A DNA stretch of 64,000 nt from an uncultured Lamprocystis sp. (lineage in GTDB: Bacteria > Pseudomonadota > Gammaproteobacteria > Chromatiales > Chromatiaceae), in assembly GCF_903933125.1 (NCBI RefSeq), contig NZ_CAIZIZ010000477.1, forward strand, positions 1-64,000, in the 5' to 3' direction. A model generated the notes under the pieces. It worked only from the letters and a program-made list of their open reading frames with translations, did no database searches and was not told the DNA's origin. The position numbers and the translations under genes are program-made. Shown here piece by piece: positions 1 to 64,000 of the stretch; positions within the stretch are counted from its first letter, which is position 1; every line of letters starts with the position of its first letter.

Positions 1-186
1 ATAAAACACTAATTTTATGGTTTTCCTGAGAGTAAGATGTGCGTACAAATATTTTAGTTGAAGTACTTAGTCGTTACCGCGGGCCACCGAACCCGCCCAA
101 TCAGGCAGCACTTCAAGTCCGGCGCGCGGCAACCGAGGCGTTGACTGTGAAAACGCTCATAACCATCAAAAGCGAGCAAAGGAACC

Positions 187-549
187 ATGGCCATCAGCAT
201 TGCGAAGATCAAGTTCATACTCTTGAAAAGCGGTTTTTCAGAAATGGCGGACAAGAGCAAGCATAAGGAGTTCATCCACACAAGAACAAGCGAAAGCGTC
301 TACTTGAACAAGGCCGAACCGAAGGTCTACTCACACTTGATCGTGCATCCCAGACATCTGAGCGAACGTACGCAACTGATAAACTCTGGCGTCGGCATCG
401 GCAGCAGTAACGATTTTCTATTTGGCGCCGGTTATAGGGCGTTCCCAGAAAGAATCCGCAACGGCACAAAACCCTGCAAGTACGGCGTTCCGTTTGGATT
501 CGATTCAATAGTGAGCTTGAACGCGTTTCTGGGACACATCTTCCCCTAG
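187..549 (+). CDS. Hypothetical protein, 120 aa, accessory region
   Basis: I do not recognise this family. The ATG at 187 is preceded by an AAAGGA-like ribosome binding site, and the reading frame is open for 120 codons, which is better supported than the overlapping ORFs on either strand. The protein is basic, has no signal peptide or membrane segment, and ends in a Gly/Phe-rich half. It lies 75 bp upstream of another unknown gene that overlaps an HNH nuclease gene, so the three may be one accessory unit. Base composition here is less GC-rich than in the core genes further on, which fits a transferred segment. Function is unknown. Confidence 0.5.
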   Translation: MAISIAKIKFILLKSGFSEMADKSKHKEFIHTRTSESVYLNKAEPKVYSHLIVHPRHLSERTQLINSGVGIGSSNDFLFGAGYRAFPERIRNGTKPCKYGVPFGFDSIVSLNAFLGHIFP

Positions 550-624
550 ACACCGTTTCTTAACGCACCGACCACCCGGCAACTCAGGCCGGGTGTCAGG
601 TACAACCATCTAGAGAGAGACACA

Positions 625-1104
625 ATGGCCAAGATCATCGGACGGAATGCCTTCAAACGACGTGGCTTGGAACTGCACATCGGCAAGCTCTTTGCGCTGC
701 GTCGTGAACATCACGACGACTCTTTCTTTGAGCCTAGTGGCGCGATTCGTGGATATGCAAGGGAGTATCTGCGCGCTTGGATCCCGATGTGGGAGGGCTA
801 TGAAGCGCCAAGAGCAGCTAAGAAACACTTAAGTGCCACCTTCCTCGGTCATGTTACAGAACGAACTGACTGGGAAAACCCGGAGGAGTTGCTATTTCGT
901 GAGGTCCTTGGAGTCCTTCAAGACGACTACCCGCGCTATTATCTATGCGTGGGAGACGGCGATTTCAGCGAGGCACAAGTGGATGAAATACTTGATGCCT
1001 ACCCCCTGAGCACCGACGTCGTATGGAAAGAAGCCGACGACAACCTGGCGTTTGATAACGTCTATTTTTTCAGCAAGCCTATTATTTCGAGAGGAGAGAT
1101 CTGA
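625..1104 (+). CDS. Hypothetical protein, 159 aa, coupled to HNH nuclease gene
   Basis: Unrecognised soluble protein. A GAGAGA purine run precedes the ATG. Its TGA stop shares one base with the ATG of the HNH nuclease gene (TGATG), with a strong GAGGAGAG site just upstream, so the two are translationally coupled. The C-terminal third is acidic and aromatic, with a stretch of Asp/Glu before a final FFSKPI. No catalytic motif is visible. Because of the coupling it could be a partner or immunity-type protein for the nuclease, but that is inference from position only. Confidence 0.6.
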   Translation: MAKIIGRNAFKRRGLELHIGKLFALRREHHDDSFFEPSGAIRGYAREYLRAWIPMWEGYEAPRAAKKHLSATFLGHVTERTDWENPEELLFREVLGVLQDDYPRYYLCVGDGDFSEAQVDEILDAYPLSTDVVWKEADDNLAFDNVYFFSKPIISRGEI

Positions 1105-1955
1105 TGCTAAACGTACGAGATTACGTGAATGAGAACAACTGCCTGATCTCAGTCTCCGCAGAATACAGCCCATTTGACGGAAACCTGACTCCGTACCCCT
1201 ACGTCACAAAAGAGGACAATTTTGCCGTCTCGCTCAGCGGCAAGTCAAACGAGTCCAAGAACCGCGAGTCATTTGAAGAATTCGTCAAACTTCTCGTTAA
1301 TCCGTCAAAGCATCCGTATGCCAAAGTCCGGTGCAAACCTAACTATCCAGGAGTCAAGATTCAAGGGGGACGTCTCGTGAGGGAGCTTAATTGGGAGCCG
1401 CTTCGGCGCAAACTGATCGAGGATGGTTTTGGGTCACTGGTCGGTGAAACCCCATCCAATGTAGTGACCCCGGCGATCGGAGAGGCTATCGGCGCCATCA
1501 GTCCGCCAAAGGCGTCGGGGCATCCAACAGACTACTACACCGTCGATCCTTCCCGTAACGACGAGCGCAAGCGGGTTCTCCGCGAGCAGACAACGCGCCC
1601 AGGTCAGCAGCGCTTTCGCCAATCGATTATCGACCTCCACGGCGAGGCGGTGTGCGGGATATCCGGATGCCGCGTCGTCGAGGTCGTACAAGCCGCGCAC
1701 ATTATGCCCTACCTCGGCGATGAAGATAATCACGTCGCAAACGGACTGCTGCTGCGAGCGGACTTGCATATTCTGTTCGACCGCGACCTGCTCGGTATCG
1801 ATCCCGTCACACTCCAAGTCCACCTGGCCCCGACTGTGCAATGCGATCCGGGATACGCAGCGTTCCACGGTATGACGTTGGGAGTGGCGCACGAAGTCTC
1901 GCGACCAGCCCTCCAAGAACGGTGGAATTGGTACCGAGAGCAACTCGACCATTGA
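1104..1955 (+). CDS. HNH endonuclease
   Basis: The C-terminal half carries an HNH nuclease fold: a Cys-x4-Cys pair at about residues 184-189, then QAAHIMPY with the first His at 199, the Asn in HVANGLLL at 213 and the last His in LHILFD at 222. This is the pattern of the HNH_2-type restriction-like endonucleases, which use a divalent metal to cut DNA. The first 140 residues are unrelated to anything I recognise and may be a targeting domain. It is the last gene of a three-gene plus-strand run. A link to defence is plausible from the nuclease type; the substrate cannot be read from sequence. Confidence 0.8.
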   Translation: MLNVRDYVNENNCLISVSAEYSPFDGNLTPYPYVTKEDNFAVSLSGKSNESKNRESFEEFVKLLVNPSKHPYAKVRCKPNYPGVKIQGGRLVRELNWEPLRRKLIEDGFGSLVGETPSNVVTPAIGEAIGAISPPKASGHPTDYYTVDPSRNDERKRVLREQTTRPGQQRFRQSIIDLHGEAVCGISGCRVVEVVQAAHIMPYLGDEDNHVANGLLLRADLHILFDRDLLGIDPVTLQVHLAPTVQCDPGYAAFHGMTLGVAHEVSRPALQERWNWYREQLDH

Positions 1956-2078
1956 GCGGACAGCTACTCCAGTTCGGATGGGGTATTCGCCCCGTCCGCA
2001 ACCATTTCGCGGAACTCGCGGAGAGCGGCAAGGCCGGGGACAACTTGCGCGGCAAACGCATTCCGGAAGCGCCCGGAG

Positions 2079-2495
2079 TCAGATGATCGAAGCCGTCTTA
2101 GGCCGGCCGCCGCAGCGGCCGTTGGCGTGCGCTGCATCAGCCTTGGCCGTGCTTGTTGTAGCCCTGCCGCCCTGCTTACCGAGCTGGGCCGCCATCCATT
2201 GGCGACTTCCGAGAAACCCTTCCAGCAAAGCGGGCAGGTAAAGGTCAGCATCCAGCGTCGGGAAATGCAGGCCCAAACCGGAGGGGCTGATCTCGATGTG
2301 CGCCAGATCCGCCGGCTGCGCCGCTTCGAGCCCCTGCGCATCCTGCGGGATGAACGACAGCTCGATGCCGGTGGAGAAGGCGATCACCACGCGGCGCAAA
2401 GCCTCGTCGTAGCGAGCGGATATCGCGACCGGGTTGGTCTCGCGGCACTGCATGGCACGGACGTTGGCCTGCTCGAATTCTTCAGCATTGACCAT
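2079..2495 (-). CDS. DUF2442 domain protein
   Basis: A 138-residue protein with the DUF2442 pattern: a beta-rich segment (ARYDEALRRVVIAFSTG) and the central D-L-x-x-I-E-I-S-x-x-G-x-x-L-x-F-P-x-L-D-A-D-L-Y-x-P stretch. The family is small, of unknown biochemistry, and very often encoded next to a DUF4160 protein, as here; such pairs are often listed as candidate toxin-antitoxin systems. The 5' end overlaps the DUF4160 gene by 14 bp, so the two are one operon. The last 40 residues are Ala/Gly/Arg-rich and probably disordered. Confidence 0.8.
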   Translation of the reverse strand: MVNAEEFEQANVRAMQCRETNPVAISARYDEALRRVVIAFSTGIELSFIPQDAQGLEAAQPADLAHIEISPSGLGLHFPTLDADLYLPALLEGFLGSRQWMAAQLGKQGGRATTSTAKADAAHANGRCGGRPKTASII

Positions 2496-2730
2496 GAATT
2501 TCGCTCCAGCGGCTGCAGGCCGTAACCAGTACCGCCGCGATTGCGGCCTTAATGCGGGTCAGCTCTTGCCGCGAGAAACCGTAATTTTCACGCAACTCCG
2601 GCGGACCATCTGGGCAGTGTAGGTTGTAAACCGCCTCGCAGCCTCCGCCGACGACATGAACGTGCGCGGGCCTATGGTCGTTCGGATAGATCACCACGCG
2701 GAGGTGGTCGAGACGCAGGACCGTGGGCAT
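2482..2730 (-). CDS. DUF4160 domain protein
   Basis: An 82-residue protein with the DUF4160 signature: a hydrophobic strand (LRVVIYPNDHRPAHVHV) with the conserved D/N-H-x-P-x-H-V-H histidines, then a Gly-rich turn, and a C-terminal helix beginning after ENYGFSRQEL. It is the upstream partner of the DUF2442 gene, which starts inside its 3' end. The conserved His cluster suggests metal or nucleotide binding, but the family's activity is not established. Pairing with DUF2442 suggests a toxin-antitoxin-like role (inference). Confidence 0.8.
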   Translation of the reverse strand: MPTVLRLDHLRVVIYPNDHRPAHVHVVGGGCEAVYNLHCPDGPPELRENYGFSRQELTRIKAAIAAVLVTACSRWSEIHGQC

Positions 2731-2820
2731 AGCTACAGTCTATCAAGAACCAAAGCACTTGGGTTGATCCCGCGGGTCGAAAATTACGATGGCATGCGAG
2801 AAGGTTAGCCACAAAATCGG

Positions 2821-2976
2821 GACCTTGATCATCGTTCCGGCCACTGGAGGTCGAGGCTTTAGCCGGTCCGGCGTGCAGGCACCACTGATTTTCTTTAAGA
2901 TCCGGGGAATCGCCACCAGCTGAAGCCTCGACGTCCAGTTGCGGATAGGCCGCTGGCCGGCACGATGATCAAGGCC
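2821..2976. repeat. Palindromic intergenic element, copy 1
   Basis: The ends are a 22-bp inverted repeat with two mismatches: the left arm contains CTTGATCATCGTTCCGGCC and the right arm is its near complement GGCCGGCACGATGATCAAGG. Just inside, ACTGGAGGTCGAGGCTTTA pairs with a near-complementary stretch on the right, so most of the element can fold. A related copy lies at 3846-3969, and lone arms occur near 54396 and 60676. No coding capacity is seen; it resembles a REP- or MITE-like dispersed element. Confidence 0.65.
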
Positions 2977-2999
2977 GCGCAATCAACCGAGGCGGCTTC

Positions 3000-3806
3000 T
3001 CATTTCCGGATGATGATCAGGTCATCCTGACTGGGGACTGTCGCTGGATAGTTCAACCCCGGGTAGGTTGAATCCAGGTAATTGGAGATAAAGCCGTCGA
3101 GCCTGATCGTATCGCAAGGGGCCGCGGACAACGGATTGATGAGACACATTCTGAACAGGACAATCAGATCTTCGCGGCTCGGCACCCGGTCCAGCGGGGT
3201 GTCGATGGTATAGATGGTGACTTCCGCTTGTCGACCGGCCAGTGCCTGATAAAAACGCGACTCGTGGCAGCACGCGTGCAAGTCCAGATTTGTCCTCGCT
3301 TCCTCCCGGCGCCCTGCCGCCTTCTGGAACCCGATACCGATCAGCGCCATCGGCGCCGCGGGCTGGTTGAGGATGATCGCCAGATGCCCCCCGGGCTTCA
3401 GCAGGGTGAGTGCCAACCGGATCTTGTCGCGAATATCATCGAGCCCGTTGAAGTGATACAGCACATGCGAGAGTGTCATCAGATCGAATCCCTGAGGATG
3501 ATCAGTGGACACCCGATACCGGGCGGACGCGTCCCAGGGGCACGCATACACATCGCTAAACTTTTTCGCCAGGACATCGCAACAGCGAGGATTTGGCTCC
3601 AGCACCATCAGCTTTTCGGCATAGGGCCGCATCAAGTCCGGCAAATGGCCTTGTCCGGCACCAATATCCAATATGGAAAAGCCGGCGCGATACACGATGG
3701 GTAGCGCGCCCTTGTCCTGCAGTTGCCGAACGGCTTCACTATTTTGAAGTGAATGGCGATGAAACAGGGTGAGCGCTTGCTCAAAAACCTCATAATCCAA
3801 TTGCAT
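3000..3806 (-). CDS. Class I SAM-dependent methyltransferase
   Basis: A 268-residue protein with a Rossmann methyltransferase core. Motif I is FSILDIGAGQGHLPDL near residue 65, the acidic residue at the end of strand 2 lies in MVLEPNPR, and the post-motif FDLMTLSHVLYHF and LLKPGGHLAIIL stretches follow in the expected order. The substrate cannot be predicted. The gene is isolated, with palindromic intergenic elements on both sides, and does not belong to the hox operon 250 bp away. The start is the first ATG; there is only a weak ribosome binding site. Confidence 0.75.
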   Translation of the reverse strand: MQLDYEVFEQALTLFHRHSLQNSEAVRQLQDKGALPIVYRAGFSILDIGAGQGHLPDLMRPYAEKLMVLEPNPRCCDVLAKKFSDVYACPWDASARYRVSTDHPQGFDLMTLSHVLYHFNGLDDIRDKIRLALTLLKPGGHLAIILNQPAAPMALIGIGFQKAAGRREEARTNLDLHACCHESRFYQALAGRQAEVTIYTIDTPLDRVPSREDLIVLFRMCLINPLSAAPCDTIRLDGFISNYLDSTYPGLNYPATVPSQDDLIIIRK

Positions 3807-3845
3807 CTTATTGGCGGTACCAGCTCAGCAAAGAGAACACTGTGC

Positions 3846-3969
3846 GGCCTCGATCAAGATTCCGGCCACCTGGGCTCGTCGGGTGCGTAGTCAGGCCATC
3901 CTGGCCTGATACCGTCAGGGCTGGAAGCCCTGACTACGCACGCCGCTGGCCGGGATTACGATTAAGGCC
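3846..3969. repeat. Palindromic intergenic element, copy 2
   Basis: The outer arms (GGCCTCGATCAAGATTCCGG and its near complement ending in ATTAAGGCC) match the arms of the element at 2821-2976. Inside is a perfect 13-bp inverted repeat, GTGCGTAGTCAGG with CCTGACTACGCAC, enclosing smaller palindromes. It fills most of the gap between the methyltransferase and hoxH. No gene is visible in this gap. Confidence 0.65.
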
Positions 3970-4057
3970 CGCGGTGCGGCGGTTAACGCGGCGAGCGGAA
4001 GCATTCTGTCAAACAACCGCCTGCGACGACCAGCCTACCCGGGAATTGAAACTGAAC

Positions 4058-5560
4058 TCAGGAGTCAAGTACCGGCGACCGCCCCAGACGACCGTCCGGA
4101 TGCCGATAGAGGCGGTCCAGTGTCAAACCCGCGGCATCCTGTAACTCGATATCCAGGGGCATCCGCCCCAGCGCATGGGTGGCACAGGAAAGACAGGGGT
4201 CATAGGCGCGGATGGCCACCTCGATCTGGTTCAAGAGCGGTTCGGTCAGTTCCCGCCCGCTAAGGTAATCGGCGGCCACCTGGCGGATGGCGGTGTTCAT
4301 GGCTTGATTGTTGTTGGTCGTGGAGACGATGAGGTTGGCGCGCGTCACCAGTCCGTCGCCGTCGATTTCATAATGATGAAAGAGCGTGCCGCGAGGAGCC
4401 TCCACGACACCGATGCCCTTGCTGCGCATCGCCCCGCTCAGACGTAAGTCCGTGCCCTGCAGGTCCGGATCCGCAAGCAGTTCGCGGATCAGCTCGGCAC
4501 AGTGCAGCAACTCGATCAGCCTGGCCCAGTGGGTGGCGAGCGCCGCCTGGAGCGGGCGGCCCTCGCCGGCGGCGGCGAAGTCCTGGCGTTCCTGCTCGGC
4601 CAGCGGGGTGTGGAAGCAGTCGCAATTGTTGACGCGGGCAAGCGGCCCTACCCGGTACCAGCCGCACTCCGGCCCCAGTTGGGTCAGGAAAGGGAACTTC
4701 ATGTAGCTCCAGTCCTTGACCTCCTCCTGGATCAGTTGCTCGTAATTGTTGCAGTCCTGGTGATCCATGAGCGTGTCGCCCTGCGGGCCACGCACACGCA
4801 GACCCCCGTCATAGAGTTCGAAGGCCCCGTCCGGTCGGATCAGGCTCAGGGTGTTGGCGTCCACGGCCCCGAACCGATAGTGATACTCGGGGTTACGCAG
4901 GATGATCCGTTTCATCAACTGAACCGCGCCCTCGGCCCAGTTGCACACCTGATCGATATCGGCCTGGAGCAGATCCCGCTCCTGTGCACTCACATGCTTA
5001 TTGATCCCGCCGGGCAGCGCACCGGTACCGTGAACCCGCTTGCCGGCCGTGATGCGGATCACCTCCTGTCCGAACTTACGCAGCAGCACGCCCTGCTTCG
5101 CGATCTCCGGATGATCCTGGATCAGACCGACGATGTTGCGGTGAGCCACCGGGTCGTCGACACCGAACAAGAGGTCCGGGGATGAGAGATGAAAGAAGTT
5201 CAGTGCATGCGATTGCAGCACCTGACCCAGATGCATGAGCCGCCGCACTTTCTCGGCGGTCGGCGTGAGCACATCGACGCCAACCAACTGGTCACAGGCC
5301 TTGGCCGCCGCCAGGTGATGGCTGACCGGGCAGATACCGCACAGACGCTGAACCAGCACCGGCAACTCCCAATAAGGCCGGCCCTGGATGAACCGCTCGA
5401 ACCCGCGAAACTCGACGACATGCAGTCGCGCCTGCCGCACCCGGTTGTCGTCATCCAACAACAGGGTGACCTTGCCGTGCCCCTCGACCCGCGTCAGCGG
5501 CTCGATGCAGACTCGCTTCAAGGTCTCCGGATGGCGGGCGGTTTCGAGTGAATCGGTCAT
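4058..5560 (-). CDS. hoxH: NAD-linked [NiFe] hydrogenase large subunit HoxH
   Basis: Carries the [NiFe] active site that splits or makes H2 in the soluble bidirectional hydrogenase. The N-terminal nickel-binding motif RLCGICPVSHH has its Cys pair at 74 and 77; the C-terminal pair is in DPCLSCATH at 456 and 459. The 38 residues after that His should be removed by a maturation protease after nickel insertion. Length (500 aa) fits HoxH of the NAD-reducing (group 3d) enzymes. It is the last gene of hoxF-U-Y-H, 18 bp after hoxY. No hoxW protease or hyp genes are present in the window, so maturation factors must be elsewhere. Confidence 0.95.
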   Translation of the reverse strand: MTDSLETARHPETLKRVCIEPLTRVEGHGKVTLLLDDDNRVRQARLHVVEFRGFERFIQGRPYWELPVLVQRLCGICPVSHHLAAAKACDQLVGVDVLTPTAEKVRRLMHLGQVLQSHALNFFHLSSPDLLFGVDDPVAHRNIVGLIQDHPEIAKQGVLLRKFGQEVIRITAGKRVHGTGALPGGINKHVSAQERDLLQADIDQVCNWAEGAVQLMKRIILRNPEYHYRFGAVDANTLSLIRPDGAFELYDGGLRVRGPQGDTLMDHQDCNNYEQLIQEEVKDWSYMKFPFLTQLGPECGWYRVGPLARVNNCDCFHTPLAEQERQDFAAAGEGRPLQAALATHWARLIELLHCAELIRELLADPDLQGTDLRLSGAMRSKGIGVVEAPRGTLFHHYEIDGDGLVTRANLIVSTTNNNQAMNTAIRQVAADYLSGRELTEPLLNQIEVAIRAYDPCLSCATHALGRMPLDIELQDAAGLTLDRLYRHPDGRLGRSPVLDS

Positions 5561-5578
5561 GGTTAAGCCTGCAGCGCG

Positions 5579-6118
5579 CTAATCGTAATGAATCTGCGTA
5601 TAAGGGAACGCGATCGGCTGCCCCGACAGCCAGGCGGTCAGGAAGGTCCAGAGGGTATCCGCGGAAGGCGGACAGCCGGGCAGAACATAATCGACCTTCA
5701 CGACCTCATGGATGGGATGAACCCGGTCGAGCAGGAGCGGGATTTCCGGGTCGCGCGGAATGCCCGGATGATAGACCCCGACTCCACGCACATAGCTCTC
5801 TTCCAGACACTCACGCAGCGCAAGCGCGTTGCGCATCGCCGGAACTCCGCCGTTGACCGCGCAGGCGCCAACCGCCACCAGGGTCCGGCAGTGTCGGCGG
5901 AACGCGCGCAGGACCTCCAGATTCTCGGTGTTGGCCACCCCGCCCTCGATCAGGCCCAGGTCGCAGTCGCCGACCGTCTTGATATCCGTCAGTGGCGAGC
6001 GGTCGAAGTCGACCAGATCGACCAGTTGCAGGATGCGCTCATCGATGTCCAAGAGCGACGTGTGACAGCCGAAACAGCCGCACAGTGAAGCGGTCGCGAC
6101 GCGAGGTTTGGCGGACAC
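5579..6118 (-). CDS. hoxY: NAD-linked [NiFe] hydrogenase small subunit HoxY
   Basis: Electron-transfer small subunit, 179 aa, carrying the proximal [4Fe-4S] cluster: CGCFGCHTSLLDIDE near the N-terminus, VAVGACAVNGGVPAMRN in the middle and LPGCPPSADTLW near the end supply the cluster cysteines. The ORF is open further upstream to 6283, but I place the start at GTG 6118: it follows the hoxU stop by one base, has a GGGAGGTGAG ribosome binding site, and gives the usual length. The short subunit without extra ferredoxin domains is typical of soluble Hox enzymes. Confidence 0.92.
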   Translation of the reverse strand: MSAKPRVATASLCGCFGCHTSLLDIDERILQLVDLVDFDRSPLTDIKTVGDCDLGLIEGGVANTENLEVLRAFRRHCRTLVAVGACAVNGGVPAMRNALALRECLEESYVRGVGVYHPGIPRDPEIPLLLDRVHPIHEVVKVDYVLPGCPPSADTLWTFLTAWLSGQPIAFPYTQIHYD

Positions 6119-6119
6119 G

Positions 6120-6836
6120 TCACTCACCTCCCGGCTGAGCACGCAGGTCCCCGACCACGCTGATCGGCGCCTGATCATAGAGTCGTTGACCGATCGGCTG
6201 CTCATAACCGCGATGCTTGGGGAGAATGGCCCCGGTCGGGCAAACCTGGGCGGCGCGGTCGCTCGCGGCGAAGTGCGAGTCACCGAGCAGGCCGCTGGGC
6301 GAGTCGATCACCAGATGGCTCGCCAACCCGCGACCGCTGACGGCAAAGACCCGCTTGTGATCATGATCGCGGCTGGCACGCACGCACAGTTCGCACAGAA
6401 TGCAGCGGTTGAAGTCGATCATGAAATCCGGGTGCGAGGCATCCACCGGACGCTGGGGAAAGAACTGCGGGAAGTGCGGGCTGAGCATCCCGACGTAATA
6501 AGCGACCGCCTGAAGCTGGCAACTGCCGCTGCGCTCGCAGGCCGGGCAGACATGATTGCCCTCGACGAAGAGCATCTGCACGATCGAGCGGCGCGTGGAT
6601 TGAATCGTCTCGGTGTTCGACTCCACCGTCATGCCATCCAGCGCCGCCGTGGTACAGGCGGAGACCAGCCGTCCGCCGACGCCGACCATGCAGACCCGGC
6701 AACTGCCATGGGGTGCATAGTCCGGGTTGTGGCACAGGTGCGGGATATAGATACCGGCGGCCAGCGCCGCATCCATGATGGTCTGGCCGGGAGTGAAGGG
6801 AATCGGCCTGCCATCGAGACTCAGGGTCGTGCTCAT
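6120..6836 (-). CDS. hoxU: Hydrogenase diaphorase subunit HoxU
   Basis: Iron-sulfur subunit homologous to the N-terminus of complex I NuoG, 238 aa. The [2Fe-2S] cysteines are at about 35, 46, 49 and 61 (GSCRVCMVG); a His/Cys segment CPACERSGSC and a four-Cys stretch CILCELCVRA supply [4Fe-4S] sites. It passes electrons between HoxY and the NAD site of HoxF. The ATG overlaps the hoxF stop by 4 bp, showing coupled translation. Confidence 0.93.
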   Translation of the reverse strand: MSTTLSLDGRPIPFTPGQTIMDAALAAGIYIPHLCHNPDYAPHGSCRVCMVGVGGRLVSACTTAALDGMTVESNTETIQSTRRSIVQMLFVEGNHVCPACERSGSCQLQAVAYYVGMLSPHFPQFFPQRPVDASHPDFMIDFNRCILCELCVRASRDHDHKRVFAVSGRGLASHLVIDSPSGLLGDSHFAASDRAAQVCPTGAILPKHRGYEQPIGQRLYDQAPISVVGDLRAQPGGE

Positions 6837-8650
6837 GCCTCTTCCTCCACATGATCCGCGACACCGTCGCGGCCGGTGAGGGCCCGCGCGGACGCCAGTG
6901 CGGCATCCAGGTCGAACGACGGGCTGTAGTCGGCGCTGCGCAGACGCCGCCGATAAATCGCGGGGAACTTGTCCAGTGTATTGAGCACATGGTTCGGTGC
7001 CGTGTGCCCGAGGCCGCAGTAACTTGTCTGCCGCATCACCGCGCCGATGTCACGCAACTCCTGAAGATCATGGGCGGACGCCTGACCGGCCGCGACCTTC
7101 TCCACCAGATTCCGCAACAGTGCCGTACCCACCCGACAGGGCGTGCAGAAGCCGCAGGACTCATGAGCGAAGAAGGCGGCAAAGTTGCGGACCAAGTCCA
7201 GCAGGTCGCGCGAACGGTCGAAAATCATGAATGAACCGGCGGTAGGCAGATCCTCGAACGCGAGCAGACGGTCGAATTCAGCCGGCGCCAAGGTGGTCCC
7301 GGCCGCGCCGGACACCTGGACCGCCTGCACCTCCTCCGCCCCGCAGTCGGTCAACACCCGATGCACCGGAGTTCCGAAGGGGTATTCGTAGATTCCGGGC
7401 CGGGCACAGTCACCGCTGACGGACAAGATCTTGCTGCCGGCCGACTGATCCGTGCCCTCACCGCGCAGCCAGTAACCGCCCCATTGGACCACCCGGGCGG
7501 CGGCCAGAAAGGTCTCCACATTGTTGACCACGGTGGGCCGGTCCTGGTAGCCGCTGATCACCGGGAAGGGCGGACGCTTGCGGGTAACGCCGCGCTTACC
7601 CTCCAGCGACTCGATCAGGGCCGACTCCTCACCGCAGATGTAGGCTCCGGCGCCCAGATGAATGGCGATATCGAAATCGAAACCCTGCTGGCCGAGGATG
7701 TCCTTGCCGAGCAGCCCCTCGGCACGGCGGCGCGCCAGGACCGATTCCAGATGCGGCACCAGATAGCGATACTCGCCGCGCAGGTAGAGGAACCCCAGAC
7801 GGGCACCGATCACGCCGGCGCACAGGGTCATCCCCTCGAACACCAGATCGGTATAACTGGTCAGCAAAACCCGATCCTTGAAGGTGCCGGGCTCACCCTC
7901 ATCCGCGTTGCACACAACGAAGCGCGGCACCGTCCGGTCGCCGCCCTCAGCCTCGCGGCAGAAACGCCACTTCAAGGCCGTGGTGAATCCGGCACCGCCG
8001 CGCCCGCGCAGACCCGAGCGCTCCAGTTCAGCCAGCGCCGCATCGGCCCCGCCGTCCAGCAACCGGCGCAGACTCGCCCCGTCGGTCGCCGGATTGCTGA
8101 GCAGGAGCCCGCGACGGCGGATATTGTCCTCCACCCGGAAGAATGCGCCCGGCCAGCGCTCCAGCGGCACGCCCTCCTCCACCAGGTCGGCGATGCGATC
8201 CACCCGCGCCGCGGTCAGCGCGGTCACCGCTTGACCATTGACCAGGAGCGCCGGTCCCTGATCGCACATGCCGGTGCAGGATGTCAGTCCGATCGTCACC
8301 CTTCCATCGGCGCGAGGCGCATCCAATCCCAGACCCAGGCGCTCGGCGAGCAGCCCGACCAGTCGCTGGTTGCCGAGCATCCGATCAGTGATATTGTCCG
8401 AAAACAGGATATCGAAGTCGCCGCGGGGCTGATCGTGCAGAAAGGCATAAAAAGCGACCGCCCCGCGCACCTGGGCGTGCGCCACGTCCAGTGCCGCGGC
8501 CAGGGCATCGACCGCCGTCGGCGGCACCCAGCCGAATTGCTGCTGGACCGCAATCAGGTGCTGGAGCAGATACTCCGGCGCTTGACCATACAAACCGAGC
8601 GACCGGGCGACGAAGGCCTGAACTTTCGAGTCGACGGGTTCGCCCATCAC
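6833..8650 (-). CDS. hoxF: Hydrogenase diaphorase subunit HoxF (NuoE-NuoF fusion)
   Basis: NAD- and FMN-binding diaphorase subunit, 605 aa. Residues 1-160 are a NuoE-like thioredoxin-fold domain containing CTGMCDQGPALLVNG; the rest is NuoF-like, with the FMN/NAD loop GLRGRGGAGFTTALKW, the segment GEESALIESLEGKRG, and the C-terminal [4Fe-4S] cysteines in SCGFCTPCRVGT plus TSYCGLG. The fused form of about 600 aa is that of the Ralstonia-type NAD-reducing hydrogenase, and no separate hoxE is present. It is the first gene of the operon; two adjacent ATGs make the start uncertain by one codon. Confidence 0.93.
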   Translation of the reverse strand: MMGEPVDSKVQAFVARSLGLYGQAPEYLLQHLIAVQQQFGWVPPTAVDALAAALDVAHAQVRGAVAFYAFLHDQPRGDFDILFSDNITDRMLGNQRLVGLLAERLGLGLDAPRADGRVTIGLTSCTGMCDQGPALLVNGQAVTALTAARVDRIADLVEEGVPLERWPGAFFRVEDNIRRRGLLLSNPATDGASLRRLLDGGADAALAELERSGLRGRGGAGFTTALKWRFCREAEGGDRTVPRFVVCNADEGEPGTFKDRVLLTSYTDLVFEGMTLCAGVIGARLGFLYLRGEYRYLVPHLESVLARRRAEGLLGKDILGQQGFDFDIAIHLGAGAYICGEESALIESLEGKRGVTRKRPPFPVISGYQDRPTVVNNVETFLAAARVVQWGGYWLRGEGTDQSAGSKILSVSGDCARPGIYEYPFGTPVHRVLTDCGAEEVQAVQVSGAAGTTLAPAEFDRLLAFEDLPTAGSFMIFDRSRDLLDLVRNFAAFFAHESCGFCTPCRVGTALLRNLVEKVAAGQASAHDLQELRDIGAVMRQTSYCGLGHTAPNHVLNTLDKFPAIYRRRLRSADYSPSFDLDAALASARALTGRDGVADHVEEEA

Positions 8651-8746
8651 AGCCTCCAGTGGTTGCGGAATGCGTCGGCGTACTCAGGCGATCCCCAAGA
8701 ATAAAGATCCCGACGGCGCACGCCTGCAAGATCCGTAGAGGCTGTA

Positions 8747-8766
8747 GGGGCGACTTTAGTCGCCCC
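8747..8766. repeat. Short perfect palindrome between hoxF and RDD gene
   Basis: GGGGCGACT and AGTCGCCCC are separated by two bases in the 246-bp divergent gap. It may form a compact hairpin. There is no T-tract, so it is not a convincing terminator. The rest of the gap must hold the hox promoter, but I cannot place a clear -35/-10 pair. Confidence 0.5.
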
Positions 8767-8896
8767 CACCCGTCGGTAGACCCTTTCCCGGAAATCACCT
8801 AATAGAGTATAGAACGCCGGTCGCTCTGGCGCCCGGCGGCGCGTCGGGGGACAATCAGGATTCCGATTCTCCCAGTACGACCGGCACCCCGACCCG

Positions 8897-9490
8897 ATGG
8901 ACCCAACACAGCTCGATCATCCAGAGAACACAGATCCCCCTGCGGTGCAGATCGTCTCGTTATGGCGCCGACTCGGCGCCCTGCTCTATGACGGCGTCCT
9001 GCTGTGGGCGCTGCTGATACTCGCCACCATCTGCCTGATCATCCCCTATGATCTGCTCGCCACCCGACCCTATCCCCGCGCGGACTGGCTGTATCGGACC
9101 CTGTTACAGGCGTATCTGCTGGCGGTGATCGCCGGCTTCTACGTCTATTTCTGGACGCACGGCGGGCAGACGCTGGGGATGCGCAGTTGGCGCGTGCGCG
9201 TGGTCCGCGCGGACGGCGGACCGCTGAGCGCCGCCGACGCCCTGCGCCGCTTCGCCTGGGCCGCCCTGAGCCTGCTGCCGCTGGGCCTGGGCCTGTGGTG
9301 GTGCCTGATCGACCGCGAACATCTGGCCTGGCATGACCGGGCCTCGGGGACACGGCTGTTGCTCGCCCGGCCAAAGGCCGCGAACCGCTCAATCAAATCT
9401 GAGCACGATACGGAACGATTGTCTGTTTCTCGTTTTTCGTTGATGTTTCTCAAGCATCAGGTTACGAAAAACAAGGCAAAAAACCAATAA
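8897..9490 (+). CDS. RDD family membrane protein
   Basis: A 197-residue inner-membrane protein of the RDD family. The hallmark R-x-x-A/G-x-x-x-D segment is WRRLGALLYDGVLL; three hydrophobic helices follow (about 33-55, 70-95, 125-145), and the second conserved region is GQTLGMRSWRVRVV. The family is thought to act as small transporters, with sodium/proton exchange shown for some members. The last ~35 residues are Ser/Lys-rich and unlike the rest, as if the frame reads through into AT-richer flanking DNA. No strong ribosome binding site is visible. Confidence 0.8.
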   Translation: MDPTQLDHPENTDPPAVQIVSLWRRLGALLYDGVLLWALLILATICLIIPYDLLATRPYPRADWLYRTLLQAYLLAVIAGFYVYFWTHGGQTLGMRSWRVRVVRADGGPLSAADALRRFAWAALSLLPLGLGLWWCLIDREHLAWHDRASGTRLLLARPKAANRSIKSEHDTERLSVSRFSLMFLKHQVTKNKAKNQ

Positions 9491-9535
9491 CGACGGTTAA
9501 ACCACAGTATTCGCGCCAAGAGCAGGAGCAAGTCC

Positions 9536-11077
9536 ATGAGTTGGGGAGAAGGCTATGTCACCGAGATCGAGTACGCGACGGGCTATTTCGCCAAACTGGC
9601 GCCCCGATTTACGCAAACCGTCCTGACTCTCCAGGGGGTCGAGACCCGCGGCCTGGAGGCCCCGACCTATCTGGAACTGGGTTTCGGCCAAGGCCTGTCA
9701 CTCAACCTGCACGCGGCAGCCAACCGCGGCGAATGGTGGGGTACGGACTTCAACCCCTGTCATGTGCTGGGCGCCGCGACGCTGGCGCAGGCCGCGGGCG
9801 GCGATCTGCATCTGTTGGACGAGAGTTTCGAGCAGTTCGCGCAACGCGAGGACCTGCCGCAGTTCGACATGATCGGGCTGCACGGCATCTGGTCCTGGAT
9901 CAGCGAGCGCAATATCGACAACATCGTCGCGATCCTCGCGCGCCGGCTGAAGCCGGGCGGCACCGTCTATCTGTCCTACAACAACCTGACCGGCTGGGCC
10001 GCCCTGGCGCCCCTGCGGGAACTCCTGGCGCGGCGCCGCATCCTGCTCGGGGCGGCGGCGAACCCGGTGGCCGACATCAAGGACGGACTGCGGTTTGCAC
10101 AGACCCTGGTCGCGGCTCAGGCCCACTATTTCGAGGCCGTCCCGATTGCCAAGACCTGGCTGGAACAGTTGACGAACCAGGATCCCAACTACCTGGTTCA
10201 CGAGTATTTCAACGCCAACTGGAAGCTGATGTCCTTTCCCGAAATCCTGGAGCGGCTGGGCGACGCCAAGCTGGGGTTCGCGGGCACCGCCGATCCACTC
10301 AAGGCCATCGAGGAAGTAGCCCTATCCGACGAGGCCCGCAACCTGATGGCGGGACTGGCCAACAATCCGACACTGCGCGAAATGGTGCTGGACTATTTCA
10401 CCCTGACCCACCTGCGCTCGGACTATTTCCAGCGCGGCGTGCGCGGCATCCCGGCCTGCGATCTCAGCGAACGCCTGGGCGCCTTGCGCTTTATCCCCTG
10501 CGCTGACCCGAGCGCAACCCCGATGAAGGTCAAGACGCAACGCGGCGAGGTCCCACTGAATGAGGCCCTCTATGCACCGCTGATCGAATTGCTGGTGAAA
10601 AACGGCTGCAGCCCGATCACCTTCGCCGAAATCGCCGCGGCGCTGGCCGGTCACGCCAACGAGATCCAACTCCGTAAGATGCTGCTGACGCTGATCGGGA
10701 CCGACCGCCTGGCCCCGGCCCACCCCGCGGACATCACCACCGCGGTGACCGAGCGGACCAGGCGCCTCAACAGCCATCTCCTGGAACGCGGCGGCAAGTG
10801 GTCCGGCGGCAGCCACCTGGCCTCCCCGGTGACTGGCGGGGGCGTGGGTGTGACGGTCCTCGACCAAGCCTTCCTGAACGCCCGGCAGCAAGGTCTGACC
10901 ACACCCCGTGAATGGGCAGACGAGGTTTTGACCCGCCTGGAGGCCGCCGGCAGGCGCATCGTTCACCAGGGAGAGGAACTCACGGATCGCGACCGGACCC
11001 TGGGCTATCTGATCGCCGAGGCTAACAGCCTTGCCGCCGAGCGGCTGCCGATCCTGGCAGGTTTGGGGATCACCTGA
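9536..11077 (+). CDS. Methyltransferase with regulatory domain
   Basis: A 513-residue protein. Residues 40-190 are a class I methyltransferase (YLELGFGQGLSLNLHAAA as motif I, MIGLHGIWSWI, LKPGGTVYLSYN). The middle region from NYLVHEYFNANW through LTHLRSDYFQRG matches the methyltransferase regulatory domain family (PF10119), and the C-terminal part looks helical with a winged-helix feel (LIELLVKNGC onwards). Proteins of this kind are known near surface polysaccharide or protein lysine methylation genes; the substrate is unknown here. Start ATG has a GGAG site 10 bp upstream. It converges on lptG. Confidence 0.8.
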   Translation: MSWGEGYVTEIEYATGYFAKLAPRFTQTVLTLQGVETRGLEAPTYLELGFGQGLSLNLHAAANRGEWWGTDFNPCHVLGAATLAQAAGGDLHLLDESFEQFAQREDLPQFDMIGLHGIWSWISERNIDNIVAILARRLKPGGTVYLSYNNLTGWAALAPLRELLARRRILLGAAANPVADIKDGLRFAQTLVAAQAHYFEAVPIAKTWLEQLTNQDPNYLVHEYFNANWKLMSFPEILERLGDAKLGFAGTADPLKAIEEVALSDEARNLMAGLANNPTLREMVLDYFTLTHLRSDYFQRGVRGIPACDLSERLGALRFIPCADPSATPMKVKTQRGEVPLNEALYAPLIELLVKNGCSPITFAEIAAALAGHANEIQLRKMLLTLIGTDRLAPAHPADITTAVTERTRRLNSHLLERGGKWSGGSHLASPVTGGGVGVTVLDQAFLNARQQGLTTPREWADEVLTRLEAAGRRIVHQGEELTDRDRTLGYLIAEANSLAAERLPILAGLGIT

Positions 11078-11098
11078 TCGCCCACAGCGGGGGCAGCC

Positions 11099-12169
11099 TC
11101 AGCCCACCCGCCGCAACAGCAACATCGCCGCACCGACGAACAGGAGCGGCGGGGCCAATGCCGCTGCCAGCGGACTCAGACCATAAATGAGCGCGAGATA
11201 GGAAAAGGTGCGACTGATCAGATAATAGACGATGCCGACCATCACCCCGACGAACATCCGTACGCCGGTCCCGCGGCTGCGCGCGGACCCGAGCAGGATG
11301 GGGATGGACACCAGAACCATCGAGAGGGTCAGCAAGGGATAGACCACCTTGCCCCAGAAGATCACCTCATAGTTGCCGGCATCCTGCGCGTTGATGCGCA
11401 TGAAGCGGATGTATTTCCAGAGCCCCCACACCGGCAGGATGCGCGGATCGACGACCACCACCTCGAGGATTCCTGGGTCCAACATGGAATCCCAGCCGGC
11501 GTTCGGGAGGCGTTCGATCCGCACCCCCTCCTGACTGACATGACTGCGCGAAATGCCCTCGAGCACCCATTGACCGTCGACATAGCGCGCGCCCTCGGCG
11601 TAAGTCGCGATCAGGGTTCCCGCGGTATTGTCGACCCGGTAAGTCGAGATGGCGCGCAGACTGGTACCGGACAGAATCTCGCGGATGTTCACATAGGCGC
11701 CGTCGTCGATCGCCCAGAACCCGGAGTCGGTGCTTTGCGCAACCTCACCGGAGAGCGCCGTGCGCTTGAGCTCAAGCCCATGTTGCTCGGCGACCGGAGC
11801 CACCACCTCGCCGACGAACATGGCGATCACGGCCAGCACGATGCCGCCCATGACGCCGGCCCAGGCGATGCGCAAAATCGAGATGCCGGCCGCCCGCATC
11901 GCCACCAGCTCCGAGCGGTTGGCCAGTGCCCCCAAGCCGAGCAAGGCACCGATCAGGGTCGCGATCGGAAACACCTGGTAGGCATAACGCGGCAGCGCGA
12001 GGACCATGAACAGCAGGGCGTCCTGGATGCGATAGCCGGCCGTACCCACTTGCTCCAGCTCATTGGCGAGGATGAAAAATCCCAGCAACGGCAGGAGCAC
12101 CCCCAAGGTCAGCAGGGTGCCGCCGATCACCGCCCCGGCCAGATAGCGATCGAGAATTCCAGGGATCAT
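11099..12169 (-). CDS. lptG: LPS export ABC transporter permease LptG
   Basis: Inner-membrane permease of the Lpt machine that extracts lipopolysaccharide and sends it to the outer membrane. 356 aa, with membrane helices near the N-terminus (15-40, 60-85, 100-125) and three at the C-terminus around a periplasmic jellyroll domain. The signature FPIATLIGALLGLGALANRSELVAMRAAG identifies LptG rather than LptF. In most gammaproteobacteria lptF and lptG form an operon divergent from pepA; here lptG alone faces pepA, so lptF must be elsewhere or have been lost from this site. Confidence 0.9.
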   Translation of the reverse strand: MIPGILDRYLAGAVIGGTLLTLGVLLPLLGFFILANELEQVGTAGYRIQDALLFMVLALPRYAYQVFPIATLIGALLGLGALANRSELVAMRAAGISILRIAWAGVMGGIVLAVIAMFVGEVVAPVAEQHGLELKRTALSGEVAQSTDSGFWAIDDGAYVNIREILSGTSLRAISTYRVDNTAGTLIATYAEGARYVDGQWVLEGISRSHVSQEGVRIERLPNAGWDSMLDPGILEVVVVDPRILPVWGLWKYIRFMRINAQDAGNYEVIFWGKVVYPLLTLSMVLVSIPILLGSARSRGTGVRMFVGVMVGIVYYLISRTFSYLALIYGLSPLAAALAPPLLFVGAAMLLLRRVG

Positions 12170-12272
12170 GTAAAGCTCAACGCGGTGGTAGACTCAGAGC
12201 CCTTAGGATACTCACCCCGATCGCTCAACGCAGACTGATTCAGACCCGATCCGTCCCCCGAGGTACCCGCTG

Positions 12273-13781
12273 ATGGAGTTCAAGATCAAAACCGGCGATC
12301 TCGCCAAACACAAGACCCCCTGCCTGGTGCTGGGTGTCTTCGAGAAACGCAAGCTCGCCGAACCCGCACAGGCCGTTGATCAGGCGAGCGGCGGCCGACT
12401 CACCGAGATCCTCAAGCGGGGCGACCTGGACGGCGAGACCGGCCGCACCCTGATGCTCTACGATGTGCCCGGCATCGCGGCAGAGCGAGTGCTGCTCGTG
12501 GGCTGCGGCAAGCAAAAGGAGTTCACCCGCGCCAACTACCGTCAGGCGCTGGCGGCCTGCGTGGACGTGCTGCAGCGCACCCATGCCGGCGACGCCATGA
12601 GCACCTTGGCCGAGTCGCTTGCGAACGGTCTCACCCCCTATCTGGCGCTACGCGACGCCGTGACCACCACGGCCGACCGGGTCTACCGCTACAGTCAGAC
12701 CAAGGAAGACAAGCAAGCCCCCAAGACGCCGCTGCGCACCCTCACCCTCTGGGTCGCGACCCGGCAGCAGGTCGACACGGCCGAGCAGGCGGTCCGGCAC
12801 GGCGCGGCCATCGCCGCCGGGGTGACGCTCGCCAAGGAACTCGGCAACCTGCCGGGGAATCTCTGCACCCCGTCCTATCTGGCCGATCAGGCGGTGGATC
12901 TGGCCAGCCGCTTCGAGAAGCTGACGGTCGAGGTCTTGGAAGAGGCGCAGATGGAGGAACTGGGCATGGGCGCCCTGCTCTCGGTTTCCCGCGGCAGCCG
13001 ACAACCGGCCAAGCTCATCTGCTTCAAGTACCAGGGCGGCATGGAAGACCAGAAACCGGTCGTGCTGGTCGGCAAGGGATTGACCTTCGACGCCGGCGGC
13101 ATCTCCATCAAGCCGGCCGCCGAAATGGACGAGATGAAGTATGACATGTGCGGCGGTGCCGGGGTCTTCGGCGCCGTCCAGGCGGCCTGCGAACTCGACC
13201 TGCCGCTCAACCTGGTGGGCCTGGTCCCGGCCTCGGAGAACCTGCCGGACGGTGCGGCCAACAAGCCCGGCGATATCATCAAGAGCATGTCGGGCCAGAC
13301 CATCGAGGTCCTCAACACCGACGCCGAGGGCCGCCTGATCCTGTGCGACACCCTCACCTACAGCGAGCGCTTCGACCCCGCGGTGGTGATCGACCTGGCG
13401 ACCCTCACCGGCGCCTGTGTCGTCGCCTTGGGCAAGCACCCTTCCGGGCTCTTTACCGCGGACGACCGACTCGCCCAGGAAATCCAGGACGCCGGTCACG
13501 ACGCCTGGGACCGCGTCTGGCGGATGCCCTTGTGGGAGGACTACCAGACCCAGCTCGACAGCAACTTCGCGGACATGGCCAACATCGGCGGGCGCGATGG
13601 CGGGGCCATTACCGCCGCCTGCTTCCTGTCACGGTATACGAAAAAATACCGCTGGGCGCATCTGGACATCGCCGGCACCGCCTGGCTGACCGGCAAGGAA
13701 AAGGGCGGCACCGGCCGGCCGGTGCCGCTGCTGGTGCAGATCCTGTTGCAGCGTAGCGGCCTGCTCGCGGCGGCCGGCTAG
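12273..13781 (+). CDS. pepA: Leucyl aminopeptidase PepA
   Basis: Cytosolic M17 aminopeptidase, 502 aa, which removes N-terminal residues using two metal ions. The metal and catalytic segment is complete: [15 protein letters not shown] with the first Lys/Asp, [11 protein letters not shown], and the family signature [12 protein letters not shown]. The hexamer-forming N-terminal domain precedes it. In some bacteria PepA also binds DNA for recombination and regulation. It is divergent from lptG across 103 bp. The usual followers holC and valS are missing; instead a 490-bp gap and the BREX island follow. Confidence 0.95.
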
Positions 13782-14272
13782 CCCGTGATCGGGGACAAAG
13801 CAGATCAGTCGCCGATCAAGGGCAATCGATGGGCCGCCGTTCACGGCACATTCAAGAGCGGATGGCATCCGCAGTTCGGGACACAGTGCGCCCGGCCTCT
13901 GCTTATTGAAGCTCGAACGCCCGATTTTTTGGTACTCTCGTCCAAGCCGCCAAACACAAGGGCGTTGACGCCGAGCGGCTGTCACTGGTAAAAGTCCCCG
14001 GTCCGTAAAATCGGCCGTCGATAGGGATACGTGTTCGGTCGCTTCGTGTGCGTGCGGCCTTGGATAGACGAACAATCGCTATCGGTCCGATGATTGTGGA
14101 GACCCTCGGGTCTGGCGAGGATGCCGTTCGCAAATCGGTATCGCCCAAACAGTAGCCCTGGCATCGCGTCGCGCGCTGCAGAACGCCCGGGACGGCGGAT
14201 CTGGACGAAAGTTATCGCGGGGACTGCTGCCATGATCGCGCCATCCATCAGGGATCCAGGAGAGCAAAGTCG
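13782..14272. other. Gene-free gap upstream of the BREX island
   Basis: No ORF here has a ribosome binding site, recognisable domain or sensible composition; the listed ORFs on both strands look like chance frames. The gap must contain the promoter of the plus-strand BREX operon, but I cannot point to convincing boxes. It is also the left boundary of the island, next to the 3' end of pepA. No tRNA or direct repeat marking an integration site is visible. Confidence 0.5.
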
Positions 14273-14823
14273 ATGGTGCCCCCGCTTTCGCATCGGGTTG
14301 CCGGATGTGTCGAGACGGCGAGCCAGCTGTATCACCGGCTGGTCATCCTCGCGGGTCCACCGCGCTCGGGAAAGACGCGCGCCTTCCGCACGCTCCACGG
14401 ATCGATGGCTTGGCCGATGGTCAATATCAACTTGGCGCTCTCTGAGAGACTGCTGGAGCTAACCTCGCGCCAACGAGCACTCCGCGCCGCTCGGCTGGTC
14501 GACGATATCGTTCGGGAGACTGCCGGGGAGATCGTTCTGCTCGACAACATCGAGATGCTCTTTCATTCCTGCTCGACAACATCGAGATGCTCTTTCATTC
14601 GGAGCTGAAACAGGACCCACTGCGGCTTCTCCAGAGTCTCTCGCGCAACCGTACGATCGTGACGACGTGGCGAGGCGTTTACTCGGGCGCGTCACTCACT
14701 TACGCGGTACCCGATCATTTTGAATATCGGCGCTATGACGATCCACAGGCGCTCATTGTTTCGTCCGTGGGGACTCACCCCGAAATCGGCGGCGAGACGC
14801 TTGCCCAGGAGCATCCGGTTTGA
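14273..14823 (+). pseudogene. brxF: BREX-3 P-loop protein BrxF, frameshifted by a 32-bp tandem duplication
   Basis: Small P-loop protein that opens BREX type 3 operons. The first ORF (14273-14608) has a good AGGAGAG site, the Walker A LAGPPRSGKTRAF at residues 26-38, and the Walker B-like IVLLDNIEMLF. It then shifts frame and stops. The second ORF (14587-14823) carries the remainder (ELKQDPLRLLQSLSRNRT to the stop). A perfect 32-bp tandem duplication at 14537-14600 causes the shift, since 32 is not a multiple of three; with one copy removed the two parts join into one 172-codon frame. The gene is therefore off as read, but can revert precisely. The stop overlaps the TTG of brxC. Confidence 0.88.
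14537..14600 (+). repeat. Perfect 32-bp tandem duplication inside brxF
   Basis: Two adjacent identical copies, 14537-14568 and 14569-14600, each starting CTGCTCGACAACATCGAG. They lie just after the Walker B codons. Copy number 1 gives an intact brxF; copy number 2 gives the shifted frame seen here. Confidence 0.95.
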
Positions 14824-17800
14824 AATACGCGGACCTTATCCAGTTCGACCCCATCGAGACCGTCGTTCAGCTCCGCGAGGCAGATCATGCGGCCAGCGCC
14901 CGCCGCCTGGTCGAGACCTTCGTCATCTCCGAGCGCATGGGCGAGCAGCTCGCAGACCTGGTGTTCCCGCAACTCCAGTTCGACACCCCGGCCGATAGCA
15001 AGGGTCTCCTCGTCGTCGGCAACTACGGTACCGGTAAGTCGCACCTCATGGCGGTGATCTCCGCGATCGCCGAGCACGCCGAGCTGGCCGACGCGGTGAC
15101 CAACCCGGCCGTGGCCGACAAAGCAACGCCGATCGCCGGTCGTTTCTTCGTCATCCGGGCGGAGATCAATTCGTCGATGCCGCTGCGTCAGTTTGTCATG
15201 GAGACGCTTCAGGATCAGCTTGCCGAACAGGGTGCTCACTTCGATGTGCCGCCCGAGGACCAGGTGAAGAATCACAAGGACGTGCTCGCCTCCATGATGG
15301 CTGCGTTCACCGAGCGGTTCCCCGACAAGGGCCTGCTCTTCGTACTCGACGAGCTGCTCGACTACCTCCGCTCCAACCGGGAACAGGAGCTGATGCGCAA
15401 CCTGAACTTCCTCCGCGCGGTCGGAGAGTTCGCCAAAGGCTCGCGCTTCCGCTTCGTCGCCGGCGTCCAGGAGAGCTTGTTCGACAACCCGCGGTTCCAG
15501 TTCGCCGCCGACAGCCTGCGGCGCGTCAAAGACCGCTTCGAGCAGATGCGCATCGCCCGTGAGGATGTGGCTCACGTTGTCGCGGAGCGTCTCCTCAAGA
15601 AAGATGCCAAACAGCAAGCGCTTGTGCGCGAGCATCTGATCAAATTCGCGCCGCTCTATGGCACGATGAACGAGCGAATGGACCAGTTCGTCAGGCTCTA
15701 TCCCGTGCACCCCGCCTATATCGACACCTTCGAGCGCGTCTACGTCGCCGAGAAGCGCGAGGTGCTCAAGACGCTCAGCGCCGCCATCCGCCGCATGCTC
15801 ACCGAGCACGTCCCGGACGACGCGCCCGGCCTCATCGCCTACGACTCGTACTGGCAGAACCTCAAGGACAACGCGTCCTTCCGCTCGGTCCCCGAGATCC
15901 GCGATGTCATCGAGAAGGCCGATGTGCTGGAGGCGCGCATCCAACAAGCCTTCACGCGTCCCCAGTATCGGCCCGCGGCGCTGCGCATCGTCCATGCGTT
16001 GTCCGTGCACCGCCTAACCACCAGCGACATCTTCGCCCCGATCGGCGCGACAGCAGAGGAGCTCCGCGACGACCTCTGTATCCTCCTCCCGCTGCCCGAG
16101 CGCGACGCAGAGTTCCTCAAAACCGTGGTCGAGACCGTCCTGCGGGAGATCGTCAAGACCGTCAGCGGCCAGTTCTTGTCCTTCAACCGAGAGAATGGCC
16201 AGTACTACCTCGATCTGAAGAAGGACATCGACTTCGACTCGCTGATCGAGAAGCGGGCCGAGTCGCTCAGCGACTCCCAACTCGATCGCTACTACTTCGA
16301 CGGGGTCCGCCGCGTCGTCCTGGAAGACCCCGAAGCGCCCCCCTACGTGTCCGGCTACCGCATCTGGGAGCACGAGATCGAATGGCGGGAACACAGGGCC
16401 GGCCGGAGCGGCTATCTCTTCTTCGGCGCGCCGAACGAGCGCTCGACGGCTCAGCCGGCACGCGACTTCTACATCTATTTCATTCAGCCGTTCGAGGCCC
16501 CCTATTTCAAGGACGAGCGCAAGCCCGACGAGGTGTTCTTCCGACTCGCCCAGCGGGACGAGGAATTCGACCACGCACTCAGGCTCTACGCCGGTGCCCG
16601 GGAGCTCTCCGCCTCGGCCTCGGGCGGGAACAAAAAGAACTACGACGACAAGGCGGGCGCGCATCTGCGGACCATGACCCGCTGGCTGCAAGAGAAGCTT
16701 ACGACCGCCTATGAGGTTACCTGTCAGGGGAAGACAGGGTCCCTCGGCGAGCTGCTCCAGACGCTCTTCGCCCGCGCGCCGTCACGGGGCGGCGTACGCG
16801 ACTATATCGACGTGGCGGCCGCCGTGTCCCTGTCCCCGCACTTCGCGGATCAGGCCCGCCACTATCCGATCTTCGACACGCCCATCACCCGGGCCAACCG
16901 GGGGCAGGCCGCCCAGGATGCGCTCCGCTGGATCGCCGGCAGCGTCAAGAGCAAGCTGGGCGCGTCGATCCTTGATGCCCTCGAGATGCTCGACGGCGAC
17001 CAGCTCCGGCCAAGGAAGTCCCGCTATGCCAAGCACATCGTCGAGCAGCTCGGCACCAAGGGTGAGGGCCAAGTGCTGAACCGCTCCGAGCTGGTGCAGG
17101 AAGAGGCAGGCGTCGAGTACTGGACCCGTTTCCGGCTGGAGCCGGAATTTCTCGCCGTCGTCCTGGCCGGACTGGTTCACAGCGGCGATCTGGTGCTGAG
17201 CATCACGGGGAAGAAGATCGACGCCGGCGCCATCGACCAGTTCGCGAAGGCCCCCATCGACGATATCGCCCGGTTCAAGCATGTCGAGCGCCCCCGCGAC
17301 CTACCCCTTGGCGCGCTGCAGGAGCTGTTCGACCTGTTTGGGGTGCCCAAGGGTCTGATCGTCAACCCCGCGAATCGCGACGACGCGGTCACGCAGCTGC
17401 AGATCAAAGTGGCGGAGCTGGTCAACAAGGTCGTCCTTGCCCACGCTCGTGTGGGGGACATGATCCTCTGGGGAAAGCCCATCCTCGCCGAGCAGGAGCA
17501 GGCAGAGTGGCGCAAGCGCCTCAACGACCTGAAGCGATTCCTGGAGTCGCTCCAGGCATTTAACACCGCGGGGAAACTCAAGAGCTTCCCGCACGATGTC
17601 GCCGCCATTCAGGCTCAGGAATCCGGACTCGCGCTGGTGCGCGAGGTCGAGGACCTGGTCGAACTGGTCCAGCAGGTTGGCCCAACGACATCGTATCTGG
17701 GGAAGGCGGAAGCCGTACTTCAGGCGGGCCATCCCTGGGTTGACCAAATGCGCGAGCGACGCGGCGAGCTGATGGCCAAGATCACGAGCCCGAAGCACCG

Positions 17801-18518
17801 CGCAGACCCCAGCTTCCAGCGCTCGCTCGGCCAGGCATTGGCGGAGCTCAAGACCGCCTATCGGGATGCCTACCTGGCCAGTCACGCCCAGGCCCGCCTT
17901 GGCGCCACCGACGACCAGCGCAAGGCGCGGCTTGCCCAGGACCCCCGTCTCAAGCAGGTCCAGCCGTTGTCCACCGTGGAGATGATGCCGGCGCAGCAGC
18001 TGCGGGACTTCCAGAACGCACTGTTCGGGCTCAAGACCTGCTTCGGTCTGACGAAGCCGGACCTCGACGCGGACCCGATCTGTCCCCACTGCTCGTTCCG
18101 GCCGGTCGAGGAGCCGTTCGCGGGGACCAAGGCGGGCGACCGGATCGCGGAGCTGGACCGCGACCTCGACGACATGGTGCAGAGCTGGACCGGCACGCTG
18201 CTCGGCAACCTTCAGGATCCGACCGTCGCGGGGGACATCGACCTCCTGGGCGCCGGCGAGGGCCGGGACGCGGTCGATGCCTTCTTGAATGAAAAGCGGC
18301 TTCCGGACCCCGTGAGCCCGGCCTTCGTGAAGGCGCTTGCCGAGATCCTGAGCGGTCTCGAAAAGCTGGTGGTCAACGAGACACGGCTGCGCGCAGCCCT
18401 TACCGGGGGCGGAATCCCTTGCACCATCAACGAGTTTAAGGATCGATTCGAGAGCTACATTACCGGCCTGACCAAGGGCAAAGAAGCCTCCCGGGTGCGT
18501 ATCGTCGTAGAGAAGTAG
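14820..18518 (+). CDS. brxC: BREX-3 system ATPase BrxC
   Basis: Large P-loop ATPase of the BREX core, 1232 aa. Walker A is VVGNYGTGKSHLM at residues 66-78 and Walker B GLLFVLDELLDYL near 180. The long helical middle is followed by a zinc-type segment DADPICPHCSFRP around residue 1080. BrxC/PglY proteins are the scaffold ATPases required for BREX methylation and phage exclusion. The start is a TTG whose last two bases begin the brxF stop (TTGA), with AGGAG nine bases upstream, so translation is coupled to the end of brxF. A frameshift in brxF could therefore also lower brxC expression. Confidence 0.88.
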   Translation: MKYADLIQFDPIETVVQLREADHAASARRLVETFVISERMGEQLADLVFPQLQFDTPADSKGLLVVGNYGTGKSHLMAVISAIAEHAELADAVTNPAVADKATPIAGRFFVIRAEINSSMPLRQFVMETLQDQLAEQGAHFDVPPEDQVKNHKDVLASMMAAFTERFPDKGLLFVLDELLDYLRSNREQELMRNLNFLRAVGEFAKGSRFRFVAGVQESLFDNPRFQFAADSLRRVKDRFEQMRIAREDVAHVVAERLLKKDAKQQALVREHLIKFAPLYGTMNERMDQFVRLYPVHPAYIDTFERVYVAEKREVLKTLSAAIRRMLTEHVPDDAPGLIAYDSYWQNLKDNASFRSVPEIRDVIEKADVLEARIQQAFTRPQYRPAALRIVHALSVHRLTTSDIFAPIGATAEELRDDLCILLPLPERDAEFLKTVVETVLREIVKTVSGQFLSFNRENGQYYLDLKKDIDFDSLIEKRAESLSDSQLDRYYFDGVRRVVLEDPEAPPYVSGYRIWEHEIEWREHRAGRSGYLFFGAPNERSTAQPARDFYIYFIQPFEAPYFKDERKPDEVFFRLAQRDEEFDHALRLYAGARELSASASGGNKKNYDDKAGAHLRTMTRWLQEKLTTAYEVTCQGKTGSLGELLQTLFARAPSRGGVRDYIDVAAAVSLSPHFADQARHYPIFDTPITRANRGQAAQDALRWIAGSVKSKLGASILDALEMLDGDQLRPRKSRYAKHIVEQLGTKGEGQVLNRSELVQEEAGVEYWTRFRLEPEFLAVVLAGLVHSGDLVLSITGKKIDAGAIDQFAKAPIDDIARFKHVERPRDLPLGALQELFDLFGVPKGLIVNPANRDDAVTQLQIKVAELVNKVVLAHARVGDMILWGKPILAEQEQAEWRKRLNDLKRFLESLQAFNTAGKLKSFPHDVAAIQAQESGLALVREVEDLVELVQQVGPTTSYLGKAEAVLQAGHPWVDQMRERRGELMAKITSPKHRADPSFQRSLGQALAELKTAYRDAYLASHAQARLGATDDQRKARLAQDPRLKQVQPLSTVEMMPAQQLRDFQNALFGLKTCFGLTKPDLDADPICPHCSFRPVEEPFAGTKAGDRIAELDRDLDDMVQSWTGTLLGNLQDPTVAGDIDLLGAGEGRDAVDAFLNEKRLPDPVSPAFVKALAEILSGLEKLVVNETRLRAALTGGGIPCTINEFKDRFESYITGLTKGKEASRVRIVVEK

Positions 18519-18527
18519 AGGCCAGCG

Positions 18528-19619
18528 ATGGACCGAGAGACCCTGCTCGACTTCGACGCCAAGCTCGTCGACAGCGCTGGGCCCGGCGACCTCGACGCCG
18601 ACTCCCTGAACTGGCTGCGGGCGCGGGTTCGTTCGCCGATCGGCGCGACGGACTGGGCCAAGCTGTCCGACCAGGAATGGCTCCAACGACTCGGACTGAT
18701 GCGGGGCGACCGCCTGACGCGTGCGGCGCTCTTGCTGTGCGGAGACATGGGTCCGCTCAGCTTCGTCAACCCAACCCCGCGCGTCGACTTTCGACGCATG
18801 AACTACCCCTCCACCGACCCCGTTCACGAGGAGCGCTGGAGCGACCGCGAGGTGGTCGACGGCAACATCGTGCAGGCGCTGCGCCTGCTCCTCGACCGCT
18901 TTGAGCGCCTCGTCCCCAACCCCTTCGCCCTTGAGGTCGACGGCTTCACCCGTCGCGCCGTCGGCCCACACTTGGCACCGCTGCGCGAGGCCCTCGTCAA
19001 CCTGCTGGTCCACCAGGACCACGGCGACCACCGCATCGCGCGCGTGCTCTGGTACTCGGACAAAATTCTTTTCGAGAACCCCGGGGACTCCCTCGTGCCG
19101 CTGCAGGAACTGCTCGCCGGCGGTGCGACCGATTGCCGCAACCCGACGGTTCAGCGGGCCATGCGCATGGCGCAGCTCGCCGAGCAAGCCGGCAGCGGAG
19201 TTGTGGGGCTGTGCGAACGCTGGGAGGGACTCACCGGCCAAGTCCCGGTCATCGCGAACGACCCCGCGGGCAAGACCTACGCCATCGAACTCCCGTGGCC
19301 GCAGGAACAAGCGACCGAACGGGTCACCCCGCAAGTGACCCTGCAAGTACCCCCGCAAGTGACCCAGCAAGTCAGCCAACTTGTGGAAGCACTCGATGGG
19401 GAGATGACTCGGGGCGATCTGCTGGAGCGCCTGGGGCTCAAGGATCGCATGCACTTCGTATCCGCCTACCTGACACCGGCTCTCGATTTCGGCGTCGTCG
19501 AGATGACCATTCCTGACAAACCGCGCAGCTCGCGGCAGAAATACCGCCTTACCGAGAGCGGCAGGGTACTCGCCCAGCAGCTTTCCAACCAGCCAAGAGA
19601 GCGGGAGGAGCCGAAATGA
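18528..19619 (+). CDS. ATP-binding protein with GHKL-like ATPase module and winged helix, lacking AlbA_2 domain
   Basis: A 363-residue protein. The segment APLREALVNLLVHQDH (about residues 157-172), the strand VLWYSDKILFENPG and the box NPTVQRAMRMAQLAEQAGSGV are those of the ATP-binding module found in AlbA/Schlafen-like regulator proteins. It is followed by PQVT-QV repeats, a linker typical of this group, and a C-terminal winged helix. The usual N-terminal AlbA_2 nucleic-acid domain is missing. It lies 9 bp after brxC, and the ATG of the next small ORF overlaps its stop. It is not a BREX core gene; I infer an accessory regulatory or defence role. Confidence 0.7.
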   Translation: MDRETLLDFDAKLVDSAGPGDLDADSLNWLRARVRSPIGATDWAKLSDQEWLQRLGLMRGDRLTRAALLLCGDMGPLSFVNPTPRVDFRRMNYPSTDPVHEERWSDREVVDGNIVQALRLLLDRFERLVPNPFALEVDGFTRRAVGPHLAPLREALVNLLVHQDHGDHRIARVLWYSDKILFENPGDSLVPLQELLAGGATDCRNPTVQRAMRMAQLAEQAGSGVVGLCERWEGLTGQVPVIANDPAGKTYAIELPWPQEQATERVTPQVTLQVPPQVTQQVSQLVEALDGEMTRGDLLERLGLKDRMHFVSAYLTPALDFGVVEMTIPDKPRSSRQKYRLTESGRVLAQQLSNQPREREEPK

Positions 19620-19783
19620 CGGCCTGGCAAAGTGAGACGGGTATTACCGACCCCGCTAACGTTGGCGGGCTTGCCTGCCCGATCGGCGAGCGTGAGGCGC
19701 ACTTTCGGGGCATCGTTTGCGATATAGCCAAGCGAAAGGACGGCTCGCGCGTGTGCGTCCCAGCGGACACGCGACATGGTTAA
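19616..19783 (+). CDS. Small ORF, 55 aa, between the two ATPase-module genes
   Basis: This frame is too short for the ORF track. It starts with ATG overlapping the TGA of the upstream gene (ATGA) and stops at TAA 5 bp inside the next gene's ATG. Product starts MTAWQSETGITDP and contains two Cys-containing strands. It may be a real coupled gene, or an unannotated N-terminal part of the next protein if a frameshift exists. The overlap arrangement at both ends is the only support. Confidence 0.35.
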   Translation: MTAWQSETGITDPANVGGLACPIGEREAHFRGIVCDIAKRKDGSRVCVPADTRHG

Positions 19784-21500
19784 AGTGATCGCCGATCAGT
19801 GGCCGTTGCGCCGAGGGAGCCTCATCTACCCTATGCCCGTCGCGATCGCTTGCGGTCGGGTGCTGCGCGCAAGAACGGCCGCAGAGCGCGTCAACGCCAG
19901 CCTCAAGGCAGCAGAGGTGCTCACGCGGTACCTCGCTGCGGTTGCGGTAGCCTCCTTCGCGTCCCGGAACGACGAGGCGGAAGCCAAGCTCAGCGAGCTG
20001 AGCGGCAAGTTGTCTTTCGGCCACTTTCTAAGGACGGTGCAGGAGGTGGCCGGTGCCAAGGGAAATCACCCCGCAGCACCACTGCTGGCGCAAGGATTCA
20101 AAACGACCAAGCGGAACAACCTACGCGGCAAGACGGACGCCGCGCTGGTCGCGCTGCTCGAACTGCGCAATGGCGACGGGCACGACCTGCGCAACCTGGA
20201 CGAGGCGAAGGCCATCGCGATTGAGGCGACCGCCGCGCCCGTAAGTGAACTCTTGGCAGCTCTCGACGGTGTAGACGCCATCCTATCGAAGCCACTTTTT
20301 GTCGTTGAAAACCAGGAATGGACGCGTGACGCGCTCATCCTACATCGCCTCGTGTTGATGGGGGAGTCAGATCCCACGCCGGAATCCATAAAGGTCAACC
20401 TCGGGGCGGGCGTCGGAGAGACCCATGTCCCGTACATCGCCATCAATAGTATTTGCCTTCAGCTTCCCCCTTGGCTGCTGTGGGGTATAGACCGCGAGCG
20501 CCAAAACTTCTCGCTGCTCTTCCTCGACGCTGTGGATGGCGCGCGAACTCGGTACCGTACGCTCGACGGTGGTACACAATATCACGATGACGGCCTAGCT
20601 AGCTCGGTTCGCGAACTCTGCTCCGGGAGCAATCGGGCGCCCGACATGGTCGTTCTTCTGGATGGCCGACACCTCGCGAACGAGTGGGGAGAAACCCGCA
20701 ACCGCATCGAGGAAAGCGGTCGACGGGAAGCTGGACGCATCGATTGGCACGCCTTCGACACGGCGACTGTGCGCTGGTACGCCGCGCGTTTGGGCCCCGA
20801 TGCCGCTGATCCTCATGCACTCATCCGAGAGCGGCTCCTCGACGGTCGCTTCTTGGTCGAGCCGGACGAGTTGCGGCAAATCCGGTTGCTCTTCGGTACA
20901 CCGGCGGCGGTTCGCGGTGAACTGCAGCGAGCCGTGTTGGACCTGCGGGTCATCGAACCCAAGACGATGCGACCTGCAAAAGATAAGCGAGACACCGTCG
21001 AGTCGGCGAACCTCATTCAGGCACTCATGCGGGCCGTGCGCTTCTTCGCGGAGCAAACCGGCCTGAAGGATGTGGATCTCGAAGACCTCAGCAAGACTGA
21101 AGGCACGATCGACTACCTCACGCTACGCGAGATCTTCGTCAACCAGACTATCCATCAAGACTACCGAGATTCAAGCGCAGCCGCCCAGATCGAGATCCAC
21201 CCAGACAGGGTGACCGTATTCAACACGGGCTACTCGCTCGTGCCGACGGACAAACTTCTCGACGGGGGCAAGAGCCAATCGCGCAACCCCCTTATCGCGC
21301 GGGCGCTGCGCTTGATCGGGTTCGCCGAGATCTCGGGCTCCGGCATCCGCGCCGTGCACCGTGCCTGCCAGCAGGCGCACCGGCGAGCGCCGACCTTCGA
21401 GAGCAAAAAGGACACCAACACCTTCTCGCTGACCCTCCATTGGTCCGAAGGTGCGGCGGACATCGACGCCTACTGGCAGACGCTGGTCGGCCGCATCTAA
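19776..21500 (+). CDS. HEPN-like plus GHKL-like ATPase fusion protein
   Basis: A 574-residue protein not known to me as a BREX core gene. Residues 40-160 are helical and contain LRNGDGHDL, in which Arg131 and His136 form the R-x4-H spacing of HEPN ribonucleases. A middle domain of beta strands follows. The C-terminal 150 residues repeat the pattern of the neighbouring gene: TLREIFVNQTIHQDY, VTVFNTGYS and SRNPLIARALRLIGFAEISGSG. The combination suggests an RNase or sensor controlled by an ATP-binding domain. HEPN assignment rests on motif and helical context only. A winged-helix ORF overlaps its 3' end in another frame. Confidence 0.6.
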   Translation: MVKVIADQWPLRRGSLIYPMPVAIACGRVLRARTAAERVNASLKAAEVLTRYLAAVAVASFASRNDEAEAKLSELSGKLSFGHFLRTVQEVAGAKGNHPAAPLLAQGFKTTKRNNLRGKTDAALVALLELRNGDGHDLRNLDEAKAIAIEATAAPVSELLAALDGVDAILSKPLFVVENQEWTRDALILHRLVLMGESDPTPESIKVNLGAGVGETHVPYIAINSICLQLPPWLLWGIDRERQNFSLLFLDAVDGARTRYRTLDGGTQYHDDGLASSVRELCSGSNRAPDMVVLLDGRHLANEWGETRNRIEESGRREAGRIDWHAFDTATVRWYAARLGPDAADPHALIRERLLDGRFLVEPDELRQIRLLFGTPAAVRGELQRAVLDLRVIEPKTMRPAKDKRDTVESANLIQALMRAVRFFAEQTGLKDVDLEDLSKTEGTIDYLTLREIFVNQTIHQDYRDSSAAAQIEIHPDRVTVFNTGYSLVPTDKLLDGGKSQSRNPLIARALRLIGFAEISGSGIRAVHRACQQAHRRAPTFESKKDTNTFSLTLHWSEGAADIDAYWQTLVGRI

Positions 21501-21694
21501 CGGGAAAGCAGGCCGCCGTTCTGAACGCAATCGCCGAAGCTGCGAGCGTTACGGTCCCTCTTATCGAGTCTTCGACAGGGCTGAACACGGATGACCTCGC
21601 CGAGGCACTCGATTACCTCCTGCTTCAGGTCCTGGTCGAGCAGGACGAGTCGAACTACCGCCTGGCGCAGCACATCAGAGAGAAGTTGGGATGA
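21440..21694 (+). CDS. Winged-helix-like small ORF, overlapping gene ends
   Basis: An 84-codon frame overlapping the end of the preceding gene by about 60 bp. The part after the upstream stop, from TGKQAAVLNAIAEA to IREKLG, looks like a compact winged helix. The related gene at 18528 has a winged helix fused at the same place, so this could be a C-terminal domain split off by a one-base frameshift. The listed start is TTG 21440 with no clear ribosome binding site, so the true start is uncertain. The stop overlaps the pglX ATG (ATGA). Confidence 0.5.
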   Translation: MVRRCGGHRRLLADAGRPHLTGKQAAVLNAIAEAASVTVPLIESSTGLNTDDLAEALDYLLLQVLVEQDESNYRLAQHIREKLG

Positions 21695-24495
21695 ACAATC
21701 AGCAGGATCTTGCTTTCGAATCGCGGCAACCGGCCAACGGTCCCGTCGAGTGTCTTGGGATGACCTTCGAGAGCGATGAGGCTCGGCGGTCGCACTTCCT
21801 TGGGCTGCTCCAGGAGAGACTCCAAGATCCAGAGTTTCGCAGGACACCCGGCTTCCCACAGGGGAGCGACGAGGCCATCCTGCGGATGTCCGATCCACCC
21901 TTCTACACGGCCTGCCCGAACCCGTTCCTTAAGGACTTCATCCGGGTCTACGGAAAACCGTACGACCCGGACGAGCACTACGAGCGCGAGCCCTTCGCCG
22001 TCGATGTCAGCGTCGGCAAAACCGATCAGCTTTACAAGGCGCATGGCTATCACACCAAGGTGCCCCACCTCGCCATCGTCCCATCCATCCTTCACTACAC
22101 GCGACCCGGAGATCTCGTCCTCGACGGCTTCTGCGGCTCGGGCATGACGGGGCTCGCCGTGCAGTGGTGCGGGACCGCTCCAGCTAGCTACCGCCAGCAG
22201 GTCGAAGTAGAGTGGAAAGCTGCCGGGCACCCCAACCCCGAATGGGGCGCTCGGAAGGTCGTCCTGAACGATCTTGGCCCTGCCGCGTCGTTCATTGCTG
22301 CGGGGTACAACCTACCTTTCGATGCGGAGCGCTTCGAGCAGGAGGCAGAGCGGATACTGAACGAAGTCAGCGATGAACTCGGATGGATGTACGAGTGTTT
22401 GCATACGGATGGCAAGACGAAGGGGCGCCTTAACTACACGGTCTGGAGCGAAGTCTTCTCGTGTCCGCAGTGTGCCAAAGAGGTCAACTTTGTTGAGGAG
22501 GCTTTCGATAAAGCGTCCGGAGATACCAGCAGTAAGTTTCCTTGCCCGCACTGTAAGATCGAACTCACGAAGAAGCGTCTCGATCGGCTTTACGTTACTC
22601 ATTACGACCAAGCGATCGGCGTCGTCGTAAAGGTCCCAAAGCGTACGCCTGTGCTCCTCAACTACAACGTGGGAGCGAAAACGCATCAGCGTGCTCCTTC
22701 GCAGGCGGACATTGATCTACTCGCAAGGATCGAAGAGCTGGCGTTGCCGCCGGACGTTCCGACTTCCGCTCTACCGTACATGCACATGACGCACGAGCGT
22801 GCCCGGATGGATCTGGTTGGCGTCACCCACGTGCACCATTTCTTTATTCCTCGCGCTGCTCACGCGGTCGCAGCCCTCTGGCGTAAGACAAATGCGGTGC
22901 CAGATCGGAGTCTCCGACGCATGCTGCTCTGGTTCATGGAGCAAGCAATCTGGGGGATTTCTCTCCTCAACCGATATAAGGAGAAGCAGTTCGGCCGGAT
23001 TGGTGGGTCTCAGGTCAACAACTACATGTCTGGAATCTACTACATCTCCTCCGTCATCGGAGAATGCAGTCCGTGGTACATCCTGCACGAAGCGACGAAG
23101 CGCTCTACTAAGTTAAGCCGCCTTGCAACATCATTTCTTCAGGCTCCAGCGGTTGACGGGCGTGCAATCATCCAAACCGGTGACTGCGCATCGATTCCGA
23201 CGCCCGATGCATGCATCGACTACATCTTCACCGACCCGCCATTCGGCGAGAATATTTATTACGCGGATCTGAATTTCCTGGTGGAATCATGGCATGGCGT
23301 GATGACGGATTCGGCAAATGAGGCCATCGTCGATCAGGCCAAACGAAAGGGCGTCCATGAGTATCAAGCGCTGATGCGACGCTGCTTCGAGGAATACCAC
23401 CGCGTCCTCAAGCCCGGTCGCTGGATGACCGTTGTCTTCAGCAATTCCAGCAATGCCATTTGGCGCGCGATCCAGGAAGCCATGGGAACAGCGGGCTTTG
23501 TGGTCGCCGACATGCGAACCCTCGACAAGCAGCAGCTCGCTTATAAGCAAGTCATCGGTCACTCCGTTAAGCAAGATCTCATCATCACGGCCTACAAGCC
23601 GACCGAGATGCTCGCGCATCGATTTGAGCTGGGCCAAGCCACCGCCGAAGGCGCCTGGGCATTCATCAAGGAGCATCTGGGAAACGTCCCGTTGTTCGTT
23701 GGGCGCTCTACGGCGAGCGAGGTGGTTGCCGAGCGCACCGCGCAGATGCTGCTCGACCGGATGACCGCCTTCCATGTACAGCGCCACTTACATGTGCCGC
23801 TCTCCAGTCCGGAATTCCTCCAGGGTCTCGCGCAGCGCTTTCCCGAGCGTGACGGGATGTACTTCCTACCAGATCAGGTGGCGGACTACGACCGCAAGCG
23901 CACGAGCGTCAGCGAACTGCGCCAGCTCAGTCTCTTCGTCAACGACGAGGCCAGCGCCATTCAGTGGGTGCGCCAACAGTTGCAGGACAAGCCGCAGAGC
24001 TTTCGGGACCTCACTCCGCAGTACATGCGCGAGCTTCAGGCTTGGGCGCAGCACGAGACGACGGTCGAGCTGAAGGTCATCCTCGATCAGAGCTTCCTTC
24101 ACTACGATGGCCGGGGCCCGGTCCCGAGCCAGATCCACCGCTACCTCTCTACTAATTACAAAGACCTACGCAACATCGACAAGGAAGACCCGAAATTGAT
24201 CGAGAAGGCCCGTGATCGCTGGTATGTGCCCGACCCGAGCAAGCAGGCGGAGCGCGAGGCCATCCGAGAGAAAGCACTGCTGCGGGAGTTCGAGGAGTAC
24301 AAGACAAGCACCCAGCGCAAGCTCCAACTCTTTCGCACCGAGGCGGTACGCGTCGGCTTCAAGGCGTGTTGGCAGGAGCGCGACTACGACACCATCGTGA
24401 AGGTTGCGGAGAAGCTCCCCGAAGCGGTGCTCCAGGAGGACGAGAAGCTGCTCATGTATTACGACAACGCGCTGACGCGGTTGGGGGATGACTGA
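21691..24495 (+). CDS. pglX: BREX-3 DNA methyltransferase PglX (PglXI type)
   Basis: 934-residue DNA methylase of BREX type 3. Motif I is VLDGFCGSGMTGLAVQ near residue 147 and the catalytic motif IV is FTDPPFGENIYYAD near 512, in the order of the DNA (N6-adenine/N4-cytosine) methylases; a Cys-pair zinc-like segment CPQCAKEV / CPHCKIEL lies between. It marks host DNA so that the BREX machine spares it. The start ATG overlaps the upstream stop, and the stop shares a base with the next ATG, so it is in the middle of a coupled run. Length is that of PglXI rather than of the ~1200-residue type 1 PglX. Confidence 0.85.
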   Translation: MNNQQDLAFESRQPANGPVECLGMTFESDEARRSHFLGLLQERLQDPEFRRTPGFPQGSDEAILRMSDPPFYTACPNPFLKDFIRVYGKPYDPDEHYEREPFAVDVSVGKTDQLYKAHGYHTKVPHLAIVPSILHYTRPGDLVLDGFCGSGMTGLAVQWCGTAPASYRQQVEVEWKAAGHPNPEWGARKVVLNDLGPAASFIAAGYNLPFDAERFEQEAERILNEVSDELGWMYECLHTDGKTKGRLNYTVWSEVFSCPQCAKEVNFVEEAFDKASGDTSSKFPCPHCKIELTKKRLDRLYVTHYDQAIGVVVKVPKRTPVLLNYNVGAKTHQRAPSQADIDLLARIEELALPPDVPTSALPYMHMTHERARMDLVGVTHVHHFFIPRAAHAVAALWRKTNAVPDRSLRRMLLWFMEQAIWGISLLNRYKEKQFGRIGGSQVNNYMSGIYYISSVIGECSPWYILHEATKRSTKLSRLATSFLQAPAVDGRAIIQTGDCASIPTPDACIDYIFTDPPFGENIYYADLNFLVESWHGVMTDSANEAIVDQAKRKGVHEYQALMRRCFEEYHRVLKPGRWMTVVFSNSSNAIWRAIQEAMGTAGFVVADMRTLDKQQLAYKQVIGHSVKQDLIITAYKPTEMLAHRFELGQATAEGAWAFIKEHLGNVPLFVGRSTASEVVAERTAQMLLDRMTAFHVQRHLHVPLSSPEFLQGLAQRFPERDGMYFLPDQVADYDRKRTSVSELRQLSLFVNDEASAIQWVRQQLQDKPQSFRDLTPQYMRELQAWAQHETTVELKVILDQSFLHYDGRGPVPSQIHRYLSTNYKDLRNIDKEDPKLIEKARDRWYVPDPSKQAEREAIREKALLREFEEYKTSTQRKLQLFRTEAVRVGFKACWQERDYDTIVKVAEKLPEAVLQEDEKLLMYYDNALTRLGDD

Positions 24496-24899
24496 TGCCG
24501 GACCCATCGACTTGCGAGGCGTGGCTGGGCGTTGCCCGGGAGCGCGGACTCGACGCAAAATCGATGCTGCCTTCGCGAGCGACGTCCGTCGGTCCCGTCT
24601 ACATGGCGGGTTACGCGGTCGAGTCTGCGCTGAAAGCATACCTACAGGCAAGAGGAATCCCCCGCCCGACCTCAGGATCTGCGGGTCATGATCTACGTGC
24701 GCTTTGGAAGGCCAGCGGTTTGCAGCTACGTGACCTCCGCGACTCGGATGGAAGTGCTACCTTCTTCATCGATGAGTGGACGACCGCGCTTCGGTACGAG
24801 GCCCGGCCAGCGAGCGGCCAGCGGGACTCGCAGAAGCTCATCGACGGGGCAGGACGGCTCGTCGGATTCGTCACGGGATTGATTAGGAGGAGCTCGTGA
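24495..24899 (+). CDS. HEPN domain-like protein
   Basis: 134 residues, all helical. VYMAGYAVESALKAYLQARG is the typical second helix of HEPN proteins, and GHDLRALWKASGL the following His-containing helix; a canonical R-x4-H nuclease motif is not evident. HEPN proteins are RNases or binding partners in many defence and toxin systems. It overlaps pglX by one base and the large ATPase gene by four (GTGA), so HEPN and ATPase are probably a functional pair inserted into the BREX operon. Confidence 0.65.
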   Translation: MPDPSTCEAWLGVARERGLDAKSMLPSRATSVGPVYMAGYAVESALKAYLQARGIPRPTSGSAGHDLRALWKASGLQLRDLRDSDGSATFFIDEWTTALRYEARPASGQRDSQKLIDGAGRLVGFVTGLIRRSS

Positions 24900-27517
24900 A
24901 CAGCCAAGACATCAAGACGGCACTTCGACAGCGCTTCCAGGACCTCGGCTGGGACGCAGAGGAGCCTGACATCAAGATCCAGCGCGACCCTTACCGTGGC
25001 TGGAACATCGCCATCATCTCGACGCAGTTCGTTGGCATCGGACAACCCGAGCGACGTCAAGTCTTAATGCTTGCCCTCGCTGGCGTTGAGTTGGCATGGT
25101 TAGACCTTCTGACCCCAGAGGAGGTGGAGTGGGCAGGGCCCCTCCCAGGAGACCTAGAGCCGGAACAGCTTCCCCTGTGGCCGGAAGCCCTGGCTCGCGG
25201 GTCCCTGGAGCAGACACCCTCGATCCTGCTCGCATCCGATCTCGATGAGGACTTGGCGCCACCGCTCGTCGCCACATTTTACTCGTTGCGGGGGGGCGTC
25301 GGCCGGTCGACAGCGCTCGCGCATACTGCACGGATATTGGCGGCGAGGCGCAAGAAGGTGGTTTGCGTCGATATGGACCTCGAGGCCCCAGCACTCCCGA
25401 TTCTTCTTGGTTGCGATGCCGAACTCAGGGCAGACCAAGGCGTCGTCGACATCCTGATGACGCTGGACCAAGGCGCAACCCCGGACTACGCCGCTCACAT
25501 CCTGCCCGCGCCGGGCAGCGACGGACTCTTCGTGGTGCCTGCGGGGCGGATCAGCGCGGACTATGCGCGCAAGCTGCGATTCGTGAACCCAGGGGCTTGG
25601 TATCGCGAGGAGCGCAATCCGTTGCAGGACATGATGGAGGGCCTAAAGAGCCTGCTGCCGTTTCGCCCGGACGCAATCCTTCTCGACGCCCGCACCGGGA
25701 TCACGGACCTCAGCGGGCCCCTGCTCTTTGACTTGGCCGACATCGCGGTCATCGTGTTCTTCCCACACCCGCAAACGCTCTCGGGAACCGAGCTGCTCGC
25801 CCGGAGCATCCTCCGAGCGACCACCGGGCGCTCTATCGGCAATGGTCAGCGCCTGGTACCAGAGGTGCGATTCCTCGTCTCTCCGATTCCGGCGACCACC
25901 GCGCCGGAGCTGAAGAGACGATACATGCATCGGCCCCTGGAATGGATCAGCGGATGGCTGGAGGATTTCAATGACGCGCGTCAGCAAGGTGGCCTTGACC
26001 CGGTCGACGCCAACGACATCACGCACTTTGTACAGTATCGCGAGGATCTCGCCACGAGTGATTCCGTCGTAGGGTTCCGGGCGACGCTCGACGCCTTCGA
26101 GCCTGTCGCCGACTGGCTGCAGCGCTTCCTGCGCAGTGCCGGCGAAGCGCAGGCAGACTCGTCAGTGAAGGCGGCCAAGCCCCAAGTGCTGGCAGATCTG
26201 GACTTCTCGGCCGGCACGGCCGAAGAGCAGGCGGGACTTCTCGAAAGCTTCGTACGAACTGAAAGTGTCGACGAAGCGCTCTCCATGGATATTCCACTCG
26301 TGCTGGGTCGGAAAGGAACGGGGAAGACCGCCCTGTTTCGCTTCCTGCTGGAGCGTGGGGCGCCCCGCGCCGTGGCAGTTCACGCGCCGAGAGCCTTGAG
26401 CGCGGACCGACAGTGGCAGCTGACCCCGGACGGCTTCGCAGCAGCAGAGGAAGTGATCGCGCGCGGCGGCATCGGCTGGCGGCACTTTTGGACGCTGTAC
26501 GCGGCAATTGCCCTCGACGCCCGGGCGGACGCTGACAACGCCGCGGTGCGTCCGGCCTATCTCGCGGACAACGATTTCTCAGGTCAAGGCGCGATCATCG
26601 ATGCACTCGAACGAACCCGCGCCACCAGCCGGGGGGCTCTCGACATCCACGATTGGCTGCGTCGAATCGACGCTGCGGTCGATGCTGAAACGCTGATGCT
26701 TTTCGATGGTCTCGACACCGGCTTCGGCAGCACGGCGGAGGAGCGCGAGCGGCGTCGGCGGAGCATCGAGGGACTGTTCGAAGCCTGGATGGACGTAGGA
26801 CAGGGGCTTGCGAGCCTGCGATTCAAGATCATGCTTCGCGAGGATATTTGGCGACAAGTCAACTTCGCGAACAAGAGCCATCTTTACGGCAAGACGGTTC
26901 CCCTGAAATGGTCGAACCAAACGAGCTTTCTCAAAGTGGTGATGAAGCAGGCGATGCGCGCCGAGAGCTTCAGAAAGCTGCCATTCATCGCGAGCGTTGC
27001 TGGCGAGCCGGTCGACCGGTGGTCGGATGATGTGGTCTACCAGGCATGGAACCTGCTCGTCGGCGAGCGAATGAAGGGAGGACAGACGACCTTCACGCGC
27101 AATTGGGTGTGGAATCGGCTTGCGGACGCCAATGAGGACCATTTCCCTCGTTATCTACTGCAGTTGTTTCGGGAGGCAGTGGCGTGGGAGCGGCGAGAAG
27201 AGCGCAGGTCACGCTATGAGCGGAGCTTTGTCCGGCCGCGCGCACTCACAGAGCCCTTGGTGAGCGTTTCAGAGCAGGCCGTCGTGGCCCTGCAAGAGGA
27301 GTTCCTCGAGCTCGACCCCCTGTTCAAGGCGCTCCGGCAGGCTGGACGGACGCCGATCGACGCAGCAATGCTTGAACCGTATCGAGAGCTCATTCCACTT
27401 GCTCGCGAGGTAGGGTTACTTGGCGTTTACGAAGAGAGCGCCGACGAGGTCATCCGCTTCAAGATTCCTGATCTCTACCGCCTTGGTCTGAAGATGACGC
27501 GCAAGGGTCAAGCTTGA
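24896..27517 (+). CDS. Large two-P-loop ATPase with RGGVGRST motif
   Basis: 873 residues. After a 120-residue N-terminal domain comes a MinD/ParA-like deviant Walker A, YSLRGGVGRSTALAH at about 129-143, with VVCVDMDLEAPALPILL as strand 2, the layout of the KGGVGR-variant ATPases seen in defence loci. A second ATPase module starts with VLGRKGTGKTALF near 470, with LMLFDGLDTGFGS as its Walker B. GTG start, with AGGAGGAG just upstream and a four-base overlap with the HEPN gene. Likely a sensor or switch protein working with HEPN (inference). It is not a BREX core component. Confidence 0.7.
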   Translation: MNSQDIKTALRQRFQDLGWDAEEPDIKIQRDPYRGWNIAIISTQFVGIGQPERRQVLMLALAGVELAWLDLLTPEEVEWAGPLPGDLEPEQLPLWPEALARGSLEQTPSILLASDLDEDLAPPLVATFYSLRGGVGRSTALAHTARILAARRKKVVCVDMDLEAPALPILLGCDAELRADQGVVDILMTLDQGATPDYAAHILPAPGSDGLFVVPAGRISADYARKLRFVNPGAWYREERNPLQDMMEGLKSLLPFRPDAILLDARTGITDLSGPLLFDLADIAVIVFFPHPQTLSGTELLARSILRATTGRSIGNGQRLVPEVRFLVSPIPATTAPELKRRYMHRPLEWISGWLEDFNDARQQGGLDPVDANDITHFVQYREDLATSDSVVGFRATLDAFEPVADWLQRFLRSAGEAQADSSVKAAKPQVLADLDFSAGTAEEQAGLLESFVRTESVDEALSMDIPLVLGRKGTGKTALFRFLLERGAPRAVAVHAPRALSADRQWQLTPDGFAAAEEVIARGGIGWRHFWTLYAAIALDARADADNAAVRPAYLADNDFSGQGAIIDALERTRATSRGALDIHDWLRRIDAAVDAETLMLFDGLDTGFGSTAEERERRRRSIEGLFEAWMDVGQGLASLRFKIMLREDIWRQVNFANKSHLYGKTVPLKWSNQTSFLKVVMKQAMRAESFRKLPFIASVAGEPVDRWSDDVVYQAWNLLVGERMKGGQTTFTRNWVWNRLADANEDHFPRYLLQLFREAVAWERREERRSRYERSFVRPRALTEPLVSVSEQAVVALQEEFLELDPLFKALRQAGRTPIDAAMLEPYRELIPLAREVGLLGVYEESADEVIRFKIPDLYRLGLKMTRKGQA

Positions 27518-27560
27518 TGTCACGCGACCGCGATGCGCAGCGCGTGACCCGGTGTAGGTC

Positions 27561-30386
27561 ATGACGCCGGGCGACTGGTACTACAGCCCCGACCACGATG
27601 AGCCCGCCCGGGTCATCGGGGTGGACGTCGTATGGGGGGAAGAGACCGCCCAGGTCTGGCTGGCCCGGCGGGATGCCGTGGTGCGCCTGCATCGAAGTCG
27701 CTTGCAGCCACTCGCCGAGACTGCCGGTCCGTCGCTCGACCAGCTCTGCTACGTCGCCGCCGCGGCCCGCATCCTGGATGCGCTAGAGCGCGATGCCCTG
27801 ATTGCCCCGCTCGAAGGGTCGGTCATCCCGTTGCCGCACCAGCTCTACGCGCTCCAGCGGGCGATGGCGGGGGACCGGGTCCGGTACCTGCTCGCCGACG
27901 AGGTGGGCCTGGGAAAAACCATCGAGGCGGGCCTCATTCTGCGCGAGCTGAAAGTCCGCGGCCTTGCCAGGCGCATCCTGGTGGTCGCACCGGCGGGGCT
28001 CACGAGCCAGTGGGTCAGCGAGATGAAGACCCACTTCAGCGAAAACTTCCGGCTGGTTCAGCCCGGCAATTTTCAGGCGTGGCGCCAGGTGGCAGGGGTC
28101 GACGAGACCGAGAACCTCTGGCGCCTGTACGACCAGGTGGTCTGCCCGCTGGACTCCATCAAGCCCATGGACGCCCGCCGCGGCTGGTCGCGGGAGCAGG
28201 TGGCCCGCTACAACCGCGAACGCTTCGAGGATCTGGTCTCCGCCGGCTGGGACCTGATCATCGTCGACGAGGCGCATCGGCTCGGGGGCAGCTCGGAGCA
28301 GGTGGCGCGTTATCGGCTCGGCGAAGCCCTGGCCCAGGCGTCACCCTACCTGCTGCTGCTCTCGGCGACTCCGCACCAGGGCAAGACCGACGCCTTCCGC
28401 CGCCTGGTGGGCTTCCTCGACGCCGACGCCCTGCCCGACGACGAGTCGGTCACGCGGGACAACGTGGCGCCCTATGTCATCCGGACCGAGAAGCGATGTG
28501 CCATTGATGCCGAGGGGAAACCGTTGTTCCGCCCGCGTTATACCCAGATCGTCTCGGTGGCCTGGGAGGCCGCGCGCCAGGAGCAGCGCGCACTCTACGA
28601 GGCAGTGACCGAATACGTCCGCGAAGGCTACAACCAGGCGGTGCGCGATAAGCGGACGGCCATCGGGTTCCTGATGATCCTGATGCAGCGCCTGGTGACA
28701 TCCAGCACCACGGCAATCCGCACGGCCCTTGAGCGCCGCCTTAAGGTGCTGGAGCTGCCTTCCGGACAGCTTTCTTTGTTCGGGGAGGATGTGGACGATG
28801 AATGGGTCGAGCTCGACGGCCAGGGCCTGATGGAGTCGCTGCTTCAGAGTAGGCTCGCGGGCCTGAAGAACGAGCGGGCCGAGGTCGAGCTGCTGCTGTC
28901 CGCCGCCCGCCGCTGCGAGGCCCGGGCGCCGGATGGGAAGTCGGAGGCGCTTCTGGCCTGGATTCAGAGGCTGCAACGCGAGGAAAACGACCCGGCACTC
29001 AAGGTGCTCGTCTTCACCGAGTTCATCCCCACCCAGACGATGCTCGCCGACTTTCTGGGGCAGCGCGGGTACACGGTTGCGTGCCTGAACGGATCGATGG
29101 ATCTTGATGCGCGCAAGTCCGTGCAGCGAGCCTTCGCGGGGGAAGCCCAGGTGCTGATCTCCACCGATGCCGGCGGCGAGGGGCTCAACCTCCAGTTCTG
29201 CCACGTCATCGTGAACTACGACCTGCCGTGGAACCCGATGAAGATCGAGCAGCGGATCGGCCGCGTCGACCGCATCGGGCAGAAGCACATCGTTCGGGCG
29301 CTCAACTTCGCCCTTGAAGACACCGTCGAGCTTCGCGTAAGGGAGGTGCTGGAGGAGAAGCTGCAACGCATCCTCGAAGAGTTCGGCGTGGACAAACTCT
29401 CTGATGTACTCGACTCCGAGGAGGGCGGACTGGACTTCGAGAGGCTCTATGTCGAGGCGGTGCTCTCGCCCGAGGAGGCGGAGGCTCGGGCCGAGGCGCT
29501 GGCGGACTCCATCCGGGCTCGGGCGCGTTCGGCTCGCGAAGGTGCTTCCGTACTGAGCGCAACGGAAGCGCTCGATCCCTCGGCCGCTCAGAAAGTGGCG
29601 GGCCACCAGATGCCGTATTGGACGGAGCGCATGACGGTGTCGTGGCTGCAAAACCAGGCGACCCGGGGCGCCCGGGTCCGGTTGCGCTCCCCGGGCGTCT
29701 ACGATCTCACCTGGCCCGACGGGCGGGAGATCGCTTCCGCATCGTTCGCCCGCTCGGCGGCGGACGATCCCGGCAAGACCCTGCTCACCATCGAGGATCC
29801 CAATGTCCGGGGACTGACCATGCGGATACCGCCCTACGCCCCGGGTCTGCCCGTGGCGCGGATCGTCGTCCCCGGCGTATCGGACAAGGTCAGCGGCTTC
29901 TGGTCATTGTGGCGCATCGGGCTGTCGACGTTCGACGGCCGCGAGCAACGCGCGATGCCGATCTTCGTGACCGGGGAGGGGCAGGCCCTTGGTCCAACGG
30001 CGCGGGCTGTCTGGGACCGGATCGTCGAGCTGGGCGACGGTCTTGAGCTGCTGGCAGCTCCGGCATCGACCGGTGAACGCATCGATTGCGCCTTCGAGCA
30101 GGCGCGTGCGGCGGCCGAACAGCAGGGTAAGACGGTTTTCAACGAACTGATCCAGCGGCACCGAGAACGCATCGGGCAGGAGACCAGGAAGATGACCAAC
30201 GCATTTGCAGCGCGCCGCCGGGCAATCGAGCGGCTCGGCTTGCCGGAGGTACGAGGCTTCCGCCTGGCCCAGCTCGCCCAGGAGGAGGCGGGCTGGCGAC
30301 GGGATCTTGCGCAGCGGGAGCATGGCCTGCCGGACCTGACCCCCCTCCTGTTGGTCGCGGTCGCGCGGACCGGAGATGCGCCATGA
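27561..30386 (+). CDS. brxHII: BREX-3 SNF2/DEAD-like helicase BrxHII
   Basis: 941-residue superfamily 2 helicase of the SNF2/RapA type. Motif I is ADEVGLGKTIEAGL near 112, motif II VDEAHRLGG near 234, motif III LLLSATPHQGKTD; the C-terminal lobe has STDAGGEGLNLQ, NYDLPWNPMKIEQRIGRVDRIGQ-type motifs V and VI. In BREX type 3 this helicase stands between pglX and pglZ, as here apart from the two inserted genes. It follows the ATPase gene by 43 bp, one of the few real gaps in the island. The pglZ ATG overlaps its stop. Confidence 0.87.
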   Translation: MTPGDWYYSPDHDEPARVIGVDVVWGEETAQVWLARRDAVVRLHRSRLQPLAETAGPSLDQLCYVAAAARILDALERDALIAPLEGSVIPLPHQLYALQRAMAGDRVRYLLADEVGLGKTIEAGLILRELKVRGLARRILVVAPAGLTSQWVSEMKTHFSENFRLVQPGNFQAWRQVAGVDETENLWRLYDQVVCPLDSIKPMDARRGWSREQVARYNRERFEDLVSAGWDLIIVDEAHRLGGSSEQVARYRLGEALAQASPYLLLLSATPHQGKTDAFRRLVGFLDADALPDDESVTRDNVAPYVIRTEKRCAIDAEGKPLFRPRYTQIVSVAWEAARQEQRALYEAVTEYVREGYNQAVRDKRTAIGFLMILMQRLVTSSTTAIRTALERRLKVLELPSGQLSLFGEDVDDEWVELDGQGLMESLLQSRLAGLKNERAEVELLLSAARRCEARAPDGKSEALLAWIQRLQREENDPALKVLVFTEFIPTQTMLADFLGQRGYTVACLNGSMDLDARKSVQRAFAGEAQVLISTDAGGEGLNLQFCHVIVNYDLPWNPMKIEQRIGRVDRIGQKHIVRALNFALEDTVELRVREVLEEKLQRILEEFGVDKLSDVLDSEEGGLDFERLYVEAVLSPEEAEARAEALADSIRARARSAREGASVLSATEALDPSAAQKVAGHQMPYWTERMTVSWLQNQATRGARVRLRSPGVYDLTWPDGREIASASFARSAADDPGKTLLTIEDPNVRGLTMRIPPYAPGLPVARIVVPGVSDKVSGFWSLWRIGLSTFDGREQRAMPIFVTGEGQALGPTARAVWDRIVELGDGLELLAAPASTGERIDCAFEQARAAAEQQGKTVFNELIQRHRERIGQETRKMTNAFAARRRAIERLGLPEVRGFRLAQLAQEEAGWRRDLAQREHGLPDLTPLLLVAVARTGDAP

Positions 30387-32413
30387 CAGAGCGAACCGGA
30401 GGATGGCGGGCCCCGATCCTTCAGCACTTCAGTGCAGCGAGCGCGGCGGCAGGGCGGCTCACGATCGTAAGCGACCCGGACGCGCTGCTCACCGAGCCCG
30501 GGGTAGTCGAGCGCCTCGGAGAGAGCGGCTTCGAACTGATCGGGTTCGGCGATCCGGTCGCTTTCCGGTACGCCTACGAGACCCGGTTTCGCCAGCACTG
30601 GGACCGAGGCGAAGCCACACATCTGGTGGTGGTCATCCGAACCAGCCACAGCGACTTGAGGCAGGTCCCCCACGACTTGCTTCAAGATGCCCGTGAGAAC
30701 GGACGGGTGTTGTCATTCAGCCTCGTTCACCTCTTCCCGATGCTGGCGCCGAACATCGTCGCCGAGTTGGACCCGCAGCACTTCGACGCCCTTGCCAAGG
30801 CGCTCGCGAAGGTCGCCCCGGGCAGCCTCGGAACGAACGCCACCCGCGACTTCATCCTGCGGCACGTCTTCGAGATCGCCCCAGAGCTGATCAAGCAACC
30901 TGCCGATCTGCTGCGTGTTCTACTGCGCCGGCATTACCGCTCGCGGATCATTCCTCCAAGCCTCGACGAGCGTTTCGTCGAACTACTGAGGCAGGATCCG
31001 GTTTGGCAAAGCTGGCCTCTCGACCGGATCGTGCCGGATCGGGATGCCTTCCTGGCCTTCCTCTCGGAGCGCTGGCCGCACTTCCTCATCGCAAAGGGGC
31101 TCGATGTCGTCCCCGGTCGCGAGCCGGCCGCGCCGAGCATACTCGGGCCGGGGGTCCTGCCGTTCGACCATGACGATGTCCGCGTCTACATGGACAACCT
31201 GTTCGCGGACGGTATCCTTGAGCCGACCCCAGCGGTGCGGCCCATTGCAGACGATCGGTGGTTCGGGGTCGGTATCGCGGATTCGCCGGCATCGAGCCTC
31301 GAAAGCCGATTTCGCCATCTTCTGGAAGAGCTTGGCACGACGATTCCCAAGGCTGACGAGGCCACCCACGAACAGTGGCAGGAATTCAGCCTGCGCTGGG
31401 GAACCTGGGTACGTCTGCGCTGGCAGACTGAGCCGAACCGTGACGCCACGAGCGAAGCGGAGGCCGAGGCGCTTGCGCTTGCTGTGCAGGCCGCGTTCTC
31501 GACCTGGCTGTTGCGGCGATTCGCTCCGATGTCGTCGCTCCCCTACTTGCCGCGGCCGGTGCTGGGACATCACGTTCCCCATTACCTTGCGCACCACCTC
31601 GGGCAGCCCGGCACCGAACGCATCGCGCTGCTTGTGATCGATGGAATGGCCATTGACCAGTGGCACATCCTTCGCGATTCGCTGGACGGACTGCGTGTTG
31701 AGGAGCACGCAATCTTCAGCTGGATCCCGACGCTCACGCAGATCGGACGCCAGGCCATCTTCTCCGGCCGAATCCCGCTCGAATTCGCGGCCAGCATTGA
31801 CGGCACACACCGTGAGCAAAAGCACTGGTCGAGCTTCTGGCAGGACCGCGGACTCGGCGAGCGCGTGGTGCGCTACCTGAAGCCGCAGGGTCATAAGGAG
31901 TCTTTCCAGTCGCTGGCGGACGGCATCCTTGGTGCGGCGGATGACAACATGGTGCGCGTCATCGGGGCCGTGATCGGCATGATCGACCAGAGCATGCACC
32001 AGGTCGGCCTGGGCACCCCGGGCCTGCACGGGCTGGTCGAGGTGTGGTCCCGCACCAAGCAGCTCGCGGGTTTGGTCGACGCCTTGCTGCAGCGAGGATT
32101 CGCGGTATTCGTCACGGCGGACCACGGCAACGTGTTCGGGCGCGGATTCGGAAAGCCGGATGTCGGGCTCACCGCCGAGCAGCGGGGCGAACGGGCCCAT
32201 ATCTTCCGAAACCAAGACTTTAGGAGCAACACGATGCCGCACTTCCCTTCCGCCATTGCGTGGCCGCAGATTGGGCTGCCGCAAGACTATTTCCCCCTAA
32301 TCGCACCTTATGGCGCGTGCTTCATGCCCGTCGGAACGGAGTCCGTGAGCCATGGGGGAATCGCACTCGAAGAGGTGATGGTTCCCTTCGTTCGCGTTGC
32401 GGAGAAGCGATGA
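30383..32413 (+). CDS. pglZ: BREX-3 phosphatase-fold protein PglZ
   Basis: 676 residues with the PglZ alkaline-phosphatase-superfamily core in the C-terminal half: IALLVIDGMAIDQWHIL supplies the first metal Asp, SWIPTLTQIGRQAIFSG the nucleophile region, and VFVTADHGNVFG the Asp-His pair. PglZ is the hallmark protein present in all BREX types. The N-terminal half is helical and less conserved. ATGA overlaps at both ends couple it to brxHII and brxA. Confidence 0.88.
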   Translation: MTERTGGWRAPILQHFSAASAAAGRLTIVSDPDALLTEPGVVERLGESGFELIGFGDPVAFRYAYETRFRQHWDRGEATHLVVVIRTSHSDLRQVPHDLLQDARENGRVLSFSLVHLFPMLAPNIVAELDPQHFDALAKALAKVAPGSLGTNATRDFILRHVFEIAPELIKQPADLLRVLLRRHYRSRIIPPSLDERFVELLRQDPVWQSWPLDRIVPDRDAFLAFLSERWPHFLIAKGLDVVPGREPAAPSILGPGVLPFDHDDVRVYMDNLFADGILEPTPAVRPIADDRWFGVGIADSPASSLESRFRHLLEELGTTIPKADEATHEQWQEFSLRWGTWVRLRWQTEPNRDATSEAEAEALALAVQAAFSTWLLRRFAPMSSLPYLPRPVLGHHVPHYLAHHLGQPGTERIALLVIDGMAIDQWHILRDSLDGLRVEEHAIFSWIPTLTQIGRQAIFSGRIPLEFAASIDGTHREQKHWSSFWQDRGLGERVVRYLKPQGHKESFQSLADGILGAADDNMVRVIGAVIGMIDQSMHQVGLGTPGLHGLVEVWSRTKQLAGLVDALLQRGFAVFVTADHGNVFGRGFGKPDVGLTAEQRGERAHIFRNQDFRSNTMPHFPSAIAWPQIGLPQDYFPLIAPYGACFMPVGTESVSHGGIALEEVMVPFVRVAEKR

Positions 32414-33138
32414 CACGGCGGGCGAGCATCGGTTTCGACCGGCGCATCGATTTGGACTGGCTCGACGCCGCCGCGGCTCAGGCGGCCGCCGGGGCACCAC
32501 CAGAGGCGATGCGAACACATCTGTCGAACCTGCTCAATGACGTGCTTAAAGGAGACACCGCCCGCGGCAAGACCGTTACGGTCTTGAGCCACATATGGGG
32601 AGCGGTTCCGGAAGACGCGGCGGCCCTGCACGGCCGGGCCAGCGCGGAGCTTTGCCGCTGCACGCCCGAGGAGCGGCTCGCCCTGCATTGGGCGATGATG
32701 CTGGGCACCTATCCGATCTTCTCGGACGTCACAGCGGCAGCTGGTCGCCTGCTCATGCTCCAGGGCCAGTTCACGCTCGCGCACCTGACCCGAAGGCTCG
32801 TGGATGCCTGGGGAGAGCGCTCGACGCTGGAGCGCGCAGTGCAACGCATCGTGCGCTCGATGATCCAATGGGAGGCGTTGCGGGACACCGCGACACGGGG
32901 GATGTACGAAAAGGCAACGGTCCACCGAAAGGTAGGCCCTGCAGTGAGCAAGGTGCTCATCGAGGCACTGCTGTTGGACGCCGAGGAGACATCCATTCCG
33001 TTTGCCCAGCTCGTCGGGCACCCTGCGCTTTTCCCCTTCGATCTCGACCTGAGCGCAGGACAAATCCGTGACGCACCTCATTTCAGGGTGCATCGGCAGG
33101 GGCTCGACAGCGATGTCGTCGAAGTTGGCCCAAAGTAA
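32410..33138 (+). CDS. brxA: BREX-3 protein BrxA
   Basis: 242 residues; small BREX protein of the DUF1819-like BrxA family, known in other systems to bind DNA. I start it at the ATG overlapping the pglZ stop (ATGA at 32410); the ORF is open back to 32260, but that part lies inside pglZ. Helical throughout, with TLERAVQRIVRSMIQWEALRD as the central helix and KATVHRKVG after it. BrxA closes the type 3 operon, as expected, and the island ends here: tmcA converges on it after 24 bp. Confidence 0.82.
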   Translation: MTRRASIGFDRRIDLDWLDAAAAQAAAGAPPEAMRTHLSNLLNDVLKGDTARGKTVTVLSHIWGAVPEDAAALHGRASAELCRCTPEERLALHWAMMLGTYPIFSDVTAAAGRLLMLQGQFTLAHLTRRLVDAWGERSTLERAVQRIVRSMIQWEALRDTATRGMYEKATVHRKVGPAVSKVLIEALLLDAEETSIPFAQLVGHPALFPFDLDLSAGQIRDAPHFRVHRQGLDSDVVEVGPK

Positions 33139-33162
33139 GCGAAGCTGCTACGAGGTGCAGGA

Positions 33163-35391
33163 TCAGGTTTCGCGATCCGCCCGATGATCGAGCATCCGCC
33201 CCACGACGCCGCGCAGGCGTTCGATCAATGCCGCCCGGCCACTGGCCTGGAAAAGTTCCACCAACTCGCCCACCGGCCGCAGTTGGGCGGTGGCGGCGGC
33301 CAGCAAGGCGGCCTCGTCCGCGGTCACGTGACCGCAGCGCAGGGCAGACCCCAGCCATTGACCGGTGGCCGCGGCAAGCGCGGGCAGTGCGGCCTCCAGG
33401 GTTCGATGCCCGGCGGTGAACGACTGTAACTCCGATTGCTGCTCCGATTGCTGGTTAGGGTCCGCGCTCCGCGGCGGCCTGTCGGAGCTCGGCGTTGCGG
33501 CGATCACGGCCGCGGCAACCGCGGGGTCGAGGCGGCGCAATGGACCCGGCAGCAAGACCGGGAGCCGCGCCTCCAACCGCCGACCGGCCGCGCCGAGGAA
33601 GGCCGCGCCCGACCGGCTGACGCGGCGCAGCATCACCAGCGCGTGCTCTGCGCTCGCGGCATTGCGGCTCAGACCGATCTGCACCGGACGGTAGCCGCCA
33701 GCGGACCAGAAGCCGATCAGGCCCGGGGTGGCCCCGAAACTGGTGCCCACAAGATCGATCCCCTCCCCTCGCGCGGCGCGATAGAGCCCGCGCAGCAGTC
33801 GGCGGCCCAGACCCCGACGCGCCAGCGCCGGGTGTACGGCGATGCGCACCACCCGCAGGTAACGCAGCCGCGGGGCCTCCAAGAGGCCACCATGTGCGGA
33901 AAGTGTCTGCGGCAGCAGGTGACCCCGCGGTCGGCGGCGGCCGTCATAAACCGCCTGGAGCAAGTCCGGATCGGTCATGCCCCCCTCGGCCACGGCGATC
34001 AGAGTCCCCGCGACCAACCCCTGATGGCGCAGCACCAGGACGCGCACGCCGGGTCCGTCGAGCAACAGCCGCAGATCGAGCGGCCGGGTCTGGTAATGCG
34101 CGAGGACCAGCAGCCCGAAGACCTGCCCGAGCAGGGCGTCATCCACCGCCAAGGCGTCGCGATTCAGCCGCTCGGGCTGCCAGACGGCGGGATCGATCGA
34201 TTCCAGGTCAGCGGTGCCGGCAGTGGCGGCATCCAGCAACAGGGCGCGAAACACCAGTGACTCCAAGGGGTCGTCGGCAGCCCAGCGAATCGGTGACTCC
34301 AGGGTCAGGCCCCGCCATTGGGGCGTCAAGCGGTCCAGGGTCTCGCGAAAGCGCAAGTCGAAACCGCGACCGGTCCCCTCATAACCGTGAACCGTGGTCG
34401 CGAAGACCACGCGTGAATACTGTTCCAGCAACGCGGTGAGCAGCGGGGCGGGGATGCCGGCCGCTTCATCCACCAGCAGCAGATCCGCGTCCGGATGCGC
34501 CTCACGGCAGGCATCGGGTGCCATGAAGACGATGGCCCGATCACCCGCGCGCAACCCGCTGCCGTCCGGTCGCGACCCCGACCAGGCCAGGGCCGCGTGG
34601 CGAAACAGGGCGTCGCACGACGCGCGGTTGGGTGCCGTCACCAGAATGCGATAGGGCCGCGCCGCGGCGGCCCCGGTCTCCGGAGCGAGCAATTGGGCGG
34701 CGGCGAGCCCCAGCGCCGCGCTTTTACCGCGCCCGCGGTGCGCGGTGAGCACCAGCGGCCGGCGGGGACGGCCGCGCGCGTGCCGCAGGATCGCCTCAAT
34801 GGCCTGCTGCTGATCAGGGGTCGCCGGGCGAGCGAGGTCTGCCGCCGGCCAGGGGATGTTAATCGCCGTATCGTTGACGCATGGAAACGGCGAGTCCGTG
34901 ACCGAACCGGCAGCACCGTCCCGTTGCGTGCGGATCACCACACCTGACTGGCGACTCAATACCCGGACCAGACGCGCGATGAAGCGACAGCCCGCGGCAT
35001 CGGCACCCAGCGGCCATGGTGCGATGCGCCCCGCCTGGGGATCCGGCAAACTGGGCCAGCCGTCAAACGGCGGGGTGAGGAGCACCAGGAGACGGCCCCC
35101 GCGCAGGGTCCCGGTGACTGCGCCAAAGCCGTCCGGATCAAATCCGGACCAGGCGTCATAGATGAGCAGACCACACTCACCGCCAAGCAGACGCGTCGCC
35201 GCTGCCAGAGGACGAACCCCTGGGTCGAGCGGACGATCGGAAATCCAGAACACCGGGCTCTCGCGTCCAACCGCCGCGACCACGGCGCGCGCCGCGGCAG
35301 CCGTCCAGTCCGGATCGCCACTGAGCACCAGGGTGAGTCGATGCCGCGGCGCCCGGGCTTCGACCAGCGATCGGGACGCCGGGATAGCCAC
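33163..35391 (-). CDS. tmcA: tRNA(Met) cytidine acetyltransferase TmcA
   Basis: Makes N4-acetylcytidine at the wobble base of elongator tRNA-Met using acetyl-CoA and ATP or GTP. About 742 aa: an N-terminal domain, a helicase-like ATPase (Walker A LTAHRGRGKSAALGL, Walker B LLLVDEAAGIPAPLL), a GNAT acetyltransferase (VRIAVHPALARRGLGRRLL) and a C-terminal tRNA-binding domain. The ORF is open to 35544, but most of that overlaps ccoS; I choose GTG 35391, seven bases after the ccoS stop, giving a normal N-terminus. It is probably cotranscribed with the cco assembly genes, an unusual neighbour. Confidence 0.88.
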   Translation of the reverse strand: MAIPASRSLVEARAPRHRLTLVLSGDPDWTAAAARAVVAAVGRESPVFWISDRPLDPGVRPLAAATRLLGGECGLLIYDAWSGFDPDGFGAVTGTLRGGRLLVLLTPPFDGWPSLPDPQAGRIAPWPLGADAAGCRFIARLVRVLSRQSGVVIRTQRDGAAGSVTDSPFPCVNDTAINIPWPAADLARPATPDQQQAIEAILRHARGRPRRPLVLTAHRGRGKSAALGLAAAQLLAPETGAAAARPYRILVTAPNRASCDALFRHAALAWSGSRPDGSGLRAGDRAIVFMAPDACREAHPDADLLLVDEAAGIPAPLLTALLEQYSRVVFATTVHGYEGTGRGFDLRFRETLDRLTPQWRGLTLESPIRWAADDPLESLVFRALLLDAATAGTADLESIDPAVWQPERLNRDALAVDDALLGQVFGLLVLAHYQTRPLDLRLLLDGPGVRVLVLRHQGLVAGTLIAVAEGGMTDPDLLQAVYDGRRRPRGHLLPQTLSAHGGLLEAPRLRYLRVVRIAVHPALARRGLGRRLLRGLYRAARGEGIDLVGTSFGATPGLIGFWSAGGYRPVQIGLSRNAASAEHALVMLRRVSRSGAAFLGAAGRRLEARLPVLLPGPLRRLDPAVAAAVIAATPSSDRPPRSADPNQQSEQQSELQSFTAGHRTLEAALPALAAATGQWLGSALRCGHVTADEAALLAAATAQLRPVGELVELFQASGRAALIERLRGVVGRMLDHRADRET

Positions 35392-35398
35392 GACGATG

Positions 35399-35638
35399 TT
35401 ATGACCGCGCCTTTGGTTCCTGTTCTCCGCGGATGTCGGGCGTCGGCGTGGGCGGCGGCGGTTCCGGATCGGCGTCCGGGAAGCGGCGCGGATCCACCTC
35501 GTCCTCATCCATGAGAATGCGCCGACCGTCGCCATCCAGGTCATCGAACTGGCCGTTACGAGCCGCCCAAAACAACACGGCGACCGCGACCAACCCGAGC
35601 GCGAGCATTCCGGGAATCAAACCGTAGATGACGTCCAT
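35399..35638 (-). CDS. ccoS: cbb3 oxidase assembly protein CcoS
   Basis: 79 residues; single N-terminal membrane helix (LIPGMLALGLVAVAVLFWA) followed by NGQFDDLDGDGRRILMDED, the conserved CcoS signature. It is needed to insert heme and copper into CcoN. The C-terminal 30 residues are Pro/Asp-rich and disordered. It is the last oxidase assembly gene, 102 bp after ccoI. Confidence 0.92.
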   Translation of the reverse strand: MDVIYGLIPGMLALGLVAVAVLFWAARNGQFDDLDGDGRRILMDEDEVDPRRFPDADPEPPPPTPTPDIRGEQEPKARS

Positions 35639-35740
35639 TCGCTATCCTATTAATACGTTAAACCGCGCCAGCTCCGGCAATCGTCGCGTCTGCCGAGGCT
35701 GATCGTATCCAGCAACATCGCATACCGCGCCGGGCGCGGT

Positions 35741-38275
35741 TTAGTTGAACATGCCGCGAATCCGCGCCGAGTTGCCGATCACCGCCAGTGAACTGATCGG
35801 CATGGCGATCGCGGCGATCAGGGGCGTGATGACGGCGGCCATCGCCAGCGGCACCATGATCAGGTTATACACGAGCGAGATGGCGATATTCTGCCGGATG
35901 GTCCGCAGCGTCCGCCGGGACAACTCGGCGGCTTCGAGTACCCGCTCCAAGGTGTCGGACATGAGGACGATATCCGCGCTGGCGATCGAGACATCGGTCC
36001 CGCTGCCCATGGCGATGCCGACGTCCGCGCGCACCAGGGCCGGCGCGTCGTTGACCCCGTCACCGACCATGGCAACCCGCTGTCCAGCGGCCTGCAACCG
36101 CGCGATCACCTGGTCCTTGTCCGCCGGCAGAACCTCGGCGATGACCTCGACATCGCCCACTGCGGCAGCGATCCGGCGAGCGACGGCCAGTCGGTCACCG
36201 GTCAGCAGGGTCACCCGGATACCCTGGGCGCGCATCCGCCCGACGACCTCGGCCGCCCCCGGCCGCAGCCGATCCTCGGTGGCCAGGACCAGGGTTCCCA
36301 GACCCGCGACCGCGCAGTGAATCAGACCGGCGTCCGCCAGCCAGTTCAGGTCATTCGTGCCATCGTCGACCGGGCTCGCCCCAAGACCCTGCCGGTCCAG
36401 CCACTCGGCGGTGCCGACCGCCACCAGGACCCCGGCGACGTGACCGCGGATACCCTGACCGGGGACCACCTCGACCGCAGCGCAGTGAATCCCATCGAGC
36501 CCGATTTCGGCACGCGCGCACAGGTCCAGTACGGCCGCCGCCGCCGGATGCTCGGAGAGTCGCTCCAGGGCGCCGACCTGCCGCAACAGCGACCGCTGCG
36601 CGGCGCTGAAATCCAGCCCGTCCGCGTCCAGCCGCCACCACGGACTGGAACCAACCCGCCACCCGGTCACCTCAGGCCGCCCCAACGTCAGGGTACCGGT
36701 CTTGTCGAAAACGAAGTGATCGATGTCCGACAAGCGCTCCAGCACGGCGCCGTTCTTGACCAGGATACCGCGTGCGGCGCCCAGACCGGAGGCCACGGCC
36801 ACCGCCATCGGGGTCGCCATGCCGAAGGCGCAAGGACAGGTGATGATCAACACCGAGGTCCCGGCCATGAGGGCGATCTCGATGCCCACGCCGACCCAGA
36901 GGATGAAAGTCAGAGCGCCGAGCCCCAGGGTGAGCGCGACGAACCAGGGCACGATGCGGTCGGCCAAACGCTGGATGGGCGCACGGCTGGACTGGGCATC
37001 CTCCACCAGACGGATGATGCGCCCCAGGGCAGTGTCGCGGAGCGTCGCCGTGGCGCACACCCGCAAGACCCCGGCGCGATTGATGGTGCCGGCGGACACC
37101 GCGGCACCCGCCGTTTTGGGCACCGGCCGGGACTCCCCGGTCAACATGGACTCATCGACCTCGCTGGTGCCGTCGATGACCTCCCCGTCCACCGGCACCC
37201 GCTCACCGGGCCGGACCAGCACCAGATCCCCCAGCGCGACCGAGCGCAGCGGGACCACGCTCTCGGTCCCGTCGCGCACGACCGTCGCCACCTTGGGCTG
37301 AAGGTCCAGCAGTCGCTGGGTCGAGGCCACCGCCTCGCGCTTGGACAGACCCTCCAGAAAGCGCCCAACCAGGATCACGAACAGGAAGTTGACCACCGTG
37401 TCCCAGTAGACCTCGCCGGTGCGGGTGCCGCTGACTGTCACGTAGCATGAATAGCACCAGGTGATCGTGGCCCCGACGGCGATCGGCAGATCCATGCTGA
37501 GGTGCCCGGAGCGCAGCCCCCGCCAGGCACCCTGGTAGAAAGGATAGCCCGAGTAGAGGAGCGTGGGAGTGGCGAGCAGCAGACCGATCCAGTGAAAGAG
37601 CCCGCGAAACTCGCCCTGATCCGCGCCGCTGTACAGCGCGATGGAGATCCACAGCAGGTTCATCATCGCGAACCCGGCCCAGGCCATGCGATAGAGCAGA
37701 TTCCGGCCCTGACGCCGCAGAGCACCCTCGGCCGACTCCGGATCGAAGGGCACCGCAGCATAGCCGATCGCACCCAGGCGCCCCAGAATGCGCGAGAGTT
37801 GGATGCGCCCGTTGTCCCAGCGCACGCGCAGCCGCCGCCCGGTCAGATTGACCCGCGCCTCTTCCACCCCCGGCAGCGTCTTGAGCCCGTTCTCGATCAG
37901 CCAGACACAGGCGGCGCAGTGGATCCCTTCCACCAGCAGATTGATCTCCCGATCCGCGCGGGCGGTGTCGACAAACTCCTCCTGCACCGCATCCAGATCA
38001 TAGAGCGCCAAATCCCGCGGCAACTCCGGCGGCGGACCCAGCGGCTCACCCGCGGTGGTGCGGCGATAGAAGCCCTCCAGTCCGGCGGCATGGATCGCCT
38101 CGCAGACCGCCTTACAGCCGGTACAGCAAAACGCCTGAGCGTGGCCGCGGATGACGGCGTGCGCATCCGTTGCCGGATTCAGCGGTAAACCGCAGTGAAA
38201 GCACCCGGTCCGAGACGCGTCGTCAGGCGACTGGAGCGCAATCCCGGCTGCCGTAACCGAGACCGGATCGGACAC
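35741..38275 (-). CDS. ccoI: Copper-transporting P-type ATPase CcoI (FixI)
   Basis: 844-residue P1B copper ATPase that supplies copper for the cbb3 oxidase. A Cys-rich N-terminus (CFHCGLPL) precedes a heavy-metal domain (EGIHCAACVWLIENGL); then come eight membrane helices with the CPC motif in IITCPCAFGMATPM, the phosphorylation site DKTGTLTLG and the hinge GDGVNDAPAL. Start is GTG 38275; a weak GGGGGT site lies upstream. Order ccoG-H-I-S is standard. Confidence 0.93.
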   Translation of the reverse strand: MSDPVSVTAAGIALQSPDDASRTGCFHCGLPLNPATDAHAVIRGHAQAFCCTGCKAVCEAIHAAGLEGFYRRTTAGEPLGPPPELPRDLALYDLDAVQEEFVDTARADREINLLVEGIHCAACVWLIENGLKTLPGVEEARVNLTGRRLRVRWDNGRIQLSRILGRLGAIGYAAVPFDPESAEGALRRQGRNLLYRMAWAGFAMMNLLWISIALYSGADQGEFRGLFHWIGLLLATPTLLYSGYPFYQGAWRGLRSGHLSMDLPIAVGATITWCYSCYVTVSGTRTGEVYWDTVVNFLFVILVGRFLEGLSKREAVASTQRLLDLQPKVATVVRDGTESVVPLRSVALGDLVLVRPGERVPVDGEVIDGTSEVDESMLTGESRPVPKTAGAAVSAGTINRAGVLRVCATATLRDTALGRIIRLVEDAQSSRAPIQRLADRIVPWFVALTLGLGALTFILWVGVGIEIALMAGTSVLIITCPCAFGMATPMAVAVASGLGAARGILVKNGAVLERLSDIDHFVFDKTGTLTLGRPEVTGWRVGSSPWWRLDADGLDFSAAQRSLLRQVGALERLSEHPAAAAVLDLCARAEIGLDGIHCAAVEVVPGQGIRGHVAGVLVAVGTAEWLDRQGLGASPVDDGTNDLNWLADAGLIHCAVAGLGTLVLATEDRLRPGAAEVVGRMRAQGIRVTLLTGDRLAVARRIAAAVGDVEVIAEVLPADKDQVIARLQAAGQRVAMVGDGVNDAPALVRADVGIAMGSGTDVSIASADIVLMSDTLERVLEAAELSRRTLRTIRQNIAISLVYNLIMVPLAMAAVITPLIAAIAMPISSLAVIGNSARIRGMFN

Positions 38276-38312
38276 CGCGTTACCCCCAACCGAGCGCCGG
38301 ATCGACGTCGTC

Positions 38313-38840
38313 CTAGTTTTCCGGGCGATCGGGACGGGTCACGATGATCGCATCGCCGGTGGTGAACTCATCCTCGCCCTGGCGCACGGCAATCAGGCCG
38401 TCCCAGGCGCCGAACAGCGGAAACACGACCTGGGCCGCGTAGCGTCCCGGCCCCTCGGCCGTCATCGGCGCCGAAAAGTCCCGCGACTTGTCCGAGGGCC
38501 GGTAGGCGAAGAAGGTGACCTCATCGGGCGTCACCGGCTGACCGACCTTGTCCACCAGGACAACCCGGATGGTCGCAGGCTCCCCCGGCCTGAGGTCGTC
38601 GGGAAAGTCCGTGCGCATGGTCCAGCCCGGGTCTTTCGCCAGACGGGAGACCAGCGTCTGTTCATAGTGCTGCCCACGATTGTAAAAGTCTTCACTGACC
38701 AGGCCCGGATTGGTCGAGACGGCCAAATAGACCATGGTCAGATTGACCCCCAACACCACAACGATCAGGCCGATCCAGCCAAGGACCCACGGATTGCGCC
38801 AGGGCGAATTGGACCTGTTGGCCGTTACGGATGACTGCAT
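38313..38840 (-). CDS. ccoH: cbb3 oxidase assembly protein CcoH (FixH)
   Basis: About 175 residues with one N-terminal membrane helix (WVLGWIGLIVVVLGVNLTMVYLA) and a periplasmic domain containing the FixH motif SEDFYNRGQHYEQ. It works with CcoI and CcoG in oxidase maturation. The ORF begins at GTG 38849, but that lies right against an AGGAGAG site; ATG 38840 has the correct spacing and is preferred. Confidence 0.9.
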   Translation of the reverse strand: MQSSVTANRSNSPWRNPWVLGWIGLIVVVLGVNLTMVYLAVSTNPGLVSEDFYNRGQHYEQTLVSRLAKDPGWTMRTDFPDDLRPGEPATIRVVLVDKVGQPVTPDEVTFFAYRPSDKSRDFSAPMTAEGPGRYAAQVVFPLFGAWDGLIAVRQGEDEFTTGDAIIVTRPDRPEN

Positions 38841-38886
38841 CGAATTCACTCTCCTGACGACTGATTACATTGACCGGCCAGCTGGA

Positions 38887-40320
38887 TCAGCGGTCCGGCC
38901 CGACAAAGACGCTGGTCCGCTCGGACTCGACCACCAGACCGTCCGACCGGGTCGCCTCCACCCGGAAGCGGATCGGCTCCTGCGCCTTTTTCAGATGGCG
39001 CTTCGGCACCTTGACGAAGACCATCGCGGGCGTCACCCCGCCGGCGTGAATGACCACCGGCGCTTCGGCCCCGATTAGTTTCAAGCCCTCCGGCCCAGAG
39101 ACACTGATTCGCACCGCAAGTTCCTCCGGCATCTTATTGAGCATCTTGAGTGTGTATTTATTCTGGATCGAGCCGTCACTCAAGGTGACGAACAGCGGGG
39201 CACGCTCATGCAGCACCTTGAGATCAATGGCATCCAGCGCGGACATCCCGTAGAAGATGCCGGACAGGGCGACCGCCAGGATGGTCGCATAGACCCAGAC
39301 CCGCGGACGCTTCAGCAGCGCCTTGGGGGCCTGTCCGGCGAACTCGTCCAGCGAGGCGTACCGGATGAGACCGCGCGGCCGGCCCACTTTCTCCATCACC
39401 TCGTCGCACGCGTCGATGCACAGGGCGCAGGTGATGCAGCCCTCCTGCTGCCCCTGACGGATATCGATGCCGGTCGGGCAAACCGCGACACACTGATTGC
39501 AGTCGACGCAGTCGCCGTTGGTCCGGGAGGCCGCCGTCTCGCCCTTGTTGACCCTGCCGCGCGGTTCACCGCGGCGCTCGTCATAGGTAGGGACAATGGT
39601 CGTCTTGTCGAGCATGACCCCTTGAATGCGGGCGTAGGGACAGAGCCAGAAACAGGTCTGTTCGCGCAGGTAGCCGGCCAGGACGTAGGTGCCGACCGTG
39701 AACAGCGCGACTGAGATATAGGCCGCGCTGTTCGCCTCCCCGAGGAAAAACGCACCCCACAGACCGGGGGCATCGGTGAACCAGGCCACGAAGCTGAAAC
39801 CGGTAAAGAAGCCGATCAGAATCCACAACAGATGCTTGGTGAGCTTGGTGCGCACCTTCGCGCGACTCCAAGGCTCCTGATCGAGCTTGCGCCGCTGGGG
39901 CGGTGTTCCCTCCAGCCGCTCCTCGATCCAGGTGAAAATATCGGTCCACACCGTCTGAAAGCAGAAGAAGCCGCACCACACACGCCCGACCAAGGCCGTC
40001 GCCACCGCGAGCAAGATCGCGAAAAAGAGCAACAGCAGCGACAGCATCCAGAAATCCTGGGGCAGGATGGTCACGCCGAAGAGGTGATACTGACGGTTAG
40101 GGATATCGAACAAAACCGCCTGGCGCCCGTCCCAACGCAGATAGGGACCCAGAAAGAAGATCAGCCAGACGCTCGCCGTCACCCACTTGATGGTGCGCCA
40201 GCGCCCACGGATGCGCTTGGCATGGATGGTCTCGCCGCCGGTATTGACGTGCCAGTGCTCGGCCTCGTCGTAAAGCGCGTCGACAGCGGCCTGATGCTGA
40301 CGTGTGTCACTCATACTCAC
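38887..40320 (-). CDS. ccoG: cbb3 oxidase accessory protein CcoG
   Basis: 477-residue polyferredoxin-like membrane protein involved in copper reduction for oxidase assembly. Several helices in the first 250 residues hold the FFCFQTVWTD and CFWLCPYARIQG segments; two [4Fe-4S] ferredoxin motifs follow (CVDCNQCVAVCPTGID and CITCALCIDACDEV), then another helix and an Ig-like periplasmic C-terminus. An AGGAG site precedes the start. It is separated from the oxidase structural genes by a terminator, so it may have its own promoter. Confidence 0.93.
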   Translation of the reverse strand: MSMSDTRQHQAAVDALYDEAEHWHVNTGGETIHAKRIRGRWRTIKWVTASVWLIFFLGPYLRWDGRQAVLFDIPNRQYHLFGVTILPQDFWMLSLLLLFFAILLAVATALVGRVWCGFFCFQTVWTDIFTWIEERLEGTPPQRRKLDQEPWSRAKVRTKLTKHLLWILIGFFTGFSFVAWFTDAPGLWGAFFLGEANSAAYISVALFTVGTYVLAGYLREQTCFWLCPYARIQGVMLDKTTIVPTYDERRGEPRGRVNKGETAASRTNGDCVDCNQCVAVCPTGIDIRQGQQEGCITCALCIDACDEVMEKVGRPRGLIRYASLDEFAGQAPKALLKRPRVWVYATILAVALSGIFYGMSALDAIDLKVLHERAPLFVTLSDGSIQNKYTLKMLNKMPEELAVRISVSGPEGLKLIGAEAPVVIHAGGVTPAMVFVKVPKRHLKKAQEPIRFRVEATRSDGLVVESERTSVFVGPDR

Positions 40321-40490
40321 GGAACAACTCCTGAACCCGACCTATGCCGAATACGTGCCAGGTCTCTCCACGGCGGGGACGAACAACTGAACTTCCGCGG
40401 GCGGGGGCGGATCATCGTAGCGTCCCGGCAACCTTAAGCCCATGTCTTTTCGCAATGATATACCCTTGATCCGGAGAAGACCCCAGACAG

Positions 40491-40512
40491 AAAAAGGGGG
40501 ACATCGGCCCCC
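40491..40512 (-). terminator. Rho-independent terminator after the oxidase operon
   Basis: Read on the minus strand: GGGGG, a short loop, CCCCC and then TTTTT, 25 bp after the stop of the small membrane gene at 40537. It separates ccoNOQP and the small gene from ccoG. Confidence 0.7.
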
Positions 40513-40536
40513 GGATAGGGTATCGCCGGAGCGCCG

Positions 40537-40692
40537 CTAGGGCTTCTGATGCTTATGGGCCGCGGCATCCTGCTTGATAAGTGCCGCGACCTTGAAGGCC
40601 AGAAAGGTGATGATGACGACGGCCATCACGACCATCAGGATGGACATCCAGGCGACCGGATCCCAATTCATCAGGTTGGAAACAACATTCAT
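40537..40692 (-). CDS. Small single-helix membrane protein, 51 aa, last gene of ccoNOQP operon
   Basis: This gene is missing from the ORF track because of its size. ATG 40692 has a strong GAGGGGAG site with good spacing; the product begins MNVVSNLMNWDPVAWM, has one hydrophobic helix (MVVMAVVIITFLAFKVAAL) and a Lys/His-rich tail. It follows ccoP by about 85 bp and is followed by the operon terminator. It resembles CcoQ in layout, but a CcoQ gene is already present, so it may be a second small subunit or assembly factor. Family not recognised. Confidence 0.7.
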   Translation of the reverse strand: MNVVSNLMNWDPVAWMSILMVVMAVVIITFLAFKVAALIKQDAAAHKHQKP

Positions 40693-40776
40693 GACAACTC
40701 CCCTCTCCGCGCTGTATGGCCGGCGGACGGCGCTGCTGTTGCCGCCCGCCGGAGTCGTCCACGCCGCCGACTCGAC

Positions 40777-41691
40777 CTATTGGCCGCCACCGAACTCGTG
40801 GACATAGACGACGAGCTTCTTGATTTCCTCAGGCCCCAACTTCGCCACACCACCACGGGTCGCGTCCGGCCCCCAAACCGGCATCACGGCATCGCGCGTC
40901 CCCGGAACATTGGGCTGATTGACCCCGTAGAGAATCGTGTGTTTGGCACTCTCGAAGCCGCCCGGCTCGAAGCGCCAGATCCCGTCCGCGAGATTGGCTG
41001 CACCGACCGAAACGAACTCACCGTTCGGCAGGTCGACCACGTGTCCGTTCGCCTTCTCGCCATGGCAGGCGGTGCAGCCCTTGCTCTTGAACAACGCCCA
41101 ACCCTCCGGGCTCCCACCGGCCCCGGCCGTCTCGTTCATCTGCACGGCCCAATTGGCTAGGGTGTCCACCTCGACCGGGGCAAGGATCTTCTCGTGGGCC
41201 GTCATCACCCCCTTGCGCCCGCCCGCGATGGATTCCTGGATCTTGGCCGTGGTGCCGCCGTACAGCCAGTCGTCATCAGCCAGGACCGGAAAACCGGGAT
41301 TACCCGCCCCGCCGCTGCCGTGACAGGCCCGGCAGTTATCGCCAAACAGCACCTTGGCGGAAGCCAGGGTGTATTCCTTGAGCCCGGGGTCGGCGATGAT
41401 CTGATCGGCCGTCATCCCTGCCAGCTTTTCTTCGAACTGGGCGCGCTTCGCCGTGATCTGCGCCACGCCCTCGGCATACTCCTTCATCTGGCTCCAGCCG
41501 AGCACGCCTTGGGTCGGCTCCTGACCGATCGGCCACATCGGGTAGAGAATCGCATAGCCGATCCAGAAGGCGACGGAGGCCCAGAACGCCAGCATCCACC
41601 ACCGCGGCGGCGGGTTCTTCAACTCACGCAGGTTGTCGTCCCAGACATGCCCCGTGTTGTTTTCGCCGGGGAAGGGGTTATTTTCCGCCAT
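40777..41691 (-). CDS. ccoP: cbb3 oxidase diheme subunit CcoP
   Basis: 304 residues: N-terminal membrane helix (about 31-53), then two cytochrome c domains with heme sites CRACH (120-124) and CTACH (206-210). CcoP receives electrons from soluble cytochromes and passes them to CcoO/CcoN. The conserved PVLADDDWLYGG segment lies between the hemes. It overlaps ccoQ by 14 bp. Confidence 0.95.
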   Translation of the reverse strand: MAENNPFPGENNTGHVWDDNLRELKNPPPRWWMLAFWASVAFWIGYAILYPMWPIGQEPTQGVLGWSQMKEYAEGVAQITAKRAQFEEKLAGMTADQIIADPGLKEYTLASAKVLFGDNCRACHGSGGAGNPGFPVLADDDWLYGGTTAKIQESIAGGRKGVMTAHEKILAPVEVDTLANWAVQMNETAGAGGSPEGWALFKSKGCTACHGEKANGHVVDLPNGEFVSVGAANLADGIWRFEPGGFESAKHTILYGVNQPNVPGTRDAVMPVWGPDATRGGVAKLGPEEIKKLVVYVHEFGGGQ

Positions 41692-41851
41692 CTTTGTCTC
41701 CGCTGAACTCGTTGTCCTCTTCGAACGGGATGTACTTGCGGGCTTCGAGCCGCTCCCGGTTCTTGGGACGGAATACCTGGAAGTAGGCCACGACCATGAG
41801 CAGGAAGATGACGACGGTCAGGATCATGCCGATCCAGTCGTTGGTCGTCAT
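41678..41851 (-). CDS. ccoQ: cbb3 oxidase subunit CcoQ
   Basis: 57 residues from ATG 41851: one membrane helix (GMILTVVIFLLMVVAYFQVF) followed by RPKNRERLEARKYIPFEED, the CcoQ pattern. It stabilises CcoP binding to the core. An alternative start is GTG 41893, overlapping the end of ccoO and preceded by GAGGCGAAGG, which would add 14 residues; I cannot decide between them by sequence alone. Confidence 0.85.
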   Translation of the reverse strand: MTTNDWIGMILTVVIFLLMVVAYFQVFRPKNRERLEARKYIPFEEDNEFSGDKDGGK

Positions 41852-41885
41852 CGCCTGCCAGTCGGTATGAAAATACTCGCTGAGG

Positions 41886-42632
41886 CTATTCACGATAGGC
41901 CTTCGCCTCATCCAGCTTGGCCATGGTACCAAGCACCTGGAGGTAGGTCACCAGCGCATCCATCTCAGTCTTTCCTTTGACGACCTCCGGCGCTTTCTCG
42001 ATGTCGGCGTCCGCATAGGGAACGCCGATGAGTCGCAGGCCGCTCATATGCCTGCGCATCCGCTTGCCATTGACATAGCTTTCATCCAGCCAGGGATAGG
42101 CAGGCATCACCGACTCCGGCACCAGGTTCTGGGGCCGGCGCAAATGCTGGCGGTGCCAGTCGTTCGAATACTTGCCGCCCACCCGCGCGAGATCCGGGCC
42201 AGTGCGCTTGGAACCCCACTGCATCGGGTGATCGAACATCGACTCCGAGGCCAGCGAGTAGTGACCGTAACGCTCCTTCTCATCACGGAACGGCCGCACC
42301 ATCTGCGAATGACAAAGGTAACAGCCCTCACGCTGGTAGATGTCCCGGCCGGCCAATTCCAGTGCGGTGTAGGGACGGACACCATCGCCCGGCTGCCAGT
42401 TCCACACCTGCTTCCCCGCCTCATCCACGGCGACGATGGGCTCGATGCCCGCCTTAGGCCAGACGATCTCCGGGAACTTATTATGCTCCATGGTGTTCTT
42501 CATGAAGAACAGCGGCACGATCTCGACCAGACCACCGACGGCCAAGGCCAGGCCGAGAAAGAACAGGAGACCCCAGATGTTGATCTCCATCCATTCCTGA
42601 AAGCTCTTCGCTTTGACTTTGCGATCAGCCAT
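41886..42632 (-). CDS. ccoO: cbb3 oxidase monoheme subunit CcoO
   Basis: 248 residues; N-terminal membrane helix (19-43) and one cytochrome c site CYLCH at 104-108 in the conserved [15 protein letters not shown]. Compared with the ~200-residue Pseudomonas form, there is an insert of about 30 residues between the helix and [13 protein letters not shown]. The gene is 27 bp after ccoN with a GGAG site. Confidence 0.95.
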
Positions 42633-42659
42633 GTCTCTAAAACTCCAGTAGGTGGTTGA

Positions 42660-44093
42660 TCAGGCGGGCGCCGGAACGCTGCGCGCCCGCACCAGGCTGC
42701 CGTCAGCGGCCGACTTGCGCAGGGTCATCAACACGTTGAACAGCATCACGATCGCACCGGCCAGGAAAATGGCGCCGCCGATGGCCCGCATCGCGTAGTA
42801 GGGGTGCATGGCATCCACCGATTCGACGAAGGTATAGGCCAAGGTGCCGTACTCATCATAGGCGCGCCACATCAGCCCCTGCATGATGCCGGACACCCAC
42901 ATGGCGACGATATACACCACGGTGCCAATGGTCGCGGTCCAGAAGTGGAAGTTGACCAGCCGCTCGGAAAACATCTCGGTGTGGAACAGGCGCGGCATCA
43001 GGTGATAGATAGCGCCGATGGAGATACCGGCCACCCAGCCGAGCGCGCCGGAGTGAACATGACCGATGGTCCAGTCGGTGTAGTGCGACAGTGCGTTGAC
43101 CGTCTTGAGTGCCATAACCGGGCCTTCGAAAGTGGACATGGCGTAGAAGGCCAGGGCCATGATCAGGAAGCGCAGGACATAGTCGGTGCGCAGGCGGTCC
43201 CAGGCGCCGGACAGTGTCATCATGCCGTTCACCGCGCCGCCCCAGGAGGGGATGATCATCGCGATCGAGACCGCCGCTCCCAGAGACCCGGTCCAATCAG
43301 GCAGCGCGGTATACTGAAGGTGATGGGCGCCAAGCCAGACATAGCCGAACATCAAGGCCCAGAAGTGGATGACCGAGAGTCGGTAGGAGTAGATCGGGCG
43401 GCCGGCCTGCTTCGGCACGAAGTAATACATGATCCCGAGGAAGCCGGCAGTCAGATAAAAGCCGACGGCATTATGACCCCACCACCACTGGATCATGGCG
43501 TCCTGGACACCGGAGAACAGCGAGTAGGATTTGAACAACCCGACCGGGATAGCCAGGCTGTTGACCACGTGCAGATAGACGATCATCACCATCATGCCGA
43601 GGAAGAACCAATTCGACACATAGATGTGCGAGGTCTTGCGTACCGCGATGGTCATGATGAAATTGAAGGTGAACGAGAGCCAGACGACGGCGATCAGGAT
43701 ATCGATCGGCCATTCAAGTTCGGCGTATTCCTTGGACTCGGTGAGACCCAGCGGGAGGGTGATGACGGCCAGCAGGATCACGGTGTTCCAGCCCCAGAAG
43801 ACGAACCAGGCGAGCTTGTCGCTCCACAGACGCACACCGCACGTACGCTGCACGGTGTAAAAAGCGGTCGCCATCAGCGTACAGCCGCCGAAGGCGAAGA
43901 TGACCGCGTTGGTATGGACCGGACGCAACCGTCCGAACGAGATGTAGGGACTGTCGAAGTTGAGGAACGGCCACGCCAGTTCCGAGGCAATATAGACACC
44001 GACCGAGGCACCGACCACCAAGTAGACGGCTGCCATGACGGTGAACCAGCGTACAACATCGAAGTTGTACTTCTGCTCCAATCCGGATTCCAT
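42660..44093 (-). CDS. ccoN: cbb3 oxidase catalytic subunit CcoN
   Basis: Heme-copper oxidase subunit I of the C family, 477 residues with about 12 membrane helices; reduces O2 to water at high affinity. The copper-B histidine helix is [15 protein letters not shown], and further heme-ligand histidines are in YLHVVNSL and [14 protein letters not shown]. First gene of the operon, with a GGAGGG site just before ATG. The upstream gap holds a degenerate FNR-like box. Confidence 0.97.
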
Positions 44094-44267
44094 AAACCCT
44101 CCAGGGATTCTTTAGAAAAGCGAAGAAGGACACCAGGCGATCCAGCCTAACTTCTGTGCGCCTCAATCCCCAGGCGTAGCCTCAGCAATCAGACTGGATT
44201 GGACCTGGAAAGTCAACAGTGACAAGACAAACGGCACAGTTGACCGCGTGATTTGCCGCAACGGTTG

Positions 44268-44281
44268 TTGATCTGGATTCA
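44268..44281. promoter_or_regulatory. Possible FNR/ANR box upstream of ccoN
   Basis: TTGATCTGGATTCA matches the TTGAT-N4-ATCAA dyad at 8 of 10 positions. It lies about 175 bp before the ccoN start and just downstream of rpoS. Oxygen-responsive control of ccoN by FNR-type regulators is common, but the match is imperfect. Confidence 0.3.
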
Positions 44282-44301
44282 GTGCGGCGAACACCAGGCG
44301 G

Positions 44302-45372
44302 CTACTTGAAAAACGACTCAATCGAGAAACCTTCCTTCTCGAGGATGTCGCGCAGACGCCGGAGCGCGTCCATCTGGATCTGGCGCACCCGTTCACGCGT
44401 CACACCGAGTTCCTGAGCGACGCGTTCCAGCGTCGCGTTCTCGTAGCCGTGCAGCCCGAATCGCCGTTCGACCACCTCGCGCTGCTTCTCGTTGAGCTTG
44501 CCCAGCCAATGCTCAAGATTGGATTGGATATCCTCGTCCTGGATCCGGTCGGTCGGGTCGTCCGCGGACTCGTCCTCGAGCATGTCCACCAGCGGTTTGT
44601 CCACGTCCTTGCTGAACGGGGTGTCGACCGAGGTAATCCGCTCGTTGAGACCGAGCATCCGCTTGACCTCGTGGATCGGCCGGTCCAGCAACACGGCGAT
44701 ATCCTCGGTCGTGGGCTCATGATCAAGCCGCTGCGCGAGTTTTCGCGCGGCCTTGAGATAGATGTTGATCTCCTTGACCACATGGATCGGCAGACGCACG
44801 GTGCGCGTCTGGTTCATGATCGCCCGCTCGATGGTCTGGCGGATCCACCAAGTGGCGTAGGTTGAGAAGCGAAACCCGCGTTCCGGATCGAATTTTTCCA
44901 CCGCGCGGATGAGACCGAGGTTGCCTTCCTCGATCAAGTCCAGCAGCGGCAGCCCGCGGTTGAGGTAACGACGTGCGATCTTCACGACCAGACGCAGGTT
45001 GCTCACGATCATGCGCTGGCGCGAGGTGTTGTCGCCGCGCTGGGCGAGACGCGCAAAGTACACTTCTTCCTCAGCGGTCAGCAAGCGCGACTCGCCAATC
45101 TCGTTTAAGTAGATCCGGGTGGCGTCGAAGTCGCCCTCGCTGGACAGAAAGCGCTCGCTGACCGGCCCGGCCCCTTCCTCGTCGACCGGCTCTTCGACCG
45201 GCTCGACCGGCTCGGCGTCATCAATGATCTCGCTGATCTCATCCGGGTCCCCATCAAGCAGAATCAGAGACTCGCTGTCCGGGTCGATATCGGAATCGAG
45301 AATCTCGGGCTCAATGATCTCGAGGTCGACCCGCTCGGCCGCAACGATCTCGGTGTCCTCGGTGCTTAACAT
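44302..45372 (-). CDS. rpoS: Stationary-phase sigma factor RpoS
   Basis: Sigma-70 family factor for general stress response, 356 residues from the second ATG. Region 1.2/2 is seen in [29 protein letters not shown], 2.4 in [21 protein letters not shown], and region 4.2 in [20 protein letters not shown]. The genomic position after surE-pcm-nlpD confirms RpoS rather than RpoD. The first ATG (45378) lies only three bases from GGAGG, so I prefer the ATG at 45372. The first 60 residues are strongly acidic and longer than in E. coli RpoS. Confidence 0.95.
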
Positions 45373-45402
45373 CCACATCTCCCTCCGTCCGCTCAGACGG
45401 TG

Positions 45403-46329
45403 TTACTCGCGCGGGGGCAGGTAGAGAATCGGATTGACCGAGGCACCGTTACGGCGTACCTCAAAATGCAGCAGGTAGGCCCCTTCCGGTCCCTCGCCAC
45501 ACTCCGACACCGCCTGGCCGCGCTTGACGCTGTCTCCTTCCTTGACGAACAGCCGACGGTTGAAGCCGTACGCGCTGAGATAGTTCTTGTTGTGTTTGAC
45601 GATGATAAGGTTGCCATAACCCTTGAGTCCACTACCGCTATAGACCACCTGGCCGGAAGCCGCCGCCCGCACCTCCTCGCCTGACCGACAACTGATGCGC
45701 AACCCCTGGCGGGCGGGGTCGCCGGCCCGAAAGCCCTGTACGATCGCCCCTGACAACGGCCACGCCCAGGCGACACCAGAATCTTTCGTGCGACTCCCCG
45801 GGGTCGGCGCCGCGGCGGCCGCCGCACCCGACGCTGTGCGGGATTTTGGCTGAGCCACCTTTGACACAGCGCGCGCCGCGCCAACCCGCGCCCTCCCCGA
45901 CGAACGGCCCGACGGCGCCACCCGCAGCAGCTTGCCGGCAAAAACGGTGTAAGGGGGCTTGAGGGCGTTCCAGCGAATCAGGTTCTTCGTGCTGACATGG
46001 CGCTTGGCGGCGATCTCACTCAGGCTATCGCCCTTGCGCACCAGATAATAACCCTTGGGGACTGGCCCCTTTCCCGACCAACCCCCGACCGGCGCGGGAC
46101 CAGTAGACCCGCATCCCGCCAAGACCAGGGTCATCAGCCCCAGGATGAATCCAAGCAACAGCCTGGACAGGTGCCTCGACCTGGCACGGCCGCCGCGACA
46201 CGACCGCCAACCGTTGGCCCGGCAGCCCTTGAAGCAGAGGTCAAAGCCGAGTTCGTCCACCACGGGGCACCCCAGCGTCCGACCAGACGGCACGCGGGCT
46301 GGACGCGCGACCCACGCCGGGGTACTCAC
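45403..46329 (-). CDS. nlpD: Lipoprotein NlpD, LysM and LytM domains
   Basis: Outer-membrane lipoprotein that activates cell-wall amidases at division. Lipobox LVLAGC (Cys about 73), LysM domain GYYLVRKGDSLSEIAAKRH, then an Ala/Arg/Ser-rich linker and a C-terminal LytM/M23 domain (GEEVRAAASGQVVYSG to LLHFEVRRNG) with degenerate metal ligands, as in E. coli NlpD. The listed start is GTG 46329, which leaves ~50 Arg-rich residues before the lipoprotein signal; the true start is probably internal (for example GTG 46263). Confidence 0.88.
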   Translation of the reverse strand: MSTPAWVARPARVPSGRTLGCPVVDELGFDLCFKGCRANGWRSCRGGRARSRHLSRLLLGFILGLMTLVLAGCGSTGPAPVGGWSGKGPVPKGYYLVRKGDSLSEIAAKRHVSTKNLIRWNALKPPYTVFAGKLLRVAPSGRSSGRARVGAARAVSKVAQPKSRTASGAAAAAAPTPGSRTKDSGVAWAWPLSGAIVQGFRAGDPARQGLRISCRSGEEVRAAASGQVVYSGSGLKGYGNLIIVKHNKNYLSAYGFNRRLFVKEGDSVKRGQAVSECGEGPEGAYLLHFEVRRNGASVNPILYLPPRE

Positions 46330-46353
46330 GGCGAAACAACCCGCGGGAAACGC

Positions 46354-47016
46354 TCATGCAACCCCCCCCAGCAAAGGCACAAAGCTGACCGGCTCCAGTA
46401 CTTGCTGCGCAAACCCACCCGGCACCCGGGTCACCCGCACCAGCGCCTGGCGATCACCTTCGCCCATCGGCAACACCAGGCAACCCGTGGGCGCCAATTG
46501 GTCGGCCAGGGCGCGCGGCACCGCCCGCGGCGCGGCGGTCACCAGGATCCCGTCATAGGGCGCATACTCGGGCCATCCCAGGAAACCGTCGCCGTGCCGG
46601 AAGCGCACATTGCGCACCTGCAAAAGTCTCAGGCACGCCTGAGCCCGGACTTGCAGTGATTGGATGCGCTCGATGCTATACACCCGCCGCACCAGGGCAG
46701 CAAGGACCGCTGTCTGGAAACCCGACCCGGTTCCGACTTCCAACACCGTATGCATCGGTCCGGCCGCCAACAGCGCCTGGGTCATCCGCGCGACCATGTA
46801 GGGCTGGGAGATCGTCTGGCCGTGGCCGATGGGCAGGGGCGAGTCCTCGTAGGCACGACTCGCCAGGGCCTCATCGACAAACAAGTGCCGCGGCAAATCG
46901 CGCATCACCCGCAACACGGCGGGGTCGGTAATCCCGGCCTCGCTCAATCGCGTGATCAAGCGCTCCCGGGTGCGCAGGGAGGTCATCCCGATCCCGATAT
47001 GACTCAGATTCGACAT
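46354..47016 (-). CDS. pcm: Protein-L-isoaspartate O-methyltransferase
   Basis: Repairs isoaspartyl residues in aged proteins using SAM. About 220 residues; motif [18 protein letters not shown], and the family-specific [14 protein letters not shown] segment before it. The ORF is open to 47037, but ATG 47016 overlaps the surE stop by one base (TGATG), giving the normal start. Operon surE-pcm-nlpD-rpoS is the classical arrangement. Confidence 0.93.
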
Positions 47017-47765
47017 CAACGGCCGAAACGCAGCCACTGCCCGAGCGACTCCAGGGCGGCATGGCGGGTCAAATCCACCTGCAGCGGGGTGATGGACACG
47101 AAACCGGCCCGTACCGCGTGAAAGTCGGTCCCCGGCCCCGCATCCGCCTCAGGCCCCGCCGGACCGACCCAATAAATGGCCCGGCCACGCGGGTCCTTGG
47201 ACGCCACCACCGCCTCAGCCTTGTGGCGGTGACCCAACCGGGTCGCCAAAAACCCCTGCAGTTCCTCATAGGGTCGATCCGGGACGTTGACGTTGAGGAT
47301 CAGATTGGAATCCAGGGGATCGGAACGCAACCGCTCCACCAGCAGGCACGCCACCCGTACCGCGGTCGACAGATGCAGAGGCTCGCGTGAGTCCATCGAT
47401 ACGGCGATGGCCGGCAGCCCGAGGAAGCGCCCCTCGGTCGCCGCAGCGACGGTTCCCGAGTACAGCACGTCGTCGCCCAGATTGGCACCGTGGTTGATCC
47501 CGGCGACCACAATGTCCGGTTCGCGGTCGAGCAAGCCGGTGATCGCCAGATGGACACAATCGGTCGGGGTACCGTCCACGCGGATAAAGCCGTTGCTCAT
47601 CGTGCTGGCGCGCAACGGCACATCCAGGGTCAGTGAATTACTGGCGCCGCTGCGGTCGCGTTCCGGGGCCACCACCACCACTTGACCAAGATGGGCGAGC
47701 CCGGCGGCCAACGCGAGCAAACCCGGAGACTGGTAACCGTCGTCATTGCTGACCAGGATCTTCAT
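47016..47765 (-). CDS. surE: 5'/3'-nucleotidase SurE
   Basis: Survival protein with metal-dependent nucleoside monophosphate phosphatase activity. 249 residues from ATG 47765, starting [15 protein letters not shown], the SurE metal site (Asp-Asp); [21 protein letters not shown] is the second conserved block. The ORF is open to 47954, but the extra 63 residues are Arg/Pro-rich and unlike the family, so I use the internal ATG. Confidence 0.94.
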
Positions 47766-48026
47766 CGGACTGATGGCCGTGTGGGGGAGAAAAAGCGGAC
47801 GAACCAGACGATGATACTGGAAAGGGCCGTCGCGGGCATCGTCGCACGGCGACACACCGTACCGGAGCCGCCGCGGCCAGCGAGGCCAGCGAGGCCAGGC
47901 GCTTGATTGTTTGGCTGACGATGCGCTATGTCGCTCTATCTCAATGGAAATCATTTAATTCGGCAGTCGCCGCCCGCCGCTGACCAGTATACTCCCGACC
48001 TGACCCGCGCCGAGACGAGACCGACG

Positions 48027-48599
48027 ATGAAAAAGCAAGTCCCCCCGGCTGACCTGGCGCTGTTTCATGAGCAGGTTCAGGACGCGCAGCCGCTCCGCGA
48101 GGAAGGCATCGAGCCCTATCGGCGGCGCCCCCCGCCCATCCCCCGACCGCGCCCGCTGGAACTGCCGGAAGATGCGGGTGTCACCCTGTCCGAATCCGAG
48201 GTCGAAACCCACGAGTTCCTGTCCTTCGCACGCCCCGGCGTCCAGCAGCGCGTGCTGGCCGACCTGCGCCGGGGTGCCATCGAGGTCGGGCTGGAAGTCG
48301 ATCTGCACGGACTGACAGTCGAGGTCGCGCGGCGTGTCCTCGCCGAGTTCCTGATCGCGTGCGGACAGCGCCGGGTGCGGTGCGCCCGGATCATCCATGG
48401 CAAGGGCATCCGCTCCTCCAGTGCTCAACCGGTGCTCAAACAGAAGGTCAACTACTGGCTGCGCCTCCACGAAGAAGTGCTCGCCTTCTGCTCCGCGACA
48501 CGCGGTGACGGCGGCACCGGCGCCGTCTACTGTCTGTTGCGCAACCCCAATAAGGCCAAACGGCCGTCGGGAAGAACCGCCCCGGCAGGGCGCCCATAA
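48027..48599 (+). CDS. Smr domain protein
   Basis: 190 residues from ATG 48027. The C-terminal Smr domain has the DLHGLTVEVARRVLAEFL motif and RIIHGKGIRSS, matching the stand-alone Smr endonuclease proteins of proteobacteria. The N-terminal 80 residues are Pro/Arg-rich. Smr domains nick DNA or cleave RNA on stalled ribosomes; which applies here is not known. Divergent from surE. The ORF start at 47928 is upstream of any likely ribosome binding site. Confidence 0.85.
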   Translation: MKKQVPPADLALFHEQVQDAQPLREEGIEPYRRRPPPIPRPRPLELPEDAGVTLSESEVETHEFLSFARPGVQQRVLADLRRGAIEVGLEVDLHGLTVEVARRVLAEFLIACGQRRVRCARIIHGKGIRSSSAQPVLKQKVNYWLRLHEEVLAFCSATRGDGGTGAVYCLLRNPNKAKRPSGRTAPAGRP

Positions 48600-48718
48600 C
48601 GACCAGCGACCCGAGACCCAGCCGTTGGAATCACAGGTTGACATTTTCCCCGGCGGGTTCATGATTTAGGCGAACAGGTGACTCGGCGTCCGCGCCACCG
48701 CCGAAACCGAGGTGCGCT

Positions 48719-49051
48719 ATGCGTTACATTCCCGTGTTATTGATGAGTCTGCTTGTGGCCGGCCCGGCCCAAGCACTGCGCTGCGGCAACACCATCGTTT
48801 CTGAGGGCGATGACACCTATCAGTTGACCCAGCGGTGCGGGCAGCCGACAACCGTCGAGCGGATCGACGCCCCGACGGTTAACCAAATGGTGTATGATGT
48901 CTGGGGACGCCCGGCAGGCTACATGCCGGTGTCGGTCGGCGATAGCTATGAGATCTGGGTCTATAACTTCGGTCCCCAGCGGTTCGTCGCCAGAATCACG
49001 GTCAAGAACGCCCGAATCTTCAAAATTGATGAGGCCGGTTACGGCCACTGA
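48719..49051 (+). CDS. DUF2845 family exported protein
   Basis: 110 residues; Sec signal peptide with cleavage after AQA (residues 1-19), then LRCGNTIVSEGDDTYQLTQRCG, the two-cysteine signature of DUF2845. Small periplasmic protein of unknown function. Convergent with dabA. Start ATG is in a short gap after the Smr gene. Confidence 0.8.
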   Translation: MRYIPVLLMSLLVAGPAQALRCGNTIVSEGDDTYQLTQRCGQPTTVERIDAPTVNQMVYDVWGRPAGYMPVSVGDSYEIWVYNFGPQRFVARITVKNARIFKIDEAGYGH

Positions 49052-49100
49052 GAATCGCGGGGGAGCCGCTGCGGGTCAGGTGTCTGCATGGAGCACCCGC

Positions 49101-51701
49101 TCAGACCCGTTGCCAGTTCGCGTTTGCCACACGCCGGTAGACGGCGCCATCGTCGCCGATGCGCAGCACATGCAGCCAGCCATTCTCCACCAACTGCCGC
49201 ACCAGTTCGTGCCGCGCGATGATGTCGTCCATGGCCGCCTCCGGCGCCTCGATGAACACACTGAGGCGCAGCGGTTCGTGCATCCAGCGCTTGCCGTCAT
49301 GCAGCGACTGCAGCGGCAGGCCCACGCGCAGATCGCCGCCATTGCCTTCAAGCACGCCGATGGCACCGCCAACGACGTTGTGCAGCACCTTGTTGCCGCT
49401 GCCAAAGCGCGCATTGTCCACCACCGAGCCGTAGTACTGCATGTTGATCCAGTTCGCTACCACCATGGGCGCGGTCATGATCAGCTCCAAGATGGCGAAG
49501 TCGTCATCGTTGTTCCAGACATACTCGTGCAGGAAAGCGCGGCCTCCCAGGTCGATTCCAGCGGTTCGCGTACGCGGCGCGGCGATGAACGCGGCGTTGT
49601 TGGCCAGCGCCCATTCCGGGCGGACCTGCGACCAGTCGCGGCTGCGCCGGCGCACATTGGCTTCCACGCCATGATCCGTCAGGCCCGCGATGCCCAGCAG
49701 CGGCGCACGCTGCATGCGCGTCAAATCGGCGGCCTGGGCCAGCCACTGGCGTAACTGCGCGAGATCGGGCGCCAGCGCCGGGGGTATGTCGTCGGTGTCG
49801 AACAGGCACACCTCGTTGGTGATGGTGTCATGCAGGCCCGCGAGAAACCAGGTGTCCTCGGGGATGACGATGCCGCGCGCGATCAGTCCGCGGCGCGCCG
49901 CGGGCTGGTTGAGCAGTGCGGCCACCACGCGCGCGCTGGCCTCGCCGGTCTGGCCCGCGCAGGCACCGCAGTCGAGGCTCGTGGCATGGGGATTATTGAC
50001 CGTGCTGCTGCCGTGTCCCGCCAGCAGCACCAGGCGCGCGAAATTGCCGGTCATGGTCATGGCGCGCAGGATGCGTTCGGCCTGCGCGGCCCAGTCCGCC
50101 TCCGGGATGCCCGAGTCCGCATGATGCCCGCAGCGCTGCGACTGCGGCGCGGGTGCTAAGGCCGGTGCGATGCGCTCGCCGTCCGGTCTGACCAGCCCTT
50201 GGGTGGCGGGCTCCGGAACCAGTCGGTGCCCGCCGAAACGGTTGCTGCGCAGCATGGAAGCAAACATCCGTTCCGCGGCCTCGACGAAGGCGAAGCCGTC
50301 GCCCTGCTTGCCCAGCCCCTGCGTGGCCGGATCGGGAACCGGCCGGCTCCAGCCGAAACTGTCGCTGAGCAGCTTCGGCGCATACATCAGTCCCGCGGCT
50401 TCAACAAAGGAGAAACAGGACGAGGCCGAGAGCTTGAAACCCTTCCACGCCTTGGCCAGGCCGATGCGTTCGCGGCGCTTGGCCGACAGTCCGGCGTCGC
50501 CGTCCTTCACCTGTTCATAGATGCGATAGTCGGGATTGAAGATCACTGGCACATGCGAGCGTCCGCCATCCGCGCCCAGCGGCACGTATTCGATGAAGAT
50601 GCCGAAGAAGCCGGCAAAGCCCAGCGTCTGCACCGCGGGTGCCACGATCTCCAGGGAACGGCGGAACACCTCCGAGCGCACGTCGATGCAGAACGCGGCC
50701 TGCACCGCCGGGCGCACGGCGGGCGCGGTTGGCGATGCCTGGCTGTGTATCCCCGCGATCACGCTGCGCTGAAATCCGATTTCCATCGCGTTGAGTAAGA
50801 TGCGATCAATCTCCGCCGCGGCCTGACGCTTGGCGGACGGCGGGCGCATGCTGGCGGCCAGCATCGCGCGCCAGCGCGCCACCAACGCCGCGCTGCTTTT
50901 TTCCCTGAACAGCAGCACATCCCACACCAGTCTGATCGCCAGCAGATCGACGATCGAATCGTCGCGCTGTCCGCCCAGTTCCGCCTGCCAGCGCAGATAG
51001 CCCGCCCAGGCCGCCCAGCCGCCGACGCTGAGCAGCGCCGCGTGCAGATAATGCTCCACCGCCGCGTCCGGTACCCCCAGCTCAGCGAGGGCCAAGGCAA
51101 TGGCGGCACGTGGCTCCGCCGGCAACCGGGCAACGGCCTCCCGGAAACCGCCCAGTCCCATCATCGCCGGGCTGCGGTCGATCCCGGCCGCTTTGCGCCA
51201 GGATGCGTACAGGGGCAAATCCCGCCAGGACATGCTGACGATGGCCTGGCCGAGGTCGAAATAGGCCGCGCAATGCAGGCTGATGCGCTCAGTGACGAAG
51301 CTGGTCCAGATCCCGCCCTCGACGCGGTCGAGCACGTCGCTCACCGCGGCGATGCCCAGCTTCGGCTGCGGCACCTCGGTGGCAAGCGCCCGCTCCACCG
51401 CGGCGGGGTCGAGCTGGCTGCCGCAGTCCCCGATGGCCTGTTCGATATCCTCGCGGGTGATGCGACCTGTTGCGAGCTGTTCCCGGTAGTAGGCACGCGG
51501 CATGTACAAACTGCTGCCAATGACGCGCGCCAACCTGTCGGAGGCGTCCTGAAAGCTGTGGTCGCGCAGGCCAAAGAAGGGGTTCACCGCAACGAAGTGC
51601 TGCAGCGGCCACAGCGGCGCGATGCGCGCGCAGGCGGCATCAATGCGGCGGTCGAACTCGGCCGCGGATTCCTCGACGAGGGCGGTGTCGGTGATGTTCA
51701 T
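49101..51701 (-). CDS. dabA: Inorganic carbon transporter subunit DabA (UPF0753)
   Basis: 866-residue DabA protein, distantly related to beta-carbonic anhydrases, which with DabB drives uptake of CO2/bicarbonate. Zinc-site segments are visible: AFCIDVRSEVFRRSLE (Cys, Asp), and LAGHGSSTVNNPHATSLDCGACAG (His, Cys). The N-terminal LWPLQHFVAVNPFFGL is a family hallmark. Unusual: residues ~429-508 contain a duplicated 40-residue unit (see repeat). The gene begins two bases after the dabB stop and has a GGGAG site. Confidence 0.93.
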   Translation of the reverse strand: MNITDTALVEESAAEFDRRIDAACARIAPLWPLQHFVAVNPFFGLRDHSFQDASDRLARVIGSSLYMPRAYYREQLATGRITREDIEQAIGDCGSQLDPAAVERALATEVPQPKLGIAAVSDVLDRVEGGIWTSFVTERISLHCAAYFDLGQAIVSMSWRDLPLYASWRKAAGIDRSPAMMGLGGFREAVARLPAEPRAAIALALAELGVPDAAVEHYLHAALLSVGGWAAWAGYLRWQAELGGQRDDSIVDLLAIRLVWDVLLFREKSSAALVARWRAMLAASMRPPSAKRQAAAEIDRILLNAMEIGFQRSVIAGIHSQASPTAPAVRPAVQAAFCIDVRSEVFRRSLEIVAPAVQTLGFAGFFGIFIEYVPLGADGGRSHVPVIFNPDYRIYEQVKDGDAGLSAKRRERIGLAKAWKGFKLSASSCFSFVEAAGLMYAPKLLSDSFGWSRPVPDPATQGLGKQGDGFAFVEAAERMFASMLRSNRFGGHRLVPEPATQGLVRPDGERIAPALAPAPQSQRCGHHADSGIPEADWAAQAERILRAMTMTGNFARLVLLAGHGSSTVNNPHATSLDCGACAGQTGEASARVVAALLNQPAARRGLIARGIVIPEDTWFLAGLHDTITNEVCLFDTDDIPPALAPDLAQLRQWLAQAADLTRMQRAPLLGIAGLTDHGVEANVRRRSRDWSQVRPEWALANNAAFIAAPRTRTAGIDLGGRAFLHEYVWNNDDDFAILELIMTAPMVVANWINMQYYGSVVDNARFGSGNKVLHNVVGGAIGVLEGNGGDLRVGLPLQSLHDGKRWMHEPLRLSVFIEAPEAAMDDIIARHELVRQLVENGWLHVLRIGDDGAVYRRVANANWQRV
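50176..50415 (-). repeat. Tandem 40-residue duplication in dabA
   Basis: Period is exactly 120 bp: GTTGCTGCGCAGCATGGAAG-type sequence at 50241 aligns with that at 50361, and the flanks 50191-50220 align with 50311-50340. In protein, FVEAAGLMYAPKLLSDSFG is followed by FVEAAERMFASMLRSNRFG, with 20 of 32 residues identical through PATQGL. The copies have diverged, so the duplication is not recent. Confidence 0.85.
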
Positions 51702-51703
51702 GC

Positions 51704-53332
51704 TCAGGCTCCCTGGTGGTAGGCGGGTTGATGGGGGGCGGGCCAGACACGCTGCAAGAGCCGGGTGATGTAAACGTCGATATAGAGCCCGTTGTAGAGA
51801 TGCATGTACAGGGTGTCGCGCAAGTTCGAACGCGCGCCCTTGATGAACTGTTGCATCACCAGCAGTCCGACAAACGCGGCGATGGTCAGCGGCACCAGTC
51901 CGGACGGTAAGGCGCTCGCCGTGTCGCGCAGCGGCGGCAGGCTGCCAGCCAGGGCGTGATCAAACAACTGGTGCAGGGCGAAGTAGGCGCCGCACAACAG
52001 GGCACTGAGAGCGACGGCACGCCGCAGGGCGGCCCCGTTGCCGAACAGGGTCGCCGTCTGCAGCATGAGCTGGCTCACCGCGATGGCGACGATGGCGCCG
52101 GCAGCGATCAGGGCGGGCTGCTGTTCCCAGGGCATGCCGAACGCGGCACCCAAGACCACCGCCAAGATGCCCGCGATGACCAGCCCGAGGAGCAGTTGCA
52201 CCGGCTGGAAGGCCTTTGGCGCGTAGCGGATGATCGGCGCACGGAAGGCATCGACGCCGCTGCCGGAGGCGAGGAAGGCATGCGCCTTGTACAACGAGTG
52301 CGCAACGAGGTGCAGCATGGCCAGGCTGAACAGGCCGAGACCGCACTCCAGCAGCATGAAGCCCATCTGGGCCGTGGTGGACCAGGCGAGCGACACCTTG
52401 ATGCTGGTCTGCGTCAGCATCACCAGCGAGGCCAGCGTCAAGGTCACCAGCCCGATGGTCGCCAGCGCGGCCAGCGCCGTTGCGGAGTGCGACACGATCG
52501 GGCTCATGCGGATGATGAGGAAGGCGCCGGCATTGACGATGCCCGCATGCAGCAGGGCGGACACCGGCGTGGGCGCCTCCATCACCTGAATCAGCCAGCC
52601 GTGGAAGGGGAACTGAGCCGACTTGAGCGCAGCGCTCAGCACCACCAGCAGACTGGCGACCTGCAGCCCCGCTGACAGCGGGCCGTCCATGGTGGCCATG
52701 TGTTCGAAGATCTCATTGAACTCCAGGGTGTGCAGCGACGAGCCGATCAGTAACACCGCCAGCAGCAGGGTTGCATCCCCGATGCGGCTGGCGATGAACT
52801 TCTTGTGCGCCGCCAGCACGGCGGCAGAGCGCTCGCGATAGAACATCAGCAGCTGATGCAGGCACAGGCTGGTGGCGATCCACGCCAGCGCGAACATCAG
52901 CAAGTTGCCGGACACGATCAGCGTCAGGATCGACGCCAGCGTCAGTGTCAGCCACTTGTGGAAACGGCCCTGGTTCGGATCGCCGTCGAGATAGTTGCGC
53001 GCGTAGCGCGACACGATGGCACCGACGAATGACACCAACAGCAGCATGATCACGGTGACGCTGTTGAGGTAGGTGCCGATGGTAAAGGCGCCGATGTCGC
53101 CGGGCAGGGGGATGGAGAACAGTGTCCATGCCTGGGTCGTGCCGTCGAACAGGTATATGACCGCCGCCGCCAGGGTGCCGGTAAACGCCAGCCAGGCGGC
53201 ACCTCCGTTCAGCCGCGCCATCAGGTGCGGGCGGGTATTTGCCAGGCTTGCCGGCGTGAGGCCAACCAGCCAAAGCAACACGGGTGCAAACAAGATCAGG
53301 ACTGGGATGGGCAAGCTCAGTGTCGGTAGCAT
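51704..53332 (-). CDS. dabB: Inorganic carbon transporter subunit DabB
   Basis: 542-residue membrane protein homologous to NuoL/MrpA proton-translocating subunits, with about 13 helices. It couples ion movement to DabA. Key segments are the helix with LQVASLLVVLSAALKSAQFPFHGWL (Lys in the channel) and HAGIVNAGAFLIIRMSP. The ORF is open to 53458, but ATG 53332 has AGGAGA nine bases upstream and starts MLPTLSLPIPVL, so I use it. Confidence 0.92.
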   Translation of the reverse strand: MLPTLSLPIPVLILFAPVLLWLVGLTPASLANTRPHLMARLNGGAAWLAFTGTLAAAVIYLFDGTTQAWTLFSIPLPGDIGAFTIGTYLNSVTVIMLLLVSFVGAIVSRYARNYLDGDPNQGRFHKWLTLTLASILTLIVSGNLLMFALAWIATSLCLHQLLMFYRERSAAVLAAHKKFIASRIGDATLLLAVLLIGSSLHTLEFNEIFEHMATMDGPLSAGLQVASLLVVLSAALKSAQFPFHGWLIQVMEAPTPVSALLHAGIVNAGAFLIIRMSPIVSHSATALAALATIGLVTLTLASLVMLTQTSIKVSLAWSTTAQMGFMLLECGLGLFSLAMLHLVAHSLYKAHAFLASGSGVDAFRAPIIRYAPKAFQPVQLLLGLVIAGILAVVLGAAFGMPWEQQPALIAAGAIVAIAVSQLMLQTATLFGNGAALRRAVALSALLCGAYFALHQLFDHALAGSLPPLRDTASALPSGLVPLTIAAFVGLLVMQQFIKGARSNLRDTLYMHLYNGLYIDVYITRLLQRVWPAPHQPAYHQGA

Positions 53333-53401
53333 GGCCGGACTTCTCCTGGGTTGATGAGCGGGATGTCGTCTGGACGTCTTACCCTGGAGTCTAGGGAATC
53401 G

Positions 53402-53431
53402 TTGACAAAAAAAATAATGAATCGTTATCAT
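53402..53431 (+). promoter_or_regulatory. Possible promoter of the LysR gene
   Basis: TTGACA at 53402-53407 is followed, after 18 bp, by TATCAT at 53426-53431. The -10 box coincides with the first palindrome, so a bound regulator would block it. Placing is by eye. Confidence 0.4.
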
Positions 53432-53441
53432 GAAAATGATA
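53426..53441. promoter_or_regulatory. Palindrome 1, dabB/lysR intergenic region
   Basis: TATCATGAAAATGATA is a perfect 6-bp dyad with a 4-bp spacer. It lies in the divergent gap, 22 bp centre-to-centre from palindrome 2, i.e. about two helical turns. Fits a LysR-type binding site; a Fur-like box is an alternative reading. Confidence 0.55.
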
Positions 53442-53447
53442 GCCTTT

Positions 53448-53463
53448 AGGTAATACATTACCT
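53448..53463. promoter_or_regulatory. Palindrome 2, dabB/lysR intergenic region
   Basis: AGGTAATACATTACCT is a perfect 7-bp dyad with a 2-bp centre, ending 12 bp before the LysR start codon. It contains the T-N11-A form expected of LysR operators and would allow autoregulation. Confidence 0.6.
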
Positions 53464-53475
53464 GAGGGCCGTCTG

Positions 53476-54384
53476 ATGATGCATGTCAGCCTGCGCCAGC
53501 TGCGGACCTTCGAGGCCGTGGCGCGACTGAAGGGTTTTTCCCGCGCGGCGGAGGAACTTCACGTCACGCAACCGACGGTGTCGAAGCAGATTCGCCTGTT
53601 GCATGGGGAGGTGGGGTTGCCCTTGCTGGAGCAGATCGGCAAGAAAGTCTTTCTGACCGAGGCCGGGGAGCAGCTCTACGCCACCTGCGCCGACTGGTTG
53701 GAGACCTGGGGGCGCTTTGAACAGACCGTCGCCGACCTCAAGGGCGTGAAACAGGGCCGGCTGAGAATCGCGGCGGTGACAACCACGAAATACTTCATGC
53801 CGCGGCTCCTGGGTCCCTTCTGTGCGCAGTATCCGGGCATCGACATCGCACTGGAGGTGATCAACCGCGACCGCCTGCTGGAACGTCTTGCGCGCAACCA
53901 GGACGATCTATACGTCATGGGTGTACCGCCGGAGCGGCTGGATATCGAGCGTGAGCCCTTTATGGAGAATCCGCTGGTGCTGCTGGCGCCCGCGTCTCAC
54001 GCGATGGCGCACCGCAAGCACATTCCGTTTTCGGATCTGGCGAATGAACCCTTCATCGTGCGCGAACGCGGCTCCGGCACGCGGCTCACCATCGAACGTG
54101 TGTTTCAGGAACAGAAGATACCCCTGAAAATAAGAATGGAATTGGGTAGCAATGAAGCGATCAAGCAGGCCGTCGCCGGCGGACTGGGCTTGGCGCTATT
54201 GTCCCAGAGCACGCTGAGTCTCGACCCGAGTCAAAAGGACGTCACCATCCTCGATGTCGAGGGGTTTCCGATCAAACGCTCCTGGTACCTGGTGCGGCCG
54301 CGCGACAAGCAGCTATCGGTGGTTGCAAAGGCGTTTCTCGATTTTCTGCGCGCTCACGTGCAACTGCTTGCGCCACGGCGCTGA
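53476..54384 (+). CDS. LysR-family regulator, CbbR/CmpR-like
   Basis: 302 residues. N-terminal winged HTH (LRTFEAVARLKGFSRAAEELHVTQPTVSKQI) and a periplasmic-binding-like effector domain (AAVTTTKYFMPRLLGPFCAQYPG; AVAGGLGLALLSQST). The sequence looks like the CbbR/CmpR group that controls CO2 fixation and uptake genes. Divergent from dabBA, with palindromes between, so the likely target is dabBA. A GAGGG site precedes the double ATG. Confidence 0.88.
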   Translation: MMHVSLRQLRTFEAVARLKGFSRAAEELHVTQPTVSKQIRLLHGEVGLPLLEQIGKKVFLTEAGEQLYATCADWLETWGRFEQTVADLKGVKQGRLRIAAVTTTKYFMPRLLGPFCAQYPGIDIALEVINRDRLLERLARNQDDLYVMGVPPERLDIEREPFMENPLVLLAPASHAMAHRKHIPFSDLANEPFIVRERGSGTRLTIERVFQEQKIPLKIRMELGSNEAIKQAVAGGLGLALLSQSTLSLDPSQKDVTILDVEGFPIKRSWYLVRPRDKQLSVVAKAFLDFLRAHVQLLAPRR

Positions 54385-54499
54385 GGCTGACACGACCGGA
54401 AGGATGATCAAGGCCGAAGGCTTGGATCTGAGGCGGCACCGCTCCCACAAGGCCCCGACACCGGGTCCGCGTGGATGACAAGCGTTGCTGGGGCGCTCA

Positions 54500-55561
54500 T
54501 CACTGCATCAGATCCACCATGATACCACGGGCGGCCAGCGCCTCGCGACGCGCGGCGAGGTAACGCTGAAAGCTCGGCTGAGCGATGTAGGCGCCGGTCG
54601 CCACATAGTCGAGGGCGCCGTGAATGTGGAATGACTTCAGGTATCCCTCGACACGAAAGACCTCGCGACCCGCGGCATCGAAAAAGACCAGGCTTGGGGT
54701 GTACTTGATACCCAATTCCGCGGCCCAGTCACGTGCCGTCAACTCACGTCCGTCCGGGGTCTGTACCGGTGCTTTTGAATAGGCATCAAGGATTGCGCCG
54801 TCGAAGCCGCTCAACGAGTAGGCGACTGCCTCCTTGCGCAAGGTGATCTGATGCAACTCATCGCACTCCTTGCAGACCGGCTGCTCGAACATCACCACCA
54901 GCGGGCGGGAGGAGGTATCCCGGTTGTGCGCCAAGCGGAGCGGATGCGGCAGAAATCCACCCTCGTCGTGCAGCTGACCCGTCGCCGCCGTGGGCGCCCG
55001 CCCGGCGAGGAAGTCCGCGAAACCCTTCCCCATCTGTTCCTGCCGCTCCGCGGCATAGGCCAGGGCCGCCGCAAACTGATGCGGCGGAAAATAGCCGTCG
55101 ATGCGCAAGATCACCTGACCGCCCTCATCCAAAAACAATAGGGTCGGGGTAAACTGAACCTTGAGACCAGCACCGAACTGCTTCTCGGTCGTCGGCTCCC
55201 CCGAAAAACCGGTGACTTCCCGATCACCCCACAGATTGATCGCGACCAGATCGAAGCGCTGACGCGCCAGCGCCTCCGTGGTCCTGTCGCCGAATCCCTC
55301 GCGCAACAACTTGGCGCAGTAGGGACAGCCGTCTTGATAGAAATAGAGGATGACACGCTTGCCGGCCGCGGCGGCCTCGGCCACGTCCTCGCGAATGTCG
55401 AGAAATGAATTCTTGAACCAGTCGGGCCGCTCCTGCTCGCTCGGGATCAAGGGCACCGAATCGGCAGACCCGGACCGCGCTGGGGCCGCCGCGGCGGATG
55501 GAGCCAGCGTCAAAGACTGGCCTAAGAGCAGCGTCACCAGGAAGACAATGAACCGGAACAT
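54500..55561 (-). CDS. Exported double-thioredoxin-domain protein
   Basis: 353 residues from ATG 55561 (GGAGAG site); signal peptide ending in SAAAAP. Two thioredoxin-like domains: the first has a full CPYC motif (YFYQDGCPYCAKLLREGF), the second CKEC (EQPVCKECDELHQI). Each carries the cis-Pro segment (QFTPTLLFLDEGG and KYTPSLVFFDAAG). SoxW-like periplasmic thioredoxins of sulfur oxidisers look like the single domain. Likely role: disulfide reduction in the periplasm. Divergent from the phosphatase gene. Confidence 0.8.
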   Translation of the reverse strand: MFRFIVFLVTLLLGQSLTLAPSAAAAPARSGSADSVPLIPSEQERPDWFKNSFLDIREDVAEAAAAGKRVILYFYQDGCPYCAKLLREGFGDRTTEALARQRFDLVAINLWGDREVTGFSGEPTTEKQFGAGLKVQFTPTLLFLDEGGQVILRIDGYFPPHQFAAALAYAAERQEQMGKGFADFLAGRAPTAATGQLHDEGGFLPHPLRLAHNRDTSSRPLVVMFEQPVCKECDELHQITLRKEAVAYSLSGFDGAILDAYSKAPVQTPDGRELTARDWAAELGIKYTPSLVFFDAAGREVFRVEGYLKSFHIHGALDYVATGAYIAQPSFQRYLAARREALAARGIMVDLMQ

Positions 55562-55920
55562 GACACTCTCCAACGGAAAAGCCTGCATCGATCAGCGCCG
55601 GGAACCTACCCGACTTATAGTTGAGAACAGTCGTGAACGCAACGGCACCAGTCATCCTGGACGCGGCGCGGCCAGTCGAGGTCGCGCCACGGACTCACAC
55701 AGCACAACACGAAACGCAATGCACGCCGTTCTTCTTGGCGCATTCTAAGGGATACCGCAGCACCAAACCGACATCACTCGGACACAAAACAGTCAATTTC
55801 ATCTGGTACCCTTCAATCATCGCTGCAACGCGTCAGTAGTCACAGTCCAAGCGTTGCAAGGTCGATCACAACATCGCATTCGACGATGACCTTTGCCCTC
55901 ACTCTAAAGAAAGGTAACCG
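55562..55920. other. Divergent gap between thioredoxin and phosphatase genes
   Basis: About 360 bp without a supported gene. It should contain both promoters. I looked for a Pho box (two TGTCA direct repeats) and did not find a convincing one. AAAGAAAGG just before 55921 is the ribosome binding site of the phosphatase. Confidence 0.4.
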
Positions 55921-57423
55921 ATGAAAAAATCACTAGTCGGCGTTGCTGTTCGCCAAGTGCTCTCCGCCGCTCTCATTGCGTCGTACTCGCTCGGCGTGCT
56001 CGCCGATCCAGTTCCGAGAGAAGCGAAGCACATCATTCTTCTCATTGGCGACGGCATGAACATCGAACATGAAATTGCCGCCAGCCGTTATCTGTTCGGC
56101 AATGATTTCGACCTGTCGTTCCACAATCTGCCCTACCAGGGTAACCAGTCGACCTGGGACGTCAGTACCTATAAATACTGGTCCGGCGGGACCTACGACC
56201 CAAGAGCCATTGCACCCACCCTCGGATATGATCCGGCGCAGGGCGGCAAAGCCCCCTATCCGCTGAGACCCGAACGGCCCGGCGCCGAGGCCTACCTCAA
56301 AGCCAAGGCGACCGACTCGGCCTCCGCGGCAACCGCCTGGGCCTCCGGCTACAAGACCGATGACGGCAATCTCAGTTGGCTGCCGGGAGACCCCGACACC
56401 GGCGGCAACCGCACTGGCGACGGTTCGCTCAAGACCATTGCCGAACACCTGCGCGAGCGCAAAGATTACGCCATCGGCGTCGTCAGCACAGTGCCCTTCA
56501 CCCATGCCACCCCGGCCGCTTTCGTCAGCCACAACAAGAGCCGCAACAATTACGGCGCAATCGGACACGAGATCCTCACGACAGTCAAGCCCGATGTGGT
56601 CATCGGCGGCGGCCATCCTGGTTACGACGGTTCGCCGACCCATAACTACATCGCTGCTGAAGATTACGACAACCTGAAGAACGGCGTCTACGCAGACGAG
56701 TATGTGTTTGTTGAGCGCACTGCCGGGGTTGACGGCGGCTTAAGCCTGCTCACGGGAGCCCAGCAAGCCGTTGCTGAAGGCAAGAAGCTGTTCGGACTCT
56801 TCGGTAAGGAAGGGGACGGCAACTTCGAGTCGCTGAAGCCCAACGACCTGCCCGCCACGCCCACGGTGACTCAGGCGACCCGGGAGAACCCCACCTATAC
56901 GGAAGCCACACTGGCGGCACTGAAAGTGCTGAGCCAGGATCCGGATGGCTTCTTCCTGATGGCAGAACAGGGCGATATCGACTGGGCCAACCACGCCAAC
57001 GACTTTCAGCGGATGGTCGGTACCATTAAGGATCTGCACGATGGCGTCCAGGCCGTCATCGACTTCGTCAATCAGCCGAACGACGACATTGATTGGCGCA
57101 ATACGTTGCTGATCGTGACCTCCGACCATAGCAACAATTACATGCGCAACCGCACGGTGCTGGGCGCCGGTGACCTGCCGGAGCAAACCCCGAACTGCAT
57201 GGGTACGCCATGTTATCCGGGAGGTGAAGTCACCTTCGGCACCACTGGCCATACCAACGAGTTGACCCGTATTTATGCGATGGGCGCCGGCTCGCGGCGC
57301 TTTGAGTGGCATGAACTCCAGTGGTACCCCGGAACCCGTATCCTGGACAATACGCAGGTCTTCCGGGTGATGATGGAGGCCGCCGGCGTACCCCAGGTCT
57401 CGCCCCTGCGGATCCGCAAATAA
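55921..57423 (+). CDS. Alkaline phosphatase
   Basis: 500 residues, exported (signal peptide to about 29). Metal and nucleophile motifs of the PhoA family: HIILLIGDGMN (Asp), ATDSASAATAWASG (Ser nucleophile), MAEQGDIDWANHAND (Asp/His) and IVTSDHSNNY (Asp-His). The final metal His is in FGTTGHTNE. Hydrolyses phosphomonoesters in the periplasm. An insert between the first Asp and the Ser (YKYWSGGTYDPR) is longer than in E. coli PhoA. Followed by a strong hairpin. Confidence 0.92.
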   Translation: MKKSLVGVAVRQVLSAALIASYSLGVLADPVPREAKHIILLIGDGMNIEHEIAASRYLFGNDFDLSFHNLPYQGNQSTWDVSTYKYWSGGTYDPRAIAPTLGYDPAQGGKAPYPLRPERPGAEAYLKAKATDSASAATAWASGYKTDDGNLSWLPGDPDTGGNRTGDGSLKTIAEHLRERKDYAIGVVSTVPFTHATPAAFVSHNKSRNNYGAIGHEILTTVKPDVVIGGGHPGYDGSPTHNYIAAEDYDNLKNGVYADEYVFVERTAGVDGGLSLLTGAQQAVAEGKKLFGLFGKEGDGNFESLKPNDLPATPTVTQATRENPTYTEATLAALKVLSQDPDGFFLMAEQGDIDWANHANDFQRMVGTIKDLHDGVQAVIDFVNQPNDDIDWRNTLLIVTSDHSNNYMRNRTVLGAGDLPEQTPNCMGTPCYPGGEVTFGTTGHTNELTRIYAMGAGSRRFEWHELQWYPGTRILDNTQVFRVMMEAAGVPQVSPLRIRK

Positions 57424-57433
57424 TTGCGTGATT

Positions 57434-57459
57434 TCCGGGGCGGGACGCCCCGCCCCGGA
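57434..57459. terminator. Hairpin between convergent phosphatase and kinase genes
   Basis: TCCGGGGCGGG pairs perfectly with CCCGCCCCGGA over a 4-base loop, 10 bp after the phosphatase stop. The T-tract is weak, so it may serve as a bidirectional terminator for both convergent genes. Confidence 0.6.
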
Positions 57460-57501
57460 TTCTCAAGCTGATTGCTGACCGCGATTTACGGGATCAGTCC
57501 G

Positions 57502-59622
57502 TCAGCCCGGTTGACCCGGGTGTTCAGCATCCGGCGCCGCCGGCAGTTCGACCCGGAACTCGGCCCCCGGCTCCCGATTGACTACCTCCACCCGCCCGCC
57601 CATGGCCTGCAACAGGCGCTCGACCAAAGCCAACCCGATACCGGTACCCGGAATCGCACGCCGCGCGGCGTCCTCCCCGCGATAAAAGAGTTGAAACACC
57701 TGCCGCAGCGCGGCCCGCGGCACGCCGGGTCCGAAATCGCGGACAGCCACCCGCACCCAACCCGCGCGCGGGCACACGCACCGGATCTCAACGATCTTCG
57801 GTTCGGCCTGCGCGGCGAACTTGAGCGCGTTATCCACCAGGTTAATCAGGATTTGCACAAAGGCATCCGGGTCCGCCTGGACCAACCCCGGCGCCTCACA
57901 CTCCAGCACCAACGCGAACCCCGCGCGCTCCACCTGGGCGGTCACCCGCTCCAGCACCAGATCCATCAGCGTCGTGAGCGGCACAGCCGCAGGCGACACG
58001 CTGAGCGCATCCCGGTCGATTCGCGACAGGGTGAGCACATTGGCGATCAGTCGGGACAGCCGCTCACTCTCTTCCTGGATGTAGCGGTAATAGACCTGCC
58101 GACGGTCCGCGTCCGCGAAGCCGGTCCGCAGCAACTCCGCATAGAGCCGGATCGACGTCAACGGGGTCTTGAGTTCGTGGCTCACGGCGGAGACGAACGC
58201 CTGCTGCTGACGAACCAAGCCGATCTGCTGCTGGCCCAGCCGATCCATGAACCAGGTTCCGGCCACCAGCACCAGGGTCAGCAAACCGGCCACCCAGCCG
58301 ATCACCGCCGCACCCGGCGGCACCGGCAGGCGGCCGACACTGAAGATCAACTCCAATCCGCCGAAGGGTTCGCGCGGCCGGGTCCGATAAAGCAGCGCAC
58401 CGGACAGCTCGCGAACGCTGGAGATAGACCCCCGCTCCTGCCGGGCGCGAAAGGCGGCGAGGACCTCATCGCGAAAGGCAACGATCAGATCGGTGGTCAA
58501 CGCCAGTCCGGTCGCCTGGAAAGGCTCACCCATGAGGCCGGCCAGGAACGGCCCCTGCTCGATGAGCAACCCCTGGATGATCCGCGCACCGCCCTGATGC
58601 ACGGCGCGAAAGAGCACGAAGTGCCCGCTGCCGAGCAGCCCCAGCGTCAGCGGTTCCACGGTGCTGGCGAAGAGCCTGACGGTTGACGCCGCACCCACGT
58701 CGCTGCGTTGGGCGGCCAGGTCCGCAGCGGCTGGCGCATCTTGCACTCCCTCCCGCCGTGGTGCGTTGACGGCAGCCGCGGCCGACGAGCGTTCGCGCGA
58801 CGCCGCATCCGCACGCGGCGCCGGCTCGCCCGCCGTGCGGGCCGGGGCGGCCCGTTTCGCCAGGGCAGCGTCCAGCGCAAGCGCTTCCACCGGCCCGAGG
58901 CCTTGAACGGCGGGGGCCGACGGCGCCACCCCGTCATCGGCCTCGATCTTGGCCTTGTCCGTGGCGGACCTGCGGTTCGCATATCGGGACTCGCCCAACG
59001 CATCGAAGGCCTGTTGGGAGAGCCGCTCACGCGCTGCGGCGACCTTCGCCGGCGCGGGGGACAGCGCCGCCTGCTCCGGGTTCTGCACCTGAACCGGAAC
59101 ACGCCCTCGTTCGACCAGGCGATTGCCGATCAGCACCCCTTCGATCCGCGCCGCCGCCGCCTGGCGCCGCGCGAGTTCCGCGGGGTCGATTCCATAGCGC
59201 GTCGGCGCGCTCGCACCCTCCGGCACCAGCGGCGTGCTGAAGTCGCCCTGCTCGCCCACCTGAAACCAGCCAATCAGACCGGGAATATCGGCTTGGATCG
59301 GGAGTTGCGCGAGCGGTGAGCGCTGCACACCCGGGCGCTCCGGGTCACCGGTCATAAACCCATAGTCCGTGACCGGCCGCGCATCCTCGGCCCGGGCGAT
59401 CTCGCCTAAACGCTGGTCCACCCGCGCCGCCAGTTCAGCGGCGGCGACCTGCTGTTGCCTGAAGGACTCCCATTTGAGCTGATCATAGGCTTTGTAGACC
59501 AGCACGGCGCTGGGCAGGGCCAGGGCGAGGAAAAAGAGCCCGAGCCAGAGGCGCAAGCGCAGGCGCTGCCGGTCGAAGCCCTGACCCCTCATCCGCGCAG
59601 CACCATCATGACGCCTCCCCAT
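57502..59622 (-). CDS. Membrane sensor histidine kinase with very long sensor region
   Basis: About 706 residues from ATG 59622, which overlaps the regulator gene by 17 bp (59592 is an alternative start). Helix 1 (LWLGLFFLALALPSAVLVYKA), then a ~400-residue extracytoplasmic part with an Ala/Arg-rich middle, helix 2 (AAVIGWVAGLLTLVLVAGTWF), then the kinase: H box FVSAVSHELKTPLTSIRL, N box INLVDNALKFA and G box GIGLALVERLL. The stimulus is unknown. It pairs with the regulator at 59606. Confidence 0.88.
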   Translation of the reverse strand: MGRRHDGAARMRGQGFDRQRLRLRLWLGLFFLALALPSAVLVYKAYDQLKWESFRQQQVAAAELAARVDQRLGEIARAEDARPVTDYGFMTGDPERPGVQRSPLAQLPIQADIPGLIGWFQVGEQGDFSTPLVPEGASAPTRYGIDPAELARRQAAAARIEGVLIGNRLVERGRVPVQVQNPEQAALSPAPAKVAAARERLSQQAFDALGESRYANRRSATDKAKIEADDGVAPSAPAVQGLGPVEALALDAALAKRAAPARTAGEPAPRADAASRERSSAAAAVNAPRREGVQDAPAAADLAAQRSDVGAASTVRLFASTVEPLTLGLLGSGHFVLFRAVHQGGARIIQGLLIEQGPFLAGLMGEPFQATGLALTTDLIVAFRDEVLAAFRARQERGSISSVRELSGALLYRTRPREPFGGLELIFSVGRLPVPPGAAVIGWVAGLLTLVLVAGTWFMDRLGQQQIGLVRQQQAFVSAVSHELKTPLTSIRLYAELLRTGFADADRRQVYYRYIQEESERLSRLIANVLTLSRIDRDALSVSPAAVPLTTLMDLVLERVTAQVERAGFALVLECEAPGLVQADPDAFVQILINLVDNALKFAAQAEPKIVEIRCVCPRAGWVRVAVRDFGPGVPRAALRQVFQLFYRGEDAARRAIPGTGIGLALVERLLQAMGGRVEVVNREPGAEFRVELPAAPDAEHPGQPG

Positions 59623-60322
59623 CCGATCCAACCAGCAGCCGGTACCCGACCCCCCGCACCGTAAGGAGGACCCGGGGATCCGCCGGGTCCGTCTCAAGCT
59701 TGCGGCGCAGCTTGGCGATATGAATGTCCACCGTGCGGGTCTCGATTCCGCAGCCACGCGAGTAGCCCCAAACCTTGGTCAACAATTCATCGCGTGACAC
59801 CGGGCGCTCGCCATGGGCGGCCAGATACTGGATGATTGCCACCTCCCGACGGGTAAAAGGAATCTGCACCGCACCACGGCACCCGACCAGATTGGCCGTA
59901 TCCAGCGTCAGGTCACCCAACCGCAGACTTGGCGCCCCGGCTAACGCACCCTGACTGCGCCGCAGCACCGCCTGCACCCGCAGCACCAATTCAGTGATCG
60001 AGAACGGCTTGGCGACATAGTCATCCGCGCCGAGCTTGAGCCCGCGAATGATGTCCTCGTCCGCCCCGCGGGCCGTCAGTATGATAATGGGCTGAGCGCG
60101 ATCCACCGCCCGTACCCGGTCGCAAATGGCGAAGCCGTCCAGTCCGGGCAACATCAGATCCAGCAAGATCAGGTCGAAGGTCCCCGAGAGCGCCAGAGTG
60201 AGCCCGGTGGGTCCATCCGCGGCGGACTCGACCGCGAACCCGTGAAAGACGAACAAGTCGGTCAGACCGACCCGGATCGGCTCTTCGTCCTCAATGATCA
60301 ACAGGCGCTGGCGTTTCGACAT
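59606..60322 (-). CDS. OmpR/PhoB-family response regulator
   Basis: 238 residues: receiver domain (LIIEDEEPIRVGLTD with the acidic pocket, LILLDLMLPGLDG with phospho-Asp, VAKPFSITELVLR with Lys) and a C-terminal winged helix (RREVAIIQYLAAHGERPVSRDELL and RTVDIHIAKLRRKLE). It is the first gene of the two-component operon; the kinase gene overlaps its end. Confidence 0.92.
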   Translation of the reverse strand: MSKRQRLLIIEDEEPIRVGLTDLFVFHGFAVESAADGPTGLTLALSGTFDLILLDLMLPGLDGFAICDRVRAVDRAQPIIILTARGADEDIIRGLKLGADDYVAKPFSITELVLRVQAVLRRSQGALAGAPSLRLGDLTLDTANLVGCRGAVQIPFTRREVAIIQYLAAHGERPVSRDELLTKVWGYSRGCGIETRTVDIHIAKLRRKLETDPADPRVLLTVRGVGYRLLVGSDGEAS

Positions 60323-60848
60323 GGGCAGATCATGAGCGATGCGTGATGAGTGATGTAACGATGCAAGAACACGTTATACCCAATCGTTTTCGTTGTCGTT
60401 GTCGTTGTCGTTGTCGTAATCGAGTTTACGATACCCGCGAGGATTCTATCGCAGCGCGTCGTTTCGCTGTCCGAGCGTTGCAAGCAGCGCAACGATGCGT
60501 GGGGCCCAGGCGTGGCAAACGCAGCCTTTCAAACGGTTGGCGGCCTTGTAGGCGCAAGCGAAGTCGCGAGTCGAATCCCGATCGACAGCGGACTGCTCAT
60601 GCCCACATAGCATCGCTACTCCGATTACGACAACGACAACGACAACGACCGGAACGCACCCACCCCGCGACCGAGACGATGATCAAGGTCCGCAAACCAC
60701 CGTTTAAGCATCGGCCGCCAGTCGTCTTCTTTCCGTAAACTGCTTGTAAAACCCTTGCCTTCGGTTTTACACCGTCATGCCTGACCGAGCCGCCCGCCCC
60801 GCTCTAGACTGCAATCAGACCGAATGCAGATCCCCTGGAGGTGACGAC
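60323..60848. other. Gene-free stretch with inverted hexanucleotide arrays
   Basis: About 526 bp without a credible ORF. It contains the 28-bp inverted repeat described separately, a lone palindromic-element arm near 60676 (ACGATGATCAAGGTCC), and the upstream region of the PspA-like gene. Confidence 0.6.
60395..60649. repeat. Inverted pair of GTTGTC-type arrays
   Basis: 60395-60422 (GTCGTTGTCGTT repeats ending in GTAATCG) is the exact reverse complement of 60622-60649 over 28 bases; the left array extends further with an extra repeat. Between them lie about 200 bp of non-coding DNA. It may be a small mobile element or a large stem-loop. Confidence 0.75.
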
Positions 60849-61409
60849 ATGGCACTCATGACCCGGCTGGCGCGTCTGGTACGCGCCGATCTCAACGCCA
60901 TCCTCGACCGGCTGGAGGCACCCGAGTTGGTGCTCGCCCAATCCGTGCGGGAGATGGAACAGGCGCTCGACCAAGAGCGGCGCACCCTGGCCGGAATGGA
61001 CCGGGAACTCGAACGGCTCGCGCGGCGCGACCAGGCGCTCGCCGAGGAAGAGACCCGCACCATGGACGCCCTGGCCGAGGGCCTGGCCGAGGGCCGTGAA
61101 GCCCTGGCTCGCCCGCTGATCCGCCGCCGACTGGAGTCAGGCCGTCGCCGCACCGCCATCCAGAGACAGCGCGTCGAACGCACCGCCGAGCGGGATCGAC
61201 TGGCACAACGGCTCGCGGCCCACGCCAGTCGCTTGGACGACCTGCGCGCCCGCGCCGATCGCTGGCTGGCGGACACCGGCCCGACCGGGGACGAGCGATC
61301 ACCGAACTGGGAGCTGGACCCGGTGCAGTCGGACGCGGACACCGGCATCTCGGACGCGGAGGTCGAACTGGAACTGCTGCGGCTGCGCCGCCGGGAGGTG
61401 ACCCCATGA
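60849..61409 (+). CDS. PspA/IM30-like coiled-coil protein
   Basis: 186 residues from ATG 60849, with CTGGAGGTG just upstream. Starts MALMTRLARLVRADLNAIL with the amphipathic N-terminal helix and then one long coiled coil (Glu/Arg/Ala-rich), the layout of PspA/Vipp1 proteins that bind and protect membranes. It overlaps the next gene by four bases (ATGA), so works with a membrane protein. Confidence 0.75.
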   Translation: MALMTRLARLVRADLNAILDRLEAPELVLAQSVREMEQALDQERRTLAGMDRELERLARRDQALAEEETRTMDALAEGLAEGREALARPLIRRRLESGRRRTAIQRQRVERTAERDRLAQRLAAHASRLDDLRARADRWLADTGPTGDERSPNWELDPVQSDADTGISDAEVELELLRLRRREVTP

Positions 61410-61969
61410 ACCGCCCGACCTTCCTCGAAGGCGCACTGGTTGCACTCATCGCCGCCTTCGCCGCCGCGGTATTCTCCAGCGGCCTGGGTCTGTTCGTCCC
61501 GACCCGCGAAGCCCTGGCCCTGACCATCACCGCCCTGGGTCTGGGCTACCTGCTCTACCTGCTCGCCCGCAGTGGCGAGCGCGCCGGCCGGGTGGTCATC
61601 CTGCTCGCCTGGGTGCCGGTCACCGCCGCCGCGCTGGCGCTGGCCCCTGGTATCTGGCCACAGGTCCTGATGCAACTCGGGCTGGTATGGCTGGTCCGCG
61701 TCTGGTGCTTTCAGGGGACCCCGACCGCCGCACTGCTCGACCTGGGCCTGATCCTGACCGGTGCCGTCGTCGCCCTCTGGGCCGGCAGTCACAGCGGCAG
61801 CCTGTTCTTGACGGTCTGGAGTCTGCTGCTGGTCCAGGCCCTGTTCGGCGCCATCCCGACCCGACCAGGGCATCCAGCCGGCAGCGGCGTTGGTCCGGCC
61901 AACGCACCGGACCCTTTCGACCTGGCGCGACGGTCGGCCGAGTGGGCCTTACGGCGGATCGCGCGGTAA
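61406..61969 (+). CDS. Integral membrane protein, 187 aa
   Basis: Unrecognised family. Four to five hydrophobic helices (LVALIAAFAAAVFSSGLGLF, ALTITALGLGYLLYLLA, VVILLAWVPVTAAALALA, and two more), then a polar C-terminal tail ending in EWALRRIAR. Coupled to the PspA-like gene, and 36 bp before the von Willebrand protein. A membrane anchor for the PspA-like protein is a reasonable guess. Confidence 0.65.
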   Translation: MNRPTFLEGALVALIAAFAAAVFSSGLGLFVPTREALALTITALGLGYLLYLLARSGERAGRVVILLAWVPVTAAALALAPGIWPQVLMQLGLVWLVRVWCFQGTPTAALLDLGLILTGAVVALWAGSHSGSLFLTVWSLLLVQALFGAIPTRPGHPAGSGVGPANAPDPFDLARRSAEWALRRIAR

Positions 61970-62005
61970 TGCCCACCATATGAATCAATGTCAACGGAGC
62001 CAATC

Positions 62006-63211
62006 ATGAACACCAAGCTCATCAGTCTCGCACTCTTTGGCCTCACGGCCGCCGCCGTCACGGCGTATCCCGCCTTGACGCAGACACCACAAGCCCAGGT
62101 CGACGGTCAACACCCCGCCATCGTCCTCCCTAAACCTGAGCAGCGCCCAGTGGTTGAGGCCGTCTTCGTGCTGGACACCACCGGCAGCATGGGCGGGCTG
62201 ATCCAGGCGGCTAAGGATAAGGTCTGGTCCATCGCCTCCACCCTCGCCTCCGCGCAACCGGCGCCGCAGGTGCGCATGGGCCTGGTCGCCTACCGTGATC
62301 GCGGCGACGACTATGTGACTCGGGTCATTGACCTGTCACCCGATCTGGACCAGATCCAGGCCGCGTTGTTCCAGTTCCAGGCGCAGGGTGGCGGGGACGG
62401 TCCCGAAAGCGTCAATCAGGCGCTGCATGAGGCCGTCACGCGGATCGGTTGGAGCCGGGACCCGGCCGTCTATCGGGTGGTCTTCCTGGTCGGCGACGCC
62501 CCGCCCCATCAGGATTACCCCAACGATGTCCCCTATACCCAAACCCTGGCGGAAGCCGGCCGCCGCGGCATCCGCGTCAACACGATCCAGTGCGGCCAAC
62601 AATCGGACACCCGCGGCGAATGGCAGCGCATCGCTCAACTTGGCAACGGCGGTTACTTTCAGGTCGATCAGGCCGGCAGTGCCGTCGCCATCGCCACACC
62701 CTATGATGCTCCGCTGGCCAAGCTGTCGGCCGAGTTGGACGGCACGCGACTCTATTACGGCAGCGCCGCCGAACGCTCCAAACGCAACGAGAAAGTCGAC
62801 GCGGCCAAGGCCGTTCAGGCGGCCTCCGCGCCTGCCGTGCTGGCCCGGCGTGCCGAGTTTGTCGCATCTGAGAGCGGCGCCTCCAGCCTGCTTGGCGACC
62901 AGGAACTGGTGGAGGCCGTGACCAGCGGCCGCGTGGACCTGGACACACTGCAACCGGAACAACTGCCCCAGCCACTCGCCGAGTTGAACAGCGATGCCCG
63001 GGCGCGGCTGGTCAAAGAGACGGCGCAGCGGCGAGACGCCTTGCGCACCCAGATCCAGGACATCTCGGCCAAACGCGCCGCCTACCTCAAGCAAGAGGTG
63101 CAAGCCGCCGGCGGCGCCGAGGACTCCCTGGATCACCAGGTCTGGAACGCGGTGCGCAAACAGGGGGCTGATGCTGGCCTGAGTTATGGCGCTGGCGGGC
63201 CAAAATATTGA
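62006..63211 (+). CDS. von Willebrand factor type A domain protein, exported
   Basis: 401 residues from ATG 62006, which has a GGAG site; the ATG at 61988 lies before that site. Signal peptide (ISLALFGLTAAAVTAYPA), then a vWA domain with the metal-binding DTTGSMGG and later FLVGDAPPHQDY. The C-terminal part is helical, with VQAASAPAVLARRAEF. Probably a periplasmic protein-binding scaffold. Neighbours suggest envelope maintenance. Confidence 0.8.
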   Translation: MNTKLISLALFGLTAAAVTAYPALTQTPQAQVDGQHPAIVLPKPEQRPVVEAVFVLDTTGSMGGLIQAAKDKVWSIASTLASAQPAPQVRMGLVAYRDRGDDYVTRVIDLSPDLDQIQAALFQFQAQGGGDGPESVNQALHEAVTRIGWSRDPAVYRVVFLVGDAPPHQDYPNDVPYTQTLAEAGRRGIRVNTIQCGQQSDTRGEWQRIAQLGNGGYFQVDQAGSAVAIATPYDAPLAKLSAELDGTRLYYGSAAERSKRNEKVDAAKAVQAASAPAVLARRAEFVASESGASSLLGDQELVEAVTSGRVDLDTLQPEQLPQPLAELNSDARARLVKETAQRRDALRTQIQDISAKRAAYLKQEVQAAGGAEDSLDHQVWNAVRKQGADAGLSYGAGGPKY

Positions 63212-63259
63212 AAATAGCCAACGATTACCCCCCACCCTCAACCACCGGGAGCGAACCGG

Positions 63260-63745
63260 ATGTTTCGAGCCTATTTCGGCGGCCTGCGAACCGGCCGCCT
63301 CGGCCGCCTGCCCTTCCTGGGGTTTCTGCTCTTGCTCTCCGTCCTGTTCGTCCTGTATGGACTCGGGATTGCCTTCGGTGTTGGCCTGGCCGAACAGCTG
63401 ATCCGCATGGACCTATCGGCCGCTCCGGGCGATCTGCTGGAACAGATCGACGTGACGGCACTGGCCCTGCTGGGGCCGCTGTTCCTTGTCTTCGGCTTTG
63501 CGAAGGCGAATCTGCTCGCCAAGCGGATCCGCGACATGGGCCTGCCGGGTTGGTGGACACTGCTGGTGATCGCTCTGGCCGCCGCCGGACTGGGTTCCGC
63601 CATGCACGCGAGCGACGTGCCCCTGCGCGAGAGCTACCCGATTCATGCAGTGATCAGCGGCCTCCTTTCCCTCGGCCTGCTGCTGATTCCCAGCGGGCTG
63701 TTCCACCCCCGGCCCCACGCCACGGGCCCTTCCCAGCCCTGTTGA
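63260..63745 (+). CDS. DUF805 membrane protein
   Basis: 161 residues with the DUF805 opening YFGGLRTGRLGRLPFLGFLLL and the conserved KRIRDMGLPGWWTLL segment; four hydrophobic helices. Family function unknown; members are often near stress or envelope genes. A GGGAGCG site precedes the ATG. Confidence 0.8.
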   Translation: MFRAYFGGLRTGRLGRLPFLGFLLLLSVLFVLYGLGIAFGVGLAEQLIRMDLSAAPGDLLEQIDVTALALLGPLFLVFGFAKANLLAKRIRDMGLPGWWTLLVIALAAAGLGSAMHASDVPLRESYPIHAVISGLLSLGLLLIPSGLFHPRPHATGPSQPC

Positions 63746-64000
63746 CACCGATATGTGGTTTCCGACTGTTCTTCTCGGTAGAGAAGTCTTTTTTTTCGGT
63801 CAACCAAAAAAAGAGGAGTCACCACTATGAAAACCCCAGCCATGATGCATACTTGAAAGGTCTGGCTACGCTGTCAGCGCAAGCAGCAGAGCATTGCCTA
63901 TAATTAATATTCGGCAACGGACCGGATATTCCTGATGCTGCGGCGGGTCAAATGAAGTGACCGAGAGTCGGTTCTGTTCTGATGACCTTTCACAATCGGA
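63746..64000. other. Right end of window, no supported gene
   Basis: There is a strong AGAGGAG site followed by ATG at 63827, but the frame stops after nine codons (MKTPAMMHT). The following DNA is AT-richer. It could be a leader peptide or a frameshifted start of a secreted protein; the window ends before this can be decided. Confidence 0.3.

Follow-up and report, generated by a model that had tools for sequence, protein, structure and literature searches.

The window analysed here is a stretch of 64,000 nucleotides, on the minus strand of which the genes of a cbb3 oxidase, a high-affinity enzyme of respiration at very low oxygen, lie in the order ccoN, ccoO, ccoQ, ccoP, a small open reading frame (ORF), a terminator-like hairpin, ccoG, ccoH, ccoI and ccoS. 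We assigned ccoN (42660–44093), ccoO (41886–42632) and ccoP (40777–41691), the gene of the di-haem subunit, by their matches to COX1 (2e-116), FixO (9e-75) and FixP_N (6.3e-19), respectively, and ccoQ (41678–41896) by its position and the operon order together with a FixQ match (1.6e-5) that is below Pfam's cut-off. Beyond the terminator are the assembly gene ccoG (38887–40314; FixG_C 6.6e-28, Fer4_18 1.1e-38), ccoH (38313–38840; FixH 6.1e-29), an ORF for a ccoI-like P-type ATPase (35741–38275), which was recognised by position and sequence and is also conserved as a neighbour in loci L031–L034, and ccoS (35399–35638; FixS 6.7e-19). The longest reading of a further ORF of 793 aa on the same strand (33163–35544) overlaps ccoS out of frame, and its listed start is therefore probably too far upstream.

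The small ORF, 84 nt behind the end of ccoP at 40777, runs from ATG to TAG on the minus strand (40537–40692, stop codon included) and encodes the 51-aa protein MNVVSNLMNWDPVAWMSILMVVMAVVIITFLAFKVAALIKQDAAAHKHQKP, with a mass of 5693 Da. The original prediction, made from the letters of the window, was of a 51-residue membrane protein with one helix behind ccoP, and this is what we found: the Kyte-Doolittle value of 2.75 over residues 18–36 indicates a single transmembrane helix, and the AlphaFold model contains a helix at residues 12–47 (mean pLDDT 80.7). The ATG is preceded by GAGAGGGGAGTTGTC, and a stretch resembling a ribosome binding site, GAGAGGGGAG, is located at 40698–40707 (minus strand), about 5 nt before the start codon. 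This site had been called strong; it is purine-rich and usable, and a site is also kept in relatives, but it is an imperfect AGGAGG. The terminator expected behind the ORF was detected by a pattern scan as a hairpin with a T-run (40495–40512, minus strand), 24 nt after the stop codon; 0.5 such sites are expected from shuffles, and the 66-nt terminator stretch as a whole has an unremarkable folding energy (z −0.44).

The gene is present as a single copy in the source genome, and the protein of the nearest named relative, Lamprocystis purpurea DSM 4197, is 90% identical. Comparison with seven close relatives gave dN/dS values of 0.08–0.39, indicating purifying selection. Among the 253 ATG-started readings of 36–60 codons in the window, a strong transmembrane segment was combined with a ribosome site in two, the other one being located elsewhere. 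We then counted the family in whole genomes, searched in six frames and blind to position. A single-sequence search detected it in 55 of the 116 genomes of the host's family, a few of the weakest matches being probably due to chance, and a 27-row profile search detected it in 119 of the 210 genomes of the order. In every one of the first 34 loci the gene was situated between ccoP and ccoG, the placement for L013 being taken from the family-wide single-sequence search. The class-wide search (41-row profile, E ≤ 1e-5) yielded 40 places, 36 of them between ccoP and ccoG; the remaining four were one at a contig end without context (L059) and three unlinked paralogues (L242–L244). In a family of another class of the phylum (f189), seven of eight matches again fell in the ccoP–ccoG gap and were followed by a similar hairpin, and the eighth, a weaker one, was just upstream of ccoN. 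Consistent with this tie to the operon, ccoP was found in 36 of the 37 genomes with the gene versus 166 of the 332 without it (Fisher p 2e-9). Lack of conservation of the frame in relatives had been named beforehand as the refuting result. The frame turned out to be conserved, nearly always between ccoP and ccoG, not just in the Chromatiaceae but also in many further families of the Gammaproteobacteria and in one family belonging to another class. Because it shows both constraint at the codon level and conserved synteny, the 51-aa ORF is a real gene. Two unusual forms were also seen. In L066 (~1501–1596) the member in the ccoP–ccoG gap has a total length of 96 aa and ends in a long tail rich in Lys and Arg. 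In L261 (~1501–1608), where ccoG and ccoN are divergent, an ORF for a single-helix protein of 51 aa lies between the two, immediately upstream of ccoN, and matched the family profile weakly (E 1.2e-4).

In 46 of 64 loci a terminator-like hairpin was found within 160 nt behind the stop codon of the gene, where about 1.0 is expected from shuffles preserving base composition; a terminator between ccoP and the gene was found in just 6 of the 64. Because the terminator usually follows the gene and seldom precedes it, the gene is predicted to be transcribed with the structural genes and not with ccoGHIS; it would normally be the last of the ccoNOQP transcript, closing the operon as had been proposed for the window. 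From this shared structural transcription unit we infer that a small subunit is favoured over an assembly factor.

We also built, by a quick method, a CcoP tree from the 64 carrier loci and 69 non-carrier loci. All 64 carrier loci fell within one CcoP clade (SH-aLRT 100). The non-carrier loci were picked from genomes in which the profile had no hit, and absence of the gene outside the clade is therefore partly a matter of selection; the grouping of all carriers in a single clade is unaffected by it. Six CcoP of the clade have no such gene downstream, namely L223, L225, L230, L233 and L240, which clearly lack it, and L229, which is near a contig end. The five clear cases mean that the gene can be lost and is therefore not indispensable. 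Thus, the gene marks one CcoP clade, that is, one branch of the cbb3 oxidases.

In the near family, D11, V13, S17, V21, I27, L31, K34, L38, D42 and A43 are invariant, giving the Chromatiaceae core D-x-V-x(3)-S-x(3)-V-x(5)-I-x(3)-L-x(2)-K-x(3)-L-x(3)-D-A; D11 and V13 are still invariant in the wide 41-row set. The operon copies have no conserved Cys or other metal-binding motif. When the 51-aa protein was scanned against Pfam and NCBIfam, no model reached its cut-off, and the same scans with the 27- and 41-member alignments gave scattered chance matches to transmembrane segments, none of them consistent. PDB searches returned chance hits alone. No description of the family was found in the open-access full texts searched. 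Where the genome reports of Allochromatium vinosum (PMC3368242) and Thiocapsa bogorovii (PMC10892978) deal with the cbb3 genes, an additional small gene does not come up. The unlinked second copies, L242 (3008–3112), L243 (2981–3088) and L244 (2933–3040), come from three genomes of two bacterial families. They share the signature DATAI..V.GS..VF..LG.RITRLMK.CNS, with a conserved Cys. Their surroundings contain no cco genes, and one type is close to a glmS-like gene.

Several small proteins linked to cbb3 oxidases were compared with the 51-aa protein. CcoX of Campylobacter jejuni (Cj1486c, DUF4006) is likewise a small single-helix protein encoded directly behind ccoP; it is indispensable for activity, and a supercomplex band contained it along with the oxidase (PMC8267372). 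Its gene is followed by ccoY, ccoZ and ccoH, whereas the 51-aa gene is followed by a terminator and ccoG, and we rejected CcoX/DUF4006 (PF13179) as the identity of the protein, there being no match at the locus and a sub-threshold one elsewhere in the genome. CcoQ/FixQ (PF05545) is also a small single-helix cbb3 subunit of the same operon; this identity was rejected as well, the 51-aa protein having no FixQ match and CcoQ being separately encoded, which bears out the earlier statement that the two are distinct. CcoS/FixS (PF03597), another small single-helix protein encoded with cbb3 genes, was discarded for lack of a FixS match and because the true CcoS lies in its own place in the window. 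DUF3149 (PF11346) is a single-helix protein of about 40 aa that occupies the ccoP–ccoG gap of other lineages of cbb3 oxidases (L209, L179), outside the CcoP clade of the 51-aa gene. It was rejected too: the 51-aa protein gave no hit to it up to E = 1, and it is absent from the families listed for the 27- and 41-member alignments. Different small membrane ORFs occupy this gap in other cbb3 lineages (L209, L179, L173, L196, L202, L211), among them an ORF of ~55–80 aa with a GFF.FW.....SS motif, of which one was scanned with no Pfam match.

The closest known protein is CcoM (36 aa), a cbb3 subunit of Pseudomonas stutzeri represented by chain N of 5djq (Kohlstaedt et al. 2016, as cited in PMC8267372, PMC9264385 and PMC10433244). 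The two proteins, 36 and 51 aa long, have one helix each, the same apparent topology, a start M-x-x-D-x-V and a basic (D)A/S-x-K tail, and the 51-aa family as a whole has the CcoM-type traits of one short helix, an N-terminal Asp and a basic C-terminal tail. On the other hand, the helix of CcoM is about 4 residues shorter, the CcoM genes examined have no cco genes nearby, unlike the operon-linked 51-aa gene, and the CcoP of a CcoM-bearing Pseudomonadaceae genome (L191) falls outside the carrier clade. For profile comparison a CcoM set was gathered from Pseudomonadaceae genomes (62 of 80). CcoM itself (L099–L143) matches no Pfam model, and a divergent Pseudomonadaceae form reads MFMDVVVFAG.GTVALM..FF.GLY.FV. 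In hhalign the 51-aa family profile matched the CcoM family with a probability of 89% (E 2.2e-6). A second setting gave a score of 25.2, compared with at most 22.3 for 200 column-shuffled CcoM profiles, and all 41 natural membrane windows from Cco proteins scored below it, the best being CcoQ with 17.2. Windows of the gene built on the window's own protein reached just 14.2 against CcoM, and in a single-sequence HMM test CcoM ranked no better than the top 4–11% of shuffled decoys. A scan of six carrier genomes with the CcoM profile found neither the 51-aa gene nor a separate CcoM, and a profile test against the PDB was negative for homology with chain N of 5djq. A distant homology of the 51-aa family with CcoM is plausible on these sequence comparisons, if unproven.

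The gene product had been proposed to be an additional subunit or an assembly factor of the oxidase. Our results support this pair of roles, and both the termination together with ccoNOQP and the distant profile match with CcoM favour the former; judged by sequence, the 51-aa protein probably functions as an oxidase subunit. The fuller reading, which we think has a reasonably good chance of being correct, is that the protein, made from the ccoNOQP mRNA, belongs to the oxidases of one cbb3 branch as a small integral subunit and stabilises the complex. By the positive-inside rule, the short N-terminal end with the invariant Asp would be periplasmic and the basic C-terminal tail would be cytoplasmic. 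Produced from the ccoNOQP mRNA, the protein would most likely pack its helix against CcoN/CcoP and would in this way stabilise the complex, as is done in P. stutzeri by CcoM, to which it may be distantly related. That the gene was lost several times is as expected for a stabilising rather than a catalytic part.

It is also conceivable, if unlikely, that the protein is a transient assembly factor that joins CcoNO and CcoQP or assists copper or haem loading and is absent from the finished enzyme. The gene lies just before ccoGHIS, which are known assembly genes, and CcoX offers a precedent right behind ccoP that activity depends on (PMC8267372). Against this, the gene is predicted to form one transcription unit with the structural genes, a terminator usually standing between it and ccoG, and its operon copies are devoid of conserved metal-binding motifs; even CcoX, having been detected together with the oxidase (PMC8267372), does not argue for a transient role. 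We give little credence to the protein being a second CcoQ, a duplicated and diverged FixQ that stabilises CcoP. CcoQ, which is similar in size and apparent topology, did score highest among the natural controls when profiles were compared, second to CcoM, but its 17.2 is within the range of the shuffled columns in the CcoM test, the window protein has no FixQ match, FixQ is absent from the families listed for the alignments, and CcoQ itself is present beside the gene. Slightly less credible still is a membrane microprotein outside the oxidase, such as a regulator or stress peptide, that is merely co-expressed: the unlinked paralogues in three genomes, one type near glmS, mean that the fold can work outside the operon, but the tight synteny over two classes and the confinement to one CcoP clade speak against it for the operon gene. 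Finally, the view that the ORF is no gene and stands open by chance in front of a terminator, to which its short length and the unremarkable folding energy might point, is refuted by the frame conservation, the dN/dS values and the synteny, and we attach virtually no weight to it.

Knowledge of the small subunits of cbb3 oxidases is patchy, since proteins of this length escape routine annotation and bottom-up proteomics. The present family is conserved, has no Pfam or NCBIfam model and is encoded in the structural operon of a whole branch of these oxidases, which makes it a definite candidate for a search in purified complexes and in structures. Tentatively, and with more doubt than for the subunit role itself, we suggest that the 51-aa protein could be the clade-defining fifth subunit of a large cbb3 branch in at least two classes, that the Pseudomonas CcoM could derive, by relocation and shortening, from an operon gene ancestral to the two, and that both, perhaps together with CcoQ, could form one superfamily of small cbb3 subunits. 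Through the 51-aa family, the Pseudomonas CcoM with its unlinked gene may be traced to an ancestor encoded in the operon, and the family probably represents an overlooked small subunit that accompanies one whole branch of the cbb3 oxidases.
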